DNA of 26,082 bases from a virus. Made by a program: the position numbers and the translations under genes. The notes under the pieces were generated by a model. It did no database searches. It was not told the origin of the DNA and was given only the letters and a program-made list of their open reading frames with translations. The stretch is from IMG/VR virus record IMGVR_UViG_3300036944_000511, positions 1-26,082 of that record; one strand, written 5' to 3'. Shown piece by piece: positions 1-26,082 of this stretch (positions within the stretch are counted from its first letter, which is position 1; each line of letters starts with the position of its first letter).

Positions 1-227
1 CTGCGATCTTCGGTAGCCACGACTACGATCCGACTTTGCGCCACGGCAACTTCATTGAAATGGCCCGTGCGACTGAGGACGGGAGGCAGGGGGCTGTTGC
101 CCGAGCCGCCGCAGCCGAAGCCCGAGCCGATAGGCTGGCGAAGGCGTTGACCGAGATTTCCGAGAACAGCGCGGCGGCTGGGTGGTCGCGTGACCTAGCC
201 CTCGCCGCCCTACAGCAGGAGGGGTGA
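1..227 (+). CDS. Hypothetical protein, 5' end outside the window
   Basis: The reading frame is open from position 3 to the TGA at 225-227, so this is the C-terminal part of a longer gene. A TTG at 36 could be an internal start, but the frame is open to the window edge and nothing marks 36 as a real start. The visible protein is alanine- and arginine-rich, with a predicted helical stretch (VARAAAAEARADRLAKAL) of coiled-coil character. I do not recognise a family. It is the first of three rightward genes, and the next start follows one base after its stop, so they are probably co-transcribed. Confidence 0.6.
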   Translation, partial: AIFGSHDYDPTLRHGNFIEMARATEDGRQGAVARAAAAEARADRLAKALTEISENSAAAGWSRDLALAALQQEG

Positions 228-228
228 C

Positions 229-453
229 GTGGCTTCCAAGATCACAGTCGAACGTATCCTACGCGATGACGATGACGCCTCGGGCCAGACAATCCGAGAG
301 TGGAAGCTGGAGCTTGAGGGCGACACGCTGACCATCAGCGGAAGCCGTCACCGTCCCGACTCTTGGCTCATCATCCGCCTGTCGGATGCTGACGAGTTCA
401 TGGCCGACATCAAAGGCCTGATGTCGATCCACTATGCCGGAGAGATCAAATGA
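229..453 (+). CDS. Small hypothetical protein (74 aa)
   Basis: The GTG start at 229 is preceded by a strong AGGAGGGG ribosome binding site (about 216-224) that overlaps the end of the upstream gene. The protein is acidic and looks like a compact alpha/beta fold, with alternating strands around TIREWKLELEGDTLTISG and DSWLIIRLSD, and no membrane segment. It ends in an ATGA-type overlap with the next gene (450-453), which indicates translational coupling. No family is recognised. It is a typical small accessory gene of an early phage cluster. Confidence 0.7.
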   Translation: MASKITVERILRDDDDASGQTIREWKLELEGDTLTISGSRHRPDSWLIIRLSDADEFMADIKGLMSIHYAGEIK

Positions 454-926
454 CCATCCAGACCCCTACCGATGCGCTGCGCCTGGTGCCTTGCCCGTTC
501 TGTGGCGGGGAGGCTGAGATCGTTCACATCGACGAGGGCGAGAACGCGGGCGGATCGTGCGTCTACTGCACGAAATGCCAAGCATCAAGCAACGTCGAGT
601 TCGAGTTCAAAGAGAACTTCGTCTCGAACTGGAACCGTCGAGCCGCCCCCGCATCGCCGCTGCCAGAAGGGGGCGGGGACGAGGCCCTGATCGCTGAACT
701 GAAGGAGGCGAGGGGGCTGATGAAGCCATTCGCGGCAATGGCCGACGAAGAAGGCGGATACAGGGACGACGACCGTCTGGCATGGGGGCTGAACCGCTGC
801 GACATCACATGGGGCAACCTACGCGCCGCCCGCGCCTTCCTCGCCCGCAATGGGAAGGGGGATTTGCAGAAAATGCAAAACAACGCCCCACGCAACGCTC
901 CACGCGGGCTGAGCGATGAGTGTTAG
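450..926 (+). CDS. Lar-like zinc-ribbon protein (restriction alleviation family-like)
   Basis: The N-terminal 65 residues match the layout of Lar-type phage zinc domains: LVPCPFCGGEAEI near residue 12, a second CxxC (CVYCTKC) near residue 37, and a closing W-N-R-R (SNWNRRA). In the family, Lar proteins of lambdoid phages moderate host type I restriction, but many phage proteins with this domain have no tested role. The second half (about residues 75-135) is a separate helical region containing W-G-L-N and A-R-A-F-L-A, which I do not recognise. The start is the ATG inside the previous gene's stop (ATGA), with GGAGAG upstream. Its stop overlaps the stop of the leftward spanin gene, so the two transcripts converge here without an intergenic terminator. 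Confidence 0.65.
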   Translation: MTIQTPTDALRLVPCPFCGGEAEIVHIDEGENAGGSCVYCTKCQASSNVEFEFKENFVSNWNRRAAPASPLPEGGGDEALIAELKEARGLMKPFAAMADEEGGYRDDDRLAWGLNRCDITWGNLRAARAFLARNGKGDLQKMQNNAPRNAPRGLSDEC

Positions 927-1210
927 AAAGGCCAGAACCAAGGCCGCGAATTAGCCTCTGCAATCGCAACAACGGCTTCACGCCGAACGTCGCACACACG
1001 CAAATCGCCATCCCCTGCAAGGATCGCTTTCGACAGATCCCCGATGGTCTGAGCGCCAGAAACGTCCACAGTGGACTCGCACGGCGTCTTGAGGCTATCG
1101 GGGATTACGCTTGTCGCGCAGGCCGATACGTTTATGGCGCAAATCGCCATTAATGCCTTTATCTTAGCGGGAGTTATGGTAGTGTCATGCCATGCGCGAA
1201 GATGAATCAT
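923..1210 (-). CDS. Putative outer-membrane spanin lipoprotein (Rz1-like)
   Basis: The sequence has a basic n-region (AKIK), a hydrophobic core (ALMAICAINVSA) and a lipobox-type cysteine (VSAC) near residue 31. A short periplasmic region with two more cysteines follows. Its C-terminal half (about DLSKAILAGDGDLRVCDVR) resembles Rz1-type o-spanins of proteobacterial phages, which disrupt the outer membrane together with an inner-membrane partner. It lies at the end of the lysis cassette, where a spanin is expected. The start is uncertain. ATG at 1210 has GGAG just upstream, but that ribosome site lies inside the HNH gene on the other strand. ATG at 1150 has AAAGG upstream but leaves no basic n-region. 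The original start may have been lost when the HNH gene inserted. Confidence 0.5.
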   Translation of the reverse strand: MIHLRAWHDTTITPAKIKALMAICAINVSACATSVIPDSLKTPCESTVDVSGAQTIGDLSKAILAGDGDLRVCDVRREAVVAIAEANSRPWFWPF

Positions 1211-1731
1211 GGAAGCTCCAACTCACTCGTAGGGGAACGCTGCGACAGCGTAGGCCAAAACGAGTAAAAATACCAACTGATGCTGAGTTTATCCTCGCCA
1301 GAATCGAGCCAGACACAAATGGCGGCTGCTGGCTGTGGACTGGGGCCATAAACACCGGTGGATACGGCTTCTCTAAGCGGGGCTTAGCCCACAGGCTTTC
1401 TCACAAAACGTTCAAAGGGGAGCCTGGAGATTTTTTAGTGTGCCACACATGCGACGTTCGGTCTTGTGTAAATCCAGACCACCTTTGGCTTGGGACACAC
1501 AAAGACAACTCTGATGACATGATGAAAAAACAAAGAGGAGGTTGGCATGAGAAAAAACCACATCACCTCTCAGTCTGGCACGACGGAGATCAAAATCCGT
1601 CCAGCAAACTTAGCAGTTTAAAAGCTGCGGAAATACGATCAAGTTCGCTTCACAAAGTTGATCTTGCTGAAAAATACGGAGTAAGCGTTTCGACCATAAA
1701 TCGCATTCTTGCCGGGACTATTTGGATTTAG
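1192..1731 (+). CDS. HNH homing-type endonuclease
   Basis: This 179-residue protein carries an HNH_3-like core. It has CWLWTGA (residues 46-52), GYGF, HRLS (67-70) and a CHTC...SCVNPDHLWLGTHKDN segment (84-106) with the metal-binding cysteines, the N of NP and the final histidine. Residues about 138-176 form a helix-turn-helix-like tail (DLAEKYGVSVSTINRIL) probably used for DNA recognition. Proteins of this kind nick or cut DNA at intronless target sites and spread their own gene. It is the only plus-strand gene inside the leftward late region. It overlaps the 3' end of the i-spanin gene by 14 bp and the 5' end of the o-spanin gene by 19 bp, and it is visibly more A+T-rich than its neighbours. 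No good Shine-Dalgarno precedes ATG 1192. Confidence 0.85.
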   Translation: MREDESWKLQLTRRGTLRQRRPKRVKIPTDAEFILARIEPDTNGGCWLWTGAINTGGYGFSKRGLAHRLSHKTFKGEPGDFLVCHTCDVRSCVNPDHLWLGTHKDNSDDMMKKQRGGWHEKKPHHLSVWHDGDQNPSSKLSSLKAAEIRSSSLHKVDLAEKYGVSVSTINRILAGTIWI

Positions 1732-2008
1732 ACCGCCTTAGTTTCTCCAGTTCGTCGCCATACCCATCAGGCAAGCGCTGGTCAGAGCCTTCGATGTTGT
1801 CAACTTCACGCTGTTTGTCCTCTTGCTCTTGGCGAATGGCCGGTGTCTGTGTGGCAACGTTATCAAGCGCCTTGGATGTGGCTTTCTCGGTGCGCTGTGA
1901 TTGGCCCTGTGATTGAGTGCATCGGCTGATGACGACCGTAGCGAGGATCAGAAGCGCAATCACAGCGGCGAGGTAGAGCCAGGATTTGGCCTCGCGGAGG
2001 AAGGTCAT
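1718..2008 (-). CDS. Putative inner-membrane spanin (Rz-like)
   Basis: This is a 96-residue type II membrane protein. A short cytoplasmic start (MTFLREAKS) is followed by one transmembrane helix (about residues 9-28, YLAAVIALLILATVVI). A charged, helical periplasmic domain then runs through EQEDKQREVDNIEG to RLPDGYGDELEKLRR. This topology and its place straight after the endolysin fit an i-spanin. ATG at 2008 is chosen because it forms an ATGA overlap with the endolysin stop. A GTG at 2014 in the same frame would add two residues. The last few codons (SKSK) are encoded by DNA that is also the 3' end of the reverse-strand HNH gene, so the original C-terminus may have been altered by that insertion. 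Confidence 0.55.
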   Translation of the reverse strand: MTFLREAKSWLYLAAVIALLILATVVISRCTQSQGQSQRTEKATSKALDNVATQTPAIRQEQEDKQREVDNIEGSDQRLPDGYGDELEKLRRSKSK

Positions 2009-2673
2009 GACCACCCACCCAACGTCAACGCGCGCTCAAACGCCCGAGCCTCGCCAGCGATCTTGTCGGCTTTGTCGGTGCCGTTAATGATGCGCCGGTC
2101 GTTCACGTAATCGCCAGCCGGATATGACGCCAAGGACTTGCCGGTAAACCAGCCTTCTTCCATGCCGCGAACCATGATGTCAGCGGCGATCTTCGGATCT
2201 AGCGCTAAGCGATAGTCGCGCGTCAGTGCGCCATTTAGGCCTAGTTCCGTGTCGGCCTTCTCATAGTTGTAGTCCCAAGTCAGTTGGACATAGCCGCGAC
2301 CGTAGGCGACCTGACCATGTTTGCCGGGAACGCCATATTTCTTGCCGCGTCCTTTGCCGTATTCCTCAATCGGCTGCATGGTCGAGGCTGTTTCATGCCA
2401 AGCCGTCGCCAATCCATAGGCGACATACTGGACGGGCCAAGCCGCCATTGCTTTCAGCAAGGCGTTGAAGCCATCCACTTGCGACTGTGACAGTGGACCG
2501 AACTTGGCTCGGACTTCCTTAAAGAAGGCGTCAGGGTATTGGAGGGTGTGTGCCTGCCTCTCAGACAGCCCATACGCCGCCCATGTTTGGTCGCCCGCCC
2601 ATCCGTCCACCTTTAGGCCTTTAGCGGCCTGTGCGGCGCGGATGAAGGCTTCGTTATCGGAGGCTTTGGTCAT
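2005..2673 (-). CDS. Endolysin, GH19/chitinase-like muramidase
   Basis: Residues 10-36 resemble a peptidoglycan-binding repeat (AAKGLKVDGWAGDQTWAAYG). The rest resembles phage GH19/lysozyme-like endolysins: AWHETAST (Glu94 the likely catalytic acid), IEEYGKGRGKKYG (103-114) and YGRGYVQLTWDYNY (124-137). At 222 residues it is of normal length for the family. It should hydrolyse the glycan backbone of peptidoglycan once holins let it reach the periplasm; no signal peptide or SAR segment is visible. The start has a strong GGAGG about 7 bases upstream and overlaps the stop of the preceding holin-like gene (ATGA). Confidence 0.88.
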   Translation of the reverse strand: MTKASDNEAFIRAAQAAKGLKVDGWAGDQTWAAYGLSERQAHTLQYPDAFFKEVRAKFGPLSQSQVDGFNALLKAMAAWPVQYVAYGLATAWHETASTMQPIEEYGKGRGKKYGVPGKHGQVAYGRGYVQLTWDYNYEKADTELGLNGALTRDYRLALDPKIAADIMVRGMEEGWFTGKSLASYPAGDYVNDRRIINGTDKADKIAGEARAFERALTLGGWS

Positions 2674-2903
2674 TTCTTCGCCTCCACCTTGGCAACCTCA
2701 ACGTCAGCGGTTTTCTTGGCCCCAAACGCGACCTCTGCCGCCTTGGCTCCATAGAGCGCCATTAGGATAATGCCGCCCGCTGTGATGACGCCAGCGTCTT
2801 TACCGTCGAATATGGCCCACGAAACAGCCGTGCCAGACGAGATAAGGCAATAGGGACGGGCAATCTCCCCGACGAACCATGCCGTGCGTTCCCATCCAGT
2901 CAT
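2670..2903 (-). CDS. Probable holin (two-helix membrane protein)
   Basis: This 77-residue protein has two hydrophobic segments (about 9-31 around FVGEIARPYCLISSGTAVSW, and 36-58 around AGVITAGGIILMALYG). They are followed by a lysine-rich, soluble tail (KKTADVEVAKVEAKK). Small size, two membrane helices, a charged C-terminus and a position immediately before the endolysin are the usual signs of a class II-type holin. It overlaps both neighbours by four bases. A neighbouring membrane gene could be the true holin, so the functional call is contextual. Confidence 0.6.
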   Translation of the reverse strand: MTGWERTAWFVGEIARPYCLISSGTAVSWAIFDGKDAGVITAGGIILMALYGAKAAEVAFGAKKTADVEVAKVEAKK

Positions 2904-3307
2904 CCCGTCACCTCAAACTCAATGCCGGGGCTTTCGGACACTTCCGTCAGGCCGGGGCAGATCACGCTTTCGCGCAGACGAATGATGTATTTCCCCGGAA
3001 CAAGGGGTTCCGTTAGAACTGTCTCATAGGTGCTGATAGGCTCTTTGATGGTCCGTGTAGGCACCGGCAGTCGGATCGTCTCGACACCGCGCCGTAGCTC
3101 CATCTGAGGGCCATTCGTGCAGCCTTCGATTGGCTTGCGGTGAATCTCTGCACTGATCGTCAGCTTGTCGGGCTCAACGATAGGAGGAGACACGGACACC
3201 CACTTGACTTTAGGGTCATCAAAAGAGCGCCATCCCACCACGCCAGCGAAGGCGACAAACGAGACGACGACGCCAATCTGAATCAGGCGCATGGTGTGAA
3301 CGGTCAT
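2900..3307 (-). CDS. Membrane-anchored beta-rich protein of the lysis cassette
   Basis: This 135-residue protein has one N-terminal membrane helix (about residues 7-25, RLIQIGVVVSFVAFAGVVGW). The extracytoplasmic part is rich in beta-strand and proline: VKWVSVSPPIVEPDKLTISA, a middle cysteine (EGCTNGP), then VPGKYIIRLRESVICPG. It looks like an immunoglobulin-like or other beta-sandwich domain with a possible disulfide. It is translationally coupled to both neighbours (TGATG at 3307, ATGA at 2900). I do not recognise a family. Its position suggests a role in lysis or envelope modification. Confidence 0.7.
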   Translation of the reverse strand: MTVHTMRLIQIGVVVSFVAFAGVVGWRSFDDPKVKWVSVSPPIVEPDKLTISAEIHRKPIEGCTNGPQMELRRGVETIRLPVPTRTIKEPISTYETVLTEPLVPGKYIIRLRESVICPGLTEVSESPGIEFEVTG

Positions 3308-3831
3308 CAGCCTACGCCTTTGAACACGACAGCGCCGATAGCCGTCACGAACGCCAGGATAACCGCCATGCCGACCGTGCGGCTGTTGTTCTCCACGCCC
3401 TCTAGGCGCTTGCTGACGGCGCTTAGAGCCTCAGTCGTGGCATACCCTTTCAGCTTGGCGTCTAGCTCGCCGGGAAGGGCGGCAATGGCGCGAGAGACCT
3501 TGTCCATTTCCCCGCGCAGGAAGATGTCCTTTTGTTCGGCCATGGTCGAAGCCGCGCGCGTTCGCTCGTCAATCCTTGCCAGCAATTCGCGGTCTGTGCT
3601 CATGGGGTTCTCGTCTATCATTTCTTCCTCAACGCGCGACGGCTGTAGGCGAGACGCGGACATCAAAATCTGTTTGACGTTGGCGAGCGGTGCGGCAGGA
3701 ACATAGGGCGGAACAGCCATCGCCATCATGTCCTTGATTTCTCGTCGGGACACCACCATGCTCAGCGCCCACGCCAAAAGCGACGCTCCAGCGACTGCGA
3801 AGATCGCCATACCAAGTGCAAACGAGTTCAC
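3307..3831 (-). CDS. Double-anchored coiled-coil membrane protein, holin/antiholin candidate
   Basis: The GTG start at 3831 has a strong GGAGG eight bases upstream. The 174 residues contain an N-terminal hydrophobic helix (about 4-27, FALGMAIFAVAGASLLAWAL) and a proline-rich linker. A long charged helical middle follows (about 75-145, with REMD-type heptads such as LLARIDERTR and SAVSKRLEGVEN). A C-terminal hydrophobic helix (about 152-171, VGMAVILAFVTAIGAVVF) ends the protein. The C-terminal half resembles tail-anchored XhlA-like holin-associated proteins. An internal ATG (3601, MSTDRELL) could give that half alone as a second product. The first 200 bp overlap the preceding gene in another frame. 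Confidence 0.6.
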   Translation of the reverse strand: MNSFALGMAIFAVAGASLLAWALSMVVSRREIKDMMAMAVPPYVPAAPLANVKQILMSASRLQPSRVEEEMIDENPMSTDRELLARIDERTRAASTMAEQKDIFLRGEMDKVSRAIAALPGELDAKLKGYATTEALSAVSKRLEGVENNSRTVGMAVILAFVTAIGAVVFKGVG

Positions 3832-4237
3832 CGATACGGCCTCCGCTCAGCCATGAAAGTCCCAAGACCTGCGCAATCAGTAGCGCATTTTCCGAATGAA
3901 CGTAAGGCAACCAGAGGTCGGTGCCGATAGAATAGGCAAACCAATAAAGCCCATGCCACAAGACCATGAGAGAGAAGGTCGCGGGCATGATCCATGTCCA
4001 ACGATGGCGCGTCACTAGAGACAGGGACAAAAAACCCGCACACAGGTCAATCAACGCTCTGACTATAAGCTCAGCCTGTAGTTCTGTTAGAGCCCAAACC
4101 GGATCACTGATGACGGCTTTGGAGATAGCCGTCTGGACGAAGACAAGCGCTAGCAGGGCAAGCGAAGGCCACGCGCGCCGATCCATAGCTGCAACCACAG
4201 CCAAGACGATTCCTACAGTCCAGACGGCTTGGAGCAT
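3629..4237 (-). CDS. Multi-pass membrane protein with an out-of-frame-looking tail
   Basis: About residues 1-135 form four hydrophobic segments (LQAVWTVGIVLAVVAAM, SLALLALVFVQTAI, IVRALIDLCAGFLSLSL, TWIMPATFSLMVLWHGLYW) and perhaps a fifth (ALLIAQVLGLSWL). They look like a real integral membrane protein of the lysis region. The last 65 residues, from about GRIGELVC, overlap the next gene in a different frame and have low-complexity, shadow-like composition. If the frame changed near 3850-3840, translation would instead stop at 3828, directly abutting the next GTG start. So the natural gene may end there, and this 202-residue reading may reflect a frameshift. The start overlaps the stop of the 30-codon gene (TAATG). 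Confidence 0.55.
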   Translation of the reverse strand: MLQAVWTVGIVLAVVAAMDRRAWPSLALLALVFVQTAISKAVISDPVWALTELQAELIVRALIDLCAGFLSLSLVTRHRWTWIMPATFSLMVLWHGLYWFAYSIGTDLWLPYVHSENALLIAQVLGLSWLSGGRIGELVCTWYGDLRSRWSVAFGVGAEHGGVPTRNQGHDGDGCSALCSCRTARQRQTDFDVRVSPTAVAR

Positions 4238-4329
4238 TACCGACTCGTTCGCGGTTTAGGGCGGGGCTTGGGCGGTGGCGGGCTGTTTTTCGGATTCATC
4301 GGAGCGCCGGTTTTGCGTGACTTGCTCAT
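4237..4329 (-). CDS. Basic proline-rich microprotein (30 aa)
   Basis: A 30-codon gene begins MSKSRKTGAPMNPK, continues with a proline/lysine/arginine tract (PPPPKPRPKPR) and stops with TAATG shared with the next gene's start. Its own ATG overlaps the stop of the upstream 36-codon gene (TGATG), and GGAG lies about five bases before it. This double coupling in an operon that uses such overlaps throughout is the main support. No family is recognised. The composition suggests a nucleic-acid- or surface-binding peptide, which is inference only. Confidence 0.55.
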   Translation of the reverse strand: MSKSRKTGAPMNPKNSPPPPKPRPKPRTSR

Positions 4330-4439
4330 CACTCCGTCTCCCGGCTGTGCTTGATGGTGCAGTTTAGGCGTCCGCAAACACGGCATTGATTGGGCGGAGG
4401 AGGTGGATTTTGGGGGTCCAGAGGATCGCCGTCAGCCAT
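4329..4439 (-). CDS. Cysteine-containing microprotein (36 aa)
   Basis: The 36-residue product has an acidic/proline N-terminal half (DPLDPQNPPPPPN) and a small cysteine cluster (QCRVCGRLNC), i.e. CxxC followed by another cysteine and a histidine, that might bind a metal. GGAG sits eight bases before the ATG at 4439. The stop overlaps the next start (TGATG). It lies 41 bp downstream of the tailspike gene. Small proteins with a short PPxPxxCxxC layout occur in phage late regions, but I cannot name one. Confidence 0.6.
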   Translation of the reverse strand: MADGDPLDPQNPPPPPNQCRVCGRLNCTIKHSRETE

Positions 4440-4480
4440 ATCAGTAACTCCAAAGGGCGGGATTGCCCGGCATCAAGTTA

Positions 4481-6448
4481 TCAGTAGGTCAGGGGCGTGG
4501 CGATAGATTTGTTGACTGCGCCAGAGTTGTCGGAAACCGTGCTGAGGCAATCTCGGATGCGGGCGCGGTTAATTGTGAAGTTGGTGACAGAAGAACCAAT
4601 GAAAATCCCCCAAGTAGGGGCGTTGGCGCTGGCCCCGCGTTCAACGATTCCCTCTCCAACGGAAACGTCATCAATCGCGCCCTGAAGCACGATCCCCCCT
4701 TTGTTCGCGGCCCCTCCCGCTCTAATGCCGCTTAGCTTGTATCCGGGTAAGATTTCGATCTTTCGGCCCTTGCCGACATCAATTCCGTTCTCGCCAATGA
4801 CCAAGGTGTTGTGGACATCAAATGCTGTCTTCAGCATATTGGACGAGCCGCTATCCAAGAACATAAGAATACCCGACTGTCCGGTATTGTAGATCATGGC
4901 AAACTCAAGAACGTGAAGCCCAAATCCTCCAGTGTATGAGCCGGTAGGGTCAATAATAGCCAGCCCATTCTCGGAGACGGTGTCTAGGTATCCTTGAGAG
5001 ATGTTTACGGAATACAAGATACTGTCGTCAGCGCGAGGAATCATAGAGATTGCGTTGCGGCAAAAACCAAGATGGGGCTGTGTCATAAACAGGCCGTCAA
5101 CGTCTTCAATTAGCACGGCATGATGAAGGTGGTTGTTTCCATTCTGGCCGCGCCAATCGACGCTATCGATGTGAATTTCAGCGGGGATCGTAGGAGTGCT
5201 TCCCTTGCCTACGCGAAGCAGATGCGAGCCAGGTCGGAACGCTGCGAAGTTCGCATCCGATGTGATGTCGCAACTTCCAGCGATATGGCAATGAACCGAC
5301 CCCTCAAGATAGACCCCGCCGTGGTGAGCAGCCAATCGCGTCGTCCCGATACGAGCATTGTTCGCTTGTGTCAGTCGAATGATGTTGCCTGAAGTCGTAT
5401 CAACTTGCGTGTACGAACCAAAGTCGTGAAACTCAACGCCTTGAATGTTGGGGCCGCTGGTGGGGTAGGCGTGAAACACATCGCCGTAATCCGTCATCGG
5501 CATAAACAGCGTTGCTCCGACTCCATCGCCCCTAGTGACCGTGCCGCTTCCCGTTATGTTTAGGGTGCTTCTTAGAGGGTACGAGCCAGAGGGCGCATAT
5601 ACTGTCGCCCCACCTTCGAGCGCCGCATCATCATAGGCCTGCTGAATGTAAGCCGACACGTCGCCAAAATACGACCGAGACGCAATGCTTGAGTGCAAAT
5701 TCGTAGGGATATAATCGAGGACATTTATCGTCCGTTCGTTCAGATTTATTCGGAAGGTCCGACGCTGAACAATGTTTCCTCCTGCAATATCGGCCTTGCC
5801 TGCTACAACGGCGTTGGCGGCGGCTGTGCCAGCGGTGGATCCTGCCGTTGTTCCGGCCGCTGCGCCCGCCGTTGTTCCGGCCGCTGCGCCCGCCGTAGCA
5901 CCAGCAGCAGCGCCCGCAATAGCGCCGTTGACCGTGGCGTCTTCAGCGGCTTGTTGGGCCTCTGCGACAGCGGCATTCAAGTCAGCCAGAAGCACCGACG
6001 CTCCAACGCCGATATTCCCGCCTTCAATGCTGACCTCAACGCAATCGCCATTGATGGAAACTTCAATATCGCCGCATGTGTCGCACGAACCAGCGTTGTT
6101 CAGGCCAAGCAAGATGAACGGGCCGCCAAGGGTCCAGTTTTCAAACCCGGAACCATCGGTCAGAACGATGTCGTAGGACAGGATTTCATCGTCAGTGTCA
6201 GGCGATCCACTGTCCAACAGCGCCATGTCCGCCTTTTCAAGCGTCAGGACTAGGGCGTCATCAACGTTCGCGAACACCGAGCCATTAGGGGTAGCTGCGC
6301 TCGTGACTTGCAGCAAAACAGTCGTTCCACGGCGGATCGTGAACAGCGGCGTAAAGGCTGCGAACGAGAAAAACCGTCCGCGCGGTGTATAAGTGACGCG
6401 CTTGTCGCTGTTGCGGCGGGCCAGGATTTTCTCAGCCGAGCAAGTCAT
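4481..6448 (-). CDS. Tailspike/tail fibre with right-handed beta-helix domain
   Basis: Residues 1 to about 170 form an N-terminal beta-rich, presumably virion-binding, part with three cysteines (SCDTCGDIEV). Residues about 175-225 are a Gly/Ala/Thr repeat region (GAAAGTTA units) that probably forms a flexible or triple-stranded neck. From INVLDYIP onward the protein resembles pectate-lyase-3-type tailspikes (VSAYIQQAYDDA, GGATVYAPSGSYPL), with Asn/Gly-rich beta-helix turns to about residue 640. Such proteins bind and often depolymerise surface polysaccharide during adsorption. ATG 6448 (MTCSAEK) is chosen. A longer frame to 6490 adds residues of poor quality and crosses the small upstream gene. 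The product is 655 residues. Confidence 0.85.
   Translation of the reverse strand: MTCSAEKILARRNSDKRVTYTPRGRFFSFAAFTPLFTIRRGTTVLLQVTSAATPNGSVFANVDDALVLTLEKADMALLDSGSPDTDDEILSYDIVLTDGSGFENWTLGGPFILLGLNNAGSCDTCGDIEVSINGDCVEVSIEGGNIGVGASVLLADLNAAVAEAQQAAEDATVNGAIAGAAAGATAGAAAGTTAGAAAGTTAGSTAGTAAANAVVAGKADIAGGNIVQRRTFRINLNERTINVLDYIPTNLHSSIASRSYFGDVSAYIQQAYDDAALEGGATVYAPSGSYPLRSTLNITGSGTVTRGDGVGATLFMPMTDYGDVFHAYPTSGPNIQGVEFHDFGSYTQVDTTSGNIIRLTQANNARIGTTRLAAHHGGVYLEGSVHCHIAGSCDITSDANFAAFRPGSHLLRVGKGSTPTIPAEIHIDSVDWRGQNGNNHLHHAVLIEDVDGLFMTQPHLGFCRNAISMIPRADDSILYSVNISQGYLDTVSENGLAIIDPTGSYTGGFGLHVLEFAMIYNTGQSGILMFLDSGSSNMLKTAFDVHNTLVIGENGIDVGKGRKIEILPGYKLSGIRAGGAANKGGIVLQGAIDDVSVGEGIVERGASANAPTWGIFIGSSVTNFTINRARIRDCLSTVSDNSGAVNKSIATPLTY
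5844..5915 (-). repeat. Tandem 24-bp repeats inside the tailspike gene
   Basis: Two exact 24-bp copies (5844-5867 and 5868-5891; unit gccgttgttccggccgctgc plus gccc on the plus strand) are followed by a degenerate third copy (5892-5915). Each unit encodes eight residues of the Gly-Ala-Thr neck (GAAAGTTA). The unit length is a multiple of three, so copy-number change alters neck length without shifting the frame. Confidence 0.85.
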
Positions 6449-6449
6449 G

Positions 6450-6548
6450 TTATTGTGGCCCCATGAACAGAATTCTAATCGTCGCCACACTTCTCGCCGT
6501 CGTGGCTTCTGGCTTTATCAGCCAGTTTTGGCTCTTTATCGCACTCAT
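6450..6548 (-). CDS. Possible microprotein (32 aa) between ejection protein and tailspike
   Basis: The ATG at 6548 forms an ATGA overlap with the stop of the 805-residue gene. The frame stays open for 32 codons (MSAIKSQNWLIKPEATTARS and on) and stops two bases before the tailspike ATG. That arrangement matches the packing of the whole operon. Against it: there is no clear Shine-Dalgarno and no recognisable motif. It may serve only to carry ribosomes to the tailspike start. Confidence 0.4.
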   Translation of the reverse strand: MSAIKSQNWLIKPEATTARSVATIRILFMGPQ

Positions 6549-8962
6549 CGCGCTTGCGCTCGTGCTAGTGGTGGACTCAGAGACGCGACGGGAGCGTTTG
6601 CAGGAGCGCCTTGGTCTTGCTGAAGACGCTCTAGAAGCTGCATGTAAAGCGGCACAGCGGCGGGATTCTGATGAACCGTGTCCAGAAGCGAAAGAGCCTG
6701 CGCGGTTGTATCATCTCGACCAATGGCGCGATAAGCAGAGTTAACCGCGCGCTGGACAGGCGACGAGTACGCTGCCGAACCCGCTCCGATACCAAGCGCA
6801 CTAAGACCCGCGAGCGCCTGGCCGACAGGATTACCGAAAGCCGCCGCGCCTCCACCGAGGCCGCCTGCCGTTAGCAGGGACCGCAAGGGTGTTCCGCTAT
6901 CAGGAACCGAGGAAGGCAGGACGGCCGCAGCCGCATCGCTTAGAGTCTGTAATCGCCCACCGCCACGGCTATAACGACCTTCGCCAGCCGCTTGACGAAC
7001 AGCGCGGTTCATAGTCGCGGGAGACGCTTCTGCTCCACGTCCCGCCGAAGCTACGTCCGAGGTCGCCTTCTGGATGATCTTGAACGTGGCGTAGGCGTCA
7101 TCGACATTGCGCACCGCCGCCAGGGCTTCTGGCGAGACAGCGCCCAGCCGTTCGGACCACAGGCCGCGAACCTCATTCAGTTTGTCACGCAATAGGCGCT
7201 GTTCAGGCGCGTTTACAGCCGCCCGATCAGCAGCGCGAATGTCTGCCGAAAGCTCGCTATCAATGCGCTTCCATGTCTGGCCGTCAATCGCTTCATCAGC
7301 TCGCCCGACCGTATTAGAGATCAGAGAGCGAAGGTTGCGACGCAGGGTAGGTGGCATGGATGCATCGTCAGCAATACGCGTAAGCGCCTCTACATAGCCA
7401 TCAGGACGCGGAATCTCAGTGACGGGGTTAAGCGCCTCGTCATAAGACCGGCTGAAGGCCTGAGACGCGTCCTGCATACGCCCACGTCCGCGACGGGTCG
7501 TCTCTGAGCCAATCTGTGCAAGCGTGTCGTTTATGGCCGCGTCGTTGAACGTCTCAAGCCCACGACGTTGAGCACCCTTGATGGCGTCTCCCATGAACGG
7601 AATCGAGGTCAGGCCGTCCTCAATGCGCTTGAACGCACCACCGGCCATTTGCCCCGGCGTCAGATCAACGCCTGCATTGGACAAGATGCGAGCATCGGAA
7701 GGGTTAGACGCGCGATTAGCCGCTCGTCCCGCGATGCTTTCCGCCAGACGGTCACCGCCTCGTTGCAGCAAGCCTCCCGTTACAGCGCCAAGAGCGCCTC
7801 CCTCAAGGCCTGCTTGCGCTCGCTCCCCGAGGCCTCCATCAGCCGCCCCGGCTCCATACAGCGCGCCAAGGCCGCCACCGACTTGAGTGGCGCGAATAGC
7901 CTTTTCCGCAGCGTTCGTTCCGCGACCAATGAAACCCGCGCCAGGAGCGGCAAAGCTCAAGCCAAACCCAGCGACGCCGCCGAGATTACGCGCCCCCCGA
8001 TTCGTCTGATTCAACAGATCTTTCGTCAGCCGCTGCTCATCGCGCACGTCGCTGTAACCACGACCAGACATCGCGCCCTGAGCCAATGCAGCCGCCTCAT
8101 CCAGAAACGGCACTTGCTCCGATGCAGCGGTAGCGAATGCCTCTGTCGCGTCGTAGGCGTTAGGCGGACGAATATAGGTGTTGCTGCCCGGCTGAAACTC
8201 GCTGTTGCTGGTCGGCTGGCCTTGGAAGGCATCCCCAGTCAGTTGGAACGGCTGGCCTTCTTTGTTGATCGCCCATGCGCCTTTGACCAGAAGCGGAATC
8301 TGGTCGTTATAGAGCTTTTCGCGAAGGTCGATAGGGTTCTGACGAGTGCCTTGTTGGGCGCTGGGGTCAATGGCGTCCGCAATCTCGAAGCCTTCGGGAG
8401 GCGGCGGCGCTGCGACCATTTCTGTAGAAGGTGACATGTCAGCAGCGGCCGCAGGCATAGCGCCAGAACCACCAGACCACCGGCCTAGAACCTCATCTGC
8501 ATAGCGCTGCGTCTTCGGTCCCCACAGATTACGGTCAGGACCGCCATGATAATACATCAGGGCTTCACGCGCGTTGCCGGTCTTCTGGAAGCCCTCTTCC
8601 AGATAGGCACGACCCAATTGATCCTGATACGCCGCCGCTTCTGGCGTCGTTCCAGTCAGCAGGTCTTCGCGATAAGGGATGCCAAGATTTCTTGCGATAC
8701 CACGTGCGGTCGAAGGTAGAACCTGAGTGCGCCCCAAGGCCTGACCGTATTGCGTCATGGGTCCGCGCACACCAGCACGACCACCCGACTCCTGAGCAAC
8801 CAGCGAATCAAAGACCTCGTTCGCAGACGAAGGCATGGGACCATTATAACGCGGCTGCGCTGAAGCACGGTTTTGAGGCGGTGTGGATTGCGCCGGTGAC
8901 GCCATTGCCGAGCCCTCAAGCTCAAACCCTGGCGGTGGCGGCGGAATGTCGTTTTGATCCAT
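6545..8962 (-). CDS. Large internal virion (DNA ejection) protein with N-terminal lytic transglycosylase domain
   Basis: This 805-residue protein starts at ATG 8962 (TAATG overlap with the upstream stop). After a proline-rich leader (PPPPPGFELEG), residues about 47-175 form a transglycosylase SLT-like domain. AQESGG holds the probable catalytic Glu58, GRTQVLPSTA matches the usual G-x-Q-x-x-P-x-T-A motif, and EALMYYHGGP closes the domain. A second PPPPEGFE motif follows near residue 190. The remainder is Gly/Ala-rich helical sequence (about 280-400, then helices to the C-terminus) without a recognised fold. Together with the two upstream genes it fits the ejected proteins of podoviruses. These leave the capsid and help DNA cross the envelope, with the SLT domain opening peptidoglycan locally. 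Confidence 0.78.
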   Translation of the reverse strand: MDQNDIPPPPPGFELEGSAMASPAQSTPPQNRASAQPRYNGPMPSSANEVFDSLVAQESGGRAGVRGPMTQYGQALGRTQVLPSTARGIARNLGIPYREDLLTGTTPEAAAYQDQLGRAYLEEGFQKTGNAREALMYYHGGPDRNLWGPKTQRYADEVLGRWSGGSGAMPAAAADMSPSTEMVAAPPPPEGFEIADAIDPSAQQGTRQNPIDLREKLYNDQIPLLVKGAWAINKEGQPFQLTGDAFQGQPTSNSEFQPGSNTYIRPPNAYDATEAFATAASEQVPFLDEAAALAQGAMSGRGYSDVRDEQRLTKDLLNQTNRGARNLGGVAGFGLSFAAPGAGFIGRGTNAAEKAIRATQVGGGLGALYGAGAADGGLGERAQAGLEGGALGAVTGGLLQRGGDRLAESIAGRAANRASNPSDARILSNAGVDLTPGQMAGGAFKRIEDGLTSIPFMGDAIKGAQRRGLETFNDAAINDTLAQIGSETTRRGRGRMQDASQAFSRSYDEALNPVTEIPRPDGYVEALTRIADDASMPPTLRRNLRSLISNTVGRADEAIDGQTWKRIDSELSADIRAADRAAVNAPEQRLLRDKLNEVRGLWSERLGAVSPEALAAVRNVDDAYATFKIIQKATSDVASAGRGAEASPATMNRAVRQAAGEGRYSRGGGRLQTLSDAAAAVLPSSVPDSGTPLRSLLTAGGLGGGAAAFGNPVGQALAGLSALGIGAGSAAYSSPVQRAVNSAYRAIGRDDTTAQALSLLDTVHQNPAAVPLYMQLLERLQQDQGAPANAPVASLSPPLARAQAR

Positions 8963-10086
8963 TAGAGCGGAACCCACTGCGAACCGTTCCACTGAACACG
9001 AGCGCCGGTTCGGGGGTTAACGGCGATAGGACGTGCAGATGCTCCACCGCCAGTCGTGGGCGTCGTCTCACGGAGCTTCTTGACCAGACCATCAACGACC
9101 GCAAACGACCGCTCAAGCTCTGGCGGCGACATATCAGCCGACAGACTGGCGACTGTAGCAGCCAGCATACGGGCTTCCGAATCCGACAGCGCGCCAAGGC
9201 CAGACGCACCAGTCGGGCTGCTGTTCTTCATATCCATAAGTTTGTCGAACGTCAGGTTGCCCTTCAGCGTGTCGATCTGGCCTTCAAGGTTTGCGCGCTT
9301 CTGCCGCTGCCACGGCAGAAGGTTCGTCCAAACTCCCGCCGCGTCAATAAACTCACGACCGCGCGTAAGGGCCTGCTCCATGCTGTCAGCCGTCTGCGTT
9401 TGTGCTGTCGCCTTACCTGCCGCAGCCGTTCGACGCTGCTCTTCGGCCCGTTGAGCCTCAGATTGACGAATGCCAAGGTCGGCCTGCTTAATGCCGAGTT
9501 CGGCTTGCGCGAGACCGGTGTCAGTCGCGAGCTTGCGTTCGTCAAGACCAAGGCGACGATCAAACTGATTCACGTCAGCTGCCAATCTTCCTTGCTGGAC
9601 TTGTTCAGCAATCGAGGGTGTCGTGCGCGTGAACACCGGTGCGATACCCTCTGAAGTTCGACGGAGAATCGTGTCTCCGCTCTCCGTAAACGACGGCTGC
9701 TCAACCGTTCGGCGGCCTGCCACGGCTTGAGCAGCCCCTGCTCCGATGACTTGAGGCGCGTATTGCTGACCTACGTTTTTCGCCCACTCTTGAGGCGCGG
9801 TTTGGAACAGAGCCCGTTCGGTCGGGTCCGTGATTCCAGCCGCGATTGATGCTTGCTGCATACGCTGAGCCTGCGCCGCCTGTGACGCCTGCTCCCGCTG
9901 CTCATACATCCGCCCCACGTCGTTCGGATTGTACCCCGCCGCCACGCCCCAAATATAATCCAGCAGCCCCGGCTTCTTAGCCGCAGGCGCACGGCCTTGA
10001 GGGATAGCCGCAATAGCCTCGTTCGCACCCGCAAACATGGATTGGCGGGGCGGCTGATTGTAGAGCGTGTCAAAGATAGACGACAT
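8962..10086 (-). CDS. Internal virion/DNA ejection protein
   Basis: This 374-residue protein starts at ATG 10086 (MSSIFDTLYNQ), overlapping the upstream stop as TGATG. It is largely helical and glutamine/alanine-rich (QASQAAQAQRMQQAS; TGLAQAELGIKQADLGIRQS, whose ADLGIRQS-like repeats suggest coiled coil). The C-terminus has a compact NPRTGARVQWNGSQW motif resembling the tail of other phage ejection proteins. Composition and position between the tail hub genes and the SLT-containing protein support a role as a capsid-internal ejected protein; no enzyme motif is visible. Confidence 0.65.
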   Translation of the reverse strand: MSSIFDTLYNQPPRQSMFAGANEAIAAIPQGRAPAAKKPGLLDYIWGVAAGYNPNDVGRMYEQREQASQAAQAQRMQQASIAAGITDPTERALFQTAPQEWAKNVGQQYAPQVIGAGAAQAVAGRRTVEQPSFTESGDTILRRTSEGIAPVFTRTTPSIAEQVQQGRLAADVNQFDRRLGLDERKLATDTGLAQAELGIKQADLGIRQSEAQRAEEQRRTAAAGKATAQTQTADSMEQALTRGREFIDAAGVWTNLLPWQRQKRANLEGQIDTLKGNLTFDKLMDMKNSSPTGASGLGALSDSEARMLAATVASLSADMSPPELERSFAVVDGLVKKLRETTPTTGGGASARPIAVNPRTGARVQWNGSQWVPL

Positions 10087-10673
10087 CAGCCCGGCATCCC
10101 TGGAACCTTCGGAGCCCAACTAAACCCGAATTGCGACGTACTACCCGTCGATTTGTTCAGGCCTTGGCTTGTGCCGCTCGTGGTTGTATTCGCGCCCATG
10201 TAGCGCGCCAGAAGATCCGCAAGAGACTGGTTCTGCGTCATGCTGAAGGCGTTCTGGTTTTGATTTTCAGCCTGCGCAATCGCTTGAGCTTGCGAATAAC
10301 CCTGTTGCATCAGGTTCGCGATGGTTGACGAGCGGTTGCGGTCGATATTGCCTGCAAGCTCAGCTTCGTAAACCCCTTGTCGCTTATCCCCGAACGCCCC
10401 TGCCTGCGCAAACTCCGCGCGCTGTTGATTGCCCGCAAGCTCGCCTTCGCGGTTAATCTGGGCGACAGATGAATCAATCACGTCCTGCTGATACGGGTTG
10501 AAATACTGCGCCACAGAGCCAGGATCGAACTTTTGGTAGTTCTGACCCTCAAGGCGAGCCATCGCGTCGCGATAAGCGGACTCGCCCGCTGCGTTGAGCC
10601 CCGTATTTTGCGTAAAGGATTGCGAGGTCTCTTGGCTAGACTTCGACTTGCCCTTGCTGCCGCCGATACTCAT
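10086..10673 (-). CDS. Small internal virion/ejection-type protein
   Basis: This 195-residue protein has a low-complexity Ser/Lys N-terminus (MSIGGSKGKSKSSQ), a helical core with FNPYQQDVIDSSVAQINRE, GAFGDKRQGVYEAELA and GYSQAQAIAQAE, and a Ser/Thr/Gly-rich end. The NPYQQxVID...GAFGxxRxGV pattern is one I associate with a widespread structural protein of short-tailed phages found next to ejection proteins; its role is not firmly known. ATG 10673 follows the previous stop directly, and the stop overlaps the next start. Confidence 0.65.
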   Translation of the reverse strand: MSIGGSKGKSKSSQETSQSFTQNTGLNAAGESAYRDAMARLEGQNYQKFDPGSVAQYFNPYQQDVIDSSVAQINREGELAGNQQRAEFAQAGAFGDKRQGVYEAELAGNIDRNRSSTIANLMQQGYSQAQAIAQAENQNQNAFSMTQNQSLADLLARYMGANTTTSGTSQGLNKSTGSTSQFGFSWAPKVPGMPG

Positions 10674-11045
10674 TCAAAGCTCCTTAGACATCGAAGTCCA
10701 AGCCGGTTTATATCCTAACTCCCGCGCCCATCCGGGGCGGCCTACAATGTAGGATAGGGTGCATCCGTTGAGCTTGCCCCAAGCTCGGATATTATCGTGC
10801 ATTTTCTTCAGTTCGGCAAGACCTTTGCCGTTCGCGCTCAGATCTGCGCCCGCAAGCCAGAAGTTGAGGCCTCGTGTTCTTGGGAAGTCGTGGAACTGCG
10901 TCACCACGGCGGAATGTTCGCCGGGCCAAAACACCGCTTCGCCCTGCTCAACGTATTCCTTCACGTCCTCGATCCGGTATAGATCCGCGCCCTGCTCGTC
11001 CAAGGCCTGCTGAATCCAAGGCGCGCACCGATCCCATTCAGTCAA
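10674..11045 (-). CDS. GNAT-like virion-region protein (T7 gp13-like class, tentative)
   Basis: The reading frame starts at TTG 11045, with GGGG a few bases upstream, and overlaps the previous gene by eight bases. The 123 residues end in a segment reminiscent of small phage acetyltransferase-fold proteins (WGKLNGCTLSYIVGRPGWARELGYKPAW). In T7-like phages a protein of this fold (gp13) is made next to the internal virion proteins and is needed for particle assembly. I see no clear acetyl-CoA-binding loop, so enzymatic activity is doubtful. The function is inferred from fold impression and position. Confidence 0.5.
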   Translation of the reverse strand: MTEWDRCAPWIQQALDEQGADLYRIEDVKEYVEQGEAVFWPGEHSAVVTQFHDFPRTRGLNFWLAGADLSANGKGLAELKKMHDNIRAWGKLNGCTLSYIVGRPGWARELGYKPAWTSMSKEL

Positions 11046-11223
11046 AGATGCGCCCCATCATCTTGAGAAAGTCGCGCTGTTTTACAGATCGGTCGGGGAA
11101 TAGGATCAGATCGTCACCAACAGACTGAGCCTTGAACGTCAGGCCGCCGATGACGACCGTAGCAATTTCGCCTTCGTTCGTGACCTCTGCGCCTTCCGGT
11201 AGATCAGCAATCGCATATTTCAT
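11038..11223 (-). CDS. Small hypothetical protein (61 aa)
   Basis: The 61-residue protein is compact and beta-rich at first (EVTNEGEIATVVIGGLTFKAQ). It has a basic helical end (VKQRDFLKMMGRIF) and no membrane segment. ATGA coupling links it to the upstream gene at 11220-11223, and its 3' end overlaps the next TTG start. It belongs to the virion assembly block, but I do not recognise it. Confidence 0.65.
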   Translation of the reverse strand: MKYAIADLPEGAEVTNEGEIATVVIGGLTFKAQSVGDDLILFPDRSVKQRDFLKMMGRIFD

Positions 11224-11432
11224 AGCGGAACCACCACAAGCGCACCGGATTGGATAGCCACTCTATAACGAAAACCTGTCACTTCGTCACTCATGATAAA
11301 GGCTTCTGATGACAGTTCGAGGTCTTGGCCGATCATGCGCGTCTGCTGTCCGCGACGGTCCAGAAGCGCCCGGTAGCGGTCCTGCTCTTCGGAGGAATAG
11401 GCGGCGGGGGCTTTGGGTGATTTTGCGCTCAT
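11220..11432 (-). CDS. Small hypothetical protein (70 aa)
   Basis: The 70-residue protein has a charged helical N-terminal half (YSSEEQDRYRALLDRRGQQT) and a beta-rich end (GFRYRVAIQSGALVVVPL). It is coupled by ATGA overlaps to the tail hub gene upstream (11429-11432) and to the 61-residue gene downstream. No family is recognised. Small proteins here are common in podovirus virion operons. Confidence 0.65.
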   Translation of the reverse strand: MSAKSPKAPAAYSSEEQDRYRALLDRRGQQTRMIGQDLELSSEAFIMSDEVTGFRYRVAIQSGALVVVPL

Positions 11433-12892
11433 CGTCCGCTTCCCACCTTCACGTCAAACCGAAAGTCGCCAACGCGGAAGTCCCGATCTGCAACCGCAGT
11501 CATCTTCACACTGACGCGGCGCGCCTGGAACCGCACGTCTGTCTTGTCAGTGGCAGTCACCGCAGCAACAATCTCATCCTCGCTCATGGGGTAGTCGCCA
11601 TTGATGAACGACACAGCTACGTCCCCAAGATTGTTCTCATCAGGGATGATCGCCTCAACAGACATGAGCCGGTCGCCTTCGCCAATCTCAAGCGCCCCGG
11701 ATTGCGAGTAAGGCGAGCGTCCATCGCGCTGCTGTCCAACCTCATGCTCAAAGACCTGACCGTCAGCGTCGATCATGAGCGGATATTGGAACTCTCCGCG
11801 CGATGTGCCGCACAGCCGCACAAGAGCGCCAATGCCCCAATGGTTCAGGCGATAGTTGTAGAACACATAGCGATTGTTCTCCAGCGATGACGCCGAAGGA
11901 TAGAACCACCAGATTTCTCCGAACTCGGAAATATGCATACCCGACACCTTGGACGTTTGCCCGGTATTGATGTCGGAAAACACGAAATCCTGAACGTCGC
12001 ATGGGAGCGGCTTTACAAACCCGTCATAGGTCCAGAACCCGTTCGTTCCCATCCACCAAGCGCGGTCATCGACACAGACCGGAGAGCCCTTGGAAATAAC
12101 GCCGCAGTCCGTCGCAAGCCTCTCAAACGAATAGACGGTCGGCAAGCCCACATAGGTCGCCAAGTGTGCGTCTGTGTCTGAGAAGATCAGATTACCGCCG
12201 CGAATTCGGCGTCCACACCGAAGAGCGCCAGTCGTCTGAAGGCGTTTCCCTCCCGCCTGATTCGTGGCTGTTGGCGTCCAATCAGTGTTGTCCTCAAGGT
12301 CGGACCAATCGACCGCGCGAGGGTCGCCATCCGCCCCAATCGCCATCATGGAGCGCTGCTCTGTCACAAGCACCGCTTCAGCCGTAGGTGCGTTGACGAT
12401 CACCGCAGCAGGCGTCGCGACGTTCAGAGTCCACTCGTAAATATCTTCGCCATAGCTGGCGACGAGATATTCTCCCCAATTGTCCAGTGTCCAGACCCGA
12501 ACCGGGATCGTGTTCAGCACGTCAGGGCGGGGGGTTCCGTAACGCCCCCGACCATACTTCCCGCGCCCATACCCGCCACCCGTCGTGGCATCCGCAGCAG
12601 TCGGCGTGAACCCGACTGGCGTAATGTCCGACACGGTTCCGGGGCGATTCATGACGAACAGGCCCTCATTAGAGCCTAGTCCGCACCATGACTGATTGTC
12701 GTTTGCGCGCCAAGTGAACATTGCGCGCGTCCGGCCTGGAACGTCGTCACTTGTTTTGGTTCGCCATCCGCCGACCGGCCGGGACGTGTTGTCGGGCCAC
12801 CTCCAGAGGTCACAGTCATAAACGCGACCACGCGACTGATAGCGCGTTCCGTTACGATACGCGCCGGGAGGGACGGCATAAGGAATCAGCAT
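11429..12892 (-). CDS. Tail hub/stabilisation protein (P22 gp10-like beta-propeller)
   Basis: This 487-residue, tryptophan- and glycine-rich, beta-dominated protein has repeated blade-like segments (GVISKGSPVCVDDRAWWMG, GMHISEFGEIWWFYPSAS, RYVFYNYRLNHWGIG). These resemble the P22 gp10 hub family, which closes the head-tail channel and carries the tail spikes. An N-terminal loop of Gly-Arg-Tyr repeats (GYGRGKYGRGRYGTP, about residues 108-122) stands out. It starts at ATG 12892, overlapping the previous stop (TGATG). The family assignment rests on pattern and on its position after the adaptor and fibre-like genes. Confidence 0.7.
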   Translation of the reverse strand: MLIPYAVPPGAYRNGTRYQSRGRVYDCDLWRWPDNTSRPVGGWRTKTSDDVPGRTRAMFTWRANDNQSWCGLGSNEGLFVMNRPGTVSDITPVGFTPTAADATTGGGYGRGKYGRGRYGTPRPDVLNTIPVRVWTLDNWGEYLVASYGEDIYEWTLNVATPAAVIVNAPTAEAVLVTEQRSMMAIGADGDPRAVDWSDLEDNTDWTPTATNQAGGKRLQTTGALRCGRRIRGGNLIFSDTDAHLATYVGLPTVYSFERLATDCGVISKGSPVCVDDRAWWMGTNGFWTYDGFVKPLPCDVQDFVFSDINTGQTSKVSGMHISEFGEIWWFYPSASSLENNRYVFYNYRLNHWGIGALVRLCGTSRGEFQYPLMIDADGQVFEHEVGQQRDGRSPYSQSGALEIGEGDRLMSVEAIIPDENNLGDVAVSFINGDYPMSEDEIVAAVTATDKTDVRFQARRVSVKMTAVADRDFRVGDFRFDVKVGSGR

Positions 12893-13221
12893 CAGGTCCG
12901 CTCCAAATTCACCGGGACAGGAGCCGACTGATACGTCACACCATTGACCACGGCCTCATACACAAACGATGCCGTTCGCGCCTCTGGAGAGGAAAAAACA
13001 GACGTGAAGGCTGTAGTTTCGCTAGAAGGCGCTGTAGCATTTATCGAGGCCGAACCAGACACCCGCACCCAAGAGGCAGACGTAGCCGCTCCACCAACAA
13101 TGGTAGCAGTCACTGTGTCGCTCGTTACGACACTGGCTGACGACACGCCGTCCGCAGAAGACGGAGAGACAGTGATGGAGACGGCGGACGCCCCGACCAG
13201 GGCTGCAACGGCCCCGGTCAT
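12892..13221 (-). CDS. Ig/BIG-like virion surface protein
   Basis: The 109-residue protein is Ser/Thr/Ala/Val-rich and reads as one beta-sandwich domain (VSITVSPSSADGVSSAS, TVTATIVGGAATSASWVRVSG, SFVYEAVVNGVTYQSAPV), similar to Ig-like domains added to phage virion proteins. ATG 13221 (MTGAVAAL) is preferred to the longer frame to 13248 because it makes an ATGA overlap with the previous stop. It probably decorates the tail or capsid. Confidence 0.65.
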   Translation of the reverse strand: MTGAVAALVGASAVSITVSPSSADGVSSASVVTSDTVTATIVGGAATSASWVRVSGSASINATAPSSETTAFTSVFSSPEARTASFVYEAVVNGVTYQSAPVPVNLERT

Positions 13222-13781
13222 GCGATGCCTACACCGCTTAGCGTCCATACATTAGAGGCCTCATGAACAAGCGTAGCCTGACCATACGCCGCGACCGTCT
13301 TGTTGCTGTTCGTGTCGCTACCCACCAACCGAAGCGCAACGCCCGAACCACGGGCCAGCGTGATAATGCCGGTTGATCCGGCGCGAACGGCAATGATCGT
13401 CCCCACAGGAAAACCGACCGTCCCCACAGGGGGAATAGTCCATGTCCGGTCAGTCGTTCCAGACAAACGGATCATCTTTCCCGCGTCGGTCAGCAAGAAC
13501 GTCCGCGTCGCATCAATCGAAACGACAGGCAAGCCACGATAACCCGCTGAATACTGCGATCCAGGCCCGACATCGGCCAAGACAACATCGCCGGTCATCG
13601 TGCCCCCCGCCTTGGGTAGGGCGGCGGTCGATAGCGTTTCGTTCGCATTGATGGCCGCAGCGTAGGCGTCCAGCGTTGGCTTGATCTGCGACCCTAGAGC
13701 CGTGTTAAGCTCAAAGCCCCACGTATCTTCGTCGGCATCATAGGTCGGGACGTTGCCGTCATAGGTGTTGGTGACTGGCAT
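13218..13781 (-). CDS. Tail fibre-like/head fibre-like virion protein
   Basis: The 187-residue protein opens with a conserved-looking short domain (YDADEDTWGFELNTAL, then KPTLDAYAAAINA). It carries the LPKAGGTMTGDVVLAD motif typical of phage fibre and base-plate-associated proteins, and it ends in a beta-rich domain (GTIIAVRAGSTGIITLARGS). It probably forms a small fibre or plug attached to the virion. It sits between the adaptor and the Ig-like protein, coupled to both. Confidence 0.7.
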   Translation of the reverse strand: MPVTNTYDGNVPTYDADEDTWGFELNTALGSQIKPTLDAYAAAINANETLSTAALPKAGGTMTGDVVLADVGPGSQYSAGYRGLPVVSIDATRTFLLTDAGKMIRLSGTTDRTWTIPPVGTVGFPVGTIIAVRAGSTGIITLARGSGVALRLVGSDTNSNKTVAAYGQATLVHEASNVWTLSGVGIA

Positions 13782-14389
13782 TATGCAATCGCCCTGACTT
13801 GAACCTCGGCATGAGCGCCGAACTGAGACTCAATCGAATCCGCGTTGATGGTGGCGTAGGCTTCCTCGACAAACGACTTCCACACGGGGATGCGCTGATC
13901 GTCCAGAAGGAAAGGAGCCGCCTGCAAAGCCGCGCCATATAGGTAGGCGTCAGGGTTTTCCGACAGCATCCAGTTGCATGTATTCTGGTCGCTCAGCGGG
14001 TCGATGCCGGTCCAATACCGCACTACGCATTCTTCGTCGCCCGCGTTAGGCGAGAAGTGAAGCTGATTGCCGATGATCGTGTAATAGAGCGATGCGCCAT
14101 TCCAAGCGGAGCGCGCGTCTCGCACGTCATCCAACTGTTCGGGCGTGACGTAGGTCAGGGCGTAGTTGCCCGCCCGGATAGCCTCGACGCCCTTGAAGTT
14201 GCACGGCAGGGACTTGGGGTCGCCGTTCAGTGTGAACGTCATGCGGCCCTGCATCCGATAGTGCTTGATTCGACGCGATGCCTGCGCTTCGAACAGGCGA
14301 ATGAATGACGGGATTTGCGCCGTCAGGTTCGTCTTGTTCAGTAGCAGCGCGACTTCGGCCTGTAGGCCTGCGTAGGTGTCGAGACTCAT
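13781..14389 (-). CDS. Head-tail adaptor protein (P22 gp4/SU10 adaptor-like)
   Basis: The 202-residue protein has the profile of podovirus adaptor proteins. The N-terminal helical part includes IPSFIRLFEAQASRRIKHYRM. A middle beta section (FTLNGDPKSLPCNFKGVEAI...YYTIIGNQLHFSPN) is followed by NPDAYLYGAALQAAPFL and a C-terminal helical segment. The adaptor ring docks beneath the portal and connects to the tail hub. The start is ATG 14389 (ATGA overlap with the upstream stop), and the end overlaps the next start (TAATG). Confidence 0.8.
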   Translation of the reverse strand: MSLDTYAGLQAEVALLLNKTNLTAQIPSFIRLFEAQASRRIKHYRMQGRMTFTLNGDPKSLPCNFKGVEAIRAGNYALTYVTPEQLDDVRDARSAWNGASLYYTIIGNQLHFSPNAGDEECVVRYWTGIDPLSDQNTCNWMLSENPDAYLYGAALQAAPFLLDDQRIPVWKSFVEEAYATINADSIESQFGAHAEVQVRAIA

Positions 14390-14733
14390 CGCATCACCCC
14401 GTTGCTAACGCCTAGCCGCCCCGGCGCGGTGCGAAGATAGGCGTAGTCAGGGTCGTTCAGCTTGCGAGCCAGCTTGTCTTGATGATTGGCGTCCAGGCAA
14501 TCCCAGCCTTCCTCGTTCAGCCATTTCAGGCGCAACAGGGCCGGAATACGGGCAACCCTACGCAACTCGCGCGTAGGGCTGTAACCGTCATTGTGCGTCT
14601 GCATTTCGCGGTTCTGATCGAGAAGCGCACCAACGTCCGAAGACATGCGAACCTCGATCCCGCCATTGCCGTCGTGGCGGTAGTCTTTCCTGACGCCCGT
14701 CAGTTTGTCGTAATTGCCGAAGCGCCAGGTCAT
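14386..14733 (-). CDS. Conserved phage head-region protein (115 aa)
   Basis: The motifs HNDGYSPTRELRRVARIP and LARKLNDPDYAYLRTAPGRL recall a protein found beside adaptors in many short-tailed phages, where its role is not established. It is mostly helical, with an early GGIEVRM-type strand. It lies three bases after the upstream stop and is coupled to the adaptor. Participation in head completion is inferred from position. Confidence 0.65.
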   Translation of the reverse strand: MTWRFGNYDKLTGVRKDYRHDGNGGIEVRMSSDVGALLDQNREMQTHNDGYSPTRELRRVARIPALLRLKWLNEEGWDCLDANHQDKLARKLNDPDYAYLRTAPGRLGVSNGVMR

Positions 14734-14736
14734 GAC

Positions 14737-15027
14737 TTAGTTAGCTCCTTCTTCCGAAGCGTTCTCAGCCTTCGGTGGGCGACCAGGGCCGCGACGGGCT
14801 TGCTGGATCTCAGCGAAACCACGTTCCTCAAGGGCTTCGGCAATGTCACGCGGAAGGTCCAGCGTGTCGCCGCGTTCGTAAACCTCGTCGCCCCCCTTGG
14901 GGTCGTGATTGCCGCTCGAAATCATGCCGTCACCCTTCGGCAAGACGCGGATTTCCACCATCTCGTTTTTGACTTCCGGCTCATGGATGCCAATCGCTTC
15001 ATTCTCGACTTCACGTTTCGTCTTCAT
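14737..15027 (-). CDS. Small charged protein downstream of the capsid gene
   Basis: The start at ATG 15027 (MKTKREVENE) has GGAG about six bases upstream, so the longer frame to 15060 is not preferred. The 96 residues are strongly charged. They contain a beta-like MVEIRVLPKGDGMISSG, a helix DIAEALEERGFAEI and an AT-hook-like GRPPK near the end. Similar small proteins follow capsid genes in some podoviruses and may be accessory head proteins. I cannot assign a family. Confidence 0.65.
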   Translation of the reverse strand: MKTKREVENEAIGIHEPEVKNEMVEIRVLPKGDGMISSGNHDPKGGDEVYERGDTLDLPRDIAEALEERGFAEIQQARRGPGRPPKAENASEEGAN

Positions 15028-15046
15028 GGTCTTCTCCGTTGTGGGT

Positions 15047-15071
15047 GGGACGGTCCACAATGAACCGCCCC
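15047..15071 (-). other. Hairpin just downstream of the capsid gene
   Basis: On the minus strand GGGGCGGT pairs with ACCGTCCC around a nine-base loop, with one G-U pair. There is no T-run after it, so it is not a classic terminator. It may stabilise or process the upstream capsid mRNA, letting capsid transcripts outnumber downstream ones; this is inference. Confidence 0.3.
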
Positions 15072-15084
15072 TTGCCCGAGTGTA

Positions 15085-16038
15085 TTAGGTCAAGTCGGCT
15101 ATTACGGCAGACGATTTCTCGTTGCGCGCGATGAGAACTTTCTCAGCCAGGATGTGGAACTGCTGAGCATCGCCCACCTTGGCGAGGTTTTCGGTCTTCA
15201 TCGGACGCAGGGTGCCAACAGCCCAATAGGACGGGTCGATCAGCAGAACGTCGCGGGTCAGGCCATATTGCACCGGAACGGTGGACAGGGTGCCGAAGTC
15301 CGACACATACACGTCAGCAGCACCGATGATGGTCGCCTGCTCGCTTCCGCCCACATCCTTACGGATTTGAGCGATGCCGGTGAAGGTCGAGAAGACTTGC
15401 TTCTGAACCGCTCCCATATAGGCTTGCGAGGGACGCGCGCCGTTGGTGAAGGCCGAAGCCATCGACGCCTTCAGCAAAGCTTCCGTAAAGGCGCGCTGGG
15501 TGCCGTTGGTCGCAGCCGTCACCGTGCCAGCCGAATAGCCGCCCGATGCGCCACCAGCGCCACGAGAGACGTTGGAAGTCATGAAGGCCAGCGCACCGGC
15601 AGACTCAGCAGCGACAGAAGCCGAACCAGCGACCGAGGCGTAGTTACCCAGGAAGCGCGCTTCGATGTCGGTGGCGACCTCTTCGCCCTTCTGGACCTTC
15701 TGCCAGGCCAGTTCGGACGAGACGCCCGCGTGATCGACGGCTTCTTGAGTGCCGGAAACCGAACCGACTTCCTTGAAGATCTGAGTGCGGTTGCCGGGGC
15801 GAACCGTGACCTTCGGAGCGGTGTTCGCGGCGGTATCGCCCTGAACCGCAGCATTTAGCGGATTGGGGGTGCGCAGCGAGAACGTCTGCCACTCGTGATA
15901 AGTGGCGGTGACGTTTTCCTTGCCGATATTCGACGTGAACGGCGTCTTGTTGGCGGCGATTTTGTAGATCGCATTTTCCAGGTCTTCGCGGTTGCCAACC
16001 GTGGCGAAGGTGGATTGGGTATTAGCGGGAACAGCCAT
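15085..16038 (-). CDS. Major capsid protein (DUF5309/SU10-type HK97 fold)
   Basis: The 317-residue protein resembles the DUF5309 capsid family. The N-terminus reads GNREDLENAIYKIAANKTPFTSNI, followed by YHEWQTFSLR and a VTVRPGNRTQIFKEVGSVSGTQEAVDHAG strand-loop section (given here in parts: VTVRPGNRTQIFKEVGSVS, then GTQEAVDHAG). It continues with MGAVQKQVFSTF, GAADVYVSDFGTLSTVP and the C-terminal DPSYWAVGTLRPMKTENLAK. These form T7/HK97-fold shells, and the length is normal. It starts immediately after the scaffold stop (TAA then ATG), with AAGG upstream. Confidence 0.88.
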   Translation of the reverse strand: MAVPANTQSTFATVGNREDLENAIYKIAANKTPFTSNIGKENVTATYHEWQTFSLRTPNPLNAAVQGDTAANTAPKVTVRPGNRTQIFKEVGSVSGTQEAVDHAGVSSELAWQKVQKGEEVATDIEARFLGNYASVAGSASVAAESAGALAFMTSNVSRGAGGASGGYSAGTVTAATNGTQRAFTEALLKASMASAFTNGARPSQAYMGAVQKQVFSTFTGIAQIRKDVGGSEQATIIGAADVYVSDFGTLSTVPVQYGLTRDVLLIDPSYWAVGTLRPMKTENLAKVGDAQQFHILAEKVLIARNEKSSAVIADLT

Positions 16039-17064
16039 TTAGAGAATGCCTTGTTTCATTAGGAGGGCGACGGCGTCTCCCCGGTCTTTCGTCTGGTTGA
16101 ACCGGTTTTTGAGCGCTTCGACCTCCCGTTGTTTGGGAGGTGCCGCTGCCGCAGACGCCGCAGGAGCGATGCCGGGCTTAGGCGTGGGTTTCGGGGTTGG
16201 CTTCGGCAGATTCTTCCGCAACTCTTGGAGCTGCATGGAATCGTAGGCCAGAGCCATAACAGCCGCCGACACATCTCCAAGGTCTTGTTCCTTGGCCCCC
16301 CGCGACTTCAGATAGTCCAAAGTCTTCTGAAACTTTTCCTTACCCTTGACGGGGTCGGTCAGTTCGGGAGCGTAGGTCTTGAGTTCCTCGGCCTGTGACT
16401 TAAGCCAGTTTTGCCTCTCAACCCTCGCAGCGGCATCCTTGGCGGCATTCGCCTGCTGTAATGCATTCTGCTCGGCGTCATATTGAGCGCGGAGTTTAAC
16501 GTATTCCTGTGGATTCTCACGCGACAACTGAAGCCAGATCTGATCCGTCATCCCGTGCCACTTGCCTTGGAAAGTCTCTTCGGCCACCGCAGCGGCCTCC
16601 GTTACCTTGGCAGCGATCTGAGACAGGGCCTCAGCCTGAGTTTCAGCGGTCTTGCGAGCCGCCGCAGCCTCTTCGAATTTGGCGCTGATTGCCTTCTGCG
16701 CCGCCTTGTCCTGCTCAACAAGAAACCGCTGAGTCTCAGGAGGTAGCGTCGCGAAGTTATCCTTCGCCTCTTTCGACCAGAACTGAGGGGCATCGACTGC
16801 CTGTGCGGCTTGGTCACCCTCATCTTCGCCTTCGGTCGGCCCTTCGGCTCCGTCAACGCCCTGATCCTGGCTATCAGGGGTAATATCGTCATTTACCACA
16901 TCAGCGGCGGTGTCGCTAGTCGCTTCATCAGCGCCCTCAACGACTTCGGCCTGCGCCTCTACAGGCTCCGCAGCAGCAGCCGGAGCCGCCTGTTCGACAG
17001 GTTCCGCCATTGCCTGCACCTGGGCCACAATATCAGCCCGCATTTGCGGCTCAGTCATGCTCAT
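16039..17064 (-). CDS. Scaffolding protein
   Basis: The 341-residue protein precedes the capsid gene, the usual scaffold position. The N-terminal 95 residues are acidic and disordered (many E/D/A/Q). A WSKEAKDNFATLPPETQRFL segment, recurrent in podovirus scaffolds, lies near residue 97. A long coiled-coil-like helix follows (about 115-255). Near residue 300 is a Pro-Lys repeat (PKPTPKPTPKPG), before a basic helical C-terminus (ALKNRFNQTKDRGDAVALL) that probably contacts capsid subunits. The ATG at 17064 overlaps the upstream stop. Confidence 0.85.
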   Translation of the reverse strand: MSMTEPQMRADIVAQVQAMAEPVEQAAPAAAAEPVEAQAEVVEGADEATSDTAADVVNDDITPDSQDQGVDGAEGPTEGEDEGDQAAQAVDAPQFWSKEAKDNFATLPPETQRFLVEQDKAAQKAISAKFEEAAAARKTAETQAEALSQIAAKVTEAAAVAEETFQGKWHGMTDQIWLQLSRENPQEYVKLRAQYDAEQNALQQANAAKDAAARVERQNWLKSQAEELKTYAPELTDPVKGKEKFQKTLDYLKSRGAKEQDLGDVSAAVMALAYDSMQLQELRKNLPKPTPKPTPKPGIAPAASAAAAPPKQREVEALKNRFNQTKDRGDAVALLMKQGIL

Positions 17065-17306
17065 TGTTCGTTCTCACTAATGGCCGATGCCGCATCCCCA
17101 TCGGACACAGCTTGTCGGAGGTCGTCTTTCAGGGCCTCTACGGCCTGAATCTTGGCATGAAGCGACAGAATTACGTCTGTCTGCATGGGTGGCGTGTCGA
17201 TGAGCATTCGCATCATCTTGTCTCGCAGCCCGTCAATCGCAGGCTCGACAATCTCTAGTGCCATCCTGACGCGGTGACCGTGTTCGATGGTCTCTTGTTC
17301 GTTCAT
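17061..17306 (-). CDS. Small helical protein between portal and scaffold
   Basis: The start at ATG 17306 (MNEQETIEHG) makes an ATGA overlap with the upstream stop; the longer frame to 17366 is rejected. The 81 residues form two or three helices (RVRMALEIVEPAIDGLRDKMMRM, DVILSLHAKIQAVEAL) with an acidic tail. A small helical protein is common at this position in phages of this capsid type. Its role is unknown, and I do not have enough evidence to call it a small terminase. Confidence 0.65.
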   Translation of the reverse strand: MNEQETIEHGHRVRMALEIVEPAIDGLRDKMMRMLIDTPPMQTDVILSLHAKIQAVEALKDDLRQAVSDGDAASAISENEQ

Positions 17307-17536
17307 CGCTTCGGAAGCTCCAAATATTCCATCGGTTGAGAGCGAGCGAACACGGACTGAAGCCATGCACCGAATGCTGTGTCAGTCGCGAACTCACGCA
17401 GAGACGACCATCCCTGCTTGCGACGCTTGGCGACGCGGAGGCCGTATTTAGCGTCAGACAGTCGTGTAATCTCCAGCGCTCCAGCGGCTGGACGCTCGAT
17501 CACCACGCGCTCCGTGTTCGCGGTCGTGGTCTTCAC
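17303..17536 (-). CDS. Small basic hypothetical protein
   Basis: The start is GTG 17536, in a GTGA overlap with the portal stop. The 77 residues begin with a beta section (RVVIERPAAGALEITRLSDAK), have a basic loop (RVAKRRKQG) and end with a helix containing FGAWLQSVFA. No family is recognised. It is tightly coupled between the portal and the 81-residue gene, so it is probably co-expressed with head genes. Confidence 0.6.
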   Translation of the reverse strand: MKTTTANTERVVIERPAAGALEITRLSDAKYGLRVAKRRKQGWSSLREFATDTAFGAWLQSVFARSQPMEYLELPKR

Positions 17537-19662
17537 TTGTCCAGATCCCCACCAGGCCGGTTTCGGCTCATTTCAGCGCGCTCTTTAGAGGCCATCTGCA
17601 TTTGCGCGAGGTCGTATTCATCCTGCGCCTTTTGTGCAGCCAGACGCGCCTCGAAATCCGCCTTGTCGCGGGCCAACTGCGCCTGCATCTGCGCCTTCTC
17701 GCGCTCAAACTGAAGCATGGCGTCCGAGCGCTCGCGTTCAGCCATCAGACGCGCTTCGGCCTTCATCGCCTCGACCTCTAGCTGTCCTTGAGCCTTCTGC
17801 TTGGCAAGCTCCATGTCAGCCGCAGCCTTCTGCTTGTCGAACTCAAGGCGCTGTTCAATCTCTTGCTGCTTGGCCTGCATCTCCAACATAGCCGGATCAG
17901 GCTTGGGCTGTTGCGGAGGCGCTTCCTCTGGATTGGTGAGGAACGAGTCAGCCGACCGAAACCCAAGGCCACGTTCGAAGGCTTGCTTGGCGTAGGCGTA
18001 TATGTTCTCAACGGTCACAAGAGGACCAGATGGACCGCCCTGCATGGTCACAAGCTGCTCAAGCGCCTGCCATCCCTGCTGATACATGACCATCTGCTGT
18101 TCTTTGCCGCCCGATCCGACGCCAATCTCAACGGTCATGTCATTACGCGAGCCGAACGAGGTCCGGTCGATCTCAACCCACTTGTTCTTTAGGCGGACGC
18201 GGCTGGAGTCCTTGGCGTTCTCGCGGATAACGCGGTGCATGATCAGGAACAAGTCTTTGATACCCGTCTCAGCCAGAATACGGGCCACCATGCGAGTGCG
18301 CTTCTGAGCCGCTGAGAGCATGATAGACGCGCCCTTAGCAGTATCGTGCAGCGTGTCGGGGTTCAGGCCTTGAGCGTTGCGCATGACGCCCGAACGCTGC
18401 TCGCCCTGAACGCTCATATATTCTAGAGCGCCGAACGCATCGAACGACAGACCACCCGACGACATGGGAGAAATCACCTCGTTCGGTGCGCCCTTGCCGC
18501 GAATAGGCCGGTTAGGTTCGTTCGACAGGAGATCGCGCATCGTCCATTCGTGCGCCTTCTCCATGTTGACATACATGCGCTGGTTCAGCGCGAAGTTGCC
18601 CGAATCGAGCGCCAGGCGAAGCAGCACGGTCTTGATGCGCTGGATCTCAAGCAGCTTGTCGGCAATCGACTGACCGTAGAACTGATGCGCCACGGGGTAG
18701 GGCGTCATGGCGGCAAAGCACACGTAATCGTGGTCTTCGCTCTCAAGCTCGATTCCGCATGTCGTGTCGGTCAGGACGCGCTTGCGACCGTCCTTGGTCA
18801 GCAGATAGTGTTCGATGACCTCGACAATGCGCTGATCACCATCGCCGCCCACGTCGTTCAGGTCTTCGCCCCCAATAGAGCGCGCCTGCTGCATGTCAGT
18901 ATCCATGATGCCGTATGCAGGGAGCTTTGCGACGGTTTCAGCGCTGACACCACGGTTCAGAAGCTCATAGGCCCTGACGCGGGTCCGATGCCAGTGATAG
19001 GGACTTTCCTTGAGGCGCGTGGTGTCCTGCGATACGCCGAAGTCTTCAGGCGGGACCGAATAGACGCGCGCGTAGCCCGAATCAACGCCCTTGACGGTGT
19101 AGTCGTAGGTCGGCTCGCCACCCTCTTCCGGATCAATCTCTGGCCTGGAAATGGGCGTCTCGTCACTTAGGATGACGCGGTCACCATATCGCTGCACGGC
19201 TTGAGCCAGCGAATCCAACGACTGATCTTCAAACTCTTCGTCAGGCTCTTTCTTGTCGCACCACGACACCTTGACGATGCCGGTCTTTACTTGACACGCA
19301 TCCTTGATCATGTCGTGCAGGATCAGAAAGCCGTCATTCTCCTTGAAGAAGGCGTAGTTGATGTAGTCAGTTTCTTGCTGGGCGGCCTCTTCGTCTTCTG
19401 GCCCGACCGGCTCAAACGTAACCACGTCCTCAGACCCGGTGAAAATCTCGATCAGATCCGGCATGATCGAGTCGATGGCTTCGGCAACGTCCTGAGAGAC
19501 GGCCCGTGAGCGCTTCTCTGGCGCTAGAACGTCGTCAACATCGCCCTTGTAGTAATTAAGGGCGCGTTCCCGTTGCTCGTTGACCTCTTCGCCACCAAGG
19601 CCGGTCGAGCGTGTCCACTCGCTCGCAACCTGGGACAGAAGAGAGTTTTTCGCAGCAGCCAT
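17533..19662 (-). CDS. Portal protein (P22-like)
   Basis: The 709-residue protein is of P22/Gp1-like portal length. It shows the conserved early segment (NEQRERALNYYKGDVDDVLAP in parts: QRERALNYYKG, then VSQDVAEAIDSIMPDLIEIF). It also contains VKVSWCDKKEP, the YSVPPEDFGVSQDT section, HWHRTRVRAYELL, and a middle part around PNRPIRGKGAPNEV and GLNPDTLHDTAKGASIMLSA. Residues about 605-700 are a continuous Glu/Lys/Ala/Gln coiled coil that probably forms the barrel projecting into the capsid. The portal ring is the DNA entry and exit channel and docks the terminase. A good promoter lies immediately upstream. Confidence 0.88.
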   Translation of the reverse strand: MAAAKNSLLSQVASEWTRSTGLGGEEVNEQRERALNYYKGDVDDVLAPEKRSRAVSQDVAEAIDSIMPDLIEIFTGSEDVVTFEPVGPEDEEAAQQETDYINYAFFKENDGFLILHDMIKDACQVKTGIVKVSWCDKKEPDEEFEDQSLDSLAQAVQRYGDRVILSDETPISRPEIDPEEGGEPTYDYTVKGVDSGYARVYSVPPEDFGVSQDTTRLKESPYHWHRTRVRAYELLNRGVSAETVAKLPAYGIMDTDMQQARSIGGEDLNDVGGDGDQRIVEVIEHYLLTKDGRKRVLTDTTCGIELESEDHDYVCFAAMTPYPVAHQFYGQSIADKLLEIQRIKTVLLRLALDSGNFALNQRMYVNMEKAHEWTMRDLLSNEPNRPIRGKGAPNEVISPMSSGGLSFDAFGALEYMSVQGEQRSGVMRNAQGLNPDTLHDTAKGASIMLSAAQKRTRMVARILAETGIKDLFLIMHRVIRENAKDSSRVRLKNKWVEIDRTSFGSRNDMTVEIGVGSGGKEQQMVMYQQGWQALEQLVTMQGGPSGPLVTVENIYAYAKQAFERGLGFRSADSFLTNPEEAPPQQPKPDPAMLEMQAKQQEIEQRLEFDKQKAAADMELAKQKAQGQLEVEAMKAEARLMAERERSDAMLQFEREKAQMQAQLARDKADFEARLAAQKAQDEYDLAQMQMASKERAEMSRNRPGGDLDK

Positions 19663-19688
19663 TCGGTCCCGACCTTCTATAGCCTCGG

Positions 19689-19717
19689 CTTATACCAACG
19701 GTTCGGACGATAAGCAA
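19689..19717 (-). promoter_or_regulatory. Sigma70-type promoter upstream of the portal gene
   Basis: On the minus strand, TTGCTT (19717-19712) and TATAAG (19694-19689, five of six consensus bases) are separated by exactly 17 bases. They lie in the 56-bp gap between the small zinc-protein stop and the portal ATG. It would drive head genes independently of terminase; the -35 is weak. Confidence 0.45.
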
Positions 19718-19718
19718 A

Positions 19719-19931
19719 TCAAAGGATGCCTGACGATTCGCCTGTGATTGGCTTGCGGTCGCGCTGCTGTCTCGTCAGGTGCCATTGACCACAGTGAGGA
19801 CATTCATACGGGTAGAGCGTCGCACTCTCTTTAGCCGCTGAGATCATGCCAACAATGCGCGCCCGGTTCTCCGTCTTATACCGCGACTTCTTGCGGCAGT
19901 TGCGGCGGGACAGCGCCTCACCAGCCAGCAT
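19719..19931 (-). CDS. Small zinc-finger-like protein after terminase
   Basis: The start at ATG 19931 (MLAGEALSRRN) overlaps the terminase stop by 14 bases. The longer frame to 20045 runs antiparallel to good terminase sequence in another frame and is rejected. The 70 residues have a basic N-terminal half (RRNCRKKSRYKTENRAR), then YECPHCGQWHLT, a CxxC...H element that may be half a zinc site, and a basic tail. Comparable short CPxCGxWHLT proteins occur in many phages without known function. Proximity suggests a packaging or head role. Confidence 0.6.
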   Translation of the reverse strand: MLAGEALSRRNCRKKSRYKTENRARIVGMISAAKESATLYPYECPHCGQWHLTRQQRDRKPITGESSGIL

Positions 19932-21288
19932 AGTTACCGACTTCAAGTTCGCCGTTGCCGTCCATCGTGACGGGCGGCTCATACGCGACAGCCCCAAGCC
20001 CCTTGGCGTCAGCGCCGTGAGAGGCATCATCGTGGTTAGGTCCAAGGCCGATATTGGCCTTGTCGTCCCATTTCTCGTGATAGGCGCGTAGGCGCTTCAG
20101 GCCTGCTGCCGTGCCTTCCTTGTCGAAGCGCATACGGGGGAACAGGCGGCGCAAGGCCTCAATGCGCATATTGGCAGCGCCCGCGCCCTGATTAGGGACC
20201 ACCTTGACGCGGAACCCTGCCTCTTTCAGCGCACCCTCTGGTGTGACCTTGTGAACCGTGTCGTGCTTGCGTCCATCGTGCGGAAGGATGCAGATGGCGT
20301 CGCCATATCCGTTCTTGCGCAGCCAAGCGACGTGCGCATCCATAGGCTGACCTACAGCCTCATAGTATTTCAGGACGCGGATTTCCTCACCCACCCACTG
20401 TTCAATCCAGATTGCGCAGGCGTCGGCCTTGTTGCCCGTGCCGCCCAAGTCCCAAATGGCCCGGTATTCCATCAAAGGGTCTGGCGCGACATAGCCGATG
20501 CGCTCGTCTAGTTCGGCTTGACGAATCTGCTTGGTGAAGTAAGCACCCCTGTAAATGGTCTTAAAGGCCCCTTCCCAAATGTGCTCGTAGTTGTCCGGGT
20601 CGTTCTCTTGCGCGCGAAGTCGGTCCCGATCCATCTTGGATGTGAACCAAGGATTTTGGGGCCAATTGATTTCTGCCCCCTTGATTAGGGGGTCAGACCC
20701 TGACTCCCATATTTTGCGGATGTTTTTATGAACCCAACTGTTTTCAGTTTCTGGGTTATAGATAAGCCAAAGCTCAGACCCTTCCTCACGGATCGTCGGA
20801 ATCAGCTTCTCCCATGCATCTCCTTGGATGTACTCAGCCTCTTCCGCGAAGCATCGTAGGATTCGTGACTTAGATTTGATGCTGGATAGGTTGACGGACG
20901 TTCCGCTGAAAATGAACTTGATGCGGCCCGAGCGAGTGCGGATGTATTTCTCGCCAACGTCATAGACGGAAGAAAGCCATGGATCAGACTGGATCGAGTT
21001 CTTTAGGTCTTGCAGGCTGGAGTCGTCCAGGCTGTTCATGAACTCTCGAATGCACAAGATTACGCCAGCCACCCCCATGGCATCGAAGATAGCCCCCTGC
21101 GTAGCGAGCATCTTCGTGAAAGCCCAACTTTTTCCCCCGCCGCGCCCTCCTACGCTGAACCGAATATCGGCCTTGCCCTCAAATACAGGGATCAGCACTG
21201 GAGGAATATCGCTTGCGGTAAGGGGGCAGAACCCTCGCTTGTAAAGCTCAATCTTTGCCGCTGTGATTTCGGCTTGTGTTATTTGCAT
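19918..21288 (-). CDS. Terminase large subunit (Terminase_3-like ATPase/nuclease)
   Basis: A Walker A motif lies at residues 47-55 (GGRGGGKSW) and a Walker B-like segment at about 141-152 (RCFAEEAEYI, acidic pair EE). The C-terminal RNase H-like nuclease includes IWDLGGTGNKADACAIW (catalytic Asp), LPHDGRKHD and the DDASHGADA acidic cluster. It pumps DNA into proheads and cuts concatemers. At 456 residues it is complete. Its start is unusual: ATG 21288 lies inside the last codons of an HNH gene, and a diverged copy of its first 20 residues lies on the far side of that gene. The first 600 or so bases look more A+T-rich than the rest. No small terminase is recognised in the window. Confidence 0.92.
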   Translation of the reverse strand: MQITQAEITAAKIELYKRGFCPLTASDIPPVLIPVFEGKADIRFSVGGRGGGKSWAFTKMLATQGAIFDAMGVAGVILCIREFMNSLDDSSLQDLKNSIQSDPWLSSVYDVGEKYIRTRSGRIKFIFSGTSVNLSSIKSKSRILRCFAEEAEYIQGDAWEKLIPTIREEGSELWLIYNPETENSWVHKNIRKIWESGSDPLIKGAEINWPQNPWFTSKMDRDRLRAQENDPDNYEHIWEGAFKTIYRGAYFTKQIRQAELDERIGYVAPDPLMEYRAIWDLGGTGNKADACAIWIEQWVGEEIRVLKYYEAVGQPMDAHVAWLRKNGYGDAICILPHDGRKHDTVHKVTPEGALKEAGFRVKVVPNQGAGAANMRIEALRRLFPRMRFDKEGTAAGLKRLRAYHEKWDDKANIGLGPNHDDASHGADAKGLGAVAYEPPVTMDGNGELEVGNYAGW

Positions 21289-21953
21289 TGGCGAAGGTCA
21301 ATTTTGGAATTGACGGCAACTTCAATGGGGTAGCCAATTTTTAGTCTGTAAGAAATTGTTCCAACACCAACTCCACACAACCGTGATAGCTGCATCATGG
21401 TCATTTCCATCCCACGATATTCCACAATCCGGTTACTGCGTTTGTTGTTCGCTTGCGTATTTGCATCTGTCCATCGACAATTTCCAGGCTCATAGTCCCC
21501 ATTCGTGTCAATGCGATCAATAGTTAGGCCCGGGAGACGGTCGCCCATATCTTCATAGAACGCGGAAAAATCGTCCCATCTTTCGCACACACGAATTCCG
21601 CGACCACCATAGTCCTTGTAATCGCTATCATTAGGATTGTTGCACCTTGCTCGCATGTCCTTCCATGAGCGATAAGCCTTGGAATGCGCTCTAGAAAGTC
21701 CGTGCGTTGTGTTTCGCGCAACCAAAGTTTCACGCGCTAGGCAGCCGCAACTCTGTGTATGCCCCTGCGTTAAGAGCCAAGCGTTAGCGACTTTTTCTTT
21801 TCCGCAATCACATACGGCAAGCCAACGGTGGCGACGGGCAGGAGAGTGATCTCGCTCAGACAACCCAATCACAGTAAGGCGACCGAACCTCTGTCCTGTT
21901 CGATCAAGGAGAGGCCTGAGTCTCCGTCCATCTGCGCCTTTGTGTTCTTTCAT
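21279..21953 (-). CDS. HNH endonuclease (AP2/HNH homing type) inserted at the terminase 5' end
   Basis: The 224-residue protein has an N-terminal GQRFGRLTVIG element (20-30) and a zinc-like C-D-C-G/SCGCL section (48-72). The HNH region is standard for this type: YRSWKDMRARCNNPND, YKDYGGRGIRVCERW, then TIDRIDTNGDYEPGNCRW (144-161), with a following Q-N-N. A C-terminal DNA-reading helix-turn-helix (LSRLCGVGVGTISYRL) completes the architecture of free-standing homing endonucleases. HNH genes often sit beside phage terminases and sometimes help packaging, but here the flanking terminase relic argues for homing. It is A+T-richer than its neighbours. It ends ten bases inside the terminase gene, and no strong ribosome site precedes it. 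Confidence 0.88.
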   Translation of the reverse strand: MKEHKGADGRRLRPLLDRTGQRFGRLTVIGLSERDHSPARRHRWLAVCDCGKEKVANAWLLTQGHTQSCGCLARETLVARNTTHGLSRAHSKAYRSWKDMRARCNNPNDSDYKDYGGRGIRVCERWDDFSAFYEDMGDRLPGLTIDRIDTNGDYEPGNCRWTDANTQANNKRSNRIVEYRGMEMTMMQLSRLCGVGVGTISYRLKIGYPIEVAVNSKIDLRQCK

Positions 21954-21990
21954 GAGAACAATTTAACACAGAGGGCTGCCGTATGAAAGC

Positions 21991-22059
21991 CTAAAGGCCG
22001 CGACGGTGTAGCTCTAGTTTCGCGCTGACAACATCGGCCTGCGTAATGGTTGTCGTCAC
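21991..22059 (-). pseudogene. Relic of a second terminase N-terminus
   Basis: GTG 22059 opens a 22-codon frame whose residues TTITQADVVSAKLELHRRG align without gaps to the first residues of the terminase 0.7 kb away (MQITQAEITAAKIELYKRG). It then hits a TAG where the terminase continues with CPLT. Identity is high in protein but only about half of the bases agree, so this is an ancient homologue, not a recent duplication. GGAT lies just before the GTG, and the frame begins shortly after the stop of the upstream gene, as a native operon gene would. It is best read as the original terminase start, cut off by the HNH insertion. Confidence 0.75.
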
Positions 22060-22068
22060 ACGGCCATC

Positions 22069-22527
22069 CTACACCGCGCTATTCTGTAGCGCGATTACCG
22101 AGACGCGAACGCCTGATGCGGACCCCGAGAACGGATTGACTGTTTGCGATCCGACCGCGACGCTAATGCCGACAACCGAGACAGCAGCGAGCGTCGTAGG
22201 AGCACCCCTATAACCCCTGACGATGCAGCCGGTGTAGTCAGGCCCGGTCATAACCCAGCTATCCACTTGGAGCGCGACAGGTTGCGTCCCGCCTGGTGCG
22301 ATGGGCGTCAGGTCAACGCTTGGCTCGACGGGAAATGAGCGCGTGAATGTCGCGGTCGCCAAGCCCGATCCGTCCAAGGTCACTATGGTTGCAGACGTGA
22401 GGCGGGGGTGCTGGTGATCAGCGCGCGCGAAACGGTCGCTCGTGGCCCCGACAGATCCTGTGCGGCTCTCGCTCGACGGTGTGGCGTCCGCAGGCATGGG
22501 CGGCGGGACGCTTGTAGACTGCGCCAT
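22069..22527 (-). CDS. Putative virion decoration/fibre protein
   Basis: The 152-residue protein begins with a disordered Ser/Pro leader (STSVPPPMPADATPSSE). It then has the SDRFARADHQHPRL motif often seen in phage fibre or decoration proteins, followed by a beta-rich domain (GLATATFTRSFPVEPSVDLT through VSVVGISVAVGSQTV). It is coupled three bases after the upstream stop. It is a likely surface protein of the virion, but it lies upstream of terminase, away from the other tail genes. Confidence 0.6.
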   Translation of the reverse strand: MAQSTSVPPPMPADATPSSESRTGSVGATSDRFARADHQHPRLTSATIVTLDGSGLATATFTRSFPVEPSVDLTPIAPGGTQPVALQVDSWVMTGPDYTGCIVRGYRGAPTTLAAVSVVGISVAVGSQTVNPFSGSASGVRVSVIALQNSAV

Positions 22528-22530
22528 CGT

Positions 22531-22938
22531 CTAGAATGTCTCTAGGTAACTGACGATCTGAACACCGCCTGTGGCGATGCCCGCAATCTGCGCATTGGTT
22601 GGGATGGTGACGCTTGCACCGATCACGCCGGGCAGAAGCAGGCCATTCGCCGCCGTCACAGTTCCTGTGCCGATATAAACCGGATTCGTGCCGTGGTTTG
22701 TGATTGTGATCGCTCCACGGCTAGAGCGTGCGGCTGCGATCTGCGTTGAGGTAATGGCGACGCTGACCTGAGCCGTAGCAACGCTCGCAAAGCCATAGTC
22801 TCGCGTAGGGGCGGGATTGGTTGTAGACGCCGCCACTGTGCCATTAGCGCCAGTCGTTGCCACAGGAAACGGAGTCGCCGTACTGACAGAGGTCCGATTT
22901 CCGAACGCATCGCCGGTAAGGAATTGCATCAAGCCCAT
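22531..22938 (-). CDS. Putative virion beta-sandwich protein
   Basis: The 135-residue protein has a short N-terminal helix (MGLMQFLTGDAFGN), a Ser/Thr/Ala-rich linker and a beta-sandwich-like domain (GAITITNHGTNPVYIGTGTV, ASVTIPTNAQIAGIATGG). Domains with an ITNxGTNPVYIG-type strand occur in phage head decoration and fibre proteins. A promoter-like sequence and a terminator hairpin lie just upstream, so this may be the first gene of the structural transcript. Confidence 0.6.
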   Translation of the reverse strand: MGLMQFLTGDAFGNRTSVSTATPFPVATTGANGTVAASTTNPAPTRDYGFASVATAQVSVAITSTQIAAARSSRGAITITNHGTNPVYIGTGTVTAANGLLLPGVIGASVTIPTNAQIAGIATGGVQIVSYLETF

Positions 22939-22962
22939 AGCGTAACCCCGTTAATCTAACCT

Positions 22963-22991
22963 CGTATAGCAAAACCGCCCGCCCCAATCAA
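22963..22991 (-). promoter_or_regulatory. Possible promoter for the virion operon
   Basis: On the minus strand, TTGATT (22991-22986) and TATACG (22968-22963) are 17 bases apart, each with four of six consensus bases, 25 bases before the 135-residue gene. The -35 falls in the loop of the neighbouring terminator hairpin. Confidence 0.35.
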
Positions 22992-23002
22992 GGAACGAGC
23001 GG
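22970..23002 (-). terminator. Intrinsic terminator after the 70-aa gene
   Basis: In the minus strand CCGCTCG pairs with CGGGCGG (seven pairs, one G-U) around a 14-base loop and is followed by TTTTG. It lies 21 bases after the stop of the 70-residue gene, suggesting termination or attenuation before the structural operon. Confidence 0.5.
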
Positions 23003-23022
23003 CCAAGCTGTGTCGGGCTGCT

Positions 23023-23235
23023 TTAGCCGTCCAGGTTCTTGTCAGACTTGCGCTGGACAGCCTCGGGAACCTTGCCCTTGATGACTTCCTCACGCTCGGC
23101 TTCGTCAGCCTGAGCCTGTGCGACGTTGTGCTTGTGGTTCTCTTCGTCAATGCGACGCATCTGGCGGTTCGCATCGTTGTCGAGATTGCGGGCGTCGTAT
23201 TCGCCGTCGTGCGGATTGGGGGCCTTGGTGGTCAT
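23023..23235 (-). CDS. Highly charged small protein (70 aa)
   Basis: ATG 23235 has GGAG six bases upstream. The protein is almost wholly helical and charged (NDANRQMRRIDEENHKHN, then ADEAEREEVIKGKVPEAVQ). It lacks hydrophobic core residues, which suggests a coiled coil or a disordered peptide. It stands as a single-gene unit between terminators at 23.3-23.4 kb and 22.97 kb. No family is recognised. It could be an abundant small virion or regulatory protein. Confidence 0.65.
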   Translation of the reverse strand: MTTKAPNPHDGEYDARNLDNDANRQMRRIDEENHKHNVAQAQADEAEREEVIKGKVPEAVQRKSDKNLDG

Positions 23236-23297
23236 TGCGGATCTCCTGACAGGGAGGCTGGATAACGCATCTGGGGTCGGATGGTTGCCCCAAAGAG

Positions 23298-23332
23298 AAA
23301 GCCCCTCGTCCGGTTAGGGAGCGAGGGGCTTT
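23298..23332. terminator. Bidirectional intrinsic terminator
   Basis: The arms AAAGCCCCTCG (23298-23308) and CGAGGGGCTTT (23322-23332) are perfect 11-bp inverted repeats around a 13-base loop. Minus-strand continuation is T-rich (CTTTCTCTTT), and the plus side reads TTTGTATT, so both directions can terminate. Confidence 0.75.
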
Positions 23333-23370
23333 GTATTAGCGTCCACCCCTGAACGCATAAGCATCATACG

Positions 23371-23404
23371 AAAAACCCTCCGACACTGCAATAGCATCGG
23401 AGGG
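23371..23404 (-). terminator. Intrinsic terminator of the right-hand cluster
   Basis: On the minus strand CCCTCCGA pairs with TCGGAGGG over a 13-base loop and is followed directly by TTTTT. This is a textbook rho-independent terminator for leftward transcripts from the small-gene cluster. The remaining bases between 23405 and 23460 hold no gene that I can see. Confidence 0.8.
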
Positions 23405-23460
23405 CTGTATGGCGCTTTGGCAAAAGGCTCGAAGACCAACGCCGTCTCAACTCATTCCAA

Positions 23461-23625
23461 CTACAACACCCCCGCCCTCTGCGCAACCCACAACGCGGCG
23501 AAGAGGACGACAACAGCCTGGATTAGTCGCTTGATGCGAACATCACCGAGCGGGATCAGGTCTATGGCGTAAAGAACGAGCGCCAGGACCACGAGGGCGA
23601 TTAGGAAGGTGAGGAGGAGGGTCAT
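23461..23625 (-). CDS. Two-helix small membrane protein (54 aa)
   Basis: The 54-residue product has two hydrophobic helices (LLLTFLIALVVLALVLYAI and IQAVVVLFAALWVAQ) joined by a short loop with DLIPLGDVRIKR. That layout, two helices around an L-P-x turn and a basic residue pair, recalls a common family of small phage membrane proteins of unknown function. ATG 23625 overlaps the stop of the 27-codon gene (ATGA). It is the last gene before the terminators. Antiholin-like or superinfection roles are possible but unsupported. Confidence 0.7.
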   Translation of the reverse strand: MTLLLTFLIALVVLALVLYAIDLIPLGDVRIKRLIQAVVVLFAALWVAQRAGVL

Positions 23626-23705
23626 TTACGAGAGCTTTCCCAAATTGTCCAAATCAACCAACACACGCAGGCCGAAAGAGCAAGCATAACAGATACAAAA
23701 ATCAT
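23622..23705 (-). CDS. Single-helix membrane microprotein (27 aa)
   Basis: The 27-codon frame starts at ATG 23705 (TGATG overlap with the preceding stop, GGAGAGAAG just upstream) and ends in an ATGA overlap with the next gene. Residues 2-22 are almost entirely hydrophobic (IFVSVMLALSACVCWLIW), with a C-terminal ESSRK. The sequence LALSAC could also be read as a lipobox. Coupling on both sides and the strong ribosome site support a real gene. Confidence 0.6.
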   Translation of the reverse strand: MIFVSVMLALSACVCWLIWTIWESSRK

Positions 23706-23989
23706 CACTTCTCTCCGTCAGCGTTTGGCGTGGGGGTTGGTTCCAGAATGGTGTCGATCATCAAAGGCCAAACGGCCTCTGGCGCGTGGTCTACGGTGCT
23801 TTTGTCGTTTTGCCACGCATGGTTATTGGCGCGGTGCCACAAATCAGGCTCTACAGACCGCACAGCCATCAGCACGGCGCGGCAATAGCCTCGGATCGTT
23901 TCTCTGTCGGCGTCGCGCATGGTGTCCCATTCGCAACCGAAGTGGCCAGCCAAAGCCCTAGCCGCGCGTTCAAGGGTCGGGTTGGTCAT
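23705..23989 (-). CDS. Hypothetical protein (94 aa)
   Basis: ATG 23989 (MTNPTLERAARAL) is chosen. It lies one base after the upstream stop and has GAGGTG before it, whereas the longer frame to 24043 overlaps that gene. It contains an N-terminal helix, GHFGCEWDTMRDADRETIRGY and a second half with DLWHRANNHAWQND. The W/D-rich ERAARALxxxxG..W....D..R..YR..ARA pattern resembles small phage proteins with no assigned function. Confidence 0.65.
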   Translation of the reverse strand: MTNPTLERAARALAGHFGCEWDTMRDADRETIRGYCRAVLMAVRSVEPDLWHRANNHAWQNDKSTVDHAPEAVWPLMIDTILEPTPTPNADGEK

Positions 23990-23990
23990 T

Positions 23991-24188
23991 TCACCACCTC
24001 GGAGCATTTGCGATAAGGATTTCGACGGCTGCGGATCTTCCAACGCTCTGAGACGAGGCGAACAGGTCCAGCTTGAGAAGCGTGTCTTGGTCTAACCAGA
24101 GTTCGCACCTCACCTCCCCCGCCTCCTTCCTGCGCAGGCGTTCGGCGCGTTTGTTAGCCGTCTCTGCGGCGCGGCGGGAGGGGGTCAT
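23991..24188 (-). CDS. Ribbon-helix-helix-like small DNA-binding protein
   Basis: The 65-residue protein has a basic N-terminal arm (SRRAAETANKRAERLRRK), then a strand (VRCELWLD) and two helices (QDTLLKLDLFASS and SRSAAVEILIANA-like, read as GRSAAVEILIAN). This is the order of Arc/CopG/MetJ-type ribbon-helix-helix proteins, which bind operators as dimers. Good GGAG eight bases before ATG 24188, which overlaps the upstream stop. It is a likely transcriptional regulator of phage genes, though no target is visible. Confidence 0.6.
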   Translation of the reverse strand: MTPSRRAAETANKRAERLRRKEAGEVRCELWLDQDTLLKLDLFASSQSVGRSAAVEILIANAPRW

Positions 24189-24409
24189 GCGTTATTCTCC
24201 ATCAAATACGCCAGATCGTAAGCGGCCTGGATGCGCTGGTCTCTGTCAGCCATGTCCGGTGCGAAAAGATCCGATTGAATCAGAAGGTTTGTCATCCTCC
24301 TCAGCTTAGCTTCGTGGGACAGACTTCCAAGCGGCGGCAATCCACGCCCCTCTCGAATGTCAGCTACAGCACCTTGCGTCATGCCTTTCGGCCAGCCATG
24401 GACGTTCAC
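24185..24409 (-). CDS. Hypothetical protein (74 aa)
   Basis: GTG 24409 is preferred because it forms a GTGA overlap with the upstream stop. ATG 24433 in the same frame would add eight residues and lacks a ribosome site. The product begins NVHGWPKGMTQGAVADIREGRG-like (read as NVHGWPKGM, then QGAVADIREG) and ends in a helical section AAYDLAYLMENNA. No family is recognised. Confidence 0.55.
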   Translation of the reverse strand: MNVHGWPKGMTQGAVADIREGRGLPPLGSLSHEAKLRRMTNLLIQSDLFAPDMADRDQRIQAAYDLAYLMENNA

Positions 24410-24651
24410 AACCCAACTCTTTCCTTGAGCCATTCGTGATAGGTCTGCGTCATGCCTACCGTGCCAATGCACCAGCAGGGCCAGACGTAGCCAAGAGCAT
24501 CTGTGCGGGCCTTCCACTCCACGACGTGCTTCTCGCACCAGTCCATGAAGGCGCGCTGCTCTTGCGTGGTCCAATCAGGACGCGGACCCATTTCAAAGCC
24601 GGTATCCTTCTCGTAGCATTTGACGATTGTTTGCGGATCATCCTTCGCCAT
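24406..24651 (-). CDS. Hypothetical protein (81 aa)
   Basis: The 81 residues are aromatic-rich (six tryptophans), with a helix around QEQRAFMDWCEKHVVEWKA and a WPCWC segment that may bind metal or form disulfides. ATG 24651 overlaps the upstream stop (TGATG), and the end is coupled to the next gene. I do not recognise the family. Confidence 0.6.
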   Translation of the reverse strand: MAKDDPQTIVKCYEKDTGFEMGPRPDWTTQEQRAFMDWCEKHVVEWKARTDALGYVWPCWCIGTVGMTQTYHEWLKERVGL

Positions 24652-24788
24652 CAGTTCATGATCCCGAACTGCTTGGCGCTCAGCTTGTGATCTTGACCGT
24701 TCACCGTGACGATCACCGACTTACCGTTGACCTTGGCGACGACGCCCTTTCCGTAAACGGTGTTTGCTTCTTGTCCAACGATTGCCAT
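24651..24788 (-). CDS. Small beta-barrel-like microprotein (45 aa)
   Basis: The 45-residue frame starts at ATG 24788 with GGAG eight bases upstream and stops in a TGATG overlap. Its sequence alternates strands and glycines (VYGKGVVAKVNGKSVIVTVN, then GQDHKLSAKQFGIMN), suggesting a tiny SH3/KOW-like barrel. It is the first gene after a promoter-like element, so it is probably well expressed. Confidence 0.65.
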   Translation of the reverse strand: MAIVGQEANTVYGKGVVAKVNGKSVIVTVNGQDHKLSAKQFGIMN

Positions 24789-24812
24789 GCCCGTCTCTCC
24801 ATCTGATAACCG

Positions 24813-24841
24813 ACACTATCCACGACCGGTCACGGTGTCAA
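24813..24841 (-). promoter_or_regulatory. Sigma70-type promoter with internal palindrome
   Basis: A perfect TTGACA (24841-24836) lies 17 bases from TAGTGT (24818-24813; three of six), 25 bases before the 45-residue gene. The 8-bp palindrome GACCGGTC (24824-24831) lies between the two boxes, where a repressor such as the nearby HTH protein could bind; the operator role is inference. Confidence 0.5.
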
Positions 24842-24845
24842 CGGG

Positions 24846-25295
24846 TTATTTTCCCGTCAGCTTACGACGCAAAGCCATAGCATCCCACCATGCGTTATGC
24901 TGAACGGCACCTTCCAAATCAGTCGGATAGCAATCTACGTTGTGAACCTCAAATGTCATGCGCGGATAGTCGGCAGAAGCCCAACCGCCATCCGGTCCAG
25001 TTGATAGAGCGCGACAGAAGCGACCCACGTCAACAGGGCTATCAGTGACAATCACTGGCGACTTGTCGGCGCTCATGAACCAGCGCAGAGACCCGCCAAC
25101 CTCGTTCGGGTAAATTGTGCGCGAATAATCTGCTTCGTGGCTGTCCATTAGGGGCAATACGTTTTGGCGGACCCACAGATCCATAGGATCAATGTCAACA
25201 CGAATGTGTATGCTCTCGCCATCTTCTCTCACCATCCCAACGCTCAGAAGCGGTCCATCGTGTCCGTCGAATTCACAATCAACATAATACTTCAT
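24846..25295 (-). CDS. DEDDh 3'-5' exonuclease-like protein
   Basis: The 149 residues carry the DnaQ-like exonuclease signature. Exo I is YYVDCEFDG near the N-terminus (DxE), Exo II is the aspartate in VIVTDSPVDVGRF, and Exo III is HNAWWD (H-x4-D) near the C-terminus. All four acidic residues and the histidine are present, so it should be an active two-metal exonuclease on DNA or RNA. Stand-alone versions of this small size are common in phages. ATG 25295 (TGATG overlap, GAGG seven bases upstream) is preferred to a GTG one codon earlier. Confidence 0.75.
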   Translation of the reverse strand: MKYYVDCEFDGHDGPLLSVGMVREDGESIHIRVDIDPMDLWVRQNVLPLMDSHEADYSRTIYPNEVGGSLRWFMSADKSPVIVTDSPVDVGRFCRALSTGPDGGWASADYPRMTFEVHNVDCYPTDLEGAVQHNAWWDAMALRRKLTGK

Positions 25296-25552
25296 CACCC
25301 CGCCTCCCCTTTCAGGACCTCTGACAGCGCGTCAATCCAATCATCAATATCGATGTCATTGCGAGACACAACCATCTCAGCCAACACCGGCATCAACGCC
25401 AAGCGCATCTCCACCGCCACAGCAGCAGGCCCGCTAGGACCGTGCTTGGCGTAGTTCTGTGCGGTCTTGGGCGATACACGAAGCCAACGCCCTGCGGCCT
25501 GCTGTGTGAGGCCGAGGGTGGTTAGGGCGGCTCGGTATTGGTCGGAGTTCAT
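25295..25552 (-). CDS. Cro/XRE-type helix-turn-helix regulator
   Basis: The 85 residues start MNSDQYRAALTTLGLTQQAA and continue with GRWLRVSPKTAQNYAKHGPS, a helix-turn-helix layout shared with small phage and plasmid Cro-like proteins (M-x-x-x-Q-Y-R-x-A-L-x-x-L-G-L-T/S-Q). The C-terminal half is helical and acidic. ATG 25552 matches the family start. A GTG at 25567 in frame would add five residues. It probably represses a phage promoter. Coupled to the exonuclease gene by TGATG. Confidence 0.65.
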   Translation of the reverse strand: MNSDQYRAALTTLGLTQQAAGRWLRVSPKTAQNYAKHGPSGPAAVAVEMRLALMPVLAEMVVSRNDIDIDDWIDALSEVLKGEAG

Positions 25553-25648
25553 CTGTGTGCTATTCACTTATTTTGAGCGCGCAAGAAAATTGTGCGTCTA
25601 TCGAGGGCTTTGGCGGCTTGGGCCAGCGTAGCAAAACCAACCGCCGCA

Positions 25649-25954
25649 TCATTCGGGCTCCATAAGCAGCCACTGCTGCGCCTTGTAGCGCCATTGTCCC
25701 GCGTCCTTGCCGAAGACCGTCTTTCCTTCTGGCGCATCCGTCAAATCCTTAAGCGCGGCGATGATCTGCGTGGCCGCGCTCAATCTGTCGCCGATGATCT
25801 GGGGCAAGTCAGACAGCATGGGCTTTTCACCCACGCCCGACCGAATTCTTAGGTCTGCCGTAGCTAGAAAAAGGGCGTCCGTTGCCCGGTGCGGATCGGT
25901 TACCCAATCGCACGGCTGAGCCAGACAGAGCGGACAAGATTCTTTCTCGTTCAT
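25649..25954 (-). CDS. Hypothetical protein with N-terminal CPLC motif
   Basis: ATG 25954 has AGGAGC six bases upstream. The 101 residues begin with SCPLCLAQPCDW, a possible partial zinc site. A helical middle follows (IIGDRLSAATQIIAALKDL), and the end is tryptophan-containing (GQWRYKAQQWLLMEPE). No family is recognised. Its first 128 bases are shared with the C-terminal codons of the upstream partial gene in another frame, an unusually long overlap. Confidence 0.6.
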   Translation of the reverse strand: MNEKESCPLCLAQPCDWVTDPHRATDALFLATADLRIRSGVGEKPMLSDLPQIIGDRLSAATQIIAALKDLTDAPEGKTVFGKDAGQWRYKAQQWLLMEPE

Positions 25955-26082
25955 TGCGAAGCTCCTGTTCGCGGTGGCTGGCTAGGTTAACCAAGCCAAG
26001 TCGGAGGGATGAGGCGACAAGATGCAGCGTGTCAGGGTCGTCGCTGTCTTGGATGGCCTCTGCTAGTTCGGAGAGCAGCCCC
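25827..26082 (-). CDS. Partial hypothetical protein, 5' end outside the window
   Basis: Reading leftward from the window edge, this is the only open minus-strand frame. It gives LLSELAEAIQDSDD, LVASSLRLGLVNLASHREQE and a helical ERERILSALSG, then low-complexity basic sequence to a TGA at 25829-25827. The first 45 residues look genuine. The last 40 overlap the next gene and look like read-through, so the C-terminus is either overlapping or altered by a frameshift. No family is recognised. Confidence 0.45.
   Translation of the reverse strand, partial: GLLSELAEAIQDSDDPDTLHLVASSLRLGLVNLASHREQELRNERERILSALSGSAVRLGNRSAPGNGRPFSSYGRPKNSVGRG

Follow-up and report, generated by a model that had tools for sequence, protein, structure and literature searches.

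Homing normally leaves no scar, so the entry of nuclease genes into sites of low homology is hard to observe in nature. Free-standing homing nucleases and co-conversion are already known in phages (PMC2988022); SegG, MobE, and others of the T4-like phages are stand-alone nucleases beside an essential gene, with diverged flanks that are co-converted. One-sided homing events with illegitimate junctions were obtained in T4 experiments (reviewed in PMC2988022), as for the td intron (Parker, Belisle and Belfort 1999, via PMC2988022), where homology existed on one side, the other junction was illegitimate, and the repair route proposed was the one we propose below. At fungal mitochondrial 3′ ends, homing nucleases with a displaced gene end next to them have been described; in Allomyces atp6, Ophiostoma rps3, and Phlebia cox2, a foreign or alternative end is fused in frame and the native end lies beyond the nuclease gene (PMC4019555). 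HEG hot spots beside terL are also known, with nuclease genes upstream of terL at exchange boundaries (Barth et al. 2023, PMC10448857). In engineered home-and-rescue gene drives, a nuclease that cuts an essential gene is coupled to a functional, diverged copy of its target (PMC7968924).

We analyzed a window of 26,082 nucleotides (positions 1 to 26,082 of the IMG/VR virus record IMGVR_UViG_3300036944_000511), in which an HNH endonuclease gene lies between the large terminase gene (terL) and a displaced terL start. For the T4-like free-standing nucleases, two-sided repair has been reported (PMC2988022), whereas this locus has one non-homologous junction and a native gene end that is stranded but still readable. 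The td case is experimental and concerns an intron, whereas this one is natural and combines a free-standing HNH with a full replacement gene end. The fungal cases affect 3′ ends of organelle genes and involve other nuclease families (PMC4019555); those described here are in dsDNA phages and mostly at 5′ ends. Gene-end relics were not met in the passages of Barth et al. (PMC10448857) that were searched, and the families named there are AP2-type HNH and T5orf172, whose identity with the window HNH family is not established. The home-and-rescue drives are synthetic Cas9 constructs in flies and are alike in logic only (PMC7968924). A literature search of incomplete coverage did not find phage gene-end relics of this kind described.

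On the minus strand, the gene order is 135-aa gene, 152-aa gene, 22-codon stub, HNH, TerL, and SU10-type portal (Table 1). The first-pass annotation, made from the letters alone, had described an HNH gene beside the terminase start with a relic beyond it, and both are real. It had also placed the terminase ATG within the HNH 3′ end, where it lies 10 nt inside; the TerL start reads MQITQAEITAAKIELYKRGF. The HNH is a stand-alone ORF with its own start, and an Rfam scan of the window for introns gave no match. A promoter and terminator scan of the junction found none, and no HNH promoter is claimed. The illegitimate joint is probably at 21985–21995 or close by, within or beside the leader. Just upstream of the junction, the window and L002, a viral locus with a related HNH and TerL, share a weak resemblance (GGxCTTTxG), which could be microhomology and is too eroded to claim. 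The junction recurs with 100% identity in a longer contig (IMGVR 3300036546_000170), and the two assemblies are possibly not independent.

Table 1. Features around the HNH gene in the window.
Feature	Position	Strand	Evidence
TerL large terminase gene (Terminase_3), 456 aa	19918..21288	-	PF04466 2.4e-20, phrog_3717 5.4e-50
terL native remainder (probable)	19918..20553	-	L002 no closer than other relatives
terL foreign tract, codons 1 to ~245, which probably came with the HNH	20554..21288	-	L002 identity step, tree conflict
Free-standing HNH endonuclease gene, 224 aa	21279..21953	-	phrog_374 3.3e-70; 78% identity in L002
Leader, from junction to HNH ATG	21954..21990	-	L002 alignment; common to L002 (TCATxCGG..TGTGTTAAAT)
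Relic: displaced native terL 5′ end, 22 codons from GTG, and stop	21991..22059	-	Translation; motif match to L353/L354
152-aa gene directly upstream of relic; native neighbor of terL start	22069..22527	-	ORF call; distant relative in L111

The 135/152-aa gene pair (22069–22938, minus strand) resembles a pair that precedes a tail-spike-like gene in L111, and small proteins with a related motif lie between TerL and the portal in L002 and L354; given these differing places, the pair seems mobile. The window also has an HNH_3 gene unrelated to the first HNH gene, at 1192–1731 on the plus strand, opposite to most window genes; it encodes a C-terminal helix-turn-helix.

The stub reads VTTTITQADVVSAKLELHRRGL followed by a stop (GTG at 22059, TAG at 21993–21991) and starts 9 nt downstream of the 152-aa gene stop. 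Stub and TerL start had been called homologous in protein with about half of their bases agreeing, which a direct count bore out (10 of 17 residues identical and 28 of 51 bases); the resemblance exceeds chance, with a translated flank-versus-flank score of 59, while the 99th percentile for mismatched flanks among 176 related HNH genes was 50. A tblastn search of the 22-aa stub against phages, with a query too short for the purpose, returned no match, and the degenerate DNA pattern ITQA..AK.E matched the window's own virus only. A shorter DNA pattern, AKxEL(HYF)(KR)RG, identified L353 and L354, which lack the HNH and whose TerL starts (VNFTAADIVAAKIELHRRGLCP and VKLTLADIAAAKIELHRRGLCP) carry the motif AKxELHRRGL. 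TerL is complete in L354 and runs off the end of the available sequence in L353. The stub has AKLELHRRGL and resembles these starts, while the attached TerL copy of the window has YKRGF instead. As the motif opens TerL in HNH-less relatives, it is the native TerL start in this branch, and the stub is thus the beginning of a terminase rather than a separate leader gene.

The motif does not open terminases in general. Nearly all TerL relatives (80 viral contigs and 5 genomes) start at '..IELPPKLIPVF', around window residue 24, without the stub motif, and a terminase scan of GTDB genomes gave five distant loci, none of which had it. The L002 TerL has a stub-type motif, together with the same HNH and the same 10-nt overlap. 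The expectation that HNH-less relatives would have an uninterrupted TerL starting like the stub was borne out by L353 and L354, although neither of them is nearly identical to the window. The 22-codon frame was seen as a complete leader gene in no relative, and both copies were seen together at no HNH-less locus.

The native start stranded as a stub has a counterpart in L090, where a 50%-identical HNH precedes a distant TerL (31% identity to the window TerL). Upstream of this HNH, a relic reads MTELVIETARKLLPALEDARYIALHGG, then LRL and a stop, and the TerL of the HNH-less L273 and L274 starts with MTELVIETARKLLPALEDARYIALHGGRGGMKS. The relic and its upstream junction match L273/L274 at ~92% over 91 nt, up to CATGGTGGG, within the codons for Walker A. 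The TerL that L090 now has opens with LTELVIEVPRKLVPALEPARYIGLHGGRGGAKS; codons 1–195 are foreign (70% identity to L273/L274) and those from 196 to the end native (93%). The maximum chi2 for this break was 136, compared with a permutation maximum of 24–28, and the control pair L273–L274 showed nothing comparable. Judged by sequence comparison, L090 displays the history given by the first-pass annotation in a case where HNH-less relatives are available, and it is the best proof of it.

Mosaicism of TerL was also found in the window and L002. Their TerL proteins share 82% amino acid identity up to codon 245 and 56% beyond (0/500 permutations). Against 16 other TerL relatives, the window TerL has 45–52% identity in residues 28–235 and 45–64% in residues 240–440, so that the first half of the window–L002 comparison stands out and the second half does not. 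Between L002 and the HNH-less L354, a break in the opposite sense occurs at codon 230 (63% of bases, then 78%), and the neighboring genes of L002 match L354 as the C-terminal half does (77% for the 77-aa gene and 82% for the portal); the window portal had no match in the L002 phage. The separate trees of the TerL halves suggested by the first-pass annotation conflict, residues 28–230 joining the window with L002 and residues 250–440 joining L002 with L354, each with a support of 100. The half-TerL mosaic, the tree conflict, and the differing neighbors indicate that the HNH and the first half of TerL moved between different phages. Synonymous sites between the window and L002 are saturated, and as the searches yielded no HNH-less phage closely related to the window, the window crossover rests on amino acid identity to L002; at 22 codons, the window stub is also short.

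The sharp identity breaks at TerL codons 196 (L090), 230 (L002), and ~245 (window) point to co-conversion of flanking DNA. The proposal that foreign donor DNA arrived with the HNH agrees with the mosaic and the trees; 'N-terminus', the term used for it, is too narrow for a tract of ~245 codons. The accompanying idea that the reading frame was rebuilt is probably wrong because the HNH–TerL overlap appears to be the donor arrangement itself, which is also present in L002. The HNH is optional at terL, present in L002 and L090 and missing in L354 and L273/L274, and it is absent beside most TerL relatives, unlike a conserved partner such as a packaging HNH of the HK97 gp74 type. L002 has the HNH and no relic; thus, the scar is not obligatory.

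A flank comparison covering 176 HNH relatives shows the same scar at other genes, so it is not peculiar to the terminase. Among true pairs, 4 of 176 had a second copy starting ≤12 nt from the HNH stop; among mismatched pairs, 3 of 3000 did. In the L093 group, the relic MKTPCSYYG precedes the HNH, a Dam-type methylase starting MKTPCSYYGGKSR follows it, and the base differences of the relic are synonymous; in L094, the methylase relic has decayed to MKTCLSYYGDS. A search for an HNH-less empty site for the methylase case gave distant methylases only. L128 has the mirror form at the 3′ end of a gene, the intact gene ending with DKESYYRHIKLTSSGV, followed by the HNH and then the relic DKESFYRHIKLTSSGV. 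The flanks of L122, L187, and L218 also scored high, which we attribute to low-complexity or intein repeats.

Among isolate phages, a relic was found at two of 18 sampled loci (LucasX and Ab31). Xanthomonas phage LucasX has MIVYEGPGNLFECGVQTITCS upstream of the HNH and a macrodomain-like gene starting MIIYEGPGDLFSCGMQCITCSINTVG downstream; in its relative FLC9, the macrodomain-like gene follows the upstream gene directly, and the intervening HNH is absent. Acinetobacter phages Ab31 and AP22 have the 3′-end form of the scar at a head gene, which is mostly ~85–98% identical to that of HNH-less phages and ~62% identical in its last 160–200 bases. The relic behind their HNH matches the gene end of the HNH-less KEN_01 at 40 of 42 nt. 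Phage AB1 has a foreign-type head gene end with no annotated HNH adjoining. From the counts of relics at just two of 18 isolate loci and four of 176 contig loci, most insertions left none or lost it. The Ab31 head gene (L367 638–1410) is frameshifted relative to AP22 and its annotation is split, which may reflect an error in sequencing or a genuine break. In Rhizobium phage RHph_Y1_10 (L087 2436–3053), a GIY-YIG-like gene, of a different nuclease family, occupies the same slot at the TerL start; this phage was rejected as a relic case, as the gene overlaps terL and leaves no room for a relic.

The history that the first-pass annotation proposed for the locus is well supported. The relic, the foreign tract, the sharp return to native sequence, the HNH-less alleles, and the recurrence at both gene ends, all established by sequence comparison, are best explained by one-sided homing by the HNH, with one side repaired from the donor, the other joined illegitimately, and the native end stranded; we assign this reading a probability of about 85%. 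The HNH would be a free-standing homing endonuclease encoded just upstream of terL, presumably cutting the 5′ part of terL alleles that lack the HNH, and the cut recipient would be repaired asymmetrically during mixed infection. The broken end facing terL would pair with donor terL by homology, and the donor HNH and ~245 donor terL codons would be copied in before a crossover back to native terL. On the far side, where donor and recipient would lack homology, the recipient end, with 22 codons of the native terL start left on it after trimming, would be joined illegitimately to donor DNA upstream of the HNH, and the native gene end would thereby be stranded. The product would have the order relic, HNH, and chimeric terL. 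Its foreign terL start would keep the essential protein intact and presumably could not be recut owing to its diverged sequence. The 3′-end cases would follow the same scheme mirrored, with the HNH cutting at the other end of the gene. Tentatively, the HNH and a diverged, cleavage-resistant gene end might be stably mobile together and act as a natural home-and-rescue element. Such an element would destroy HNH-less alleles and supply a working replacement end, and this family would have done so at either end of genes for the terminase, methylase, macrodomain, and capsid assembly.

The HNH could instead have been a passive passenger when ordinary illegitimate recombination joined two phage genomes at the terL start, as phage genomes are mosaic and HNH genes are common near terL (PMC10448857). 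We consider this unlikely because the layout with an intact copy at the edge of the HNH gene is repeated at six unrelated loci and at both gene ends, each time with an HNH of this family, and because the relics end within the gene adjoining the HNH, as a targeted cut predicts. If the HNH served the terminase as a packaging cofactor, the role put forward for HK97 gp74 (discussed in PMC10448857), its position directly upstream of terL would be expected; however, close TerL relatives lack it and the same family occurs at methylase, macrodomain, and head genes, which makes this role very improbable.

Other readings concern the stub. With its start codon and possible ribosome site, it might be a small conserved leader gene that resembles a terminase start by chance. 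This has very little to recommend it, since the motif opens full-length TerL in L353/L354 with no separate leader, the L090 equivalent is the start of an intact TerL in L273/L274, and the L094 relic is in decay. Two homologous copies flanking the HNH in the same direction would also be produced by a tandem duplication of the terL 5′ end and insertion of the HNH between the copies. Duplicated copies should be mutual closest relatives, whereas in L090 the relic is closest to HNH-less relatives and the attached copy is of another lineage; together with the TerL tree conflict, this makes duplication highly implausible. HNH genes are often found in group I introns and related HNHs lie inside DNA polymerase ORFs, so the stub might be the first exon of a gene split by an intron or intein, but stub and TerL start are redundant and not complementary, no Rfam intron was matched in the window, and TerL is full length with its own start; a split gene is scarcely credible.

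Under one-sided homing, the relics are readable fossils of single events, recording the native break point, the amount of foreign DNA, and the recombining side. They would make the invasion of poorly matching genomes, a step long assumed, directly testable, and one-sided events would explain abrupt mosaicism within essential genes. Annotation of gene starts beside HNH genes needs care.

The window HNH matches the HNH endonuclease family phrog_374, and a Pfam search with it gave no hit. It comprises a zinc-finger-like N-terminus (CxC..CGC), the nuclease core, and a C-terminal helix-turn-helix-like region. In the AlphaFold model (pLDDT 91.5), the core consists of a strand (143–146), a strand (158–161), and a helix (163–168), with N157 and N169 conserved; a structure search with the model gave no PDB relative. 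The strand–strand–helix order is as expected, and the protein likely belongs to the HNH fold, yet R146, invariant in 41 of 41 aligned members, is at the position expected for the first catalytic His. The same HNH family is found inside the DNA polymerase ORFs of L363 (Caulobacter phage GB2A), with a Hint-type intein motif just ahead of the HNH, and L364 (Shewanella phage SFCi1). The TerL of L046, L048, and L049 contains an in-frame intein-like insert that ends with ..GIVNHNSGKSF at the Walker A motif.
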